Positions 1 to 64,000 of a DNA stretch of 64,000 nt are shown piece by piece. The notes under the pieces were generated by a model, which was not told the origin of the DNA, searched no databases, and worked only from the letters and a program-made list of their open reading frames with translations. The stretch is from Chloroflexota bacterium. Lineage in GTDB: Bacteria > Chloroflexota > Dehalococcoidia > Tepidiformales > Tepidiformaceae. The position numbers and the translations under genes are program-made. Every line of letters begins with the position of its first letter. The first letter of the stretch is position 1. The DNA is taken from contig JAPPBY010000017.1 in assembly GCA_026702615.1 (NCBI GenBank), forward strand, positions 186,001 to 250,000, written 5' to 3'.

Positions 1-398
1 AGTGCTCCGTGCTCGGCAACGAGGCGCCGGAAGCGGCGGCCGTGGTGGGGGAGATCGAGCCGGACCGCGAGTTTTACGACTACGACAGCAAGTACGCCTC
101 CGACTCAAGGACGGCGCTGCATGTGCCCGCGCGGATCGACGCTGAATCAGCGGAACGGGTGCGGGAGCTCGCCCGGCGAATGTATCTGGCCATGGGCTGC
201 GAGGGATACGCGCGCGTCGACTTTTTCGTGGGTGAGGACGGCGAGGTGACCGGCAGCGAGGTGAACACGGTTCCGGGATTCACCAGCATCAGCATGTTCC
301 CCCGGCTGTGGGAGGCGAGCGGGCTCGCGTACCCGGACCTCCTCACGCGCATCCTCGACCTCGCCATCGCGCGCGGGGAACGGGGGTCGACGCGATGA
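1..398 (+). CDS. ddl: D-alanine--D-alanine ligase, C-terminal part (5' truncated by window edge)
   Basis: Open frame from window edge; ATP-grasp C-terminal motif ARVDFFVGEDGEVTGSEVNTVPGFTSISMFPRLWEASG; followed by ftsQ with ATGA overlap. Confidence 0.9.
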   Translation, partial: CSVLGNEAPEAAAVVGEIEPDREFYDYDSKYASDSRTALHVPARIDAESAERVRELARRMYLAMGCEGYARVDFFVGEDGEVTGSEVNTVPGFTSISMFPRLWEASGLAYPDLLTRILDLAIARGERGSTR

Positions 399-1279
399 TC
401 AGGCGACACCACGAGCCGAAGCCCCGCCGCGAGCCGAACCGAATCGTGCGACGGAAGCGACCCGCCCCCGCGCATACGCCCAGGCACGCCGTAGAACGCC
501 AGGAAGGGCAAGCCGTCGGCGAGCGCAAGCGGCGGGTTGGCATGCACGCCGCGGCCATGGGCCGGCGAGGGCGTTCGTGGATGCGAGCGCGCTGGCTGCC
601 AATCTCAGCCGCAGTGCTCTTTCTTGGCGTCGTGGGGGCAGGGGCGTGGGCGTGGCACTCGCCGACCCTGCAGGTGCGAGAGGTGGAGATCGAAGGGGCG
701 GTTGCGACACGCGAGAGCGAGATCCTGGAGCGCGTCGACTTCTGGGGAGAGCGCATGTTCACCGCCGACCTGAGCGGCGCCGCGGACGCGATTGCCGATC
801 TGCCGCTGGTCGCCTCGGTCGAGATCACGCGGGAGTGGCCAGGAACGGTGCACATCACCGTGCGCGAACGTGAGCCGTGGGGCTCGTGGGAGCAGGCCGG
901 CCTGCGCTACACGATCGACCGTGAGGGCTACGTGCTGGGGCACCGCGCCCCGCCCGCGGGCTCGACGACGATCGTGAGCAACGAGTCGTACTCGCTGCGC
1001 GCGGGCGACCGCGTGGACCACCACGCCGTGGACGCGACAGCGGAGATCAAGGAACAGATCGAACAGGCGCTGGGAACACGCGCCATCGAATTTACGTATT
1101 CGCCGGGCGAGGGCATCCGCGTTCGCACGGAGGACGGACAGACGGCGCTGCTCGGTGACTCGAGCGGCATCGCCTACAAACTCGCCGTGTGGGCCCGCGT
1201 GGCCGAGGAAGCGCTGGCGAGAGACATCACCTACTCAACCATCGACCTGCGGTTCGGCGACAGGCCCGTGCTGCGGTGA
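395..1279 (+). CDS. ftsQ: Cell division protein FtsQ/DivIB (POTRA domain)
   Basis: ATG overlaps ddl stop (ATGA); basic N-terminus, one TM helix (WLPISAAVLFLGVVGAGAWAW), POTRA-like LQVREVEIEGAV; lies between ddl and ftsA. Confidence 0.85.
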   Translation: MIRRHHEPKPRREPNRIVRRKRPAPAHTPRHAVERQEGQAVGERKRRVGMHAAAMGRRGRSWMRARWLPISAAVLFLGVVGAGAWAWHSPTLQVREVEIEGAVATRESEILERVDFWGERMFTADLSGAADAIADLPLVASVEITREWPGTVHITVREREPWGSWEQAGLRYTIDREGYVLGHRAPPAGSTTIVSNESYSLRAGDRVDHHAVDATAEIKEQIEQALGTRAIEFTYSPGEGIRVRTEDGQTALLGDSSGIAYKLAVWARVAEEALARDITYSTIDLRFGDRPVLR

Positions 1280-1300
1280 AAAACGTCAACGAGGGGAACC

Positions 1301-2545
1301 ATGAAGAAAAGTAACGCCATTGCAGCCATCGACATCGGCTCGACGAAGGTGACGGCGCTCGTCGCCGACGTGAACGAGTACGGGCAAGCGCGCGTGCTCG
1401 GCGTCGGCGTGGCGCCGGCCGCCGGCCTCTCCCGCGGGGTGATCGACAACATCCAGTCGGCCCGCGACGCGGTCGCGACGGCGGTGGAGAAGGCCGAGCA
1501 GTCGTGCGGGATGCGGATCCTGAGCGGCGTGGTCGGCATCGCGGGCGGGCACCTGAGCTCGCAGAACAACCGCGGCATCGTAGCCATCGCCGACCGGACG
1601 GAGCCGATTACGGCCGACGATCGCGCGCGGGCCATTGAAGTGGCGGGGCAGATCAGCATCCCCACCAACCGCCAGATCCTGCACGTGATCCCTCGCGGGT
1701 ACTGGATCGAAGGCACGGATCCCGTCTCCGACCCGGTCGGGATGTACGGGGCGCGCCTCGACGCGGAGACGCACATCGTGACAGGGGCCGTCTCGGCGGT
1801 GCAGAACCTGACGAAGTGCGTCGAAGACGCGGGCATCCAGGTCGACGAGGTGGTGCTGGGCTCGCTCGCGGCGGCGACCGGCTCGCTGACCACGGAAGAG
1901 CGCGCGCAGGGCGTGGCGGCAGTCGACATCGGCGGCAGCACGACATCCATCTGCGTGTACGACGAAGGTTCGGTGGCGCACACGGCGACGTTGTCGCTGG
2001 GAGGCGCCCACCTGACGCAGGACCTCGCGCGCTTGCTGCGGTGCCCCTGGGAGAGCGCGGAGCGTCTGAAGTGCGAGCACGGTTCGGCGATGACCACGGA
2101 CGAGGTCGGGAGCGTCGACGTTGAAGTGCGCGCCTTTGGCACGAACTCGCGGAAGCGCGTCTCGGCCGGGCATGTGGCCGAGATCCTGCAAGCGCGCACG
2201 GAAGAGATCCTGGAAATGGTGGCCATCGAGCTGAAGCGCGCGGGCTACCTGGACCGGCTCGCGGCCGGCCTCGTCCTCACGGGAGGCACGAGCTTGCTGC
2301 GAGGCATCGACGAGCTCGCGGAACACCGCCTGGACCTGCCCGCACGCGTGGCTGGTCCGCGCGGGTGCACGGGACTCACGGACCTTATCGCGACCCCCGC
2401 CTACACCACCGTGGTGGGGCTCGCGAAGCACGCCCTGCGCGGGACCGCTCCAGCGGCGCGTCCCGCCGGAGCCCGAAAAGACGACCCGGAGAGCGGCTTC
2501 TTCAGGCGCATCGCTGCGTTTGGCCGAGCCTTCATCCCCCAGTAA
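1301..2545 (+). CDS. ftsA: Cell division protein FtsA
   Basis: Actin-like ATPase motifs AAIDIGSTKVTALVAD, VAAVDIGGSTTSICVY, LVLTGGTSLLRGIDELAE; immediately before ftsZ. Confidence 0.95.
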   Translation: MKKSNAIAAIDIGSTKVTALVADVNEYGQARVLGVGVAPAAGLSRGVIDNIQSARDAVATAVEKAEQSCGMRILSGVVGIAGGHLSSQNNRGIVAIADRTEPITADDRARAIEVAGQISIPTNRQILHVIPRGYWIEGTDPVSDPVGMYGARLDAETHIVTGAVSAVQNLTKCVEDAGIQVDEVVLGSLAAATGSLTTEERAQGVAAVDIGGSTTSICVYDEGSVAHTATLSLGGAHLTQDLARLLRCPWESAERLKCEHGSAMTTDEVGSVDVEVRAFGTNSRKRVSAGHVAEILQARTEEILEMVAIELKRAGYLDRLAAGLVLTGGTSLLRGIDELAEHRLDLPARVAGPRGCTGLTDLIATPAYTTVVGLAKHALRGTAPAARPAGARKDDPESGFFRRIAAFGRAFIPQ

Positions 2546-2639
2546 CCGAGACCACCCGCTACCGAGGAGGCCTACCCGAGAAGCTAGAGCAGCAGGACGA
2601 CTACCAATCCGCTCACACCCCACAGACGGAGGAAGAACG

Positions 2640-3770
2640 TTGAGTTACACAGTGGACAGGGAACTGCTCCCAGACATCAAGGTCATCGGAGTCGGCGGGG
2701 GCGGCGGCAACGCCGTCAACCGCATGGTTCATGCCAACATCCCGGGCGTGACCTTCGTGGCCGTGAACACCGACGCGCAGGCGCTCGCCAGCTCGGACGC
2801 GGAGATGCGCCTGCGCATCGGCGAGAAGCTGACGAAAGGCCTGGGCGTCGGGGGCGACCCCACGCGCGGCGAGCGCGCCGCCGAGGAGAGCCGGGCCGAG
2901 CTCGAGGAGCTGCTGAACGGCGCCGAAATGGTGTTCGTGGCGGCCGGCATGGGAGGCGGCACCGGCACCGGCGCCGCGCCGGTAGTGGCCGAGGTGGCGC
3001 GCGAAGTCGGCGCGCTCACGATCGGCACGGTCACGACGCCGTTCGCCTGGGAGGGCGCGACGCGCACGCAGGCGGCCCGAGGCGGCCTCGACAAGCTTCG
3101 GGAGAAGGTCGACACACTGATCTCGATCCCGAACTCGCGGCTGCTGGAGAGCTGCCCGGACGACTACACCATGAACGAAGCGTTCGAGATGGCCGACGAC
3201 GTGCTTCGGCAGGCGATCCAGGCGATCTCGAACATCATCAGCCAGAACGGCGCGATCAACCTCGACTTCAACGACGTTCGCACGGTGATGAGCGAAGCGG
3301 GCCCCGCCCTCCTCGCTATCGGGGACGCGTCGGGCGAGAACCGCGCCGCGGAAGCGGCAAAGAAGGCCACGGCGAGCCCGCTCCTCGATCAGACGATCAA
3401 CGGGGCGACGAACGTGCTCTTCAACGTTACGCACGACGGGAACCTGAAGCTGCGCGAGCTCGACATCGCCGCCCGCGTCATCGCGGAGGTAGTCGACAGC
3501 ACGGCGAACATCATCTTCGGCACCGTCGTCGACCCATCGGTCGGGGACTCGGTGCACATGACGGTCATCGCCACGGGGTTCTCGGAGACGCAGGGCCCAA
3601 CGGTTGGCCTGACCCGGGAGAACGCGGCACGACCCGTGCCGCTGGAGCTTCCGGGCATTTCCAACGAGGAGGACGCTGAATTGCCGGCGTTTCTTCGGCG
3701 CAACATCCGCTCAATGAGCGAGGTCGGCGCCAACGGCGATCGAGAAGCGAGGATGGCTGAAAGGAGGTAG
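2640..3770 (+). CDS. ftsZ: Cell division protein FtsZ
   Basis: Tubulin signature GGGTGTGAAPVVAEVA, IKVIGVGGGGGNAVNRM; C-terminal LPAFLRRN; TTG start at 2640 preceded by GGAGGA. Confidence 0.96.
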   Translation: MSYTVDRELLPDIKVIGVGGGGGNAVNRMVHANIPGVTFVAVNTDAQALASSDAEMRLRIGEKLTKGLGVGGDPTRGERAAEESRAELEELLNGAEMVFVAAGMGGGTGTGAAPVVAEVAREVGALTIGTVTTPFAWEGATRTQAARGGLDKLREKVDTLISIPNSRLLESCPDDYTMNEAFEMADDVLRQAIQAISNIISQNGAINLDFNDVRTVMSEAGPALLAIGDASGENRAAEAAKKATASPLLDQTINGATNVLFNVTHDGNLKLRELDIAARVIAEVVDSTANIIFGTVVDPSVGDSVHMTVIATGFSETQGPTVGLTRENAARPVPLELPGISNEEDAELPAFLRRNIRSMSEVGANGDREARMAERR

Positions 3771-3823
3771 CCGCCAAAACCGAGCGCACGGTTGAGTCCG
3801 GCAGGACTGCTTCTCGACCAGAC

Positions 3824-3870
3824 GGGCGGGACCTGGAGCCTTGGGAGATGGCGACAGGTCCCGTCCTTTT
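3824..3870 (+). terminator. Probable intrinsic terminator downstream of ftsZ
   Basis: GGGCGGGACCT (3824-3834) pairs with AGGTCCCGTCC (3856-3866), 11 bp with one G-U, followed by TTTT. Confidence 0.65.
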
Positions 3871-3948
3871 CTGTGAGCTATGCGCCGGCCACCCCGCCGG
3901 CGGCACCTCTCCTTTCAGCCAGATCGTCACGGTATCACGGGGGGTCAA

Positions 3949-4701
3949 CTACTTACCACCGGATTCCGCATCAGCGGGCCACTCGACGGTGCGGCCGCTC
4001 TCCATCGACTCGCCGAGCAGGCGCGCCTCGATCCAGGGCGCCAACAGATCGTCGAGGGCCTCCGCCACGGTCCCGAGGGAGTGGCCGGCGTCGCCATAGA
4101 TGACGAGGCGCTTGGGATCGAGGGCGCGGCGGTAGATGTCCTCGCTGGCCTCGGAGTCGAGCACCTCGTCGGCGCTGCCGTGAACGAGCAGGAGGGGACG
4201 ATCGAGCTCCTCGACCTGGCGGGTGCCGTAGAGCTGTGGCGAGAGCGAGGCGACCCCGCGCACGAGCGGGTGGAGGGCGCCGGCCTTGACGACGACAGCG
4301 CCGCCGAAGCTGTGCCCCACGAGGACGGCATCGGAGGCGCCGATGCCCTTGAGGAAGGAGCAGCCGGCGAGGATGTCGAGGACGCACTCCTCGAAGGCGT
4401 TGGGCTGGCGGTAGTCGAGGCGGAGGACGCTCACGTTGCGGGGCATGAGCAGGCCCGGGAGGCGGGCGAAGAGGCCTTCGGCGGGGCCATCGAGGCCGCC
4501 CATGGCGCCACCTGCGCAGATGGCGGCCCCGGAACCTCCCTGCACCGGGTGGAAGATCCCCGGAATCTCCCCACGGCTGGTCTGGAGGACGACAGACAGG
4601 CTCTCCGGCGTGGGGCCAGGGGCGGCCGTCACGTTGCGGAGGCTCAGCGTCAGGTCATCGGGTTCGGGGCCCTGGGGCTCGGTCACGCGCGCACGATACA
4701 A
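3949..4701 (-). CDS. Alpha/beta hydrolase (dienelactone-hydrolase-like)
   Basis: Nucleophile elbow VGHSFGG, HGSADEVLDSEA, GDAGHSL. Confidence 0.75.
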   Translation of the reverse strand: MYRARVTEPQGPEPDDLTLSLRNVTAAPGPTPESLSVVLQTSRGEIPGIFHPVQGGSGAAICAGGAMGGLDGPAEGLFARLPGLLMPRNVSVLRLDYRQPNAFEECVLDILAGCSFLKGIGASDAVLVGHSFGGAVVVKAGALHPLVRGVASLSPQLYGTRQVEELDRPLLLVHGSADEVLDSEASEDIYRRALDPKRLVIYGDAGHSLGTVAEALDDLLAPWIEARLLGESMESGRTVEWPADAESGGK

Positions 4702-4719
4702 CCCGGCGCGAGCAGGGGG

Positions 4720-5139
4720 TCAGGTGAGCCTGGCGTCCTCGGGGAGGGGGTCGCGGGGCACATCTTCGTGGGCGTTGACCATGTGGTGGGCGAGCGTCTC
4801 GAGCCGCCCCCACATGGCGTCGAATTCGCCCTGGGGGACCTGCTGCGACTCGAGGGCGGCGCGCATGTGCGTCAGCCAGAGCTGGGCGTGGTGCTCGGCG
4901 ATGACGAAGGGGAAGTGGCGGCGGCGGAGGCGGGGGTGGCCGTAGCGTTCCGAATAGCGCGCTTCGCCGCCGAGCCACTGCTCGAAGAAGAGCGCCAGCT
5001 TCTCGCGGCTGGGGGTGAGGTCGTCGGGGTAGAGGGCGCGGAGGGGAGCGTCCTTCGCGACGGCGTCGTAGAACGCCTCGACGATGGCCTCGACCACCTC
5101 GCGCCCACCGATGCGTTCGAAGGGGGTCTGGGCGCTCAC
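4720..5139 (-). CDS. Truncated hemoglobin-like globin
   Basis: FERIGGREVVEAIVEAFYDAVAKDAPLRALYPDDL...LALFFEQWLGG...RHFPFVIAEHHAQLWLTHM; GTG start overlaps the permease stop (GTGA). Confidence 0.85.
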   Translation of the reverse strand: MSAQTPFERIGGREVVEAIVEAFYDAVAKDAPLRALYPDDLTPSREKLALFFEQWLGGEARYSERYGHPRLRRRHFPFVIAEHHAQLWLTHMRAALESQQVPQGEFDAMWGRLETLAHHMVNAHEDVPRDPLPEDARLT

Positions 5140-5900
5140 GAAGTCCGCCAGCGGAGCGCGAGGAACGTGAGGGTGAAGGAGGCCACGCTGAACCCGAGCG
5201 TGGCGGTGGCGCCCCAGAGAATGTCGAAGCCGTTCCAGCCTTCGATGATGAGGGAGCGCTGCGCCTCGAGCACATAGGTGATGGGATTGATGGTGGCGAG
5301 CACCTCGAGCCAGTCGGCGAAGACATCCTTGGGGGCGAACGCCGTGGAGAGGAAGATGAGGGGGAAGAGGAGGAGCCCGCCCGCAGCGGCCGCCTGGGGG
5401 CTGCCGGTGCGGAGGGCGATCGCGGCGTTGAAGCCGGAGTAGGCCATCCCGAATCCGAACGACCCCACGAGCAGGACCAGCAGGCCCGGGACGCCCGTAT
5501 CGAAACCCGTGCCGAAGATGAGGCCCACGCCAACGATGAAGGCCGTAATGGCGACCGTACGAACGCCATCGGCGGCGATGCGCCCGAAAACGATCGCGGA
5601 GCGGGGCGCGGGGGTGAGGAGGAGCTTGTCGAAGTAGCCGCGCTGGATGTCGGTGATGGTGCCGAGACCGGCGCTCGCGGAGATGCTGGAGGCAGCGGCG
5701 AGGATGGCGACCGGCACCTGGAAGCCCGTGAAGTTGTCGATGCCGAAGGCATCGGCCGCGATCGAACCGATGGAGCCGACGGTGACGGCAAAGAAGAAGA
5801 GGGGGATGAGGACGTTGCCGGCCTCCTGCGCGGGATTCCGGACGGCTTCTCGGAGGGAGCGCAGCGTGAGGAAGTACACGGTGGCAATGGATTGCATCAC
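5136..5900 (-). CDS. ABC-2 type transporter permease (DrrB-like)
   Basis: Six hydrophobic segments, TLRSLREAVRNPAQEAGNVLIPLFFF; overlaps downstream of DrrA-like ATPase. Confidence 0.85.
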   Translation of the reverse strand: MMQSIATVYFLTLRSLREAVRNPAQEAGNVLIPLFFFAVTVGSIGSIAADAFGIDNFTGFQVPVAILAAASSISASAGLGTITDIQRGYFDKLLLTPAPRSAIVFGRIAADGVRTVAITAFIVGVGLIFGTGFDTGVPGLLVLLVGSFGFGMAYSGFNAAIALRTGSPQAAAAGGLLLFPLIFLSTAFAPKDVFADWLEVLATINPITYVLEAQRSLIIEGWNGFDILWGATATLGFSVASFTLTFLALRWRTS

Positions 5901-6871
5901 GCGGCTCCCCCCTCGGCGGGCTGCGGCTCCTCCACCTGGAGGTGGTGTCCGGTCGCCTCGAGAAAGACATCGTCGAGGCTGGGGCGGGAGATGGCGACGT
6001 CGCCGACCTCGATGCCGGCGTCGTCGAGGGCCAGGACGATGCCGGCGACCGCGCGGGCGCCGTCCGGCACGTAGACGACAGCGGCGCCGTCGGCGATCTG
6101 CACACGCTCGACGCCAGCGACGTCGCCTACGACCTCGGCGGCGCGGTCGAGAGCATCCGCGGCGGGCACCTGGACGGTGACAACGTCGGTGCCGATGCGG
6201 GCCTTCATCTCGGCGGGCGAACCGCGGGAGATGATGCGGCCCTCATCGATAATGGCGAGGTCGTGGGCGAGGCGGTCGGCCTCCTCCAGATACTGGGTGG
6301 TGAGGAAGACGGTGATTCCGTCCTCGGCGCTGAGGCGGGTGACGTAGCGCCAGATCGCCTCCCGACTGATCGGGTCGAGGCCTGTCGTCGGCTCATCGAG
6401 GAAGAGGATGTCGGGGCGGTGGACAAGGGCGGCGGCGAGGTCGAGGCGCCGCTTCATCCCGCCGGAGTAGGTGCCAATGGCGCGATCGGCCGCGTCCTCA
6501 AGGTCGACGATGGCGAGAAGCTCGTCCACGCGCCCGCGGCGGCGGGCTCCGCCCATGCCGAAGAGGCGCGCCTGGAGCGTGAGGAGCTCGCGACCGGTCT
6601 GGACGTCGTCGAGACCGGCTTCCTGGAGGGCGACGCCGATGCTACGGCGCACGGCGCGGGCGTCGTCCCGGATGTCGAGGCCGTCGACGCGGGCGCTGCC
6701 CGCGGTCGGACGGAGCAGGGTCGTGAGCATGCGGATGGTCGTCGTCTTGCCGGAACCGTTCTGGCCGAGGAAGCCGAAGATGGTCCCGGGCGCGATGTCG
6801 AGGTCGATCCCGTCGACGGCACGCACTTCATCGAAGTGCTTGGTCAGACCCTGGGCCCAGATCGCGCTCAC
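5897..6871 (-). CDS. ABC transporter ATP-binding protein (DrrA-like)
   Basis: Walker A GQNGSGKTT, signature YSGGMKRRL, Walker B ILFLDEPTTGLDP; GTG start (VSAIWAQGLTKHFDEV) chosen over longer ORF. Confidence 0.9.
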   Translation of the reverse strand: MSAIWAQGLTKHFDEVRAVDGIDLDIAPGTIFGFLGQNGSGKTTTIRMLTTLLRPTAGSARVDGLDIRDDARAVRRSIGVALQEAGLDDVQTGRELLTLQARLFGMGGARRRGRVDELLAIVDLEDAADRAIGTYSGGMKRRLDLAAALVHRPDILFLDEPTTGLDPISREAIWRYVTRLSAEDGITVFLTTQYLEEADRLAHDLAIIDEGRIISRGSPAEMKARIGTDVVTVQVPAADALDRAAEVVGDVAGVERVQIADGAAVVYVPDGARAVAGIVLALDDAGIEVGDVAISRPSLDDVFLEATGHHLQVEEPQPAEGGAA

Positions 6872-6917
6872 CGGATCGAGCGTAGGGCATTGGGTGCGTT
6901 CGGCAAACTTTCGAGTG

Positions 6918-7616
6918 TTATGTCGTATCGCCGGTAGCCGGTTCGGGGTGGGCCTCGCCGTTCGCGATGACCTGGGCGAGCAGGTCGAGGTTGTCGCTAT
7001 TGACGCCCGCCGCGCCGGCCCCGAGGACACGCTCCAGTTCGGCCGTCGTGTTCACCGGCCACACGAAGGTCGACACGCCACGGCCGGAGAGCTCGCTCAT
7101 CAGCGCCGGTTCGACGAGCGTGATGTGCATGGAGAGGGCGTGGAAGCGATCCCCGAGGGTAGGCATGAGCTCGGCGAGCTCGTGGGGCCAGGCGGCGGAG
7201 GGGATGAGGCAGACCCCGTCCCGCCCCTCGAACGGCTCCAGCAGCCACCACTCGCGGGTCGTGACCGCGTAGGTGCTGGAGATTCGGCGGTCGAAGGCAG
7301 CAACGATGCCCTCGGAGAGGGCGAGGGTCTCGGACTTCAGGTCGACCATGAGCTGGACATCGGGGCCAGCGGCTTCAATGACAGCCTCTAGCTCGAGGCG
7401 AGGGCCCCAGCCCGGGGAGAGCCGCCAGCGCTCGCGGAGGAGGGGCAGGGGCCCGACGGTCTTGGCGTGACGCACCTCGAGGCGGCCGCGGCGGAGCCAG
7501 ACATCGAGCTCCACGAGGTCGGCGCCGATAGACGTGGCGTGCTCGAGACGGGCGAGGTCGTTGCCGGCGCGGTGGGCGATGGCGACGGGGCGGCCCCGGG
7601 GCCGGGGGCAGGTCAC
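6918..7616 (-). CDS. Glycerophosphodiester phosphodiesterase family protein
   Basis: VAIAHRAGND, GADLVELDVWL, VDLKSE; C-terminal STFVWPVNT. Confidence 0.8.
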   Translation of the reverse strand: MTCPRPRGRPVAIAHRAGNDLARLEHATSIGADLVELDVWLRRGRLEVRHAKTVGPLPLLRERWRLSPGWGPRLELEAVIEAAGPDVQLMVDLKSETLALSEGIVAAFDRRISSTYAVTTREWWLLEPFEGRDGVCLIPSAAWPHELAELMPTLGDRFHALSMHITLVEPALMSELSGRGVSTFVWPVNTTAELERVLGAGAAGVNSDNLDLLAQVIANGEAHPEPATGDTT

Positions 7617-8017
7617 GAAGCGGGCCCGCCTCGCTGGAGCAGGTACTGCACGTCGGGAGGGAGGGGAATGCCACGGCCAGTCACGGTATCGAGCCAGGCC
7701 CAGGAGTGGACGAAGGTGGCGACGGGCGTCCCGCGAGCGGTGGAGCGCACGGAGAACTCCTGCTCGAAGCCGCGGTCGTCGGTGCTGGTGGTCGTGACCT
7801 CGACAGTGGCGCCGTCGCGCCAGGGGAGGGGGGAGTGGTAGACGGCACGGGTTTCGCGCTGGACGGCGACGACGTGGTCGGGCTTGGAGACGCCGCAGTG
7901 CTCCTCGAAGGCGGCGTAGGCGAGCTCCGTGAGCGCGAGCAGCACACCCGCGTGGACGAAGCCGGTGTCGGTGAACGTGTCAGTATGGCGGGTGGGATAG
8001 GAGATGGAGAAGGGCAC
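7613..8017 (-). CDS. Acyl-CoA thioesterase (hotdog fold)
   Basis: RHTDTFTDTGFVHAGVLLALTELAYAAFEEHCG; ATGA overlap with 6918-7616. Confidence 0.7.
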   Translation of the reverse strand: MPFSISYPTRHTDTFTDTGFVHAGVLLALTELAYAAFEEHCGVSKPDHVVAVQRETRAVYHSPLPWRDGATVEVTTTSTDDRGFEQEFSVRSTARGTPVATFVHSWAWLDTVTGRGIPLPPDVQYLLQRGGPAS

Positions 8018-8054
8018 GGCCCGATCGTGGGAGTCGCGGGCCCGAGAGGCAAGC

Positions 8055-8525
8055 CTAGAAGATGACGACGTCGACACCCCAGACCTGGCCGGCGCCGGTC
8101 ACGAAGAGGACGACGGCGATCAGGATCATCATCAAGTTCTGGCCCTGCTCGCCCTGATCCTTCAGGCCGGCAAGGAGGAGGTAGTTCAGGTTGAGGAAGG
8201 CGGCCAGCACGAGACCGGCGAAGGTGAGGATGCCGAAGGTGATGCTGACGCCGGCGGCGAATTCGCCGAGGACGACCAGCCAGGAGGTGATGACCCAGGT
8301 GCGCTGGCTGCGCAGGGCGGTTGCCTTGAGGATGCCAGCGAAGGCGGGAATGGGGTGATTCTCGACGAGGCCCTCGACCCAGCCGCGCGATCCGCCGCTG
8401 AGGAAGCCGGGCAGGTCCTTGTGGCGCACGCTCTCCAGCCACCAGAGCCCGAGCCCGATGCGGAGGATGGCAAGCCACTCCTCCTTTGTGAGCCAGTCGA
8501 AGATGTCCAGCGGTTCCATCGGCAC
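8055..8525 (-). CDS. DoxX-like membrane protein
   Basis: WLAILRIGLGLWWLESVRHKDLPGF and four hydrophobic helices typical of DoxX/TQO small subunit. Confidence 0.6.
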   Translation of the reverse strand: MPMEPLDIFDWLTKEEWLAILRIGLGLWWLESVRHKDLPGFLSGGSRGWVEGLVENHPIPAFAGILKATALRSQRTWVITSWLVVLGEFAAGVSITFGILTFAGLVLAAFLNLNYLLLAGLKDQGEQGQNLMMILIAVVLFVTGAGQVWGVDVVIF

Positions 8526-8569
8526 GGGATTCTAGCGCTCCTGCGGCGGCCTCGCGCTAGGATCGGACG

Positions 8570-9112
8570 ATGGCAAGCGACACTCGTCCCCCGCTGGTGT
8601 GGGTCGACATGGAGATGACAGGGCTCGACGTGGCGCGTCACCACGTGCTCGAAGTGGCGGCGATCGTGACGGACGGGGACCTGAACGAGGTCGACGAGGG
8701 GCTCGACCTGATCGTGCATCAGCCCGACGAAGTTCTGGCGCTGATGGACGAGTGGTGCGTCAACCAGCACGGCCAGTCGGGACTGACCGCAGCGGTGCGG
8801 GCGTCGCGGGTCGAGCTCGCGGAGGCGGAGGCGCTACTGCTCGAGTACCTGCGACGGCACACGTCGGAAGGGCAGTCGCCGCTGTGCGGGAACTCCGTGG
8901 GGCACGACAAGCGCTTCCTCGAGCGCTGGATGCCGGAGGTGGTCCAGCACCTGCACTACCGAATCATCGACGTGTCGACGGTGAAGGAGCTCGCGCTGCG
9001 CTGGTATCCCGACATGAAACGCTTCCCCAAGGGGGAGGCGCACCGCGCGCGCGACGACATCCGCGAGTCGATCGCGGAGCTGCGGTACTACCGGGAGCAG
9101 CTTTTTCGTTAG
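8570..9112 (+). CDS. orn: Oligoribonuclease (DEDDh 3'-5' exoribonuclease)
   Basis: WVDMEMTGLD, GNSVGHDKRFLERWMP, IIDVSTVKELALRWYP, HRARDDIRESIAELRYYRE. Confidence 0.96.
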   Translation: MASDTRPPLVWVDMEMTGLDVARHHVLEVAAIVTDGDLNEVDEGLDLIVHQPDEVLALMDEWCVNQHGQSGLTAAVRASRVELAEAEALLLEYLRRHTSEGQSPLCGNSVGHDKRFLERWMPEVVQHLHYRIIDVSTVKELALRWYPDMKRFPKGEAHRARDDIRESIAELRYYREQLFR

Positions 9113-10032
9113 CGGCCTCGCAGGCGGCGGGCGGCGCGCTGGATGATGCCCGGCCGGCGGATGCGTTCGCGCAGCTGGGTCAGGCCTTCGGGCGTGCCGA
9201 TGAGGAGCGGTCGCGACCAATCGCGCAGGGTGGGGGTGCGGTCGTCGCGGACGCGGGTGGGCGGGACGAAGCGTTCAAACGGCTTCCAGCTGTTGCCCTC
9301 GCGGATCAGGGCCTCGCGACCCGCCGCTTCCGCGAGGACCAGGCCGGCGGCGACGTCCCAGACGTGCACGCCCCAGAACTGGGCGGTGGTGAAGACGCCA
9401 GTGGCGACGTAGGCGCACTCGATGGCGGCAGACCCGGTAACGCGGTTGTCCCAGCTTGCGGCACGCCCGGGGGCGCCGCCGGGAGCAGCGCTGAGGCTGC
9501 GGCGGACGCCCTGGTTCTCGACGGCCTCCACGGGCTCGCCCTCGAAACTGAGAGGCCCACCGTGGCGCGCGTGGTAGACGCCCGGCCCGAGGCCGTGGCT
9601 GGTGGAGCACCAGATCGCGCCCGCGACGGGAACGCCCTCGTGGAGGACCCCGACGGAAGCCGCGAAGAGCGGGTAGCGATTGACAAAATTGCTGGTGCCG
9701 TCGACCGGGTCGATGGCCCACAGGTATTCGGCGTCGGGGAGGGGATGGTCGTCCTGTTCCTCGCCGAGGACGGCGTGGCCGGGGAGGCGTTCAGCCAAAC
9801 GCTCGCGAATCATCCCCTCGACGGCACGGTCGACCTCAGAGACAGGGTCGGTGGGGGCAGCTTCCTCGGACTTGCCCTTGTCCTTGTAGTCGACGTTGAT
9901 GGAGCGTCCGAGGGCAGCGGTGATCTCGGCGCCGGCAGCCTCGGCAAGCTCGCGGGCAGTCGCTTCAAGCTCCGCGAGCAACGCGGCCCTTGACCGTGGA
10001 AGCTCGTGCTGGGGAATGGCCTCGTCGGTCAC
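9109..10032 (-). CDS. Inositol monophosphatase family protein
   Basis: DPVSEVDRAVEGMI, LGEEQ, WAIDPVDGTSNFVN, GVHVWDVAAGLVLAEAAG; converges on orn with 4-bp overlap. Confidence 0.85.
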   Translation of the reverse strand: MTDEAIPQHELPRSRAALLAELEATARELAEAAGAEITAALGRSINVDYKDKGKSEEAAPTDPVSEVDRAVEGMIRERLAERLPGHAVLGEEQDDHPLPDAEYLWAIDPVDGTSNFVNRYPLFAASVGVLHEGVPVAGAIWCSTSHGLGPGVYHARHGGPLSFEGEPVEAVENQGVRRSLSAAPGGAPGRAASWDNRVTGSAAIECAYVATGVFTTAQFWGVHVWDVAAGLVLAEAAGREALIREGNSWKPFERFVPPTRVRDDRTPTLRDWSRPLLIGTPEGLTQLRERIRRPGIIQRAARRLRGR

Positions 10033-10039
10033 GTACGGG

Positions 10040-12673
10040 TCACGATCCGGCTTCCGCGGCCAGCTCCTCGAGGGTCACGCGGGCGACACGGCGGCCCCTG
10101 GCAAGCAGCGCTTCCAAGTCACCCTGGGCCTGCGCGGCCTTGAGCTGGGCGAAGGTCCAGGGCTTGCCGGGCACGGGGGCGTCGACGGGGTCGTCACGGA
10201 CAATCTGGACGAAGGCGCCGCTGGGCGGCCCGCCCTTGTGGAGCTGGCCGGTGGAGTGGAGATAGCGCGGCCCGAAGGCGGCAGTCGTGGCGACGCCATG
10301 GCGGTCGCGAAGGCGGAGGCGGAGATCCTGCAAGGCGGCAGCGTTCTCGGCGGTGCGGGGAAGGTAGGCCAGCAGGGCGAGGTAGTCACCCGGCCGGAGG
10401 GAGGCGAGCACCTCGGCGACGGGCGGTGTCTGCGGGGGCGGGGCGGGGGCGGCGAGGACGCGGGCGGTGGCGTCCTTGGCCTCCTGCACGTTGGGCTGGT
10501 CGAAGGGGTGGACGCCGAGCACGTGCCCGGCGACGGCGGTGGCGATCTCCCAGCGCGCGAACTCGGCGGGGAGCTGGGTGGGGTCGGCGTAGGGGAGGCG
10601 CACGACCGGGTGGCCGGCCGCCTCGATAGCATCGAGCCCGTCGTGCTCGCCGAGGGCGACGAAGATGCGGTCGTCGCCATAGACATCGGGCGACGCGAGG
10701 GGCTCGCCCTCGATCGGCACGATGCCCTTCCCCTCCTTGCCAAGAGACTCGGCGAGGATCTGCTCGATCCAGATGCCGAGCTCGCCAAGCTGCTCGGGCA
10801 GGACGAGGGTGAGCTTGTCACGACCGGCGAGGGCGGCCTCGCCCAGCACGGCCCCAAGGAGGACGCCGGGGTTCTCGGCGGGGACGGTGCGGCGGCACGC
10901 GTCGAACATTTCCTGGGCGCGCATCGCGAGCTGGCCCACGTCGGCTCCGAAGAGGGCAGCGGGGGCCATGCCGAACGCCGACAGGGCCGAGTAGCGCCCA
11001 CCAATCTCAGGGTCGCCGTGGAAGACGTGGCGGAAGCCGCGCTCTCGGGCGAGGGTGTCGAGCGGAGAGCCCGCGTCGGTGATGGCAGCGAAGCAGGAAC
11101 CGTCGGGGACCTTCTCCCAGAACCAGGCGAGCTGGGCGCTCGTCTCGATGGTGGTGCCACTCTTGCTGGCAGCGATGAAGAGCGTGCGATCGAAGTCCAG
11201 ACGGGATTCGAGGGCGAGCAGCTCCTCCGGATCGGTCGTGTCGGGAACGTGCAGGGTGAGCCCGCCGTTGGCAGTCCCGAGGGCGGTGTGCAGGACGCTC
11301 GCGGTGAGGCTCGACCCGCCCATGCCCATGAGCACGACATCGGTCAGGCCTTCGCCGGCAATTTCAGCAGCGAAGGCGGTCAGCTCGGGCGCATCTTCCA
11401 GGCTCTGCTCGGCGGCGGTGAGGAAGCCGAGGCGGTCGGCGATCTCGGCGGGGTCGGGCTTCCAAACGGTGTGGTCGCGCATCCAGATGCGGCGAACGAC
11501 CTCATCGCGGCGGAGCGCCGCGAGGCGCTCCTCCACGGCGGGCGTGAGGTCGCCGAGCGCACGCGACGCGGCCGGCTGGCGGCCGGGCGCCGTCGCGAGA
11601 CGGCGGTCGAGCTTTGCCATGAGCGCCTTGTAGCTGTCTTCGAAGGAGGCGAGCCCGTCGACGAGGAGCTTGTCGGTTACGGCGGTCAGATCGATGCCGG
11701 CCGCCTCGGCCTCGGCGAGCAGGCGGCCCGCTTCGTCGAGCCTTTCGGGGACGGCGGGTTCGACGACCAGGTGGTCGAGCACGGCGTCAAGGGTGGCCTG
11801 GGGAAGGGTGTTCACGGTGTGCGGGAAGATGAGGGTCTCGACGTAGAGGGTGTCGGAGTAGGCGGGGTTCTTGGTGCCGGTCGAGGCCCAGAGGGGGCGC
11901 TGGGGGCGGGCTCCGGCGTTCGCGAGGCGCTCCCAGCGCTCGCCCGCGAAGATGGCCTGGAAGCGGGCGTAGGCGTGGCGGGCATTCGCGACGGCGATCT
12001 GGCCGCGCAGCGGCGAGTCGCCGGGAAGCTGCGCATCGACGGCGGTATCGACGCGCGAGACGAAGAAGGAAGCGACGCTGGCGATGGTGTCGAGGGAGTC
12101 GCCGGCCTCAAGGCGCTGTTCGAGGCCGGCGATGTAGGCCTCCGCCACGCGCTCGTAGACGGCGACGCTGAAGAGGAGGGTGACGTTCACGTTCACGCCC
12201 GCCGCGATGAGCTCCGTCAGCGCTTCGACGCCGGCGGGCGTGCCGGGCACCTTGATCATGACGTTGGGCCGGTCGACGAGACGGAAGAGGCGCAGGGCCT
12301 CGGCGACGGTGGCCTCGCGGTCGTGCTCGATGCCGGGTGGCACCTCGAGGGAGACGTAGCCGTCGACGGCGGCGGTGGACTCGTAGACGGGGCGGAGGCC
12401 GTCGGCAGCGAGCTGAATGTCCTCGGAGGCGAGAGCGACAAAGGCGTCGTAGGGGTCGGCTTCGCCCATGCGAATGATGGCCTGCAGGGCCTCCTCGTAG
12501 TCTCCCGACTCGGAGATGGCCTTATCGAAGATGGTGGGGTTGGAGGTCATGCCGGTGATCCAGCCGTCGGCGACCATGCGGTCGACCTCGCCGGAGCTGA
12601 GCAGGCCGCGGCGGATGTAGTCGAGCCAGACGCTCTGGCCGTGCTGGATGAGCTGCCGGGTTGCCAGCGGCAC
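10040..12673 (-). CDS. Bifunctional transaldolase / glucose-6-phosphate isomerase fusion
   Basis: N-terminal transaldolase (GMTSNPTIFDKAI, RPNVMIKVPGTPAGVEAL); C-terminal SIS/PGI (GMGGSSLTASVL, FIAASKSGTTIET). Confidence 0.93.
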   Translation of the reverse strand: MPLATRQLIQHGQSVWLDYIRRGLLSSGEVDRMVADGWITGMTSNPTIFDKAISESGDYEEALQAIIRMGEADPYDAFVALASEDIQLAADGLRPVYESTAAVDGYVSLEVPPGIEHDREATVAEALRLFRLVDRPNVMIKVPGTPAGVEALTELIAAGVNVNVTLLFSVAVYERVAEAYIAGLEQRLEAGDSLDTIASVASFFVSRVDTAVDAQLPGDSPLRGQIAVANARHAYARFQAIFAGERWERLANAGARPQRPLWASTGTKNPAYSDTLYVETLIFPHTVNTLPQATLDAVLDHLVVEPAVPERLDEAGRLLAEAEAAGIDLTAVTDKLLVDGLASFEDSYKALMAKLDRRLATAPGRQPAASRALGDLTPAVEERLAALRRDEVVRRIWMRDHTVWKPDPAEIADRLGFLTAAEQSLEDAPELTAFAAEIAGEGLTDVVLMGMGGSSLTASVLHTALGTANGGLTLHVPDTTDPEELLALESRLDFDRTLFIAASKSGTTIETSAQLAWFWEKVPDGSCFAAITDAGSPLDTLARERGFRHVFHGDPEIGGRYSALSAFGMAPAALFGADVGQLAMRAQEMFDACRRTVPAENPGVLLGAVLGEAALAGRDKLTLVLPEQLGELGIWIEQILAESLGKEGKGIVPIEGEPLASPDVYGDDRIFVALGEHDGLDAIEAAGHPVVRLPYADPTQLPAEFARWEIATAVAGHVLGVHPFDQPNVQEAKDATARVLAAPAPPPQTPPVAEVLASLRPGDYLALLAYLPRTAENAAALQDLRLRLRDRHGVATTAAFGPRYLHSTGQLHKGGPPSGAFVQIVRDDPVDAPVPGKPWTFAQLKAAQAQGDLEALLARGRRVARVTLEELAAEAGS

Positions 12674-12678
12674 GATTG

Positions 12679-14715
12679 CTACCCTCCCGCGGGCTCAGCT
12701 ACACGGGCGCGCGCGACGAGGGCCGCAGCGCGCTCAGCGATGGCCTCGGCCGTGAACCCGTAGCGCTCCATCATGACCTTGCCCGGAGCAGAGGCGCCGA
12801 AGCGATCGATGCCGGCAACCTCGCCGGCATCGCCAACGTAACGTTCCCAGCCGATGCTCGTCCCGGCCTCGATCGCGAGGCGGGCGGTCACGGCGGGGGG
12901 CAGCACCTCGTCCCGGTAGGACGGGGGTTGGTCGGCGAAGAGCTCCCAGCTGGGCATGCTCACGACCCGGGCGGCGATGCCCTGCTCTGCCAGCGCCGAG
13001 GCGGCGTCGCGGGCGAGCGAGACCTCGGAGCCGGTCGCGATGAGGATGATGTCGGGCGAGCCGCCGGGGGCTTCGTCGAGGACGTAGGCGCCGCGGGGAA
13101 CCCCCTCGCGCACACGCTCGCGGTCGGCGATGACGGGTACGCCCTGGCGGGTGAGGGCGAGGAGGGTGGGGCCGTTGCGCCGTTCGAGGGCGACTCTCCA
13201 GGAGGCGGCGGTCTCGTTGGCGTCGGCGGGACGAAGGACGGTAAGGCCGGGGATGGCGCGGAGGGCGAGGAGCTGCTCGATGGGCTGGTGGGTGGGGCCA
13301 TCCTCGCCGACGCCAATGCTGTCGTGCGTGAACACGTAGATCGAGTGGCAACCCATGATGGAGCCGAGGCGGATAGCCCCCCGCATCCAGTCGGAGAAGG
13401 CGAGGAACGTGCCGCCGTAGGGGATGAGCCCGCCGTGCACGGCCATGCCGTTCACGATGCCGCCCATGGCGTGCTCGCGCACGCCGAAGCGGAGGTTGCG
13501 CCCCTCCCAGGCATCCTTCGCGAAGTCGGTGGAGTCGTTCAGGTAGGTGTTGTTCGAGGGCGTCAGGTCCCCGGAGCCGCCCACCAGGTTGGGAATGACG
13601 GGAGCGAGGGCGTTCAGCACCTTGCCCGAGGCTGCGCGCGTCGCCATGGCGCCGTCGTCGGGGGAGAAGGCGGGGAGGTGCGCGTCCCAGCCCTCGGGAA
13701 GGTGGCCGGCGACGCCCCGGCGCCACTCGCTCGCCTCGTCGGGGAAGGCACGCTCGTAGGCCTCGAGGCGCTCCTGCCAGGCGGCCTGGCGAGCGGCGCC
13801 CTGCTCGAGGGCGACGCGGAACTCGGCGAGCACATCCTCGGGCACGTGGAAGGCGGCATCGGGATCCCAGCCAAGCACTTCCTTGGTGAGGCGCACCTCA
13901 TCCTCGCCGAGAGGGTTGCCGTGGGCGGAAGCCGATCCCGCCTTGTTGGGGCTGCCATGGCCGATCTCGGTGGCTGCGACGATGATCGAGGGGCGGTCGT
14001 CGACCTCCTGGGCGGAGCAGAGGGCAGCATCGATCGCTTCGATGTCGTCCCCGTCGACGTGCTGGACGTGCCAGCCGTAGGCGGCGAACCGCTCCCCGAC
14101 GTTCTCCTGGAAGGCGAGGTCGGTGCTGCCGTCGATCGAAATCTCGTTGTCGTCGTAGAGGAATGTGAGCTTGCCCAGGCCGAGCGTGCCAGCGAGGGAG
14201 CATGCTTCGGAGGCGATGCCCTCCATCAGGTCGCCGTCGCTGACGAGGGCGTAGGTGCGATGGTCGACGATGTCGTGGCCGGGGCGGTTGAAGCGGGCGG
14301 CGAGCATGCGCTCGGCGATGGCCATGCCGACGGCGTTCGCAACGCCTGAGCCGAGTGGTCCGGTAGTCGTCTCGACGCCGGGCGTGAGGCCGTACTCGGG
14401 GTGGCCGGGGGTCTTGCTGCCCCACTGGCGGAAGTTCCGGATCTCGTCGAGGGGGAGGTCGTAGCCGGTCAGGTGGAGGAGGCTGTAGAGGAGCATGGAG
14501 GCGTGGCCGGCGGAGAGGACGAAGCGGTCGCGGTCGGGCCAGGCGGGGTCGGCGGGGTCATGGCGGAGGTGGCGCGTCCAGAGGACGTAGGCCATGGCGG
14601 CGGCGCCCATAGGTGCGCCGGGGTGGCCGGAGTTGGCGGCTTGGACGGCGTCCATGGAGAGGGTGCGGATCGTGTTGATCGCCTTGTGCCTGAGGGTACC
14701 GGCGGGTGCGGTCAT
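12679..14715 (-). CDS. tkt: Transketolase
   Basis: [46 protein letters not shown]; alternative start at 14739. Confidence 0.95.
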
Positions 14716-14915
14716 GGGATGGGCGCTCCAAGGCGTCATTTGGTCTGGCGAAAGCCGGCGGGTCGCGGCAGGGGCAACGTCCGGGGGAAGGCTAGCACGT
14801 CTGTTTCTACCCAGACAGAAAATAGCGTTCAGGAGCGTGCGAGTGCGGGGGTGAGGGTCTACGATCCGGATAGTCGGGAGGCGGGGAAGCCCGCGACAGG
14901 CCCAGAAGGAACGCG

Positions 14916-15761
14916 ATGCGAGAGATTGAGGCGGCGGCCATTACCGAGACCGTCGCCAGACTCGCCGTGGAGTCGACGCACTTCCTGCCCGAGGACGTGG
15001 AGGGCGCCATTCGCGATGCACGCGAGACGGAGCGCTCCCCGCTGGGCGTGCAGATCATCGACGAGATCCTGGAGAACGCGGAAATCGCGCGGGAACGGAT
15101 GCTGCCGCTCTGCCAGGACACGGGCACCGCGGTCGTCCATGTGGAGCTGGGACAGGACGTGCATGTATCCGGGGGCTACCTCATCGACGCCATCAACTCG
15201 GGCATCGAGCAGGGATACGGGGAGGGCTACCTGCGCAAGTCAATCGTCGAGCACCCCTTCGGCGAGCGGACGAACACGGGCACGAACGCGCCGGGCGTGA
15301 TCCACACCGAGATCGTGCCGGGCGAGGAGATTCACATCGGCTTCATGCCCAAGGGGGGCGGCTGCGAGAACATGTCGCGCTACCAGAATTTCCTCCCGGG
15401 GGCGGGGCGCGAGGCGGTTATCGACTTCGTTTGCGAGACGGTGGACCTGTCGGGCGGGAACCCGTGCCCACCGCTCATCATCGGCGTGGGCGTGGGGGGC
15501 ACGGCCGAGAAGGCGATGACGATCGCGAAGCACTCGCTGTTCCGGAAGGTCGGCGAGCGGAACCCGGACCCAGAGGTGGCAGGACTCGAGGGAGAACTGC
15601 TGGAGGCGGTGAACGCGCTCGGGGTGGGGCCACAGGCCGTGGGGGGCTCGACGACGGCGCTCGACGTGTTCGTCGAGACGTATCCGACGCACATCGCGGC
15701 GCTGCCGGTGGCGGTCAACATCCAGTGCCATAGCGCACGCACGAAGCACGCGGTGCTGTAG
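14916..15761 (+). CDS. Class I fumarate hydratase, alpha subunit
   Basis: [52 protein letters not shown]. Confidence 0.92.
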
Positions 15762-15772
15762 GGAGGCGGGGG

Positions 15773-16363
15773 ATGGCGGAGACTAAAGCGATCACGTTGC
15801 CCCTCACGGACGAGGCCATCGAGGGCCTGCGCATCGGCGACCATGTAGAGTTCAGCGGCGTCATCCACACCGCGCGCGACGCGGCCCACAAGCGGATCGT
15901 CACCATGTCCGACGCGGGCGAGGAGCTTCCGCTCGACCTGCGGGGGCAGGTCATCTACTACGTGGGGCCGACGCCCGCGCGGCCAGGACAGCCGATCGGC
16001 TCGGCGGGACCGACGACGGCCATGCGGCTCGACCCGTACACGCCACGCATGCTGGGGCTGGGAGTGAAGGGGATGATCGGCAAGGGGGGGCGGGGCCGGG
16101 CCGTGCGCGAAGCCATCCAGGCGAGCCACGCCATCTACTGCATCGCGGTGGGGGGCACGGGCGCGCTCCTGAACCGGCACATCACGAGTGCCGAGGTCGT
16201 AGCGTTCGAGGACCTGGGGACCGAGGCCATCCGACGGCTGGAGGTCGAGCGCTTCCCGGCGATCGTCGTGAACGATGCGTTCGGGGGCGACCTGCTGGAG
16301 TCGGGGAGGCGGCAGTACCGCACGAGCTCGCGGCCGGTTCCTATCGGGGGCGGTGGAGCTTGA
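15773..16363 (+). CDS. Class I fumarate hydratase, beta subunit
   Basis: GVIHTARDAAHKRI, IYYVGPTPA, GSAGPTTAMRLDPYTP, GMIGKGGRG. Confidence 0.92.
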   Translation: MAETKAITLPLTDEAIEGLRIGDHVEFSGVIHTARDAAHKRIVTMSDAGEELPLDLRGQVIYYVGPTPARPGQPIGSAGPTTAMRLDPYTPRMLGLGVKGMIGKGGRGRAVREAIQASHAIYCIAVGGTGALLNRHITSAEVVAFEDLGTEAIRRLEVERFPAIVVNDAFGGDLLESGRRQYRTSSRPVPIGGGGA

Positions 16364-17448
16364 CGGGACGGGAGACGGAGATCGCACAGGTGCCGGCGCT
16401 CACGGCGTGCTGCTGGGAGGCAGTGGCGCTTGACCGCGAAGGAGTCGCCGCCGTGGAGCGCCTCGCGATCGAAACGCATCCCGAGGCGGCGATCATTCGG
16501 ACCTGCCAGCGGATCGAGGCGTACACACTGGCGTCGTGTGATTGCCCGGCGCCAACACACCGGGAGGGGCTGGATGCGCTGCGCCACCTGACCGAGGTGG
16601 CGGCGGGACTGCACTCGGCGGTGCTGGGCGAGGCCCAGATCCTCGGGCAGAGCCGTCGCGCGTTCGACGACGCCGACGGACCGCTGCTCGGCCTCGGCCG
16701 CACGGCGGTCGCGGCGGCGCGGGCGCTGCGGGCGGAGACGGAGTTCGACAGTCACGCGGGGCACCTGCTCGACAGGGGGCTCTCGCTCTCAGGGATCGCG
16801 CCGAGCGGGCGGTTGCTGGTGCTGGGCACGGGCGTGATGGCGCGACTCGTGGCCCAGCGCGGCGAAGCGATCGGGTTCGACGAGGTGCTGGTGGCGGGCC
16901 GCCGCCCGCCACGGCAGCCCATCGCGGGCGCCTACCTGCCACTGGCCGGCATCGGCCGGACAGGACCGGTCACGGTTGTGGCGGGATGCCTCGGGTCGGC
17001 GGCGAACGTGATCGCGCTGGAGGCGTTACCGCCGGCGGAGCTGGTGCTCGACCTCGGGACGCCCCGGAACTTCGCGGGGGGGGCGGAGGCGCGGGTGGTC
17101 ACGATCGCGGACCTGCTCTCGGACGAGGCGGGGCGGCCGCACTCGGTGGCACGGCGGGGGGCGCTGCGCGAGCGGCTGCACACGCTGCTCGACCGCGAAC
17201 TGGCTTCGCGGCGAGAGACCGCGTCGACGCCGGTGGGGGCGCTGCGAGCGTCGGTCGAGCGGGCGCGCCGGCGGGAGCTGGCGCGCATCGCCGCGCGTCA
17301 CCCGGAGATCCCGCCGAAGACGCTGGACGCGCTCACGCGGTCGCTGGTGAACCGCATCCTGCACGAGCCCACGGAGCGTCTGCGGGCGCTGGGGGAGGGG
17401 TCGGAACTGGCGCGCGAACTGGCGGCGCTATTTGGAGAAGGGGAGTGA
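16360..17448 (+). CDS. Glutamyl-tRNA reductase-like protein (divergent, short N-terminus)
   Basis: RTCQRIEAY catalytic-Cys motif, LGEAQILGQ, GRLLVLGTGVMARLVAQ; TTG start overlaps fumarase stop. Confidence 0.75.
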   Translation: MTGRETEIAQVPALTACCWEAVALDREGVAAVERLAIETHPEAAIIRTCQRIEAYTLASCDCPAPTHREGLDALRHLTEVAAGLHSAVLGEAQILGQSRRAFDDADGPLLGLGRTAVAAARALRAETEFDSHAGHLLDRGLSLSGIAPSGRLLVLGTGVMARLVAQRGEAIGFDEVLVAGRRPPRQPIAGAYLPLAGIGRTGPVTVVAGCLGSAANVIALEALPPAELVLDLGTPRNFAGGAEARVVTIADLLSDEAGRPHSVARRGALRERLHTLLDRELASRRETASTPVGALRASVERARRRELARIAARHPEIPPKTLDALTRSLVNRILHEPTERLRALGEGSELARELAALFGEGE

Positions 17449-17609
17449 TGGTGGAACGCAGCGAGGCTCAGGCGGCCATCGACACGCTGCGGGAGGTGCG
17501 GGTGGAGGTGGCGGCGGTACGGCGGCATCTGGACCTGCTGATCTGGGGCTTTCCACTTGGCTGCGCGGTCGTCATCGCGACGTCGGCGGTGTTTCGGTAC
17601 GTGGGGTAG
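17448..17609 (+). CDS. Small (53 aa) single-pass membrane protein
   Basis: ATG overlaps hemA-like stop (ATGA); amphipathic helix then LIWGFPLGCAVVIATSAVF. Confidence 0.55.
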   Translation: MVERSEAQAAIDTLREVRVEVAAVRRHLDLLIWGFPLGCAVVIATSAVFRYVG

Positions 17610-17612
17610 GGC

Positions 17613-17996
17613 TTACTCGCCTTCGTCGGCCATGATGGCGAGGAAGCCGAGGCGGCGCTGGCCGTCGTCTTCCTCGGGGTGGACCTCGACGCGGAAGATG
17701 GTGGTGTAGGGGAGGAAGACCTGGACGTCGTGCTCGTGGTCCTCCCGCTGGGTGTGGAGCGCGACCCAGCTGTCGGAGACGCCGGAGATGGCCTTCACGA
17801 AGTGCTTGGCGCCGTCGGCGGTGTAGAGCTCGACGATGGGGGACTCGCAGACGACCTGCGTGCAGAACGACTTGATCGCCTGGGGCAGGGTCGTCTCGAA
17901 GAAGTCGCGGTCGAAGGGCGGACCACCGGCAGGGGCGGCGGCCTGGGCGGGCGGTACGACGCCGGGGGGCAGGAAGAGGGCTGTTTCGGGAGGCAT
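17613..17996 (-). CDS. Hypothetical protein
   Basis: 127-aa ORF in a slot with no competing gene; no family recognised. Confidence 0.55.
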   Translation of the reverse strand: MPPETALFLPPGVVPPAQAAAPAGGPPFDRDFFETTLPQAIKSFCTQVVCESPIVELYTADGAKHFVKAISGVSDSWVALHTQREDHEHDVQVFLPYTTIFRVEVHPEEDDGQRRLGFLAIMADEGE

Positions 17997-18098
17997 AGTG
18001 CGGGCAGGGTACGCGCGCAGACGCGGGATCGCCAGATGGCGGGTGGTCCGCTGTGAGGCGGGGTTTCGCTACACTTGTCGCCGCAGGGGAGGCTCCGC

Positions 18099-19814
18099 AT
18101 GACGGACACCAGGGAATCGGACGCGACGCAGCCCAGCCTGTTTTCGGATGAGGCGCTGGCGGAGCTGTCGCGGGTGGTGCACGGCTGGGAGGAAGGGCCA
18201 CTGGCGAAGGCGCTGCAGCGGTCGCCGGAGCGGTCGGACGGGTTCGCCACGAGCAGTCTCGATGTGCACCGGCTCTACACGCCACTCGATGTCGCGGACC
18301 TCGACTACGAACGCGACCTCGGCTTCCCCGGCGAGTATCCGTTCACGCGCGGCGTGCAGCCGACGATGTACCGCGGGCGCCTCTGGACGATGCGCCAGTA
18401 TGCGGGGTTCGGCACGGCGGAAGAGTCGAACCAGAAGTTTCGCTACCTGCTGAGCCAGGGGCAGACGGGCCTCTCCGTCGCGTTCGACCTGCCCAGCCAG
18501 CTCGGCTACGACTCCGACGACCCGATGGCGATCGCGGAGGTCGGCCAGGTCGGGGTCGCGATCGACTCGCTGTACGACATGGAGACGCTGTTCGCGGAGA
18601 TCCCGCTGAACAAGGTCTCGACGAGCATGACGATCAACGCGCCGGCGGCGGTGATGCTGGCGATGTACGTGGCGGCGGGGGAGAAGCAGGGCGTGCCCGC
18701 GGAGAAGCTGCGGGGCACGGTCCAGAACGACGTGCTGAAGGAGTACGTGGCGCGCGGGACCTATATCTTCCCGCCGGGGCCGAGCGTGCGGCTGGCGGCG
18801 GACGTGATGGCGTTCTGCGCGAAGGACGTGCCGCTCTGGAACACGATCAGCGTGAGCGGCTACCACATCCGGGATGCGGGCTCGACGGCGGCGCAGGAGA
18901 TCGGGTTCACCTTCGCGAACGCCTGCGCCTACATCGAGGCGGCGCTCGCGCGGGGGCTCGAGATCGACGAGTTCGCGCCGCGCATCAGTTGGATTTTCAA
19001 CACGCACAACCACTTCTTCGAGGAGGTGGCGAAGTACCGGGCGCTTCGGCGTCTGTGGGCGCGACTGCTGAAGGAACGGTACGGGGCGAAGAATCCGCGC
19101 TCGATGATGCTGCGCACGCACACGCAGACGGGCGGCAGCACGCTGATGGCGCAGCAGCCGGAGAACAACATCGTGCGGGCGGCCGTGCAGACGCTAGCGG
19201 CGGTGACGGGCGGCGTGCAGAGCATCGCGCTGAGCTGCTTCGACGAGGCCCTGGCGCTACCCACGGACGAGGCGCAGCGGATTGCGCTGCGGACGCAGCA
19301 AATCATCGCGCACGAGACGGGCGCGGCGGACACGGTCGACCCGTTCGCGGGCAGCTATTACGTGGAGCACCTGACGAACGACCTGGAACGGCAGGCGGTC
19401 GCGATCATGGAAGAGGTGGAGTCGATGGGCGGGTCGGTCCCGGCCATCGAGAGCGGCTGGATGCAGAATCAGATCGCGGAGGCGAGCTGGAAGTACCAGC
19501 AACGCGTCGACGATGGCGACGAGGTGGTCGTGGGGGTGAACGACTTCCAGGAGGGCGGCGACCAGCCGCAGACGATCTTCAGCGTCGACCGGCGGCTCGT
19601 GGACGAGCAGCTTTCGCGGCTGGAGCACCACCGTCGCGAGCGCGACCCGGAGGCGGTCGCCAGCGCGATCGCGGGGCTGAAGGCAGCCTGCGAGGGCGAC
19701 GCAAACCTGCTGCCGCCGATTCTCGACGCGGTGCGTGCCTACGCCACGCTGGGCGAGATCTGCGGGGCGATGCGCGAGGTGTTCGGGGAGTACCGGCCGC
19801 CGACGGTCATCTAG
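18099..19814 (+). CDS. Acyl-CoA mutase large subunit (methylmalonyl-CoA mutase N-terminal type, no B12 domain)
   Basis: YPFTRGVQPTMYRGRLWTMRQYAGFGTAEESN, GLSVAFDLPSQLGYDSDDP, FGGSYYVEHLT-like FAGSYYVEHLT; ATG with GGGGAGG 6 nt upstream; ends at VFGEYRPP without cobalamin-binding domain. Confidence 0.93.
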   Translation: MTDTRESDATQPSLFSDEALAELSRVVHGWEEGPLAKALQRSPERSDGFATSSLDVHRLYTPLDVADLDYERDLGFPGEYPFTRGVQPTMYRGRLWTMRQYAGFGTAEESNQKFRYLLSQGQTGLSVAFDLPSQLGYDSDDPMAIAEVGQVGVAIDSLYDMETLFAEIPLNKVSTSMTINAPAAVMLAMYVAAGEKQGVPAEKLRGTVQNDVLKEYVARGTYIFPPGPSVRLAADVMAFCAKDVPLWNTISVSGYHIRDAGSTAAQEIGFTFANACAYIEAALARGLEIDEFAPRISWIFNTHNHFFEEVAKYRALRRLWARLLKERYGAKNPRSMMLRTHTQTGGSTLMAQQPENNIVRAAVQTLAAVTGGVQSIALSCFDEALALPTDEAQRIALRTQQIIAHETGAADTVDPFAGSYYVEHLTNDLERQAVAIMEEVESMGGSVPAIESGWMQNQIAEASWKYQQRVDDGDEVVVGVNDFQEGGDQPQTIFSVDRRLVDEQLSRLEHHRRERDPEAVASAIAGLKAACEGDANLLPPILDAVRAYATLGEICGAMREVFGEYRPPTVI

Positions 19815-19865
19815 CCCCTTCCGGTACGCTGGCCCCAGCCAGACAAGCGACGGGGGGGGGCGGTC

Positions 19866-21164
19866 ATGAGCGACTCCGAACGGGACCTCCTTGAGGCTGC
19901 GCGCCGGTTCAGCTTCGGCGGGCGCATGGACGCTTCGAGTGCGGGTCCGATCTTCGTGCGTGGAAGCGGTTCCGAAGTCGAGGACGTCAATGGGAAACGC
20001 TATCTCGACTTCAACTCCGGGCAGATGTGCGCCTGGCTGGGGCACAACCACCCGGCAATCGTCGAGGCCGTGGCGGAAGCCTGCGAGAGGCTGATCCACG
20101 CGCACAGCAGCTACTACAACGACCAGGAGATCCGGCTGGCGGAACGGCTCGCGCGGCTCCTGCCGGAGCCCCTGCGCAAGAGCCTGTTCCTGCAGTCGGG
20201 AGCCGACGCCAACGAGGCGGCGATCAACATCGCGCGGAAGTACACGGGCGGGTTCGAGGTGGCCAGCCCCCACGTGTCGTTCCACGGCATGTCGGACACG
20301 ACGCGGGGGCTCACGTTCGCGGGATGGCATCGCGGGTACGGCCCGCCACAGCCGGGGCTGATGGCGATGCTCGCGCCCTACTGCTACCGCTGTCCGATCG
20401 GGCTCAAGCCCGATTCCTGCGACATCGCCTGCCTCGACGCGTCGTTCGAGCTGATCGATGCCCAAACCACGTCGCGTCCTGCGGCTGTGCTGACGGAGCC
20501 GATCTTCTCCGCCGGGGGCGTCATCGAGCCGCCTTCGGGCTGGCTGTCGGAGCTCAAGGCGCGATGCGAAGAGCGGGGCATGCTGCTCATCCTCGACGAG
20601 GAGCAAACGGGGTTGGGCAAGACGGGCGACACCTTCGCGTTCGAGCAGGAAGGGGTCGTACCCGACATCCTCACGCTGGCGAAGCACTTCGGCGGCGGCA
20701 TCACCCTGTCCTCCGTCAGCACATCGGCGGAGATCGAGGAGCGCGTGGTTGAGGACGAGTTCATCGTCACGCACTCGCACTCAAACGACCCGCTGGCCTG
20801 CGCGGCAGGCCGGGCGACCCTGGATACGCTGGAAGGGGAGGGACTGGCAGGCATCGCGAGACGCCTGGGAGGGCGGCTGAAGTCGAAGCTGCAGGGGCTG
20901 GCGGAGCGGTTCGAGATCGTGGGCGACGTTCGGGGACGGGGACTGCTGCTGGGCATCGAGCTGGTGCGCGACCGCGAAACGAAAGAGCCGGCGACGACCG
21001 AGGGCCGCGCCATCGCTCAGCGCTGCCTCGAGAACGGGCTCATCTTCAGCGTCAGGCGGGAGGGTTCCGTCCTGCGATTCGTGCCCCCGGCGAGCACGAC
21101 AGAGGAGCAGATCGACGAGGCAGCGGCGCTCCTCGAGGACGCATTCGCGGAGGTCTGCCGGTAG
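19866..21164 (+). CDS. Class III PLP-dependent aminotransferase (2,2-dialkylglycine-decarboxylase-like)
   Basis: YLDFNSGQMCAWLGHNHP, SGADANEAAINIARKYTG, LILDEEQTGLGKTG, LTLAKHFGGG. Confidence 0.88.
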   Translation: MSDSERDLLEAARRFSFGGRMDASSAGPIFVRGSGSEVEDVNGKRYLDFNSGQMCAWLGHNHPAIVEAVAEACERLIHAHSSYYNDQEIRLAERLARLLPEPLRKSLFLQSGADANEAAINIARKYTGGFEVASPHVSFHGMSDTTRGLTFAGWHRGYGPPQPGLMAMLAPYCYRCPIGLKPDSCDIACLDASFELIDAQTTSRPAAVLTEPIFSAGGVIEPPSGWLSELKARCEERGMLLILDEEQTGLGKTGDTFAFEQEGVVPDILTLAKHFGGGITLSSVSTSAEIEERVVEDEFIVTHSHSNDPLACAAGRATLDTLEGEGLAGIARRLGGRLKSKLQGLAERFEIVGDVRGRGLLLGIELVRDRETKEPATTEGRAIAQRCLENGLIFSVRREGSVLRFVPPASTTEEQIDEAAALLEDAFAEVCR

Positions 21165-21226
21165 ATCGGGCGCCCTCGGGTGTCGGGTACGCTGGATCCC
21201 ACGCAGTTCAGCGCAGGGAGACGGGC

Positions 21227-21442
21227 ATGTCAGCAGAACCGATCAGCTACACGTGCACGAGGTGCTCCAATCCATCGTTCACGACGGAAGACCTCTTCCT
21301 CGCGGGGAAGTGGGGGCGCTTCTTCGACATGCAGAGCAAGAAGTTCACAGCTGTCATGTGCGAGAACTGCGGCTACACGGAGTTCTACCGCCAGCAGGGC
21401 AGCCGGGCAGGGAACATCCTCGACCTGCTCGCGAGCGGCTAG
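21227..21442 (+). CDS. Zinc-ribbon protein (DUF2082/COG3478-like)
   Basis: YTCTRCSNPSFTTEDLF...FDMQSKKFTAVMCENCGYTEFYRQQGSRAGNILDLL. Confidence 0.8.
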   Translation: MSAEPISYTCTRCSNPSFTTEDLFLAGKWGRFFDMQSKKFTAVMCENCGYTEFYRQQGSRAGNILDLLASG

Positions 21443-21445
21443 GGC

Positions 21446-22630
21446 TCAGATGACGGCGGCCTCGCGGAACGACTCGATGTCGTCCCAGGAGTAGCCGAGC
21501 TCGGTCAGGTAGCGCTCGGTGGAATCGCCGAGCTCAGGGGGTGGGGCGACCTCGGTCTGGGGCTCGCGGCCGAACTGGATCGGGCTTCCCACGACGAGCG
21601 CCTCGCCAAAGGAGGCGTGGGGCATGGCGGCGATGTAGCCGTTCGCGCGTGCCTGGGGGTCGGCGAGGATGTCGGCGTAGGTCTGGACGGGCCCGCAGAA
21701 GATGTCGCGGGCGCGGAAGCGGCCGATCCACTCGTTTGTCGTGCCGGTGCGGATCGCCTTCTCGAGGTGGGGATGAATCTCAGCCATGGCGGCGGCGCGG
21801 GAGCGGTCGTCGGGGTAGCGCTCGGCGAGTTCGTTGAGGCCGAGCTCGTCGCAGAGGGACGCGAACTTGTCGGTTGTCGCGCCGCCGATGACGAGCCAGC
21901 CGTCGGCGGTCTGGTAAGAGCGCCAGACGGAGCGGGAGGTGAGGAGGGGGTGGCCGAGGCCGGCCCGCGGGGCCGTGTCGCCGGAGAATGACTCGGTGTT
22001 GATCTCCCAGGACTGGAGGGCGATCTGGGAGCCGTAGAGGGAGACATCGACCTGCTCGCCTTCGCCGGTACGCTCACGCTTGACGAGAGCGGCGAGGATG
22101 CCCGAGCAGAGGATCATGGCGCCGACCTGGTCGGCGATGGCGGCGCCGGTGGGGGTGGGAGGGCCGTCTTCGGGGCCGCTCCGGAGCATGATGCCGCCGG
22201 AGGCCTGGCCGATGATGTCGTTGCCGGGGACGGGGGTGCGGTCGCCGTGGGGGCCGAAGGCGGAGGCGCAGGCGTAGACGATACGGGGGTTGAGGGCGGA
22301 GAAGGTCTCGTAATCAAAGCCGAGCCGGTCCATGGCGCCGGGGCGCATGTTGCTGACGACGACATCCACCTGCTTGACGAAGCGTCGGACGATCTCGCGG
22401 GCCTCGGGGCGGCGCACATCGAGGGTGATGCTGTGCTTGCCGCGGTTATGGGCGACGAAATAGGAGGTGGGGGCGCTGCGGCGGCCACCGACGCCGCGCC
22501 CGCGCTCCCCCTCCCGGTGTTCGACCTTGATGACCTCGGCGCCCATGTCGGCCAGCAGGGTCGTGGCGTAGGGGCCCTGCTGGGCCCAGGTGAAATCGAG
22601 CACGCGGATGCCTTCGAGCGGACGTCCCAT
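21446..22630 (-). CDS. CaiB/BaiF family CoA-transferase
   Basis: PLEGIRVLDFTWAQQGPYATTLLADMGAEVIKVEH, GMRPGAMDRLG-like, GEQVDVSLYGSQIALQ. Confidence 0.92.
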   Translation of the reverse strand: MGRPLEGIRVLDFTWAQQGPYATTLLADMGAEVIKVEHREGERGRGVGGRRSAPTSYFVAHNRGKHSITLDVRRPEAREIVRRFVKQVDVVVSNMRPGAMDRLGFDYETFSALNPRIVYACASAFGPHGDRTPVPGNDIIGQASGGIMLRSGPEDGPPTPTGAAIADQVGAMILCSGILAALVKRERTGEGEQVDVSLYGSQIALQSWEINTESFSGDTAPRAGLGHPLLTSRSVWRSYQTADGWLVIGGATTDKFASLCDELGLNELAERYPDDRSRAAAMAEIHPHLEKAIRTGTTNEWIGRFRARDIFCGPVQTYADILADPQARANGYIAAMPHASFGEALVVGSPIQFGREPQTEVAPPPELGDSTERYLTELGYSWDDIESFREAAVI

Positions 22631-22684
22631 GTCTTCCCTCCGAAGTCGTGGGGAGCATGGCACAGGGGCGGGCGAAGGCGCGAG

Positions 22685-23821
22685 TCAGGCGCGCAGTGGC
22701 TGGAGGCTACGGTAGGTGGCGCAGCGCCAGACCCACTCGAAGGGGCCGTAGCGGAACCGGTCGAGCCACGGCTGGGACCAGGCCAGCTGCACGACCCAGA
22801 CGGCGACGATGAAGAGGAGGATCCAACTGCGGTTCAGATCGCCCGGCTCGAAGAGGGTGCGGAGGACGATGACGCCGATGATCGTCTGCGTGAGGTAGTT
22901 GGTGAGGGCCATGCGCCCGACGGCGTGGATGCGCCGGTGGAGGGCGCCCTCGCCGCGCAGGTTCCAGAGCGCGATCAGGCTGAGGTAGGCCAACGCGAGG
23001 GGGAGGGTGGCGAACGTGTTGGGGACGGCGCCCATGATGGCGACGTCAGCGGAGAAATCGGTGGCGGCCATCCAGGTGAAGCCGCCAATCGAGAGCGGCA
23101 GTCCGATGCCGAATCCCCACACTGCGAGGCGGCGGTAGAAGGCCGGGGAACGGGCGCCCGTGATGACACCGGTGCGATAGAGGGCGACGCCGATCAGCAT
23201 CATGCCGAGGGCGCGGAGGAAGCCGTCGGCGACGAACCAGCCATCAACGCGGGCGGCGGCGCCGAAGCCGAAGAAGCCGTCCCCCACAACGTCGGGAGCC
23301 ACGTCGGCCTCCGGAAGCCAGAACTGGCCGAGGTCAGCAGCACTCTCGATGGTCGGCTGGACGACAAGCGCCAGCGCCACGGCGCCCAAAATGGCGAGGC
23401 CGCCGAGCGCAAACAGCATGGCTGCTCGAAGCCGGTGCAGGGCGATGAGGAAGACCGAGCAGATGGCGTAGAGGATGAGCACGTCGCCGTCCCAGAGGGC
23501 GCCGTGGAGGATGCCGATGCCCAGCAGGAGCAGGTTGCGCCAGAAGCTGAGCCAGCCCGCGCGCCGTCCCTTGTCACGGGCGCGTTCGAAGAAGAGGACG
23601 ATGCCGGCGCCGAACAGCATCGAGAAGAGGCCCATGAACTTCTGGTCGACGAAGATCTCGCCGGCGCCACCGATGACCCAGTCGAACCAGGTGTCGATGC
23701 CACCAGCGCCGATATTCCAGTAGGCGGCCGGCTCCAGCCCAAAGGAGACGGCGTTCATCACGAGGATGCCGAGCACGGCCACGCCGCGGATGGCATCGAG
23801 CGTGGTAATCCGCTCCCCCAA
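22685..23821 (-). CDS. DUF418 domain membrane protein
   Basis: TLDAIRGVAVLGILVMNAVSFG, FSMLFGAGIVLFFERA, GRMALTNYLTQTIIG. Confidence 0.85.
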   Translation of the reverse strand: MGERITTLDAIRGVAVLGILVMNAVSFGLEPAAYWNIGAGGIDTWFDWVIGGAGEIFVDQKFMGLFSMLFGAGIVLFFERARDKGRRAGWLSFWRNLLLLGIGILHGALWDGDVLILYAICSVFLIALHRLRAAMLFALGGLAILGAVALALVVQPTIESAADLGQFWLPEADVAPDVVGDGFFGFGAAARVDGWFVADGFLRALGMMLIGVALYRTGVITGARSPAFYRRLAVWGFGIGLPLSIGGFTWMAATDFSADVAIMGAVPNTFATLPLALAYLSLIALWNLRGEGALHRRIHAVGRMALTNYLTQTIIGVIVLRTLFEPGDLNRSWILLFIVAVWVVQLAWSQPWLDRFRYGPFEWVWRCATYRSLQPLRA

Positions 23822-23862
23822 ACCCGTGGGCGCGAGGCGTTCGGGCGTGGCCGGCTCGGCCG

Positions 23863-24888
23863 CTATGGGAGCAACCTGACCTTGATGGAGCCGGAGGACT
23901 TGTCGTCGGCGGTCTGGAAGGCCTCGGGGGCGCGGTTGAGGGGGAAGTTGTGGGTGACGAGCGGCCGGAGGGGCTCGATAAGCTCGTCGAGGAGGTCGGT
24001 GGCGAGCCCGAATTCGGTGCGAGGCCCGGGGCGTCCGTAGCAGACGGCTCCGACGAGGCGTACTTCCTTGAGGAGGAGGGGCGTGGCGGGCAGGGAAACC
24101 TCGCTGCCAAAGGCGCCGAGCATGACCACGGTGCCACGGTTGCGGACCAGGGCGATGCCCTCGTCGATGGTGGGAGCGCTGCCCCCGACGGTCTCGATGA
24201 CGGCATCGACGGGGAGGCCCTTCAACTCCCGGCGAGCCGTCTGCCCATCCGGGAAGACGGCGGTCGCTCCGAGGGCCTGCGCCATCTCGGCCTGGAAGGG
24301 GTGTCGGGCGGTGATGTAGACCTCGGTGGCGCCGGCACGGCGGGCGACAAGCAGGTTTACGAGGCCAACCGTGCCCGCACCGAGGATGACGGCGCGGCTG
24401 CCGAGGCGGATGCCCGCCTCGCTGACGCCGTGCACAGCGACGGCGACGGGCTCAGCAAGGGAGCCGTCCTCGGGGGCGACCCGGTCGGGGAGGGGATAGA
24501 CGGAAGTGGCGGGGGCGAGCATGGCCTCGGCCATGCCGCCGGCGCCATCGCCGCCGAGGAAGACGCGGTTCTGGCAGTGCCAGGTCTGGCCGGTGAGGCA
24601 CTCGTAGCAGCGGAAACAAACGGCGACAGGCTCCACGGAGACGTTTGCGCCCGTCTCAAGCTCCACGCCTTCGCCCACGGCCTCAACCACACCACCGACC
24701 TCGTGGCCGGGGGTGTTCACGGCGGGACCGCCGCGGCGGTAGCTGTGCAGGTCGCTGCCGCAGATGCCGGCTCCGACGACGCGCAGGCGCACCCAGCCGG
24801 GAGGCGGGTCGGTCAGCTCGCGCTCAATGACCTCGACGGCGCGGGGGCCGGCCCAGGAGACCGCCTGCATGGTGCTCACGTTGGGCAT
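23863..24888 (-). CDS. Zinc-dependent medium-chain dehydrogenase (threonine/sorbitol dehydrogenase-like)
   Basis: GAGICGSDLHSYRRG, PGHEVGGVVEAVGEGV, VILGAGTVGLVNLLVARRAGA; alternative start at 24870. Confidence 0.9.
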   Translation of the reverse strand: MPNVSTMQAVSWAGPRAVEVIERELTDPPPGWVRLRVVGAGICGSDLHSYRRGGPAVNTPGHEVGGVVEAVGEGVELETGANVSVEPVAVCFRCYECLTGQTWHCQNRVFLGGDGAGGMAEAMLAPATSVYPLPDRVAPEDGSLAEPVAVAVHGVSEAGIRLGSRAVILGAGTVGLVNLLVARRAGATEVYITARHPFQAEMAQALGATAVFPDGQTARRELKGLPVDAVIETVGGSAPTIDEGIALVRNRGTVVMLGAFGSEVSLPATPLLLKEVRLVGAVCYGRPGPRTEFGLATDLLDELIEPLRPLVTHNFPLNRAPEAFQTADDKSSGSIKVRLLP

Positions 24889-24960
24889 GATACCGGGCTT
24901 ACATCCCTACCTCGTGGGACCGGTATGGTGGGGCGCCGGGACCACCCCCCGGGAGCGACC

Positions 24961-25287
24961 GTGACGTCAGAGCAGGAACGGGGTCTCCTTGCATTCGTCG
25001 CAGACCGGGTAAAGGGCGTTCCTGCTTTCTCCTGGTGGATCGGGCTGTCCTACTGGGTGGGGCTCGCAATCGTGGTGGTGGCGGCGCTGGGCGTTCTGGT
25101 GATGTTCGCCATCCTGGTGAACCCCCTGACCGCAGTGCTGGCAGGCGTGATCGTGGTGGCGCTGGGTGTGGCGCTGACCGGCGGCGTCACGCGACGCCGG
25201 CGCCTTCCTCCCGAGACGCTGTTCTATGCGGCACTTGCACTGATCCCGCTGTTCATTGCCCTGGCGCTCATCGCCATCATTACCTGA
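24961..25287 (+). CDS. Small hydrophobic membrane protein
   Basis: GTG start at 24961 in the long frame; three hydrophobic stretches; only the 3' part of ORF 23950-25287 lies outside the antisense dehydrogenase. Confidence 0.55.
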   Translation: MTSEQERGLLAFVADRVKGVPAFSWWIGLSYWVGLAIVVVAALGVLVMFAILVNPLTAVLAGVIVVALGVALTGGVTRRRRLPPETLFYAALALIPLFIALALIAIIT

Positions 25288-25346
25288 GCCACCTCCTCCT
25301 CCCTTGCGTAGACTCCGCGCGCGGCCTGGGCCGCGGGAGGTTGACG

Positions 25347-25712
25347 ATGGCGCGAGAGTACATCGACGTTCTCCGGCTTCCGGAGAGCATGCCGTGGCAC
25401 TACAGCCAGGCGGTAAAGGTCGGCGATACCGTCTACGTGGCGGGGCAGGTGGGCGCCGGGGAAGGCAGCATCGAAGCGCAGACGCAGAAGGCCTACGAGA
25501 GCGTCGTGGACGTGCTGGCAAAGGCGGGGGCGACGATGGACCACGTCGTGCGCGAAACCGTCTACCTGGCGGATCGAACGAAGCTGCCCGAGGTGGCGAA
25601 AGTCCGGGAGACGTTCTACGGCGACCGCTTCCCCGCGAGCACGGCGGTCTTCAGCGGGTCGGGCGACGGCTACGATATCGAGGTCGAGGTGACGGCGGTT
25701 ATCGACGACTAG
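25347..25712 (+). CDS. RidA family protein
   Basis: MPWHYSQAVKVGDTVYVAGQVG, RETVYLADRTKLPEVAKVRETFYGDRFPASTAV. Confidence 0.9.
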   Translation: MAREYIDVLRLPESMPWHYSQAVKVGDTVYVAGQVGAGEGSIEAQTQKAYESVVDVLAKAGATMDHVVRETVYLADRTKLPEVAKVRETFYGDRFPASTAVFSGSGDGYDIEVEVTAVIDD

Positions 25713-26436
25713 CGGCGCCCGCTGCACTGGTCGCGAAGAGGCGCTCGGCCTCGCGCAGGTCGGCTGCGGTGTCGATGTCGTACCAGAAGTGGCCGCTGAT
25801 ATCGACGGTTCCAAGGCGGCGTTCCTGGGCGAGCACAGCGAAGATGTCGCTGAGGCCGCAGTCTTGTGGGGCGGCGTCGACGGCCTGCCAGATGGCCGGC
25901 GAACAGACGAAGGCGCCCGCATCGAGCGCGTCCCAGTCGGCCACGGACTTGCCGATGGAGGTCACGAACCCGGAGCCGTCGGTGGCGAGCTTGGTGGCCT
26001 CGTCGGTGTAGGCGTCGGTACGGGGCGAGCGGTCGGCGGCGACGCGGCAGGTGTCGCCGAGGGGGTCGGCGGCAGCGGAGTCGAGGAGGGCCTGGAGAAG
26101 CGGGGAAGAGAAGGCGTGGTCGCACATGACGAGGAGGAAGCGCTCCTCGCCGCAGAAGTCGCGGGCGGCGGCGAGGGAGTAGGAGGCACCCTGGTGGAAG
26201 CGGGGGTTGGCGGCGAATTCCAGGGGGAGGCGGGCCCACTCCTGGGCGCCCTGGCGGACGGCGCGCTCTCCGTGACCGGTGACAACGAGGGCGCGCTCGA
26301 CGCCCGCTTCGGCAAGGGCGTTGAGGGTGTGGCCGACAAGGGGCTTGCCCGCGAGGGGGACGAGGGGCTTGGGGAGGCTGGGACCGGTCTCGCTGAGGCG
26401 CTGACCACGGCCCGCCGCAAGGACGACTGCCTTCAT
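25699..26436 (-). CDS. Nucleotidyltransferase family protein (sugar-phosphate NTP transferase)
   Basis: MKAVVLAAGRGQRLSETGPSLPKPLVPLAGKPLVGHTL, MCDHAF. Confidence 0.85.
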   Translation of the reverse strand: MKAVVLAAGRGQRLSETGPSLPKPLVPLAGKPLVGHTLNALAEAGVERALVVTGHGERAVRQGAQEWARLPLEFAANPRFHQGASYSLAAARDFCGEERFLLVMCDHAFSSPLLQALLDSAAADPLGDTCRVAADRSPRTDAYTDEATKLATDGSGFVTSIGKSVADWDALDAGAFVCSPAIWQAVDAAPQDCGLSDIFAVLAQERRLGTVDISGHFWYDIDTAADLREAERLFATSAAGAASRR

Positions 26437-26505
26437 GCACGCTCCGGCGGGCGTGAGCCCGGAACTCGGAGGCAATCGTAGCCCATTTCCCGGACAGGGC
26501 GACTT

Positions 26506-26521
26506 GATAGGAACGCCTATC
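26506..26521. promoter_or_regulatory. 16-bp dyad, possible operator upstream of the FbpC/ThiP-like ABC importer
   Basis: GATAGG-AACG-CCTATC perfect 6-bp arms in the leader before 26603. Confidence 0.35.
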
Positions 26522-26602
26522 TACGATACTTTGCCGTGGCTAACCTCGGGGTTGAGGCTGAATTTGAGCGCTTTCGCACTGCTGACGCGCGCACGGCTGG
26601 GG

Positions 26603-27643
26603 ATGGACCCCCGTCCTTCGGACGGGGGTGCCGGTGACCTCGTCACGAACGGCCTCTCCTTCTCCTATGGAGATACACGGGCGGTCGACGACGTTTCGAT
26701 CACGGTTCCGGCAGGGACAGTCACGGCGCTTCTCGGGCCGAGCGGCTGCGGCAAGACCACGCTGCTGCGGCTCATTGCCGGGCTTGAACGCCCGGACGAG
26801 GGGGCCATTCACGCGGGGGGCGAGACGTTGAGCACGCCCGATCGCGTGACGCCTCCGGAGAAGCGTCGCATCGGGATGGTGTTCCAGGAGGGGGCGCTCT
26901 TCCCCCACCTGAGCGTGGCAGAGAACGTGGCCTTCGGCCTGCCACGCGGACCGGAACGGGAACGCGACGTCGAGCAAGCGCTGGAACTCGTCGGCCTGGC
27001 GGGCATGGGGAAGCGCTCGCCGACCTCCCTCTCGGGCGGGCAGCGGCAGCGGGTCGCGCTGGCCCGGGCGCTGGCTCCGGGTCCGGAGGTGCTGCTCCTG
27101 GACGAGCCGTTCGCGAACCTCGATCCGGCCCTGCGGGTCGAGCTGCGGACAGAAGTGGCTTCGCTGCTGCGGGCGCTCGGAATCACGAGCGTGTTCGTGA
27201 CGCACGACCAGGAAGAGGCGTTCGTAATGGGCGCCCAGGTGATCGTGATGCGGGACGGACGGGTCCTGCAGAGCGCCCCGCCGAGCGAGCTGTACAGCCG
27301 CCCCACGAACCGCTGGGTGGCGAGCTTCGTGGGCGAGGCGAACGTGGTGCCCGGGCAGGGGGGCGCAGAGGCGGCGGAAACGATCGTGGGCTCGGTGCCG
27401 CTGGTGGAGGCGGGGCCAGCAGTGTGCGAGGTGCTGCTGCGGCCGGAGCACCTGGCGCTGGATGCGGGGGAGTCGTGGGAGGTGGAGGAGCTGGAGTTCT
27501 ACGGGCACGACACGCTCTACGTGCTCAAGGGCGAGCACGGAGAGAAGCTGATGGTGCGCGCGAGCGGCGCACCACGATTCGTCAACGGCGATCGCACGTC
27601 GGTGCGGTACGACGGCCCGCCGACAGTCGCCTTCGAAGCGTAG
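26603..27643 (+). CDS. ABC transporter ATP-binding protein (FbpC/PotA-like)
   Basis: Walker A LGPSGCGKTTLLR, signature SLSGGQRQRVALARAL, VLLLDEPFANLDP, TOBE-like C-terminus; start uncertain. Confidence 0.92.
   Translation: MDPRPSDGGAGDLVTNGLSFSYGDTRAVDDVSITVPAGTVTALLGPSGCGKTTLLRLIAGLERPDEGAIHAGGETLSTPDRVTPPEKRRIGMVFQEGALFPHLSVAENVAFGLPRGPERERDVEQALELVGLAGMGKRSPTSLSGGQRQRVALARALAPGPEVLLLDEPFANLDPALRVELRTEVASLLRALGITSVFVTHDQEEAFVMGAQVIVMRDGRVLQSAPPSELYSRPTNRWVASFVGEANVVPGQGGAEAAETIVGSVPLVEAGPAVCEVLLRPEHLALDAGESWEVEELEFYGHDTLYVLKGEHGEKLMVRASGAPRFVNGDRTSVRYDGPPTVAFEA
26607..26629 (+). other. Perfect 10-bp stem-loop overlapping the 5' end of the ABC ATPase gene
   Basis: ACCCCCGTCC-TTC-GGACGGGGGT immediately after the candidate ATG at 26603. 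Confidence 0.5.
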
Positions 27644-27648
27644 GGGTC

Positions 27649-29280
27649 GTGCTGCGCGCGCCAGCCGTGATCGGCGCCACCAAGCGAGTGGCGGGCATCC
27701 GCGGGCCGCTCTGGCTGTGGGTCGTGGCCCTCATCATCGCGGCACTCTTCGCGGTCCCAGTCGGGTACCTCGTCGTCCGCAACATCACCGAGGGGAGCGC
27801 CACGCTCGACGTCCTCTTCTCGCGTGAAATAGCCGCTCCCCTCGTGAACACGCTTGTGCTGGCGGTGACTGTATCGGCAGCAACGGCGGCCGTCGGAACC
27901 CTGCTGGCGTGGCTGACGATGCGAACGGACCTGCCGCTGCGCGGTGCGTGGCGCGTGATCTGTCCGTTGCCGCTGGTGCTGCCCTCGTTCGTAGCGGGGG
28001 CCGCATTGCTGGCGGCCATCTCGCCCGGTGGGCTCGCGGAGGAGGTGTTGAACCCGCTGGGGTTTGGCGTACCGGCGCGTATCGAGGGGTTCTGGGGGTC
28101 GTTCGCGGTGCTGACCGCGGTCTCCTACCCGTATGTGTACCTGCCAGCGGCGGCCCGCATCGGCGCATTGCCGCCGTCGCTGGAAGAGGCCTCAAGGATG
28201 CTCGGCGAGGGGGGGCTGGGGACGTTTCGTCGAATCGTGTGGCCACAGGTGCGAAGCGCCGTCCAGGCGGGCACGCTGCTGGTGTTCCTGTACGTGGTGA
28301 GCGAATTCGGCGTGGTGAAGCTGATGGGGTACGAGACGCTCTCCACCAACGTGTTCGTGAACCGTCTCTACAACGCGCCGCTGGCCTTCGCGCTGGGGCT
28401 GATCCTGGCGGTGGTGGCCCTGGTGGTGGCGGGGCTGGAGCGGACTTCCGCAAGCCGCTCTCTGGTGCAGCTTGCGCCGGGCGGTACGCGAGGACGGCGC
28501 GTTTCGCTGGGGCCGTGGAAGGCGCCGGCAACACTGGCGGCGGTCATCGCCGTCGGGTCGGGGCTGGTGGCTCCCGTCGTGGTCCTGGCGTGGTGGGGCT
28601 TCCGCGGGCTGGTGGGAGAAGGCAGCGGATTCGACCGGACGAGCGTCGACGTGAGCGCGCTCGGGGGGCCAGTGCTGAATACCGTGATTGCGGCCGTGGC
28701 AACGGCAGCGGTGGCGGTGGTGGTGGTCTTGCCCCTCGCCTACCTGACGACTCGCTACGGGGGACGGGCAGCGGGGGCCGTGCACACGGTGGTAGCGGGA
28801 AGCTTCGCGGTACCGGGTCTGCTCATTGCGCTGGCGGTGGTGTTCATGGCGCTCAAGGTGCCCGGGCTCGGGTTCCTCTACCTTTCGCTTCCCCTGCTGG
28901 TCTTCGCCTACGTGGTTCACTTCGGGGTGCAGGCGCTTCGCAGTGCCGAGGTAGGGGTGGCGACGGTCGACCGGCGGCTCGAGGAGGCGGCGCAGACGCT
29001 GGGAGCGGGGCGACTGCGGCGGTTGCTGCGGATCGAGGCGCCGCTGATGGCGCCGGCGCTGGCGGCAGGCGGGGGGCTGGTACTGCTCTCGACAATGAAG
29101 GAGCTTCCGGCGACGCTGCTGGCCGCGCCCGTCGGCTTCGAAACGCTGGCGACGCGCATCTGGAACGCGGAGGGGGACGGCTTCCTCGCGGACATGGGGA
29201 TGGCGAGCGTGATACTGGTGGCGGTCTCGGCGGTGCTGACGTGGCTGCTCGTGATCCGCAACGCGGAGCACCTGCGCTAG
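27649..29280 (+). CDS. Iron/thiamine-type ABC transporter permease with duplicated membrane domain (FbpB/ThiP-like)
   Basis: About 12 hydrophobic segments; two EAA-like loops (EEASRMLGEGGLGTFRRIVWP and EEAAQTLGAGRLRRLLRIEAP). Confidence 0.88.
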   Translation: MLRAPAVIGATKRVAGIRGPLWLWVVALIIAALFAVPVGYLVVRNITEGSATLDVLFSREIAAPLVNTLVLAVTVSAATAAVGTLLAWLTMRTDLPLRGAWRVICPLPLVLPSFVAGAALLAAISPGGLAEEVLNPLGFGVPARIEGFWGSFAVLTAVSYPYVYLPAAARIGALPPSLEEASRMLGEGGLGTFRRIVWPQVRSAVQAGTLLVFLYVVSEFGVVKLMGYETLSTNVFVNRLYNAPLAFALGLILAVVALVVAGLERTSASRSLVQLAPGGTRGRRVSLGPWKAPATLAAVIAVGSGLVAPVVVLAWWGFRGLVGEGSGFDRTSVDVSALGGPVLNTVIAAVATAAVAVVVVLPLAYLTTRYGGRAAGAVHTVVAGSFAVPGLLIALAVVFMALKVPGLGFLYLSLPLLVFAYVVHFGVQALRSAEVGVATVDRRLEEAAQTLGAGRLRRLLRIEAPLMAPALAAGGGLVLLSTMKELPATLLAAPVGFETLATRIWNAEGDGFLADMGMASVILVAVSAVLTWLLVIRNAEHLR

Positions 29281-30185
29281 GAGCTGCGGGCGATCACGTT
29301 CTCGGCGAACCAGGCGATGTCGTCGAAGTCCGAAGAGGAGATGGCGACCTCCTCGACGCCAACCTCGGAGAAGCCGGCGATCTGTTCGAGCATGTTGTCG
29401 CCATCGCCGAAGAGGACGCCGCTGTGGTCCCACTGCGTGACCTTCACGGAGCGGCCCCAGCCACGCGCCATCTGGGCGATGCCGCCGGCGATCTGATCGG
29501 CGGCTTCCCGGGTCTGGCCGCGGGCGAGGATGACGTCGGAGGTGATGGCGAGGGTGGCGGGGTCGCGGCCGACGTCCTCGCAGGCGGTATGGGCGTGCTC
29601 GGCGAACTCGGCAACCTGAGCAGGACCAAGTTGCCAGGTGTTGACGGCGTCGGCGTGGCGGGCGGCGAGGCGGAGGAGGGCGCCGCGACGGTTCAGCCCG
29701 ATCATGATGGGCGGGTGGGGCTGCTGCACCGGCTTCGGGGCGAATGTCGCGTCCCCTTCAAGTCGGTAATGCTTGCCATTGAACTCGGTCGTCTCCTGGG
29801 TCCAGAAAGACTTGAGTATCTGGATGCCTTCCTCGAGCTGCTGGACTCGATCGAGGAAGTCGAGCATCTCGAAGCCGTAGGGCTCGAAGTCGGCGTGCTC
29901 GTAGGCGGTGCCGATGCCGAGCACTGCCCGCCCGTTCGAAAGAGTGTCGACCGTGACAACCTGCTTGGCGAGCTGGAAGGGGGGACGGAACGGCATACCC
30001 GTGACATGCGTGCCAAGCCGCATGTGCTGCGTCTGTCCCGCTACCCACGCGAGGTAGGTCCAGGCATCGGGCTGGTCGAAGGAGGGGTGGTCCACGACGT
30101 TGAACGTCTCGAAGCCGAACTCATCGACCTCGCCGATCTGATCGTTCAGGGCCCCTCCACCCGTGGCGACGAGGCCGAACTTCAC
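29277..30185 (-). CDS. LLM class (possibly F420-dependent) oxidoreductase
   Basis: MKFGLVATGGG, HMRLGTHVTGMPFRPPFQLAKQVVTVDTLSNGRAVLGIGTAYEHADFEPYG. Confidence 0.85.
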   Translation of the reverse strand: MKFGLVATGGGALNDQIGEVDEFGFETFNVVDHPSFDQPDAWTYLAWVAGQTQHMRLGTHVTGMPFRPPFQLAKQVVTVDTLSNGRAVLGIGTAYEHADFEPYGFEMLDFLDRVQQLEEGIQILKSFWTQETTEFNGKHYRLEGDATFAPKPVQQPHPPIMIGLNRRGALLRLAARHADAVNTWQLGPAQVAEFAEHAHTACEDVGRDPATLAITSDVILARGQTREAADQIAGGIAQMARGWGRSVKVTQWDHSGVLFGDGDNMLEQIAGFSEVGVEEVAISSSDFDDIAWFAENVIARSS

Positions 30186-30997
30186 GGCGAGGAGGTTCCC
30201 GCAGAGGAGTTACCCGGAGCCTGCGTGGCGAGCAGCTCGAGGTCGTCGACCTTGCCGAACATGTAGGGCAGGAACGACTCGCCGGGGACACGCGTGAGGA
30301 TCTCGCCGTGGGTGTAGGTGTCACCCTCGCTATAGCTCACCCCGAGCAGCTCGCGGATGGGGATGTCGGCGACGGGGTCGTGGGGCGACTCGCGCAGGAG
30401 CACCTCGCCTTCAAGCTGCTCGATGAAGCGGGTGCGGCCGGTGTGGCGCACGCGCACCAGCACCGGGTCGTTGTCGAAGCCACGTCCGTCGGGGGCGGGC
30501 ATGAACTTGAAGTAGAAGCGCGAGCTCTCCGGGGATTCGCGCCCTTCAAGGCGTTCGACGACGCGCCCGCGCACCTCAATGTACACCTGCCCATAGCGCT
30601 CGATGGTGCCGGTGATCTCGTCGCCATCGCGGCGGACGTGGATGTTGGCGACCTTCTTGGGTTCGCCGTAGAGCTCGCGCCCGAAGATGACGGCGCTGTC
30701 CGTCGACATGGGCATGGTGATGGGGTAGTCGCCGACGATGCCCTCGTACCGGCAGCGGACGTTGAGCCCGCCCGCCCCGAACGGCTGAAGCGTATTGCTG
30801 ACGCCGATGTGAGAGACGCTGGCGGAGGCGATGGGCTCGTCGGCCGGCTCCAGGGGCGGGGGGAGGATGGCCGCGATGACGTCCGGGTCGGTGCGGAAGC
30901 TCGCGGCGATGCCGCGGAACGACTCGAACTCGGGGGTGGCGTAGAGCTTCTGGAGGCGGCGGACCTCCTCAAGGGTCTTCACGTAGCGGAGCTGCAT
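30182..30997 (-). CDS. Acetoacetate decarboxylase-like family protein
   Basis: ILPPPLEPADEP, GDYPITMPMSTDSAVIFGRELYGEPKKVANIHV; ATGA overlap with LLM gene. Confidence 0.75.
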   Translation of the reverse strand: MQLRYVKTLEEVRRLQKLYATPEFESFRGIAASFRTDPDVIAAILPPPLEPADEPIASASVSHIGVSNTLQPFGAGGLNVRCRYEGIVGDYPITMPMSTDSAVIFGRELYGEPKKVANIHVRRDGDEITGTIERYGQVYIEVRGRVVERLEGRESPESSRFYFKFMPAPDGRGFDNDPVLVRVRHTGRTRFIEQLEGEVLLRESPHDPVADIPIRELLGVSYSEGDTYTHGEILTRVPGESFLPYMFGKVDDLELLATQAPGNSSAGTSSP

Positions 30998-31040
30998 GCT
31001 GGCCTCCTGCGGGGCTGGGGTAGGGAGCGAGGAATCGCGA

Positions 31041-31877
31041 TCAGTCCATGCGACTGCCGCCGTCGACATTCAGTGCCTGGCCCGTCATGTAGGACGAGTC
31101 GTCGGAGGCGAGGAAGGCGACGACGGCGGCCTGCTCCTCGACGGTGGCCTGACGGCCCATCAGGAGCGCGCGGCGGATGGCGGCCTTGGAGGTGCCCGGC
31201 TCGGCGCCGGCAACCTCGTCGTAGCGGCCGAAGGTGCCGTCCATCATGTCGGTGTCGGTCGAGCCGGGGCAGACGATGTTGACGCGGATGTTGTCCTTGG
31301 CGAGCTCGAGCGCGAGCTGCTGGGTAAGGCCGTGCATCGCCCACTTGGTGGCGCAGTAGGCGCCGTAGTTGGGGATGCCGATGCGCCCGGCGGTGGAGGA
31401 GATGTTGATGATGCTGCCACCGCCACCCTTCACCATCTCGCGGCCGACGGCGCGAATGGTGTGATAGAGGCCGTGGAGGTTGACGTCGACGGTCTCGTAC
31501 CAGTTCTCGTCGGTCATCTCGAGGATGGGGGCAGCGCCGGCCTCGCTCGGGAGGGCGGCGTTGTTGACGAGGATGTGGATGCCGCCGAGTTCGGCGACCG
31601 CAGTATCGACGGTGCGCTGGAGGTCGTCCTTGTCGGTCACGTCGCAGTCGATGGCGAGGGCGCGGCGGCCCATGCCGCGCACCTCCTCGGCGACGCTCTC
31701 GATGCCCTTCCAGTCCATCTCCTGCTCATGCGGGGGGAAGGTGGAGGGGTCGCGCTGGCGCGCGGTCACGACGATGTCGGCGCCCTCCTCGGCGAGGCGC
31801 AGGACGATGGCGCGACCGATGCCGCGGTAGCGTCCGGCGCCGGTGACGAGGGCGACGCGACCTACGAGTCTAGTCAT
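31041..31877 (-). CDS. SDR family oxidoreductase
   Basis: VGRVALVTGAGRYRGIGRAI, ILVNNAALPSE, YGAYCATKWAMHGLTQQLALELA. Confidence 0.92.
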   Translation of the reverse strand: MTRLVGRVALVTGAGRYRGIGRAIVLRLAEEGADIVVTARQRDPSTFPPHEQEMDWKGIESVAEEVRGMGRRALAIDCDVTDKDDLQRTVDTAVAELGGIHILVNNAALPSEAGAAPILEMTDENWYETVDVNLHGLYHTIRAVGREMVKGGGGSIINISSTAGRIGIPNYGAYCATKWAMHGLTQQLALELAKDNIRVNIVCPGSTDTDMMDGTFGRYDEVAGAEPGTSKAAIRRALLMGRQATVEEQAAVVAFLASDDSSYMTGQALNVDGGSRMD

Positions 31878-32361
31878 CGAACGGTCCGCCGGTAATGGCG
31901 CCGAGGTCCTCCCACTTCATGGCGCGGCGCCGGTTCCAGTGCTCAACCCAGCTATCGACGTAGCCCTGCCCACCGTGGTGGTAGTCGACCTCGAGGGTGA
32001 CCTCGCCCTCATCGTTGAACTCGAGGCGGGACACGCCCTCGAAGGAGCGCCATTTGCCGTAGTTCTCGTCGTTCTCGTCCATCACCTGGGAGTAGGCCAT
32101 CCAGAGGATGCAGATGCCGCGATGGTTCTCAGCGACATAGACCTCCTCGACGGGGACGCGCAGGGTGATGCCAACCTGGCGGCTGGCCCAAAACTGGCGG
32201 ATCTCCTCCTTGCCGTTCAGGGCCTCGGCATGGCTGACGATGTCGCGCATGACGGCGTCATCGGAGAACCACTGGTCGGGGCCATAGGGGTCGCCGCTGC
32301 TCCAGCCGCCCTCCTCGAAGAGCTTGCGTCCGGTCTCGATGTCATTGGGTCCGACGGGCAT
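31870..32361 (-). CDS. SnoaL/NTF2-like protein, copy A
   Basis: DQWFSDDAVMRDIVSHAEALNGKEEIRQFW; near-identical architecture to copy B. Confidence 0.75.
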   Translation of the reverse strand: MPVGPNDIETGRKLFEEGGWSSGDPYGPDQWFSDDAVMRDIVSHAEALNGKEEIRQFWASRQVGITLRVPVEEVYVAENHRGICILWMAYSQVMDENDENYGKWRSFEGVSRLEFNDEGEVTLEVDYHHGGQGYVDSWVEHWNRRRAMKWEDLGAITGGPFDD

Positions 32362-32425
32362 GGGTGCGCCTCCTTGGTCGTGCGGCGCGAATCATAACGA
32401 GGGCGGGAGGGGGCAGGGGCGGGGT

Positions 32426-32917
32426 CTAGGCGCCGGTGATGGCGCCGAGGTCCTCCCACTTCATGGCGCGACGGGCGTTCCAGTGCTCGACCCAGCTGTC
32501 GCACATGCCCTGGACGCCGTGGTGGTAGTCGACCTCGAGGGTGACCTCGCCCTCGTCGTTGAACTCGAGGCGGGACATGCCCTCGAAGCAGCGCCACTTG
32601 CCGAAGTTCTCGTCGTTCTCGTCGACGACCTGGGAGTAAGCCATCCACATGACAGCGACGCCGCGGTGGTTCTCGGCGACGTAGATCTCCTCGGCGGGGA
32701 CGCGCACGGCCATGCCGTACTTGCGGTTGCGCCAGAAGCTGCCCCAGAAGGCACGAATCTCGTCCTTGCCGCGCATGGCCCCGTCGTAGTTGACGATGTC
32801 GCGCATGACGGCGTCGTCGGAGAACCACTGGTCGGGACCGTAGAGGTCGCCGCTCCCCCACCCCTCATCCCCGAAGAGCTTGCGGGCGGTCTCGATGTCG
32901 TTGGGTCCGACGGGCAT
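32426..32917 (-). CDS. SnoaL/NTF2-like protein, copy B
   Basis: DQWFSDDAVMRDIVNYDGAMRGKDEIRAFWGSFW; tandem paralogue of 31870-32361. Confidence 0.75.
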   Translation of the reverse strand: MPVGPNDIETARKLFGDEGWGSGDLYGPDQWFSDDAVMRDIVNYDGAMRGKDEIRAFWGSFWRNRKYGMAVRVPAEEIYVAENHRGVAVMWMAYSQVVDENDENFGKWRCFEGMSRLEFNDEGEVTLEVDYHHGVQGMCDSWVEHWNARRAMKWEDLGAITGA

Positions 32918-33004
32918 GGGGGCCTCCTGGGGTGGGGCGGATGATAGCGAAGGGGCGAAGGGGCGGGCTGTGATCCAACGCTATCGGTGACCGTCGTGAT
33001 CGTG

Positions 33005-34096
33005 CTACTGCTGGTTCTCGGGATCGTCCGCGGTGTCAATCAACCCCTTGATGTGGTTGCTGAAGTGGCTCCCGTCGTCGATGAGTTCCAGGGCCTCAAG
33101 CTGCCTTTCCAGGCAGGTGACCTCGGCGGCCGTTCCATGGTGGTCTTCCCCCTGGATGTAGAGATTGCTGTGACAGGCATCGTGCACAAGGGCGCCCGCT
33201 AACCAGATCACCTGGTCTCGCCGGCTGTAACCGGGAGCAAAGGCCGTTCCTTCCTGTACGAGGTAAGTCTTCGAATACACGTTGATCCCATATCCCGAAG
33301 AAACCAACCGAATGGTTGCGATCCCTTGCTCGACCCTGACGAGGGCTTCCGGCGCCCGTTCCGACAGGAGTTGAAGCGCTGCCTCGACCTGCTCCACAAA
33401 CTCACTGGACCCCTCGACTCGGATCCCGGCGGCAGTTGCCGTCGCAGCCGGGACGCCGGTGAGCTCGCCGTCGCCCTTAGAAGCGTCCTGGATCAACCCC
33501 CGCACGTGGTCGACGAAGAGATCACGCTTGTCTATCAGCTCCAGGATGGCGAGTTGTTCCTCGAGGCAGGAGACCGTCGCGGTGTTGCTGGAGTAGTCCC
33601 ATCCAGCGCGGTAGAGGTCGATGAGACACACGTGGTACACGAGCTCCGCGGCCAGCCAGATAGCCTGGTCGGAAGGGGCGAAGCCCGGGACGAACGCCTG
33701 GTTCTCGGCGATCCGCGCGACACCATCGATCAAGTCCTGCGCTGTTCTCGTCGGGAAGGGCACGGAGAGAATCGCCTCCACGTATTCCTCGACCCAAACG
33801 AGCGTCTCGGGAGCCCATACGTGAAGGAGGTAGAGGGCAGCTTCAACCTGCGCGACGAAGTCGTCGGGTCCCACGATCCTGATTTGCGTGGAGACGGATG
33901 GGGATGTGGCCGAGGCCGTCGGCGGGGGCGTGGCGGTAGCGGTCGGGGTGGACGTGGCGGCGACGGTTGGGGTGGCGGTGACGGGCGGGGGTTCCGTCGG
34001 AGCGGAGTCGCCACCGCCGCAGGCGACGAGGGCTGCCATGAGAAGGGATACGAACCCTGCGGCAACAGCAAGGCGAGCCATGCGGTGGGGCCTCAT
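33005..34096 (-). CDS. Lipoprotein with two tandem copies of a zincin-like domain
   Basis: Signal/lipobox LLMAALVACGGG, Thr/Pro linker, two aligned units (IRIVGPDDFVAQVEAALYLL... and IRVEGSSEFVEQVEAALQLL...); HDACH in second unit. Confidence 0.7.
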   Translation of the reverse strand: MRPHRMARLAVAAGFVSLLMAALVACGGGDSAPTEPPPVTATPTVAATSTPTATATPPPTASATSPSVSTQIRIVGPDDFVAQVEAALYLLHVWAPETLVWVEEYVEAILSVPFPTRTAQDLIDGVARIAENQAFVPGFAPSDQAIWLAAELVYHVCLIDLYRAGWDYSSNTATVSCLEEQLAILELIDKRDLFVDHVRGLIQDASKGDGELTGVPAATATAAGIRVEGSSEFVEQVEAALQLLSERAPEALVRVEQGIATIRLVSSGYGINVYSKTYLVQEGTAFAPGYSRRDQVIWLAGALVHDACHSNLYIQGEDHHGTAAEVTCLERQLEALELIDDGSHFSNHIKGLIDTADDPENQQ

Positions 34097-34158
34097 GGTC
34101 CTGATGCTAGTGCCTCGACAGGGGACTGGAAGCCAGCGCTGGTCATGCAGTGAGCGGG

Positions 34159-34425
34159 TCAGCCGCCGCCGATGGCGGGGACGAACTGGATCTCGGTGGT
34201 CTCGGTGACGGGCTGGAGGAGGCCGAGGTGGTTCGTCTCGCCGTCGATGGCAGCCATGATCTCGGGGATGAGGGCGCCATCCTCGTCGAGGAGGCGCTCC
34301 TTCATTCCGGGGTAACGCTCGTCGAGGGCGTTGATCACCTGGCGCAGGTTGCGACCGGACACCTCGACGGTGCGGGCGCCCCCGGTGAGGCCCTCAAGCA
34401 GCGAGGGGATGAAGACGGTGGCCAC
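34159..34425 (-). CDS. MoaD/ThiS-like ubiquitin-fold sulfur carrier protein
   Basis: MATVFIPSLLEGLTGGARTVEVSGRNLRQVINALDERYPG...IQFVPAIGGG, C-terminal Gly-Gly. Confidence 0.85.
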   Translation of the reverse strand: MATVFIPSLLEGLTGGARTVEVSGRNLRQVINALDERYPGMKERLLDEDGALIPEIMAAIDGETNHLGLLQPVTETTEIQFVPAIGGG

Positions 34426-34435
34426 AAGCCCCTCG

Positions 34436-36736
34436 CTAGTCCTCCGGCTCGACCGCTCCCAGGGCCTCGAGCACGTTGCCCGGCGACATCGGCAGGTGCG
34501 TCATACGCACGCCGGTGGCGTCGTGGATGGCGTTGGCGATGGCGGCCATCGGCGGGACGATGGGTACCTCGCCTACCCCACGGATGCCGTAGGGATGGCC
34601 GGGGTTCGGCACCTCGATGATCTCGGTGTCGATCATGGGGAGGTCGAGGCTGGTGGGCATGCGGTAGTCGAGGAAGCTGGCGTTCGACATCGCGCCGTCT
34701 TCCTGCCAGACGTACTCCTCGCTGAGCGCCCAGCCGATGCCCTGGACGGCGCCGCCCTGCATCTGCCCCTCGACGTAGCTGGGGTGGATGGCGGTGCCGG
34801 CGTCCTGGATGGCGGTGAAGCGGAGGACGTCGACCTTGCCCGTCTCCGGGTCGACCTCGACATCGACGATGTTGCCGGCGAAGGCAGGGCCAACGCGGGT
34901 CGGGTTGGAGCTGGCGGAGGCGCTGATGGGACCGCCGGTGCGGAGCTGCTTGCCGGCAACTTCCTTCCAGGTGATCTGCTTGCCATCGGCGAGGGAGAAG
35001 ACGCCGTCCTCGAAGCTGACGTCGTCGACGTCGGCCTCGAGGAGGATGGCGGCGCGCTCGGTCATCTGGCGCTTCACGTCCTCGGAGGCGGTGATGGTGG
35101 CGATCCCGGTCGAGAAGGCGGTGCGGCTGCCGCCAGTCACGCCCGTCCAGCCGATGGAGTCGGTGTCGCCAACGGTGGGCTGGACCTCATCGACCGAGAG
35201 GCCAAGGGTCTCGGCGGCCTGCATCGCGAGTACGGCCCGCATCCCGCCGATATCGACGGAGCCGGTGACGAGCGCGATCGTGCCGTCGGCGTTGACGGTG
35301 ACGGTGGCGGAGGACTGGTTGCCACCGTTGAACCAGAAGCCCATGGCGACACCACGTCCGCGGTTCGGACCCTCGATGGGCGCGGAGAAGTGGGGGTGGT
35401 TGACGATGGCGTTCTCGACCTCGACGCAGCCAACGGTGGGGAAGGGCATGCCGTTGGGCATGCGGTCACCTTCCTTCGTCGCGTTCTTGAGGCGGAAGTC
35501 CATGGGCTCCATGCCGATCTTCTCGGCGAGCTCGTCGATGACGCTCTCGACGGCGAAGGCGGCCTGGGGGGAGCCGGGGGCGCGGTAGGCGCCGACCTTG
35601 GGCTTGTTGACGACGACGTCGTAGCCATCGACGACGAGGTGCTCGATGTCGTAGGGGGCGAGGGCGGTGGAGGCGCCGGCGCCGACGGGGGAGCCGGGGA
35701 ACGCGCCTGCCTCATAGGCCATCCAGAGCTCGGCGGCAGTGATGTCGCCGTCGTTGGTCGTGCCGATGCGGGCGCGGATGGTGGTGGCGGAAGTGGGGCC
35801 GGAGGCCTCGAAGACCTCGGTGCGGCTCATGGTGACCTTCACCGGTGCGCCGCTCTTCTTCGAGAGCAGGGCAGCCACGGGGTCGACGTGGACGTAGGTC
35901 TTGGCGCCGAAGCCGCCGCCGATCTCCATGGGGATGACGGTGACCTTGCCCTCGGGCACGCCGAGGATGGCGGCCGCCTGGCCGCGGATGCCGAAGGCTC
36001 CCTGGGTGCTCGTCCAGATAGTGACGTGGCCATCGGGGTCCCAGCGGGCGGTGGAGGTGTGAGGCTCGATGTAGCCCTGGTGGACGGTGCTGGTGGTGAA
36101 CTCGCGCTCGACGATGACATCGGCCTTCGCGAAGCCCTCGTCGAGGTCGCCGCGCTTGAACTGGAGGTGGCTGGCGACGTTGCTGTGGACGCCCGTGTCG
36201 TCGCCGCGGGTAAAGCGCTCGGCGATGGAGCGGGTGGTCATGGCGTCGTGGAGCAGGGGGGCGTCGTCACGCATCGCGTCGAGGGCGTTGAGGATGACCG
36301 GGAGGGGTTCGTACTTGACCTCGATGAGGTCCAGGGCTTCCTCCGCCACGTGCGGGTTGGAGGCGGCGACGGCGGCGACGGCGTGGCCCTTGTAGAGCGT
36401 CTTTTCCTGGGCGAGGCAGTTCTCGGCGAGGAGGCGGGCGTTCCCCATGGTCTCACCGAAGTCGATCATCATGTCCTGCACGATGGGCACGTCGGCGCCG
36501 GTGACGACTGCCTTCACGTCGGGGAGGGCCTCGGCCTTGCTCGTGTCGATGGACACGATGCGGGCATGGCCGTGGGGGCTGCGCAGGATCTTGCCGTGCA
36601 GCGTGCCGGGCAGGTTGATGTCGGCGCCGTACTGGGCGCGCCCGGTCACCTTGTCGACGCCGTCGTGGCGGATGGGACGGCTGCCGACGACCTTGTAGCC
36701 GGCCTTGGGTGTGCTGCGTTCCTCGGTCGTAGTCAT
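34436..36736 (-). CDS. Xanthine dehydrogenase family molybdopterin-binding subunit
   Basis: RHDGVDKVTGRAQYGADINLPGTLHGKILRSPHGHARI, GGGFGAKTYVHVDPVAALLSKKSGAPVK, GAYRAPGSPQAAFAVES. Confidence 0.94.
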   Translation of the reverse strand: MTTTEERSTPKAGYKVVGSRPIRHDGVDKVTGRAQYGADINLPGTLHGKILRSPHGHARIVSIDTSKAEALPDVKAVVTGADVPIVQDMMIDFGETMGNARLLAENCLAQEKTLYKGHAVAAVAASNPHVAEEALDLIEVKYEPLPVILNALDAMRDDAPLLHDAMTTRSIAERFTRGDDTGVHSNVASHLQFKRGDLDEGFAKADVIVEREFTTSTVHQGYIEPHTSTARWDPDGHVTIWTSTQGAFGIRGQAAAILGVPEGKVTVIPMEIGGGFGAKTYVHVDPVAALLSKKSGAPVKVTMSRTEVFEASGPTSATTIRARIGTTNDGDITAAELWMAYEAGAFPGSPVGAGASTALAPYDIEHLVVDGYDVVVNKPKVGAYRAPGSPQAAFAVESVIDELAEKIGMEPMDFRLKNATKEGDRMPNGMPFPTVGCVEVENAIVNHPHFSAPIEGPNRGRGVAMGFWFNGGNQSSATVTVNADGTIALVTGSVDIGGMRAVLAMQAAETLGLSVDEVQPTVGDTDSIGWTGVTGGSRTAFSTGIATITASEDVKRQMTERAAILLEADVDDVSFEDGVFSLADGKQITWKEVAGKQLRTGGPISASASSNPTRVGPAFAGNIVDVEVDPETGKVDVLRFTAIQDAGTAIHPSYVEGQMQGGAVQGIGWALSEEYVWQEDGAMSNASFLDYRMPTSLDLPMIDTEIIEVPNPGHPYGIRGVGEVPIVPPMAAIANAIHDATGVRMTHLPMSPGNVLEALGAVEPED

Positions 36737-36846
36737 GCGAATGCCTCCCTCGGGGTTCCAGGGCGTAGCCTACCGGATGGCAGTGGGATCGCGGGAGAGT
36801 GGCGATGGGTGACGAACGGTCCCGAACACGGCACAATGCCGCCGCG

Positions 36847-37596
36847 ATGTGGGTAAAGGGACGGGCAAGGTTCTGGGGGTGGGCGGCGGTCGCGGTTGCG
36901 TGCGTGATGTTGCTTGCGTGCGGGGGCGGAGAGGGGAACGACGACGGCGGCAGCGAGGAGAGCGGACCGCCGGACGTCGCGGTACTTCTCGACTCGGCGG
37001 TGGGCCAGTTCCTGGAGATGCAGAGCTTCCACTTCGCCCTCGACTTCGACGGCGAGACATCCCCGATGGAACAGCTCTCGGTCGACATGGAAACGATCGA
37101 GGGCGACGTCATCCTTCCCGACCAGCTCGACGCGAAGGTGAAGGCGAAGGCACGGCAGTTCGGCGGCATCAACGTCAACGTCAGCCTCGTAGGGGTGGGC
37201 GAAGACGCCTGGGTAACGAACCCGTTCGACCAAACGATGTGGCTCCCGCTGGAGGGCGGCAATCCCCTGAACGGGCTCTTCAATCCATCGGAAGGGGTGG
37301 CGGCGGTTATCCGCGGGGCGGCAAATCCGACGTTGACGGGGGAGGAGGAGATCGACGGGGTGCTGACGTGGGTGGTTGAGGGGACGATCGACTCGGGCGA
37401 CCTGACGGCGTTCCTCGATTCCGCCGTGCCGGGCTATGACGTGAAGGGCACGATCTGGATCGGGAAGGACGACAACGTCATCTACCGCATCTACCTGCTT
37501 GGGCAGCTGACCGCCGAGGAGCCGGTGGACATCCTGCGGCGCTTGAGCTTCTCGAGCTTCAACGACGTGGAGCCCATCGAGCCGCCGCTGCCGTGA
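36847..37596 (+). CDS. LppX/LprAFG-like lipoprotein
   Basis: Lipobox VMLLACGGG; MQSFHFALDFDGE..., GDVILPDQLDAKVKA, INVNVSLVGVGEDAWVTNPFDQTMW, IWIGKDDNVIYRIYLLG. Confidence 0.8.
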   Translation: MWVKGRARFWGWAAVAVACVMLLACGGGEGNDDGGSEESGPPDVAVLLDSAVGQFLEMQSFHFALDFDGETSPMEQLSVDMETIEGDVILPDQLDAKVKAKARQFGGINVNVSLVGVGEDAWVTNPFDQTMWLPLEGGNPLNGLFNPSEGVAAVIRGAANPTLTGEEEIDGVLTWVVEGTIDSGDLTAFLDSAVPGYDVKGTIWIGKDDNVIYRIYLLGQLTAEEPVDILRRLSFSSFNDVEPIEPPLP

Positions 37597-39098
37597 CGGC
37601 CGCCCAGGGCGCAGCGGTCGGGGCTCGATCAGCCTGGCCGGTGGTCATCGCGCTCGGGCTCGGAGTCTTCATCGGGGGCTTCGACCAGACCTTCGTGGTT
37701 CCGGTCCTGACGGAGATGCTCGGGGACCTGGGCGTAGCGGTGAACGAGCTCGAACAGGCCTCGTGGATCCTGAACGGCTACCTGCTCGGCTACACGGTCG
37801 CCCTGCCCCTCATGGGGCGGTTCGCAGACGTACACGGGCACTACCGCATCTTCGTGATCGGGATGCTCATCTTCATGGGCGGCTCCGTGTTCGTCGCCTT
37901 CGCGCCCAACATCACCATCCTCACGATCGCGCGGGCGGTCACGGCACTCGGCGGGGGGGCGCTGGTGCCGGTGGGCCTGGCAATCGCCGCTCACGCCCTG
38001 CCCGCCTCGCAGCGCACGATCGGCCTGGGGTCGATTTCGACCCTGGACGACGCTTCGAGCCTGGCGGGGCCGCTGTGGGGCACGCTCATCGGCGTGTGGA
38101 TCGGCTGGCGGGGCCTGTTCTGGATGAACATCGTGCTGGCCCTGCCCATCCTCATCCTCGTGCTGGTGCTGGCGCGCCGCGCCTCCGCTCCGCCACGCGC
38201 CAACGAGCAGGTGGACTGGCAAGGGGGATTGCTGCTCGCACTGGCGCTGGGGGCATTGACGTTCGCGATCGCGGGGGCGGGGGAGAGCCTGCGCGAACTC
38301 TGGCAGATCCTGTCGCTCTACGGGGCGGCAGCGGTGTTCATGGCGTTCTTCGTGCGGCGCCAGCTTCGAGTTGAGTCACCGCTGATCGACATGCGGATGT
38401 TCCGGATCCGGCGTGTCGCCTTAGCAAATGTCGTCTTCCTGCTGGAAGGCATGGCCCTCATCACAGCCCTCGTGAACGTGCCTCTGCTGGCGCAGGTGGT
38501 GTGGGGCATGGAGGGCGCGGGGCCGGGATTGATGCTGGGACGGATGGTCCTGTTCATGGCCGTCGGGGGGATTGCCGGAGGTGCGCTGGCGACCATCGCC
38601 GGGTACCGCCTGACGACCGTCGTGAGCTTCGTGATCGCCGCGGCAGGCCTGTTTGCGATGTCCGGCTGGGCGTCCGAACCGAGCCAGATCGCGCTGTGGA
38701 CGGCACTGGGGCTGGCGGGGCTGGGATTCACGCTGGCCGACGCATCCCTCTACGCGACGATCATGGAGAGCGTCGAGGCGGGGCGGCGCGCCTCGGCCAC
38801 CGCCGTGCTCCAGGTCTCGCAGACGCTGGGCATGGTCGTGGGCATGGCGCTGCTGGGGTCGGAGGGGCTGGGCCGCTTCGACCAGCGCGCCGGGAGCCTC
38901 TTCGCCCAGGAGCTGTTCGAGATTACGGAGGACCAACTGATTGACGTCGTCCGGCAGACGATGGACGAGACGTTCTTCGTGGCGGCGGTCCTCATGGCGG
39001 CGGCGGCCGTGCTCTCGCTCGGGCTCGGAGGGGGCCGGCTCTGGAGACGTCGGGGAAGCGGTGGGCCCGCTGCGTCCCCCGCTACCGGCGACCCGTGA
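37593..39098 (+). CDS. DHA2-type 14-TM MFS transporter (P55-like)
   Basis: About 14 hydrophobic segments; motif GRFADVHGHYRIFVIG; GTG start overlaps lipoprotein stop (GTGA). Confidence 0.88.
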   Translation: MTAAQGAAVGARSAWPVVIALGLGVFIGGFDQTFVVPVLTEMLGDLGVAVNELEQASWILNGYLLGYTVALPLMGRFADVHGHYRIFVIGMLIFMGGSVFVAFAPNITILTIARAVTALGGGALVPVGLAIAAHALPASQRTIGLGSISTLDDASSLAGPLWGTLIGVWIGWRGLFWMNIVLALPILILVLVLARRASAPPRANEQVDWQGGLLLALALGALTFAIAGAGESLRELWQILSLYGAAAVFMAFFVRRQLRVESPLIDMRMFRIRRVALANVVFLLEGMALITALVNVPLLAQVVWGMEGAGPGLMLGRMVLFMAVGGIAGGALATIAGYRLTTVVSFVIAAAGLFAMSGWASEPSQIALWTALGLAGLGFTLADASLYATIMESVEAGRRASATAVLQVSQTLGMVVGMALLGSEGLGRFDQRAGSLFAQELFEITEDQLIDVVRQTMDETFFVAAVLMAAAAVLSLGLGGGRLWRRRGSGGPAASPATGDP

Positions 39099-39123
39099 CG
39101 CTGAACAGCCGAGGAGGCACTCC

Positions 39124-39558
39124 ATGACAGAAACGCTGCGCGAGCAAAACGACCGGATCGCGATCGTCGACGTGATCAATCGGTACGGCACGACGATCGA
39201 CGCGGGCGACTACGAGGGGCTCGCCGACTGCTTTGCGTCGGACGCCGTCGTTCGATACGGCGGGGGCCGGGAGTTCCACAGCGGCGAGGAAGTCGCGGAG
39301 TTCGTGAAGGGCATGACAGTGGACTTCGTGGCCCAGCAACACCTGCTGGGGAACCACGAGGTCGTGCTCGAGGGCGACCGGGCGACGGCGACGACCTATC
39401 TCCACGCGACGCAGATCGAGCGGGAGGAGGCGGGAGGGGGCGTGGTCGTGACCGGCGGGGTCTACCGCGACGTGCTGGTGCGCACGAAAGCCGGCTGGCG
39501 CATCGCTGAGCGCGAACTGGAAGGGCTGTGGCGCGAGCGGCGGGAGTCAGACTCCTAG
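39124..39558 (+). CDS. SnoaL-like / nuclear transport factor 2 family protein
   Basis: IVDVINRYGTTIDAGDYEGLADCFASDAVVRYGGG, GVYRDVLVRTKAGWRIAERELEGLW. Confidence 0.8.
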   Translation: MTETLREQNDRIAIVDVINRYGTTIDAGDYEGLADCFASDAVVRYGGGREFHSGEEVAEFVKGMTVDFVAQQHLLGNHEVVLEGDRATATTYLHATQIEREEAGGGVVVTGGVYRDVLVRTKAGWRIAERELEGLWRERRESDS

Positions 39559-39667
39559 CGGGTGGATGCGCCCTGCGGGGTTCAGCAGACCGCCGCGTGC
39601 CTGCCGAGGGGAACTGGTAGTTGTCAGCGCCCTATGATGCGCGAATGCGTGAACCGCTGACGGGCCA

Positions 39668-40963
39668 GTGAGCGAACGAACACAGAGCGTCCCTTCCCCA
39701 CCGGCGCGGGCCGGCAACCGGCCGTCGTTGCCGACCCTGGAGACGTTCTCGGCGTTTCGTTCCCGCCCGTTCACCTACCTCTGGATCAACACGCTGAGCT
39801 TCGCGCTGGTGCAGGCGATGCAGCGGTTCGCGTTCGTCTGGCTGGTGATCGAGGCGATCGACGAGGGCGGGCTGGGGCGGGGGTCGGAGTGGTCGGGGGC
39901 GGTGTTCTTCGCACTGGGCATCCCGGTGCTGTTCTTCACGATCCCCGCGGGCGTGCTCGCCGACCGCATCAACCGGCGCACGCTCGTGCTCGCCAGCCAA
40001 GTCGTGGCGGTGGCGGTGACCGTGGCCGCGGGGGTGATCATCGTGGCAGGGGCGATGACGACGGTGCTGGCGCTGCTGCTGGCGGCGGGCGTAGGCGCGA
40101 CCATCGCGGTGGGCCTGCCCGTGCGGAACGCGATCGTTCCCACCGTGGTCGACCGCGACACGCTGCTGAAGGCGATCGTGATGATGAGCATGGCGATGAA
40201 CATCTCGCAGATCGTCGGAGCCTCGCTGGGGGGCCTCGCGATCGCGGTGTGGGGCATCGGCGGAGCTTTCATCGCGCAGGGGGTCCTGCTCCTGGTCGGG
40301 ACGCTGGCGCTGATCCCGCTTCGAGTGCCGACGGTGCGGGCAGCGGAGCAGCACCGGCAACCGATCCAGGAGCTACGCGAGGGGATGGGTTTCGTCTGGG
40401 ATCACCAGGGCATCCGCACGCTCATCATCCTGCTGGCGATCGCCGGCATCTTCCTCATCGGCCCGTTCGGCACGCTCCTTCCGCAGATCGCCAAGGAGGA
40501 GTTGGGGCGGAATGCATTCGAGGCAAGCCTGCTGTTCACGTTCATGGGCGTGGGCACCGTGATCAGCTCGCTTGCCATCGCCTCCGTGCCCGAGTTGCGC
40601 AACAAGGGGGGCTGGGTCATCGGCACGTTGATCTCAGCAGGCATCGTGGTGCCGCTGCTGGGAGTCTCGCCCTGGTACCCGTTAACGGCGGGCGTCATGT
40701 TCTGCGGAGGCGTGGCCGCGGGCATCTTCATGAACCTGAACCAGACGCTCGTGCAGGCGAACACGCCACCCGAGATCATGGGGCGGGTGGTGAGCATTCA
40801 CACACTGGCGTTCCAGGGGGTGGGGCCGTTCGGGGGGATCCTGGCGGGGCTCATGGCGGCCTGGCTGGGAGCGCCTACCTGGATGGTGATCAGCGGGGCA
40901 ATCCTGTTCGTGCTGACGACCTGGGCATTGGTCACGCAGCCGGCGCTGCGGAAGATGTCCTAG
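39668..40963 (+). CDS. MFS transporter (enterobactin-exporter-like MFS_3), copy 1
   Basis: TYLWINTLSFALVQAMQRFAFVWLVIE, PAGVLADRINRRTLVL, 12 hydrophobic segments. Confidence 0.88.
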   Translation: MSERTQSVPSPPARAGNRPSLPTLETFSAFRSRPFTYLWINTLSFALVQAMQRFAFVWLVIEAIDEGGLGRGSEWSGAVFFALGIPVLFFTIPAGVLADRINRRTLVLASQVVAVAVTVAAGVIIVAGAMTTVLALLLAAGVGATIAVGLPVRNAIVPTVVDRDTLLKAIVMMSMAMNISQIVGASLGGLAIAVWGIGGAFIAQGVLLLVGTLALIPLRVPTVRAAEQHRQPIQELREGMGFVWDHQGIRTLIILLAIAGIFLIGPFGTLLPQIAKEELGRNAFEASLLFTFMGVGTVISSLAIASVPELRNKGGWVIGTLISAGIVVPLLGVSPWYPLTAGVMFCGGVAAGIFMNLNQTLVQANTPPEIMGRVVSIHTLAFQGVGPFGGILAGLMAAWLGAPTWMVISGAILFVLTTWALVTQPALRKMS

Positions 40964-40985
40964 GCCTCCGCCACTGCCCCGAGGC

Positions 40986-41789
40986 TTAGTCGGTGAAGAC
41001 GCCCCCGTGGGGATGGAGCAGCGCGCCGGTGTAGAAGCTCGAGTCGTCGCAGGCGAGGAAGAGGGCGGTCTTGGCAACCTCCTCGGGGACGCCCATGCGC
41101 TTCATCGGCGTAAGGCCCATCGACCAGCTTCCGCCTACCTCGCTCTCGCTCAGGCCGGCCGTCATGGGGGTTTCGATGAAGCCGGGACCGATCGCGTTGA
41201 CGCGGATGTTGTGGAAGGCGAGCTCCATCGCCAGCACCTTGGTCAGCATCCAGACGCCCGCCTTGGAGACGCAGTAGGGACCGACGCCGACCTGGGGAAC
41301 CTTCGCCATGATCGATGCGATGTTGATGATGGCGCCGCCGTTGTCCGCCTCGACCATCCGGCGGGCGACGGCGCGGTCGGAAAGCAGCACGCCAGTGAGG
41401 TTCACGTCCAGCACCTTCTGGAAGGCTTCGACGGGGGCGTGCAGGAGGAAGGAGTCGTTGACGCCCACCGAGCTGATCTGCACAGGCTCGGGGTCCATGT
41501 AACGCCAGTTGCTGATGCCGGCGGCGGCGAGGAGGACATCGATGGCGCCGAAGGTCTCGACGGCAGCCTCGGCCATGGCTTCGCAGGAGGCCTCATCGCT
41601 TGTGTCGGTGCTGACGTAGATGGCCTCGCGTCCACGTGCCCGTACGGCCGCGACGGAGTCGGCGCCGTCCTGGAGGTCGGCGATGACGACGTTGGCGCCC
41701 TCGTCGGCGTAGAGCTCGGCGGTGGCGCGGCCGATGCCGCTGGCTCCGCCTGTGATGACCGCGACCTTACCCTCGAGCTTGCCTGCCAT
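40986..41789 (-). CDS. SDR family oxidoreductase
   Basis: LEGKVAVITGGASGIGRATAELYADEGANVVIAD, YCVSKAGVWMLTKVLAMELA. Confidence 0.92.
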   Translation of the reverse strand: MAGKLEGKVAVITGGASGIGRATAELYADEGANVVIADLQDGADSVAAVRARGREAIYVSTDTSDEASCEAMAEAAVETFGAIDVLLAAAGISNWRYMDPEPVQISSVGVNDSFLLHAPVEAFQKVLDVNLTGVLLSDRAVARRMVEADNGGAIINIASIMAKVPQVGVGPYCVSKAGVWMLTKVLAMELAFHNIRVNAIGPGFIETPMTAGLSESEVGGSWSMGLTPMKRMGVPEEVAKTALFLACDDSSFYTGALLHPHGGVFTD

Positions 41790-41870
41790 CTGAAGTCTCC
41801 CCACGTAAAGCTGGCGGGACTATAGCGGAGCAGAGGGGGCCGGGACGCCAAGACGGAGCAGCCCTGTAGG

Positions 41871-43175
41871 ATGCGACGGGTGACCGAACAGGCTCGGGGC
41901 GCGGCAGGCGCCCCAGCGCGCCCTGCCAGCCGCCCCTCGCTGCCGACACTGGAGACATTTTCCGCCTTCAAGTCGCGGCCCTTCACGTACCTCTGGATCA
42001 ACACGATGAGCTTCGCGCTCGTGCAGGCGACGCAGCGCTTCGCATTCGTCTGGCTGGTGATCGAGGGAGTCGAGAGAGGGGGACTGGGGCTCGGGGCGGG
42101 GGCGACCGGGATGGTGGCCTTCGCGCTCGGCGTTCCCGTGCTATTCGTCACCATCCCGGCGGGCGTACTGGCGGACCGCATGGACCGGCGCACGCTCGTG
42201 CTGGGCAGCCAGCTCGTAGCCGTTGGAGTGACGTTTGCGGCGGGTGTGATCCTGCTCGCCGGGGAGATGACGACAGTCATCGCCATGCTGCTGGCGGCGG
42301 GGGTGGGGGCGACGATCGCGGTAGGCCTGCCCGTGCGGAACGCGATCGTTCCAACGGTGGTGGAACGAGACACGCTGCTGAAGGCGATCGTGATGATGAG
42401 CATGGCGATGAACGTCTCGCAAATCGTGGGGGCCGGGCTGGGAGGCCTGGCGATCGCCATCTGGGGCATCGGAGGGGCATTCGTGGCGCAGGGCGTCGTT
42501 CTGTTGATCGGGACACTGGCGCTGGTACCGCTTCGGGTTCCGAGGGCCCGCGAGGCCGCGGAACACCGGGCTCCGATGCAGGACCTGCTGGACGGGCTGC
42601 GCTTCGTGTGGAGGCACCAGGGCATCCGAACGCTGATCCTGCTGTTGGCCGGCTCAGGGATCTTCATGATCGGCCCGTTCACGTCGCTGCTTCCCCTGAT
42701 TGCCAAGGAAGAGCTGGGACGGGAGGCGCTCCAGTCGAGCCTCCTCTTCGTCTTCATGGGGTTGGGGATGACGATCAGCTCGCTCGGGCTTGCCTCGTTA
42801 CCCGACCTCAAGAACAAGGGCGGGTGGTTTATCGGCTCGCTGATGATGGGTGGGTTCACGCTCGTCGTCATCGGGCTATCGCCGTGGTACGCGTTGACGG
42901 CGACGGTAATGTTCACGGGAGGCATGGCAGGCGGGTTCTTCATGAACCTGAACCAGACCCTGGTCCAGGCCAATTCCCCCCACGAGATGATGGGCCGGGT
43001 GGTCGGCATCCACACGCTTGCCTTCCAGGGCATCGGACCGTTCGGAGGACTGCTCGCGGGCCTTCTGGCAGCCCAGATGGGAGCCCCGCTCTGGATGGCG
43101 ATCAGCGGCGCCGTGCTCTTTTGCCTGGCCTCCATGACGCTGGCGACGCAGCCGTCGTTGCGGAAGATGTCATAG
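41871..43175 (+). CDS. MFS transporter (MFS_3), copy 2
   Basis: Strong colinear similarity to 39668-40963 (e.g. LLAAGVGATIAVGLPVRNAIVPTVV[D/E]RDTLLKAIVMMSMAMN); start may be GTG 41880. Confidence 0.88.
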   Translation: MRRVTEQARGAAGAPARPASRPSLPTLETFSAFKSRPFTYLWINTMSFALVQATQRFAFVWLVIEGVERGGLGLGAGATGMVAFALGVPVLFVTIPAGVLADRMDRRTLVLGSQLVAVGVTFAAGVILLAGEMTTVIAMLLAAGVGATIAVGLPVRNAIVPTVVERDTLLKAIVMMSMAMNVSQIVGAGLGGLAIAIWGIGGAFVAQGVVLLIGTLALVPLRVPRAREAAEHRAPMQDLLDGLRFVWRHQGIRTLILLLAGSGIFMIGPFTSLLPLIAKEELGREALQSSLLFVFMGLGMTISSLGLASLPDLKNKGGWFIGSLMMGGFTLVVIGLSPWYALTATVMFTGGMAGGFFMNLNQTLVQANSPHEMMGRVVGIHTLAFQGIGPFGGLLAGLLAAQMGAPLWMAISGAVLFCLASMTLATQPSLRKMS

Positions 43176-43182
43176 AGAACCC

Positions 43183-43428
43183 ATGCGTATTGGGGTGCTA
43201 GTGTGGACCCAGGGGAGGGGGCTTGTGGGCAACCTCCGGCAGTTTCTGAATTCGCGAGTATCCGGTGCACTTGCTGGCATCCTCTCGTGGGTTTACGACT
43301 GGATCGGAAAGGACTACGAGAGCCGCCCCTATCGAGGTCGGCGGGACCGGCTGTTGTCGACTGTCACAATCGCCCTGCTGCTGCTCGTAGTTGCCGTGCT
43401 GGCAGGACTAACAATGGCTCCTCCTTGA
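43183..43428 (+). CDS. Small membrane protein
   Basis: C-terminal TM LLSTVTIALLLLVVAVLAGLTM; GTG at 43225 preceded by AGGGGAGGGGG is the better start. Confidence 0.5.
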   Translation: MRIGVLVWTQGRGLVGNLRQFLNSRVSGALAGILSWVYDWIGKDYESRPYRGRRDRLLSTVTIALLLLVVAVLAGLTMAPP

Positions 43429-43552
43429 TGTGGGGCAGTACCCGCTACCAAGGCTCGGGAATCGAATCAATGACCTTGGTGCGGACCGTTTACGGCCTTG
43501 GGGGGGTCTGGTAGCGTTCGGGCGGCCCCTGAAGGGGGCGCGGAGAGACCCC

Positions 43553-44734
<1,182 letters not shown>

Positions 44735-44750
44735 CGGCCCGGGGCCCGGG

Positions 44751-45269
44751 ATGGCCCTTCCGGAAGGGCGTTACTGCCCCTACTGCGGTGAGGGGCTGCG
44801 TCGCGAGCCTGTGGATGGCCGGCACCTACCAGAAGCGGCGCTGAAACCCGCGTGCCCGAGCTGCGGCTACGTTCACCTGGACGCGCCAACGCCCGTGGCG
44901 GGGGCCCTCGTCGAAAAGGAGGGCGAGGTGCTGCTGGTGAGGCCGCACGGCGCCGAGGAATTCGCGCTGGTGGGGGGCTACCCCGAACCGTACGAGACGA
45001 TCGAGGAGGCAGCGGTGCGGGAAGTGCGGGAGGAAACGGGGCTGGAAGTCGAGGTCGGGAGCATCCTGGGCAGCTACTCCTGCGAGCCGGTAGGCCAGAA
45101 CCTGGTGCTGGTCGTGTGCGTGGCGCGGGTGGTGGGCGGGGACTTTCGATTGCAGGAAGAGGAACTGGCCGAGGGACGATGGTTCCCGCTCGATGGGTTG
45201 CCGGCGTGGCCGGAGGGATGGCCCCTGCAGGACGTGTTCGCGGACCACGGTTGGGAAGGGAACCGTTAA
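44751..45269 (+). CDS. NUDIX hydrolase with N-terminal zinc ribbon
   Basis: CPYCGEG...CPSCGY; Nudix box GYPEPYETIEEAAVREVREETGLEV. Confidence 0.9.
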   Translation: MALPEGRYCPYCGEGLRREPVDGRHLPEAALKPACPSCGYVHLDAPTPVAGALVEKEGEVLLVRPHGAEEFALVGGYPEPYETIEEAAVREVREETGLEVEVGSILGSYSCEPVGQNLVLVVCVARVVGGDFRLQEEELAEGRWFPLDGLPAWPEGWPLQDVFADHGWEGNR

Positions 45270-45361
45270 GGGTTAGGACTTTCTTAATGTAAGGGGGTAG
45301 CGCTCAACCAGCCGATCGCCTATACTTGTGTGTAGCAACCGTTGAATAGGGGTTATCGGGC

Positions 45362-46153
45362 ATGACCTCGTCGGCAGCCGACGAACTCAGCGAGGCGCTG
45401 ACCCGCCTCCAGGGCGAGCGCGAGACCATCCTCGGCGAGATCGCGACGATTGAGCGCGACCTCGGGGAGAAGCACGAATCGCTCTCCGACGTGAACGAGA
45501 AAATCGAAGCATTGCGGAAGACGCTCGCCGTCTTGCGCCCGGACCTGGTGCGCAATCTGGAGCGGCCAGCAGCCCCCGAGGACGAGGACGAGCCGGACGA
45601 GCAAGCGCCGGCTGAGGCGGCGACAGCGGCGGACTTCTCAGAACTGCCCCGCCAAACGGCCGTGCTTGGCATCCTCGCGGGGGCCACCGAGGCCATGCAC
45701 TATCAGGAGATCGCGGAGATCGCGGGCGCGCCGGCGAGCAGCGTTTCTCCCAACCTCTCGCACCTGAAGTACCGGGATCTGGTGGAATCGACTGACCCGG
45801 GTACGTACCGGCTGGCTCCCGTGCTCCCGCTCGAGAGCGAGCAGGAGGCCAACGAGGCGCTGCGCGCCGTGGCGACCGCGATCGTGGACGACCGGCAGTG
45901 GGACATTCTCGAGGCAGTGTTCGAGATGGACGAGCGACTACCGTTCGTCGGGTTCGAGCACTTCCGGCGAAACCGGCTCGCCAATGTCACGGGCGTTCGC
46001 TGGGCGAACGACCGGCTGACACACGCCCTGATGAAGGAGTTGCTGAGCCGGGAGCTGATCGAGGTCTATCACACGGACAACCCGCGCAATCCAGAGTTCC
46101 CGACAGCGGCGATTCGCCTGACGGCCGAGGGGCTGGACGAGATCGAGGACTAG
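45362..46153 (+). CDS. Coiled-coil plus winged-helix putative regulator
   Basis: Heptad-like N-terminus; AVLGILAGATEAMHYQEIAEIAGAPASSVSPNLSHLKYRDLVES wHTH-like. Confidence 0.6.
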   Translation: MTSSAADELSEALTRLQGERETILGEIATIERDLGEKHESLSDVNEKIEALRKTLAVLRPDLVRNLERPAAPEDEDEPDEQAPAEAATAADFSELPRQTAVLGILAGATEAMHYQEIAEIAGAPASSVSPNLSHLKYRDLVESTDPGTYRLAPVLPLESEQEANEALRAVATAIVDDRQWDILEAVFEMDERLPFVGFEHFRRNRLANVTGVRWANDRLTHALMKELLSRELIEVYHTDNPRNPEFPTAAIRLTAEGLDEIED

Positions 46154-46165
46154 CCGGACCGCGCG

Positions 46166-47347
46166 CTAGATGACCTTGCCGTCCTTGAAGCGCTCGATGT
46201 CCTCCCAGCTGTAGCCGCACTCCAGCAGGATCTCCTCGGTGTGCTGGCCGAGATCCGGCGCCGTCGATTTGGGGCCGGCCGGCGTCTCGCTCATCTGGAT
46301 GGGGGTGCCGACGACGCCAACCTCGCCCAGGTTCGCATCCTGCAAGGTGGTCAGGTACTCGTTGGCGATGACCTGCGGCTCCTTCGCGACAGCGGCGTAG
46401 TCGTTGACAGGACCGCAGGGGAGGTTCGCGCCCTTGAGGATGGCGAGCCACTCATCGCGGGGCTTCCTGGCGAAGGTGAGGTTCAACTCCTCGATGAGCT
46501 CCTCGCGGTTGCCGATACGGCCGGCGGGTTCAGCGAAGCGCTCGTCCACCATGAGGTCCTCGCGTTCCAGAACCTCGCAAAAGGCCGGCCACCACTTCGG
46601 ATCGAGCAGTCCGAGGCTGAGGTAGCGCCCATCGGCGCAGGGATACCAGGTGAAGAGCGGGTTCCAGCGAGTGCCACCGGACCGCTGCTCCTTCTGGCGG
46701 AGGAAGCCCGTGAGCCCCAACCCCTGGAGGGCGAGCTGGGAACCCAGCAAAGAGGTATCGACATGCTGGCCGACTCCGTGCAGCTCGCGGGCGGCAATCG
46801 CGGAAGCGATGCCGAGGGCGAAGATCATCGCGCCGACCTGGTCGGCCATGCCCCCAATGACCACGGCGGGCTCCGCGCCGGGCCCACCTCCCTGGGCGAT
46901 CGTGATGCCGCCCATGGCCTGGCCGATGGAATCGAACGAGGGCTCGTGCGCTTGCGGCCCCTTCGGACCGAAGCCGGTGGCGCTGGCGGTGATGATGCGG
47001 GGGTTGATGGCGCTGAGGGACTCGTGGTCGAGCCCGAAGCGCTCCATCGTGCCGGGGCGGAAGTTATCAGTGACGACGTCGGTTTCGGGGATGAGCCGGT
47101 AGATGATCTCGCGGCCCTCAGGCGTCCGCGTGTCGACAGTGAGCGAGCGCTTGTTGCGGTTGAGCGCCTGGAAATAGGCGCACCAGCCGTCCGGCTGCAG
47201 ACCGAGGCTGCGTCCGAGGTCGCCGTGCGTCGGTTCTTCGACCTTGATGACGTCAGCGCCGAGGTCGGAGAGCAGGACGGTTGCGAAGGGCCCCTGCTGG
47301 TACCGGGTGAAGTCGAGGATGCGGACTCCTTCGAGCGCTCCTGGCAT
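46166..47347 (-). CDS. CaiB/BaiF family CoA-transferase
   Basis: LEGVRILDFTRYQQGPFATVLLSDLGADVIKVEEP, NKRSLTVDTRTPEGREI, GQHVDTSLLGSQLALQ. Confidence 0.93.
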   Translation of the reverse strand: MPGALEGVRILDFTRYQQGPFATVLLSDLGADVIKVEEPTHGDLGRSLGLQPDGWCAYFQALNRNKRSLTVDTRTPEGREIIYRLIPETDVVTDNFRPGTMERFGLDHESLSAINPRIITASATGFGPKGPQAHEPSFDSIGQAMGGITIAQGGGPGAEPAVVIGGMADQVGAMIFALGIASAIAARELHGVGQHVDTSLLGSQLALQGLGLTGFLRQKEQRSGGTRWNPLFTWYPCADGRYLSLGLLDPKWWPAFCEVLEREDLMVDERFAEPAGRIGNREELIEELNLTFARKPRDEWLAILKGANLPCGPVNDYAAVAKEPQVIANEYLTTLQDANLGEVGVVGTPIQMSETPAGPKSTAPDLGQHTEEILLECGYSWEDIERFKDGKVI

Positions 47348-47479
47348 GGGTTTCTCCTGAGACGGGTTCGGGTCCGCATCGTACGCAACTCGCCGCGGCG
47401 TTGCCCCGGCGGGGGACGGCGTTTCCGTAGCGGGGGACTGCGCTACGCTGCCGCCAACCTCCCTGAGACGCGAGCCGCC

Positions 47480-48916
47480 ATGTCCCCACTGAGCCAGGTC
47501 GACCTCCGCACGTACTCCCTTGATCGCTTCCGCGAGGTCGTGGAACCGGCAGCCTACGAACGGGCAGTGGCCGTGCTCGAACGCAGCAGGGAGCTGCTCG
47601 GCGGGCGCACGGTCTGGCACCTGAACTCGACGGCGGAAGGCGGGGGCGTCGCGGAGATGCTGCGCTCGCTGCTGGCGTATGCGCGGGGAGCCGGGATCGA
47701 CGCGCGCTGGGCGGTGATCGAGGGCGAGCCGGAGTTCTTCCGCATCACGAAGCGGCTGCATCACGCGCTGCACGGCTCAACCGGGGACGGTTCGCCGCTC
47801 GGCGCGCAGGCGTCGCGGGTATACGGGGAGGTGCTCAGGCCAAACATCGAGGCGTTCCTGGAGGACCTGCGTCCGGGAGACGCCGTGTTCCTGCACGACC
47901 CGCAGACCGCGGGCATGGCCCCAGCCCTGATGGCGCACGGGGCAACGGTGATCTGGCGGTGTCACATCGGCACAGAGGATCTGACCCCCGAGGCGGAGGG
48001 AGGCTGGGGCTTCCTGGCGCCGCACGTGCGTGAGGTCCCCCTGCGCGTGTTCTCGCGGCAGGCGTACATCCCTCCGGTCCTCGACGACGGCCGGAGCGCG
48101 GTCGTGCAGCCCTCGATCGATGCGTTCTCGGCGAAAAACGAGGAGCAGGACGAGGACGTGACGCGGGCGATCCTTGCGCAGAGCGGGCTCATCTCGGGGC
48201 CGGCGGGCAACGGTCCGCGGAGCTTCACACGCGAGGACGGCACGACGGGATCGGTCGAGCGAGAGGCGAGCGTGCTCCGCGAGGGCGATGCGCCAGACTG
48301 GGGAGACCCACTCATCGTGCAGGTCTCGCGCTGGGACCCGCTGAAGGACCACGGCGGCGTGATGCGCGGCTTCGCCTCGTTCGTCGAGCGCTGCGACGCG
48401 GACGGGCGGTCGCAGCTCGTGCTGGCCGGGCCCGACGTCTCGGGGGTCACGGACGACCCCGAGGGCGGCATCGTGCTGGAGGAGCTGAAGGCGGAGTGGG
48501 CGGCGTTCCCCGAGCACCTGCGGTCGCGCATGCACCTGGCGACGCTGCCCATGGACGACGTTGGGGAGAACGCCGCCATGGTGAACGCGCTGCAGCGGCA
48601 CGCGAGCGTGATTGTGCAAAAGAGCCTGCGCGAGGGGTTCGGGCTGACGCTGACGGAAGCAATGTGGAAGAGCCGGCCCGTGATCGCGAGCCGCGTTGGC
48701 GGCCTGCAGGACCAGGTCAGTCACGGCGAGGAGGGGCTGCTGCTGGACGACCCCGCCGACGTGGAGGCGCTGGGCGACGCACTCTGCCGCGTGATGGACG
48801 ACGAGGAGCTGGCGGCGGAACTGGGGGCGAACGCGCGGGAGCGAGTGCGTGCGGACTTCCTCGGGATCCGGCACCTGGCCCAGTACCACGACCTGCTGAA
48901 CGGTCTGCTGGCCTGA
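47480..48916 (+). CDS. GT4 glycosyltransferase, trehalose synthase (TreT)-like
   Basis: GGRTVWHLNSTAEGGGVAEMLRSLLAYARGAGIDARWAVIEG, RCHIGTED, VSRWDPLKDHGGVMRGF, EGFGLTLTEAMWKSRPVIAS. Confidence 0.88.
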   Translation: MSPLSQVDLRTYSLDRFREVVEPAAYERAVAVLERSRELLGGRTVWHLNSTAEGGGVAEMLRSLLAYARGAGIDARWAVIEGEPEFFRITKRLHHALHGSTGDGSPLGAQASRVYGEVLRPNIEAFLEDLRPGDAVFLHDPQTAGMAPALMAHGATVIWRCHIGTEDLTPEAEGGWGFLAPHVREVPLRVFSRQAYIPPVLDDGRSAVVQPSIDAFSAKNEEQDEDVTRAILAQSGLISGPAGNGPRSFTREDGTTGSVEREASVLREGDAPDWGDPLIVQVSRWDPLKDHGGVMRGFASFVERCDADGRSQLVLAGPDVSGVTDDPEGGIVLEELKAEWAAFPEHLRSRMHLATLPMDDVGENAAMVNALQRHASVIVQKSLREGFGLTLTEAMWKSRPVIASRVGGLQDQVSHGEEGLLLDDPADVEALGDALCRVMDDEELAAELGANARERVRADFLGIRHLAQYHDLLNGLLA

Positions 48917-48953
48917 CGGGCAGCGCCTTCACCATCCCGTACGATCGGTCGCG

Positions 48954-49838
48954 ATGCGCGATACGGTAATCCTGGCGGTGGCCCTGGCGGTGGGGGCGGC
49001 CGTCGCGTTCGGGCTCCGCGAGGCCTTCGACACGACCGGCGTGGCCCTGGCTGCGGGGATCGTGGTGGCGTGGATCGTGTGGGGGGAGCTGAGCGAACGG
49101 CTGGGGGGTGAGCAGGAGGAGGTGGCTGGAGACCTACCGATCCTGTTCGACCCGGCGCGACGGCGGCGGATCATCGGCGCGGTCGCGCTGGTGCTGGCAG
49201 TGGCATTCATCGTCGGCGACTTCGCACTGGGTGACCTGGAAACAAGCGACATCCGCGAGTGGGGTGAGGGGCTGGGGCCGTGGGGACCGGTGATCCTCAT
49301 CACGATCCTGGCGGCGGCGATGGTGTTCGCGCCGATCCCGAACCCGCCCTTCATGATCGCGGCCGGACTCATCTGGGGGACGGTGCTGGGGGTGGTTTAC
49401 GCCGTCATCGGGCAGCTGATCGGCGCCGCCATCATCTTCTGGATCTCGCGGCGCTTCGGGCGGCAGTTCATCCCGCGGCTGGTGGGGGAGCGAGGGGCGG
49501 AACGGATCGACCTGCTGGCGCGGGAGATCGGACCGCAGCTCGTGTTCTGGTGGCGGATGATGCCCATCTCATTCGACTTCGCCGCCTACGCGGCGGGGCT
49601 GACGCCGATGTCGTTCCGCTTCTTCATGGCGCTCGTGCTGTTTGGGTCGATCGTGCCGACGGCGGTGGTCGTGGGGTTTGGCGACTCGTTGAACCACTCG
49701 TGGACCGCGCGTTTCGTGTTCGGCGGGCTCATCATCGTCGCCATCGCCACGCCGGCGACGATCCTTTACGTGCGCTACCGGGACCGCCTGCCCCCGCCAC
49801 GCGAGATGCTGCAGTGGTTGGTCGACTTCGGGTCCTAG
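48954..49838 (+). CDS. TVP38/TMEM64 (VTT domain) family membrane protein
   Basis: PFMIAAGLIWGTVLGVVYAVIGQLIGAAIIFWISRRFGR, WWRMMPISFDFAAYAAGLTPMSFRFF. Confidence 0.8.
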   Translation: MRDTVILAVALAVGAAVAFGLREAFDTTGVALAAGIVVAWIVWGELSERLGGEQEEVAGDLPILFDPARRRRIIGAVALVLAVAFIVGDFALGDLETSDIREWGEGLGPWGPVILITILAAAMVFAPIPNPPFMIAAGLIWGTVLGVVYAVIGQLIGAAIIFWISRRFGRQFIPRLVGERGAERIDLLAREIGPQLVFWWRMMPISFDFAAYAAGLTPMSFRFFMALVLFGSIVPTAVVVGFGDSLNHSWTARFVFGGLIIVAIATPATILYVRYRDRLPPPREMLQWLVDFGS

Positions 49839-49847
49839 GGAGGACGG

Positions 49848-51947
49848 CTAGCCGGACTCGCGGAGCTCGCGGTTGAGGTAGGCGCGGGCGAGGGTGAGCT
49901 GGTCGTAGGAGAGGTCGCCGCCGAGGGCCTCGCGGAGGGGGCGAAGGGCGGCGAGGGGCCGTCCGGCGGCGATGCGGCGGATGCGGGCGAGGTCGGCGTC
50001 GGTGACCCAGGGGCGCACGTCCCCGATCTGTCCCTGCTCGACAAAGCGGGCGAGGTGTTGCGCGATGGTCTGGGCCTTGAACCCCCGGCGGGCCGCGATC
50101 TCGTCGATGGTCAGCCCCTCGTGGTGGAGCTCGAGGGTGCGCTGGGCGGTGGGGGGAAGGTTGGCGCCGGCGCGAGGCTTGACGAGCGAGGGGGTGGGCT
50201 CGGGAGCGGGCGGGGCTTCGGGAGGGGGAGGTGGTTCGGCACCGTTGGAGGTAATCACGGCGAGGAAGGCGGGACCGTAGCGCTCGGCCTTCACGCGGCC
50301 GACGCCGCGAACCTGAAGCAGGCCCGCCTCGGACGTCGGACGCTGCTCGACCATGTCGTGCAGGGTGGCGTCGCTGAAGATGACGTAGGGCGGGACGCCC
50401 TCCTCCTCGGCGAGGCGGCGGCGCAGGGCGCGTAGCTCGAGGAAGAGCGGGGCTTCCGTGTCGGCCTCGCGCTGGCGGGTGGGGGCGAGGCAGGGGCCGC
50501 AGTTGCCACAGGCGCGGGCACCGTCCGCCTCGCCGAAGTAGTCGAGGACGCGGGCGCGCAGGCAGGTGGCCGACTCGGCGTAGGACTGCATGGCGTCGAG
50601 CTTGGCGGTGGCGTGGGCGCGGTGCTCCTCGAGCCCGGCGAGGTCGATCTCGGCCTCGCCGTCGGGACGGAGCGCCCAGGCGAAACGGCCCTGGCGCTGC
50701 GCAAGCCCGGACTCGACGAGCGCCTGCACGGCCGCGTTCACGCCGGGCGTCTCCTCGCTGTCGACGAGGTCGTCGATGATCTCGCGGTCGCCGGCGCGCC
50801 GGACGAGGGCGTGGTAGACCTCGAGCACGGTGTCGGGCGAGGGGTGGCCGAGTTCGATGAAGAACTCACGCAGGCCGCGGTCGCGTGGGGCGTAGTAGAG
50901 AACGCACTCGGCGGGATCGCCGTCGCGTCCGGCGCGGCCTGCCTCCTGGTAATAGGCCTCGATGGACTCGGGCAGGTCGTGGTGGACGACGAGGCGGACA
51001 TCGGGCTTGTCGATACCGAGTCCGAAGGCGTTCGTCGCGATGATGATGCGGACGCTGTCGCGGGCGAACGCGTTCTGGATGCGGACACGGTCCTCCTCGG
51101 GGAGGCCGGCGTGGTAGCGGGCGCAGCGGATGCGTCGCGCCTGGAGCGCCGCCGAGAGGGATTCGACGCGCTTGCGGGTGGCGCAGTAGACGATCGCGGA
51201 GGCCTCGCCGCCGAGGGCCTCGAGGAGCTCGGCGATGTGTTCCAGCTTGTCCTTCTGGCTGCGGACGCGGATGGCGTGGAAGCGGAGGTTGGGGCGGTCG
51301 AAGCCGGCGATACGCACGTCGGGGTCGGCGAGGCCGAGGCGTTCGACGATGTCGTCGCGGACGCGGGGATCGGCGGTGGCGGTGAGGGCGACGATGGGCG
51401 GGTTGCCCAGGCGCGCGCGGGCGGCGCCGAGGTCGCGGTAGCTGGGGCGGAAGTCATGGCCCCACTGGGAGATGCAGTGAGCCTCATCGATGGCGAGGAG
51501 GGACACGTCGACGCCGCGAAGGGCGGCGACGAAGCGGCCGTCGGAGAAGCGCTCGGGGGCAACGTAGAGGAGGCGGAGGTCGCCATCGGCGGCGCGGCGC
51601 AGGATGTCGCCCTGCTCCTCGCGGGGCACGGTCGAGTTGATGGCGGCAGCGGCGACGCCGTTCCGCGTGAGGGCATCGACCTGGTCCTTCATCAGGGCGA
51701 GGAGGGGCGAGACGACGAGCGTGAGGCCATTGAGGAGGAGCGCGGGGAGCTGGTAGCAGACGCTCTTGCCGCCGCCGGTGGGGAGAACGGCGAGGGTGTC
51801 ACGACCGGAGAGGACCGAGGCCACGACCTCGGCCTGCCCGGGCAGGAACTCGCCGTAGCCGAAGACCTCGCGCAGCTGCTCGCGGGCGGGCGTGAGGGCG
51901 CGGGGATCGTGGGTGGGGACGGGAGAGGCTGCGGGGGAGGCGGTCAC
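49848..51947 (-). CDS. recQ: ATP-dependent DNA helicase RecQ
   Basis: VLPTGGGKSVCYQLPALL, IDEAHCISQWGHDFRPSYRDL, EAGRAGRDGDPAECVLYY, zinc-binding CLRARVLDYFGE...CGNCGPC, HRDC-like C-terminus. Confidence 0.94.
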   Translation of the reverse strand: MTASPAASPVPTHDPRALTPAREQLREVFGYGEFLPGQAEVVASVLSGRDTLAVLPTGGGKSVCYQLPALLLNGLTLVVSPLLALMKDQVDALTRNGVAAAAINSTVPREEQGDILRRAADGDLRLLYVAPERFSDGRFVAALRGVDVSLLAIDEAHCISQWGHDFRPSYRDLGAARARLGNPPIVALTATADPRVRDDIVERLGLADPDVRIAGFDRPNLRFHAIRVRSQKDKLEHIAELLEALGGEASAIVYCATRKRVESLSAALQARRIRCARYHAGLPEEDRVRIQNAFARDSVRIIIATNAFGLGIDKPDVRLVVHHDLPESIEAYYQEAGRAGRDGDPAECVLYYAPRDRGLREFFIELGHPSPDTVLEVYHALVRRAGDREIIDDLVDSEETPGVNAAVQALVESGLAQRQGRFAWALRPDGEAEIDLAGLEEHRAHATAKLDAMQSYAESATCLRARVLDYFGEADGARACGNCGPCLAPTRQREADTEAPLFLELRALRRRLAEEEGVPPYVIFSDATLHDMVEQRPTSEAGLLQVRGVGRVKAERYGPAFLAVITSNGAEPPPPPEAPPAPEPTPSLVKPRAGANLPPTAQRTLELHHEGLTIDEIAARRGFKAQTIAQHLARFVEQGQIGDVRPWVTDADLARIRRIAAGRPLAALRPLREALGGDLSYDQLTLARAYLNRELRESG

Positions 51948-51986
51948 GCTGCGCAGTCTAGAACATTTGAGCGTCAGGCGGGCAAG

Positions 51987-54167
51987 CTACCAGTTTCGGA
52001 CCGTTCGAAGCTCCCCTTCCGGAACAAGAGCTCGGTGAATGCGGGGCAGCCACTTCTTCGTCAGCGCAAGCTGCCGGCCGAAGAGCGTGACGGCGTCCCT
52101 CACCTCAGTCTCTTGTCTCTGCAGTTGATGCCGAGCTGCAGCATCAACCATCACTTCAGCAAGCATGACATTGAATGGGACGGAGTTCTGCCCAGGGCGG
52201 CCCTTGTTCTTCGGACCAACATAGCGACGTACGGTCGGGTCATTTGTGTTCACGTAGATGCGACCCTCTTCCATGTTGAGCCACGCCCGCTGATCAACGT
52301 CAGCGTCCGTGAATTCGATCTTTATGCCAGAAACACCTGTGCTGGTAACGATCAGCTCGGTCTCCGCGACATCCTCACCCAAAGTCGCAGTTAGCCGCGC
52401 CCGCGCGCCTACCCGCTGACCTCGCACCCGAATCCGGCAAATGCCAGCATCACGAGCCTCATCGTGGGTGAAGACCCCCGACAGGCCTTGTGGCAGCGAA
52501 ATGCTTGAGTCGCCCTCTATCTTGAACTGGGCCTGGTCCCCGACTTCTGTGACCATGGCCCACGGTGCCACCAGCACGACTCTCCGCTCTTGGCCATCCT
52601 TGACGGAGAAACGCGCGCTCTCGAACTCAAGCTGCTCAACGAGCGCCGGGGGACGATGACGCCACTGGACAAGCGCACTTGCCTCCGCGACTCCCACCCG
52701 CACCACAACCTCGCTCATTGCCCCCTCTTCGCGACCCGCCACTGTGTAGGTGCGGCTGAAGTAGCCGGTCCTTGGTTCGAGCACAAGGGACACTGGCTCA
52801 TGCCGCCCATCCTCATCAGCCTCAACGACTTCAACTGCCACGGGTCCCGCTTGTTCGTCAGCGCTATTGGGACGATAGCGAACGAGCAGGCGGGCTGCCT
52901 CACCAGGCTCGACAGGACGCACCGAGGGGATGACAGACAATCCGGGCGGAGGGAGCTTCCCGTCGCTCCCATCCCCTCCTGTATCTTCATCCATCAGTTT
53001 GGCAAGCTCTCGGCCCGCACGGTCCCACCTACGCCTAGTCTCTTCGGAAACCTCGCCCTCAGCCTCCTCGGCAGCCTTTCTAAGCCGCTCAAGGTGTGGG
53101 GTCAGCGCCTCCTCGAGGACCGTGTAGAGCGCGTCAACAAATGGATGGTCCCGCCTACCAGCCAGGCCGCGACGATCCCGGCGCACCAACCTGAGAGGAT
53201 TCTGTGCATCAGGCGTTGCCCCACTCTCCTCGGCATCGTCGAACGCACGTATCAGCTCGTTGATCCCTGGGACGGAGGCATAGCCGTAGATTCGCCTGAG
53301 GTGGGAGGCATCCGGCTCGCGAGAGAACTTGCCGCCGTCGAATATCTCGTAGGCTGCCCTGCCGGATCGGATGAGGATCGAGTGCCGCCAATACTCGCGG
53401 TCCTCACCCTCCTCAGAGAGGGGTTCGCTCGCTTCGTAGAGCTGTAGGTCTACTTGTTGGCCATCGAATCCGGGAATGGACCGCGTGACCTCTTCAAGAA
53501 GAACAGCCTTGGGTGGTTCGAACCGAATCTTGTCGCTCCGGTCCTGTGACTCATCCTTGAGGGTCACCTCACGACCATCGCTGTCCAGTAGCAATGGGCG
53601 CAGGGCATAGTGGTTCCTCAGCCTCTGAAGCAATGTCTCATGCCGAGGGACCCGAAAACGCGGCTGGACATGAAGCGTTGCTGTCGTCCCTCGACGGCCT
53701 TGGGGCGCGCTCCCCAAGACTCCAACCTCAGCCTTCCCAGTAAACCGCCCGTCGAACAGCAACTCGAAAAAGCTGAGAACTCCAGCTTTCACCGACTCCC
53801 AACGGGCTGGGCCGAAGTGAACGATGTCCTTCGCTCCGCGACCAAAGAGGCCCCGCCGCTCAGCCCCTGTTTCGAATCCGCTTGTTCTCTCGCCCATCCT
53901 TCCCAATCGCTGCTCGAGTTCATTGGCCGACATTCCCCCAGCCCTATCCTTGACGACCACCCTCGTGGGAGCACGCCGGTGGCGCTCAACTTCGATGCGA
54001 ATCTTCTCGCGACGGCTGCTGTTCATAGCGAGGTAGGCATCATCACAGTTGGTGACGAGCTCAACTATCGCGTTGATGGGATCCGACCCCATCGCCAATT
54101 CGGCATCCTGCCGCTGCGCGCGAGCCGTGACCTCTACCTCTACGACACGACGTTCAGATCTAGCCAT
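51987..54167 (-). CDS. GHKL (Hsp90-like) ATPase domain protein, uncharacterised, 726 aa
   Basis: N-box AIVELVTNCDDAYLAM, G1 VVKDRAGGMS, G2 GLFGRGAKDIV; beta-rich middle part; starts inside the 3' end of the upstream gene. Confidence 0.75.
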   Translation of the reverse strand: MARSERRVVEVEVTARAQRQDAELAMGSDPINAIVELVTNCDDAYLAMNSSRREKIRIEVERHRRAPTRVVVKDRAGGMSANELEQRLGRMGERTSGFETGAERRGLFGRGAKDIVHFGPARWESVKAGVLSFFELLFDGRFTGKAEVGVLGSAPQGRRGTTATLHVQPRFRVPRHETLLQRLRNHYALRPLLLDSDGREVTLKDESQDRSDKIRFEPPKAVLLEEVTRSIPGFDGQQVDLQLYEASEPLSEEGEDREYWRHSILIRSGRAAYEIFDGGKFSREPDASHLRRIYGYASVPGINELIRAFDDAEESGATPDAQNPLRLVRRDRRGLAGRRDHPFVDALYTVLEEALTPHLERLRKAAEEAEGEVSEETRRRWDRAGRELAKLMDEDTGGDGSDGKLPPPGLSVIPSVRPVEPGEAARLLVRYRPNSADEQAGPVAVEVVEADEDGRHEPVSLVLEPRTGYFSRTYTVAGREEGAMSEVVVRVGVAEASALVQWRHRPPALVEQLEFESARFSVKDGQERRVVLVAPWAMVTEVGDQAQFKIEGDSSISLPQGLSGVFTHDEARDAGICRIRVRGQRVGARARLTATLGEDVAETELIVTSTGVSGIKIEFTDADVDQRAWLNMEEGRIYVNTNDPTVRRYVGPKNKGRPGQNSVPFNVMLAEVMVDAAARHQLQRQETEVRDAVTLFGRQLALTKKWLPRIHRALVPEGELRTVRNW

Positions 54168-54733
54168 TCCAAGAATCCCCCTACTTCCTCTATCTGGGCA
54201 ACATGAGCCGCTCCAACAAGCTCTTTCACGCGACGCTGCACCGCTTGCCTTGGGGCATCGGCTGGAAAGCGCAACGCATCAGCGACTTCATAGAGCGCAA
54301 TGTCACGCTCACCACGGTTCCACTGTTCGAATAGCCGATGCTCCGCCAACTGGCGCAGCGCCCGAGCCTCTGGTTCGGCCAGCGCCGAGAGTCCGCGGCG
54401 AGGGCGCCCCGCTCCAAGTCTCTCAGCGTTGTCTTCGCACCAAGCGAGGCCAGCCTCCGTCAGGAGCCAGCCAGTTGCTTCGTCACCTGTGACGAAGACG
54501 CCGTACTTCTCCTTCTTGGCGTCCCGCAACGCAGCCCTAGCCAGTTCCAGATGGGGGTACTGGCGGTGTTTCTCCCAACCGAAACGACGCGGCGCGATTT
54601 CGTAGCACTTCAGCGCGACGTCCTCGCCGTCTTGACGCGATGTCCCACCCCCCAGCGAATAGAGGGCCAGGACGGCAATTCGCCAGTTCGAAAGGCGATC
54701 AAGTGGGTCAGACTCGGTCTTTTGTCTGGCCAT
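54140..54733 (-). CDS. Winged-helix-like protein, partner of GHKL ATPase
   Basis: DRLSNWRIAVLALYSLGGGTSRQDGEDVALKCYEIAPRRFGWEK...GWLLTEAGLAWCEDN; 28-bp overlap with GHKL gene. Confidence 0.65.
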   Translation of the reverse strand: MARQKTESDPLDRLSNWRIAVLALYSLGGGTSRQDGEDVALKCYEIAPRRFGWEKHRQYPHLELARAALRDAKKEKYGVFVTGDEATGWLLTEAGLAWCEDNAERLGAGRPRRGLSALAEPEARALRQLAEHRLFEQWNRGERDIALYEVADALRFPADAPRQAVQRRVKELVGAAHVAQIEEVGGFLEWLDLNVVS

Positions 54734-54806
54734 GCCGCTAGCTTACTCGTCACCCCCCTAGCTGCAGATCGGGAAAGTGCCTGCGTCCGACGGGTAGGCT
54801 AGGGCC

Positions 54807-57304
<2,498 letters not shown>

Positions 57305-57417
57305 GCTCGCTCTTCAACCGCCTGCCAATCCGGCGGGCGCACGAGGAACTCCGGCGAGGGGGCGCGGCGAAAGCCCGCCCCCTCGCTTCACACCCGGAGG
57401 TACCGGGGGTACCGTCC

Positions 57418-57882
57418 ATGGCCCACTCGGAGAATGGTCTGCAGGTCGACCTGGAGGCGCTGCGGGAACGGCTGGAGAACGCCGACCTGATCGTCATCGG
57501 GTTCCACGCGTTCCCCGAGCGACTGCTGCTGGACGCACGCAGCTCGCCCAGCGAGGGGCCGTTGGTGGCGGTCGTGGCACCGGTCTCGAGCGTGCAGGAG
57601 CGGTACGCGTGGCTGGGAAAGCACCGGAGCTCGTTCGGGATGCCGGACGACTTCACGTTCGCCATGTGGCCCCACTCAATCGCGCTGATCCGGGAGCACG
57701 ATGTGCTGGCGCCGATGGGCGAGCGCATGGCAGCCGTATCGAACGAGGCGGACCTGGCGATGTCGCGGGCGATCGCGCGGCTGGAGGTGCTGGAGCGCCG
57801 CACGATCCGGGAGGCGGTGCTGGGCGGTCCGAGCTGGGAGACGCTCTGGCCAGACGAGGACGGGGACGAGGCGGGGGACTAG
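57418..57882 (+). CDS. Hypothetical protein
   Basis: 154-aa ORF downstream of groEL; no family recognised. Confidence 0.6.
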   Translation: MAHSENGLQVDLEALRERLENADLIVIGFHAFPERLLLDARSSPSEGPLVAVVAPVSSVQERYAWLGKHRSSFGMPDDFTFAMWPHSIALIREHDVLAPMGERMAAVSNEADLAMSRAIARLEVLERRTIREAVLGGPSWETLWPDEDGDEAGD

Positions 57883-57891
57883 GCGGCGGCG

Positions 57892-58899
57892 CTAGCCGCC
57901 GATGTGAGACATCTCGACGCGCTTGAGATCGGCCGTCGCCTCCGTGCGGAGGTCGGAGTAGCGGTCGTCGCGGATTCGCCAGACGCGGGCGATAGCTTCC
58001 GCAAGCTCGTCATCGGTCGCGCCGCCGCGCAGCAAGGCGCGCAGGTCGAAGCCGGTCGACCCGAAGAGGCAAGTGAAGAGCTCGCCTTCGGGTGAGAGGC
58101 GGGCGCGGGTGCAGTCGCCGCAGAACGGCTGCGTGATTGACGTGATGACGCCGACCTCGCCGCCGCCGTCGCGGTAGCGGTAACGCCGGGCGACTTCGCC
58201 GACGTAGTTCGGGTCGAGGGGCTCGAGGGGGAGGGCGGCGTCGATACGCTCGATGATCTCGGCGGCGGGCACGACGTGGTCAAGCACCCAGCCGTTGGTC
58301 GTGCCGACGTCCATGTACTCGATGAAGCGCACGATGATGCCCGTGCCGTGGAAGTGGCGCGCGAGGTCGACGATGGTGTGGTCGTTGAGGCCGCGCTTGA
58401 CGACGGCGTTCACCTTGATGGGCCAGAGACCCGCGTCGCGCGCGGCGTCGATACCGGCGAGCACGACATCGACGCCGACGTCGACATCGTTCATCTCGCG
58501 GAAGGTGGCGTCGTCGAGCGAGTCGAGGCTGATGGTGATGCGCTCAAGACCAGCTTCGCGGAGGGGGACGGCCTGGGCCGGGAGGAGAGCGCCGTTGGTG
58601 GTGAGGGTAAGGTCCAGAAGGCCGTCGAGGGTGGACAACTGTTCGATCAGGAGGGGGAGGTCGCGGCGGACGAGGGGTTCGCCGCCGGTCACGCGGATCT
58701 TCTCGACGCCGTGGGCGACAAAGAGGCGCGAAAGCCGCACGATCTCCTCGTAGGTGAGAATCTCCTCGCGGTCGAGGAACTGGAAGGACGGCCCGAAGAC
58801 CTCCTTGGGCATGCAGTACACGCAGCGGAAGTTGCAGCGATCCGTCACGGAGACGCGCAAGTCGCGCAGGGGCCTGTCGAAGGTGTCGCGCACTGGCAT
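57892..58899 (-). CDS. moaA: GTP 3',8-cyclase MoaA
   Basis: Radical [25 protein letters not shown]-terminal Fe-S motif [23 protein letters not shown], terminal GG. Confidence 0.96.
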
Positions 58900-58953
58900 C
58901 AGGGGTAGCTTACCGGTCCGTCCGCTTTCGATGTGCTGACTTCAGCCTATCGC

Positions 58954-59418
58954 CTAGTCGCCTGCGGCGACGGGCGGGGCGGCTTCGGTGAAGCGCCGAA
59001 GCATCTCGTCGTGCTTCTCGAGGCGTTCGGCGAGCTGGACGCGCATCTTCTCCATCTTCGCGACCTTCTGGTCGAGCAACGCGATCTGGCGCAGGGTGAC
59101 CTCGCGGGCGATGCGGACCTTCTTGGCCTTCTCCTCGGCCTCGTCATCCTTGTTCCACTCGGCGCGGATCTGCATGCGGACGTCCTCGGCTTCGAGCATC
59201 TCCTTGATGTCGGCGAGGGAGAACCCGAGGAGCTCCTTGAGGGCCTTGACGCGCTCGATGCGCTCCATGTCGGCGGGGGAGTAGAGGCGGAATCCGCCGA
59301 CCATGCGGGTGGGCGCGGGCAGGAGGCCGCGCTCTTCGTAGTAGCGGAGCGTGCGCTGCGTGAGCTCCGACCGTTCGGCCGCTTCACCGATCTGCAAGTA
59401 GCCGTCGTCACGTTCCAT
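58954..59418 (-). CDS. MerR family transcriptional regulator
   Basis: LQIGEAAERSELTQRTLRYYEERGLLPAPTRMVGGFRLYSPADMERI plus C-terminal coiled coil. Confidence 0.9.
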   Translation of the reverse strand: MERDDGYLQIGEAAERSELTQRTLRYYEERGLLPAPTRMVGGFRLYSPADMERIERVKALKELLGFSLADIKEMLEAEDVRMQIRAEWNKDDEAEEKAKKVRIAREVTLRQIALLDQKVAKMEKMRVQLAERLEKHDEMLRRFTEAAPPVAAGD

Positions 59419-59640
59419 GGCGTAGTCGTAGTCTAGCGGCGGCAGCAAGCGCGTCAATGCACCGTCTCCCGCCGTGGCCGAGCGGTGGCCGACAGGCGCG
59501 AGACCATAAGCCGAATGAGGCCGTGAAAGGTCCGTTAATGAAGCCGCGCGGCGGGCCAAAAGTGGTTGCCGCCCGCCGAGGGGGAGCGCTAGCCTTCAGG
59601 GGTCGCGCTGAGGGGCGCGACACCTTCTGCATCATCACCG

Positions 59641-61017
59641 ATGAACAGCGAGCCGGGGGCGCGCGTGCGCCCCGGGGAGGGAGCGCGCACGCCCGTGTCA
59701 GGTGGGGATCGGGACTCGGCGAAGGCATTGCGGGGCACCTGGCAGGCCGTGTTGGGGCGGCTCGAGCTCGAGGTGAGCCGCGCCAACTTCGAGACGTGGC
59801 TGGCGGGTACGAGCGCGCGTTCGCGGAGCGACCGCGCGCTGCTCGTGGAGGCTCGCTCGGCGTTCCGGGCGGAGTGGTTGAACGAGAACCTGGCGTCCGT
59901 CGTCGAGCGCTGCCTGGGCGCGGTCGAGGGTGAACGGCTCAGCGTCCGGTTCGTCGCTCCGGGGGAGGAACCGCAGGCGGCGCCGGAGACGGCCACATCC
60001 CCTAACGGGAGGGCGCCGGCAGGCCCCGAGCAGGTGGTGGGACAGGTGAACGGATCGTTCACGCTGGCCCGCTATTTCCGGTCTGAGGGAAGCGCCCTGG
60101 CTCTCGCGAGCTGTTTGAGCCTGGTGGAGGACGGGGAGCCGGCGATTAGCCCGGTAGTCGTCCACGGCCCCCCGGGGGTGGGGAAGACGCACCTGCTGCA
60201 CGGCCTGGCGGCCCAGGCGAGCAGTCAGGGGCAGCGGGTCGCCTGCCTGAGCGGGGAGGGGTTCACCTCGCGCTACCAGCGGGCGCTGCGGGAGGGGAAC
60301 GTCGAGGCGTTCCAGGACGCCGTTCGAGGGGTGCAACTGCTCATCATCGACGACCTGCACGATCTGGCGGGGAAGACAGGCACGCTGCGGGAACTGGTGC
60401 ACACGCTGGACGCCGTCACACACGGGGGCGGCGCGGTTGTGGTGGGGAGCGAGCTGCGCCCGCGCGAGCTGGGGCTCCCGGAGCGGCTGTGCTCGCGGCT
60501 GGAGGCGGGGATCGTGGCGACCGTCGAGCCGTTCGCGGCGGGCGAGCGGCGCGCGTTCATCGAGCAGCGCCTGGCGGACCTGCGGGTGGCGCTGCCATCG
60601 TGGTGCCTGGAGCAGCTCGCCGCGGGAACGGGCTCGGTGCGGTCGATCCTGGCGGGTGTGCATGCGGCGGTGGGGCTGCAGCGGCGGGGGCTGCTCAATG
60701 AGCTACGGCTGGCGGCTGAGGTGGGGGCGCTCGAACTGCAGGGTCGCGGGAGCGAGACGGCGAAAGCAGTGATCGAGCGGATCGCGGAGCACTTCGCGGT
60801 GGCCGTGGGCGAAGTGGAGGGGCGCAGCCGCGCGCAGAAGCTGGCGCGTCCGCGGGCGGTGGCGGCGGCCGCGCTGCAGGAGCGAGGGTGCAGCTACAGC
60901 GAGATCGGGGCGCTGCTCGGGGGGCGGAGCCGGAGCACGATCAAGGGGTTGGCGGAGCGGGGCCGGGCGCTGGGCGCGGATGACCCGGCGGTCGCGAACC
61001 TGCTCCGGGCCGGCTAG
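59641..61017 (+). CDS. DnaA-like replication initiator / AAA+ ATPase (divergent)
   Basis: Domain I TWQAVLGRLELEVSRANFETWL; Walker A VVHGPPGVGKTHLLHGL; Walker B LLIIDDLHDLAGK; SRLEAGIVATVEP; domain IV ERGCSYSEIGALLGGRSRSTIKGL. Confidence 0.8.
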   Translation: MNSEPGARVRPGEGARTPVSGGDRDSAKALRGTWQAVLGRLELEVSRANFETWLAGTSARSRSDRALLVEARSAFRAEWLNENLASVVERCLGAVEGERLSVRFVAPGEEPQAAPETATSPNGRAPAGPEQVVGQVNGSFTLARYFRSEGSALALASCLSLVEDGEPAISPVVVHGPPGVGKTHLLHGLAAQASSQGQRVACLSGEGFTSRYQRALREGNVEAFQDAVRGVQLLIIDDLHDLAGKTGTLRELVHTLDAVTHGGGAVVVGSELRPRELGLPERLCSRLEAGIVATVEPFAAGERRAFIEQRLADLRVALPSWCLEQLAAGTGSVRSILAGVHAAVGLQRRGLLNELRLAAEVGALELQGRGSETAKAVIERIAEHFAVAVGEVEGRSRAQKLARPRAVAAAALQERGCSYSEIGALLGGRSRSTIKGLAERGRALGADDPAVANLLRAG

Positions 61018-61340
61018 GCGTCCAGCAGCGCGACAGCGGCACTCACGCCGGCTATTCCGAAACCGGCTACCACGCCAGCACAGGCTGCGCTCACCGGGGA
61101 ATGGGTCTCGCCATCCCAGGTGTCCTGCTCCACGAGGATGACGGTCGCTCCGACCGTCCGGACAGCGCCGGCAATCACCTCCGCGTCGGGGAGGCCGTCG
61201 ACGCACAGCACGACGTCGCCACCAGTCTGCCGGAGGGCGGCGGCGACCTCACCGGAGGTCGCGCAGGTGCGAACCTCCACGCCCTCGGGGAGCGGGGGCG
61301 GGGAGACTCCGGCAGGCAGGATGACAAGGACGCCGGCCAT
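61014..61340 (-). CDS. Hypothetical protein
   Basis: 108-aa ORF overlapping the CaiB fusion stop/start region on the same strand. Confidence 0.5.
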   Translation of the reverse strand: MAGVLVILPAGVSPPPLPEGVEVRTCATSGEVAAALRQTGGDVVLCVDGLPDAEVIAGAVRTVGATVILVEQDTWDGETHSPVSAACAGVVAGFGIAGVSAAVALLDA

Positions 61341-63742
61341 CAGAGGCTCGGGCCGGCGGCGTACTGGGCGTCGTCGTTGGTGGCGTTGGCGGCGTAGAGG
61401 GCCTCGATCTCGGCGTCGCTCATGCCGAGCAATCCGGAGAAGACTTCGCGGTTGTGCTGGGCGAAAAGGGGAGCGGGGCGGGCGATGGCGCCGGGGGTCT
61501 GCTCGAAGCGCCAGGGGAAGCCAGGGAAGACGTGCGTCCCCGCGACCGGGTGGCGCACGGTCTCGAAGTAGCCGCGGTCGTTCAGGTGGTTATCGCTCAC
61601 GACCATCCAGTTGGGCATGACGGGGGCAGCCGGGACACCGGCTTCCTGCAAAGCGGCAGCGGCGGCGGTGACCGTCTGCTCGCGTGACCAGGCGGCGATG
61701 GAGTCGTCGATGTCGGCGGCGTTCGCGCGACGGCCCTCGACGGTCGCGAGCTGCGGGTCAGCGGCGAGTTCGGGGCAGCCGACGACTTCCGCGAGGGCGG
61801 CGAAGTCGCGTTCATCGCGCACAGTGAGGGCGAGCCAGTTGTCCGCCCCGGCGCAGGGGTAGAGGCCCTGGGGAGCGTGGACGGGGGAGGCGTTGCCGAT
61901 GGGCTCGGGGGCCTCGCCGGTGACCGCGTAGGTGAGCAGCTCCTGTGAGAAGTAGGGCAGGACGGCCTCGAAGAGGGAGACATCGATCCAGCGGCCCTTG
62001 CCGGTCGCGCGGCGGGCGTGAAGGGCGGCGAGCATGGCGACCGCGCCGTGGTTCCCCGTGACGGGGTCGGCGTAGTAGCTGCCGGTGCCGTAGTACTCGC
62101 CGGGGCCGTAGCCGAGCACACTGGCGAGGCCGCTCATAGCCTCGATGTTGCTGCCGTAGGCGGAGTAGTTGCGCTCCGGACCGGTGGCGCCGAATCCCGC
62201 CATGGAGCACATCACGAGGCCGGGGTTGACCTCGCGGAGGACATCCCAGCCGATGCCGAGCTGGGTCATGACGCGGGCGGCGTTGTTCTCGATGAGGCCG
62301 TCGGCCTGCTTCACCAGCTCAAGGAGGACGGCGCGGCCCTCGTCGGTGGCGAGGTTGAGGCAAACGGCGCGCTTGTTGCGATTGAGCTTGTTGAAGTAGC
62401 CGGCGCGATGGTAGTGATCCGGCCAGATGTCGGCGGGGACCCAGGCGAGGGTGCGGGTAGCGGGCTTGGTGTGCAGCTCGACCTTGATGACGTCGGCGCC
62501 GAGGTCGGCGAAGTGGCGCCCGGCGATCGGTCCCGCCCAGTTGGCGGTGACCTCGATGAAGCGGAGGCCCGCCAGCGGTCCCTGGCCCGTGGGGGTGGAG
62601 GCGGGGGCGGGAGGGGCGACGCTCGCGTTCGCCCACGGGAAGTCAGGCGCGAGAACAGCGTCGGTATGCTGGCCGGGGGCGGCGGCGGTGGTAGCGGGGT
62701 CAAGGGCCGTCTCCGGGAGCCTGTAGGGAAGGCCGGGGGCGAGCAGCTCGCGGTCGCCGAGACAGAGGGTTCCGAACCAGTCGCGGGCGGCGAGCTGCTC
62801 GCTGGCGGCGACATCGGCCATGGTGTTCACGGGGGTGACGGCGATCCGGAGCTCCTGGGCGGCGTGGTAGATCTCCTGCTTCGTGCGCGTCTTGGTCCAC
62901 TCGCCGAAGGCCTCCAACACCTCGTCGAAGCGCTCGGTCCAGACGAGGGGCTGCTGCAGGGCCTCGTCTTCCAGAAGGTCGAAGCGCTCGATGAGGATGA
63001 AGAGGTTGGGGTAGGGCGCGAGGTTGAAGAGGAAGACGAAACCATCGGCGCAGGGAACGAAGATGCTGCCGGTGCGGCTCTGGATGACGCCCTGGTGGGT
63101 CCAGATGGTGGTGAGCCAGGCGTGGTCGTTGAGCATGGCTTCCTGGTGGGAGACCTCGATGCGCTGCCCCTGGCCGTGTTCGCGGGCGTGCCGGAGCCCG
63201 GCGAGGGCGCCGACGGCAGCATGCGTGCCCGCATGGAAGGGCACCTGGTGACCGGGAAGGGCGACGGGCTCGCGGTCGGGGTCGCCGCCGAAGTAGTGGT
63301 AGCCGCCCGTGGCGTACTCGGTAAAGGAGGTGGCCTCCCAATTGGCGCGTCCGCCACTGCGTCCGTAGGGAGAAAGGGAGAGGACGACGGCGCGCTCGTT
63401 GGCGGCGGCGAGGCGCTCTTCGAGACGATCAGCGGCTTCGCCCTGCTCGCTGTGGACGATGATGTCGGCGTGGACGGCGAGCTGTTCGACCCGTGGATCA
63501 TCGACGGGCAGCGTCGCATTGAGCTTGCCCGCAGCGAGCCAGGCGAAGAAGGCGCTTTCGCCATCGACAAGGGGAAGCTCAGCACGGGCAGGGTCGCCCT
63601 CGGGAGGCTCGACCTTGACGACCTGAGCGCCGAGATCTGCGAGGAGGCGGCCGCAGTAGGGCCCGGCAACGCCGGTCGCGAGCTCGAGTACGACGACGTC
63701 GGCGAGGGGCGGGAGTGCGAGGTCGGAGGTGGGGGCCGTCAC
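61340..63742 (-). CDS. CaiB/BaiF CoA-transferase, two-domain fusion (800 aa)
   Basis: Two tandem family III units: LADVVVLELATGVAGPYCGRLLADLGAQVVKVEPP and LAGLRFIEVTANWAGPIAGRHFADLGADVIKVELH. Confidence 0.92.
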   Translation of the reverse strand: MTAPTSDLALPPLADVVVLELATGVAGPYCGRLLADLGAQVVKVEPPEGDPARAELPLVDGESAFFAWLAAGKLNATLPVDDPRVEQLAVHADIIVHSEQGEAADRLEERLAAANERAVVLSLSPYGRSGGRANWEATSFTEYATGGYHYFGGDPDREPVALPGHQVPFHAGTHAAVGALAGLRHAREHGQGQRIEVSHQEAMLNDHAWLTTIWTHQGVIQSRTGSIFVPCADGFVFLFNLAPYPNLFILIERFDLLEDEALQQPLVWTERFDEVLEAFGEWTKTRTKQEIYHAAQELRIAVTPVNTMADVAASEQLAARDWFGTLCLGDRELLAPGLPYRLPETALDPATTAAAPGQHTDAVLAPDFPWANASVAPPAPASTPTGQGPLAGLRFIEVTANWAGPIAGRHFADLGADVIKVELHTKPATRTLAWVPADIWPDHYHRAGYFNKLNRNKRAVCLNLATDEGRAVLLELVKQADGLIENNAARVMTQLGIGWDVLREVNPGLVMCSMAGFGATGPERNYSAYGSNIEAMSGLASVLGYGPGEYYGTGSYYADPVTGNHGAVAMLAALHARRATGKGRWIDVSLFEAVLPYFSQELLTYAVTGEAPEPIGNASPVHAPQGLYPCAGADNWLALTVRDERDFAALAEVVGCPELAADPQLATVEGRRANAADIDDSIAAWSREQTVTAAAAALQEAGVPAAPVMPNWMVVSDNHLNDRGYFETVRHPVAGTHVFPGFPWRFEQTPGAIARPAPLFAQHNREVFSGLLGMSDAEIEALYAANATNDDAQYAAGPSL

Positions 63743-64000
63743 GAGGCGGCCTCGGGTCTAAGGACGGCGAGGACGCCGGCGGCGGCCTCGTCGGGGCCGG
63801 GGGCGTCGCGACCGATGACGGTGATGCGGGGTCCGCCGGCGCCGAGGTGGGCGGAGAGGGCGGCATTGAGGGCCTTGTCGTCGGCGGGGTCACGCTCGGG
63901 AGCGACGAAGACGACGGTGCCGCCGCCCTTCTCGCGCATGAGCTGGCCGAAAGCCTGGGCAGCAAGGAGAGGCGTGCGGTGGCGTCCGGCGAAGGCGCGT
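63739..64000 (-). CDS. SDR-like protein, C-terminal part (truncated by window edge)
   Basis: Frame open to window end; FAGRHRTPLLAAQAFGQLMREKGGGTVVFVAPE; ATGA overlap with CaiB fusion. Confidence 0.55.
   Translation of the reverse strand, partial: RAFAGRHRTPLLAAQAFGQLMREKGGGTVVFVAPERDPADDKALNAALSAHLGAGGPRITVIGRDAPGPDEAAAGVLAVLRPEAAS

Follow-up and report, generated by a model that had tools for sequence, protein, structure and literature searches.

A mobile gene pair of a winged-helix protein and a GHKL ATPase beside recQ in a Tepidiformaceae genome: a possible DNA-surveillance module

Beside recQ in a Chloroflexota bacterium (Tepidiformaceae, GCA_026702615.1) lie two overlapping genes of low GC content, which raises the question of how this pair reached its present position and what its products might do. 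Throughout, the window is the 64,000-nt stretch of this genome that was analysed, to which all unlabelled positions refer. A preliminary description of the window had singled out two same-strand genes with a 28-bp overlap, and the open reading frame coordinates agree:

54140..54733, minus strand, small gene, 197 aa (open reading frame list; winged helix plus helical bundle)
51987..54167, minus strand, GHKL ATPase gene, 726 aa (open reading frame; PF13589, E 1.6e-6; 27-member alignment)
54140..54167, minus strand, gene overlap of 28 bp (open reading frame coordinates; also 28 bp in sister genome G031)

A GC scan of the window bore out the suspected low GC content, with 60.9% for the pair against 69.3% for the flanks, and elsewhere in the window every stretch as long as the pair has at least 65.5%. 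Searches for a sigma-70-like promoter in 51850-54900 and for RNA families in the window returned none.

Comparison with eight sister genomes allowed the boundaries of the acquired DNA to be placed as follows:

51987..54769, unstranded, inserted segment (empty-site alignment, absent in five sisters)
51979..51986, unstranded, left 8-bp near-repeat CGGGCAAG at one edge of the insert
54770..54777, unstranded, right 8-bp near-repeat CGGGAAAG at the other edge
49848..51947, minus strand, recQ (helicase, RecQ zinc-binding and HRDC domains; Pfam, open reading frame coordinates)
54807..55601, plus strand, divergent CobB/CobQ-like glutamine amidotransferase gene (Pfam GATase_3, E 1.7e-36)

Throughout the genus, recQ lies next to the glutamine amidotransferase gene in divergent orientation, and in five of the eight sisters (G028, G029, G030, G033 and G034) the site between them is empty, being no more than a short gap. 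One sister, G031, carries the pair at the same site with an identical left junction; the gap is occupied in G032 by a different 259-aa gene of unknown family (L063, 2374-3153) and in G035 by a Schlafen/AlbA_2 gene (L064, 2902-4038). Since empty and occupied sites coexist among the sisters and the left junction is shared, the segment, which runs from the ATPase stop codon to about 54769, was inserted as one unit at a site receptive to other cargo. The five empty sister sites and a GC content 8 points below that of the flanks thereby uphold the horizontal acquisition suspected from the window sequence. In L062, L063 and L064, which hold the site in sister genomes, no tRNA was found. recQ begins 40 bp past the ATPase stop codon on the same strand and, judging by gene layout, may now be co-transcribed with the pair. 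Just outside the insert and upstream of recQ, the element AGAACATTTGAGCG (about 51957-51975), which is kept in most sisters, is a possible regulatory site.

The distribution of the ATPase is patchy, as it was detected in two of the 38 genomes of the family and in 14 of 399 genomes spread across the phylum Chloroflexota, and further searches per class and order within the phylum raised the number of homologues. Of 29 Chloroflexota loci in which the ATPase is complete or nearly so (including L115 and L131, in which the frame is broken), the small gene lies directly upstream in 23; the six loci lacking it all carry the short form and belong to family f158. The two genes are thus kept together in distant relatives, and the co-occurrence on which the proposal of a two-gene system depended is real. 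Furthermore, the similarity between small proteins tracks that between their ATPases (Mantel r 0.83; r 0.79 on 13 diverse members, a value reached in no permutation out of 5000). The dN/dS values of 0.06-0.07 between the window genome and G031 show that purifying selection acts on the two genes. Synonymous divergence between these two genomes is 1.5-2.0 for the pair and 0.34-0.48 for the flanks; the higher value could reflect separate acquisition or gene replacement, or may instead be due to the differing GC3 of the pair.

The ATPase tree consists of two clades (both 100/99), namely a long form, to which the window ATPase belongs, and a short form that includes genus g59 and family f158. Long-form members are scattered and mostly of low GC content, their pairs lying 3-20 points under the flanks in nearly all relatives, whereas the short form has host GC and a fixed neighbourhood in both g59 and f158, and in g59 is passed on vertically at one position. 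Not all members therefore act as mobile defence genes. Vertical inheritance in all relatives, which the preliminary description had named as evidence against its reading, is accordingly true of the g59 short-form sub-clade and untrue of the window's own long-form pair, which was inserted at a site that five sisters retain empty. Genome G871 holds both forms: its short copy has the GC content of the host, whereas its long copy lies 20 points under the flanks. A contig search with the window ATPase alone matched solely the sister genome G031. The window ATPase had no relative in plasmid and phage collections, two ATPase homologues had no match in the plasmid collection, and neither the single ATPase nor the alignment had a match in IMG/VR; the only plasmid match to an alternative GHKL type (Rhizobium) had no small-protein gene beside it.

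The small protein was modelled by AlphaFold2 with a pLDDT of 86, from which two regions were delimited:

54416..54706, minus strand, winged-helix region, residues 10-106 (AlphaFold2 model)
54146..54376, minus strand, C-terminal helical bundle, residues 120-196 (AlphaFold2 model)

The winged helix comprises helices at residues 16-26, 36-46, 62-73 and 93-106 and wing strands at 81-84 and 88-91. Of the wHTH-like segments proposed earlier, one winged helix is thereby confirmed, but the C-terminal half is a helical bundle and holds no second. Foldseek returned weak winged-helix matches only (e.g. VanR and DtxR), and Pfam none at all. A STAS domain was sought and had no Pfam match, the model being helical with one winged hairpin and lacking the alternating strand-helix layout; likewise, a Toprim fold is absent from the model and an invariant tyrosine is absent among the homologues. 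NCBIfam RseD (E 0.011, far under the cut-off) and TniQ, the best PDB match of the small-protein profile (E 0.003), were both rejected as too weak.

The ATPase, in contrast to the small protein, has recognisable sequence motifs, and the following features were assigned:

54039..54062, minus strand, N box E36..N40..D43 (invariant in 27/27 homologues)
53934..53948, minus strand, G1 box D74-x-A76-x-G78 (invariant in 27/27)
53829..53855, minus strand, G2 box R105 G106 .. G109 R110 G111. K113 (invariant in 27/27, except G109 in 26/27)
52980..53507, minus strand, S5-type transducer and stalk helices, about residues 221-396 (AlphaFold2, Foldseek, invariance)
52344..52955, minus strand, two Ig-like beta-sandwich domains, about residues 405-502 and 515-608 (AlphaFold2, Foldseek)
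51987..52286, minus strand, C-terminal strand-helix tail, about residues 628-726 (alignment, AlphaFold2)

Membership of the GHKL superfamily is indicated both by a Pfam match above cut-off (HATPase_c_3, residues 32-113, E 1.6e-6) and by the N, G1 and G2 boxes recognised at the outset, which are invariant in the 27 homologues except for the one change at G109. R332, G334 and H341 in the transducer and stalk region are also invariant among the 27, as are A670 and E671 in the tail. The AlphaFold2 model is of middling confidence (pLDDT 78, pTM 0.51), the domain limits are approximate, and the S5 transducer is assigned by fold match only. The best solved Foldseek match is the Methanosarcina topoisomerase VI-B (665 columns, E 2e-10, 9-14% identity), followed by GyrB and MutL, and the middle of the protein matches Ig domains. 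The second Ig-like domain is missing from short-form relatives.

These folds sharpen several claims of the preliminary description. Its beta-rich middle resolves into two Ig-like domains, and the affinity to MORC, topoisomerases and MutL holds at fold level. Its statement that no nuclease domain could be recognised is sustained by Pfam and fold; it also recognised no topoisomerase domain, yet the layout does resemble that of topoisomerase VI-B, a likeness not visible in the sequence. Nuclease, Toprim and TIR domains were sought by Pfam and fold with no match, and the insert, in which no effector had been seen, carries neither a nuclease nor a toxin. A PDB sequence search with the single ATPase gave no match, and the family profile matched Hsp90-type ATPases only, weakly. 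When the ATPase model (m92dfef5353e3) was compared with BFVD, the best viral folds were uncharacterised giant-virus proteins matching over the whole length (Hokovirus, 702 aa, E 1e-22, and Yasminevirus), followed by phage topoisomerases and rIIA proteins.

Topoisomerase VI-B shares with the ATPase the GHKL domain, transducer, stalk and Ig-like C-terminal domain; the pair is nevertheless not a topoisomerase VI, as the ATPase is accompanied not by Top6A/Spo11 but by a protein made of a winged helix and a helical bundle, which has neither a Toprim fold in the model nor an invariant tyrosine. MORC and SMCHD1 are likewise GHKL ATPase clamps, by which DNA is compacted or silenced, and SMCHD1 has Ig-like repeats after its ATPase. 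The window ATPase differs in that no hinge or CW domain was seen, and the MORC motif GhXhhpXXRhl is missing in all 27 members. The paraMORC families have been described as GHKL plus S5 proteins of restriction-modification operons, and bacterial MORC relatives were proposed as restriction-system parts in 2008 (Iyer, Abhiman and Aravind, PMC2292703). paraMORC 1-5 resemble the pair in having a GHKL domain with all motifs, an S5 domain, a C-terminal extension, a patchy, mobile distribution and no MORC signature, and they are often found with restriction-modification genes. Conversely, the pair has a conserved winged-helix partner ('winged' and 'wHTH' occur nowhere in the text of PMC2292703) and an Ig-like extension, and its locus is without a restriction-type helicase or nuclease. 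In the broad sense of GHKL plus S5 without the MORC motif, the ATPase is paraMORC-like, with S5 recognised by fold only. The restriction-modification context is absent at its own locus; HARE-HTH or Mrr_N proteins occur at several long-form loci, and methylases only by the distant loci L151 and L153. Assignment to paraMORC2 or paraMORC5 was rejected, as ExxxH (S5 region) and HxH (C-terminal domain) are not conserved across the 27.

Shedu type I-D, represented by VcSduA (paraMORC3), combines a GHKL ATPase and a mobile island with proven anti-phage activity (PMC12137116). VcSduA, however, ends in a DUF4263 nuclease, while the window ATPase has no nuclease domain and neither Pfam nor PADLOC found the DUF4263 PD-(D/E)xK nuclease, which excludes Shedu. 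CapK (HTH-STAS-GHKL) and CapS (STAS-wHTH) form a pair upstream of immune operons (PMC13373217) and are, like the present genes, a two-gene GHKL and winged-helix combination; they were set aside since no STAS was seen in either window protein, nothing points to a kinase mechanism and no immune operon lies downstream. With regard to MzaABCDE, relatives of the small gene adjoin sigma70_r4 plus GHKL or GHKL-like genes, with weak PADLOC matches to MzaA (L151, L152 and L155) and one very weak match to MzaB (L151), whereas the window pair has no Mza match and no Z1 or AIPR genes were identified. PADLOC-DB 2.0.0 matched neither window protein, and on the 27 ATPases gave one marginal, unrelated match. 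In the open-access literature, no paper with both HARE-HTH and GHKL was found, and a search for GHKL and winged-helix defence pairs led only to the analogues CapK/CapS and VcSduA. Thus, the pair is paraMORC-like in a broad sense and lies outside MORC, topoisomerase VI, Shedu and CapK/CapS, and it may provisionally be regarded as a new family, its novelty being provisional because the literature search was limited to open access. Its nearest tested analogues are CapK/CapS (PMC13373217) and VcSduA (PMC12137116), from which it differs in domains.

The neighbours of related pairs offer further context. At five of nine long-form loci (L053, L054, L055, L118 and L122) a HARE-HTH protein is encoded upstream of the small gene, mostly with a coiled coil preceding the HARE-HTH domain (two of the five matches are above the Pfam cut-off and three just under it), and at L114 an Mrr_N protein takes this position (E 1e-14). 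HARE-HTH and Mrr_N are typical of restriction systems (Pfam descriptions), and winged-helix and HARE-HTH domains have been discussed as readers of modified DNA (PMC11037411). The vicinity of L053 also contains AbiEi/AbiEii and HEPN-like genes and tyrosine recombinases. The small-protein profile identified six more loci without a window-type ATPase, and at nearly all of these another GHKL-type protein follows directly, so that the small protein seems to partner GHKL clamps generally. At L151 (G223, 3849-10178) a REase_II PADLOC match, an Eco57I-type methyltransferase, sigma70_r4, the small protein and a GHKL protein form one run; L153 combines a small-protein homologue, a GHKL protein and an N6/N4 methyltransferase, and L155 is a three-gene run of small winged-helix protein, GHKL protein and sigma70_r4-type protein. 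At L152 and L154 (genus g76), the small protein is followed by a protein of 626 or 597 aa, GHKL-like to the eye, and this in turn by a sigma70_r4 protein, which at L152 also carries HARE-HTH; Pfam found no match in the GHKL-like protein of L152. At L150, a HARE-HTH gene and the small gene are accompanied by a GHKL fragment and an integrase. The genes around the window pair, the f16 pairs and some others are of ordinary chromosomal kinds and do not form defence islands. In several lineages, pairs adjoin replication or repair genes (window 51947-51987; L113, L116 and L122), a pattern seen post hoc: recQ in the window genome and G031, mfd in G542, dnaG in G871, and polX near the pair in g59, the polX near the G653 pair having been recognised by reading of the sequence.

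As to function, we propose, with about an even chance of being right, that the pair is a mobile two-gene DNA-surveillance module composed of an ATP-gated dimeric clamp and a winged-helix reader or loader, perhaps directed against phages or plasmids. The large protein would be the clamp, built from GHKL and S5 domains as in topoisomerase VI-B, MutL and MORC and carrying Ig-like extensions. The small winged-helix protein, probably produced from the same transcript, would act in the same complex as the ATPase, finding or gripping DNA and loading the clamp, and the HARE-HTH or Mrr_N protein of many mobile relatives would serve as a second reader. ATP-driven closure would then trap, loop or compact foreign DNA, or pass it to a nuclease encoded elsewhere. 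Of this scheme, the genes, their domains by fold, the insertion, the conserved pairing and the purifying selection are established, while dimerisation, binding to DNA, formation of a complex, action on DNA and a defence purpose are inferred. Gyrase, topoisomerase VI, MutL and MORC are GHKL-S5 dimers that close on or around DNA with ATP; for this reason such closure is the likeliest action of the ATPase. A defence purpose is favoured because the long form moves, occupies accessory sites and travels with restriction reader domains. The vertically inherited short form, together with neighbours that act in repair (recQ, mfd, dnaG and polX), would also fit a less likely role in repair or the chromosome.

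Such a role would make the pair an ATP-driven accessory clamp for chromosome maintenance or DNA repair that assists replication or repair, acquired in some lineages for its usefulness and core in others. The short form, vertical at one place in g59 and likewise in f158 at host GC, is consistent with this, as are the pairs beside recQ, mfd and dnaG or near polX and the start of recQ 40 bp downstream on the same strand after insertion; it is nevertheless unlikely, as the ATPase is absent from 36 of the 38 family genomes, nearly all long-form loci have foreign GC, the company kept includes HARE-HTH, Mrr_N, methyltransferases and integrases, and the repair-neighbour pattern was noticed post hoc. 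A paraMORC-like accessory of restriction and modification, in which the clamp would connect a site that has been recognised with a nuclease encoded elsewhere and would be inert alone, is similarly doubtful. Although paraMORC families belong to restriction-modification operons (PMC2292703), type II restriction or methylation genes adjoin the relatives of the small protein at L151 and L153, and G031 has a HARE-HARE-Mrr_cat nuclease elsewhere in its genome, no restriction-type helicase, methylase or nuclease adjoins the pair in the window genome, G031 or G542, and the G031 nuclease is a single observation, the window genome having no HARE-Mrr_cat protein.

It is very unlikely that the pair is regulatory in the manner of CapK/CapS, with a GHKL kinase or switch acting on a winged-helix repressor that controls a promoter. 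A GHKL and winged-helix pair is known upstream of immune operons (PMC13373217), and a winged helix most often belongs to a transcription regulator; however, no STAS was seen, the ATPase is built with an S5 transducer, a stalk and Ig domains, and the next gene is recQ rather than an immune operon. That the genes are an ordinary relic, acquired but without present function, would fit the broken GHKL frames of relatives G516, G909 and G136, yet this is hardly credible given the dN/dS of the window pair and its intact motifs. The surveillance module proposed above might, more speculatively, represent a bacterial counterpart of MORC/SMCHD1-like silencing, i.e. nuclease-free mobile immunity in which the winged-helix reader loads a topoisomerase VI-B-like ATP clamp that entraps and compacts invading DNA, as one of several interchangeable modules of a GHKL clamp and a winged-helix or HARE reader in Chloroflexota, of which the window genome would have two; we hold this only tentatively.

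GHKL clamps with a transducer are known from topoisomerases, mismatch repair and MORC silencing, and to our knowledge few of the bacterial MORC relatives have been tested. In the family described here the gene pair is compact and conserved, the partner of the ATPase is clear and no nuclease is visible. It would let one ask directly whether a GHKL clamp alone acts on foreign DNA, a question with implications for how eukaryotic MORC and SMCHD1 arose.

Elsewhere in the window, at 45362-46153 and 6 kb from the pair, a 263-aa protein with a coiled coil and an IclR-type HTH is encoded, which is also present in G031. The HARE-HARE-Mrr_cat restriction nuclease of this pair-bearing sister lies at L157, 1168-2232. 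On the window's contig, outside the window, a second module was observed (G000:C13, about 134200-136350; L160:5708-7845), in which a coiled-coil-HARE-HTH gene directly precedes a 513-aa GHKL gene (HATPase_c_3, E 1.7e-8). Its GC content is 0.60-0.62 against 0.65-0.73 around it, and no HARE-HTH match was found in the sisters G030, G032 and G033, which are without the window pair. At L053, L122 and L150, the third gene encodes a homologue of the HARE-HTH protein of this second module (E about 1e-11 to 1e-13).
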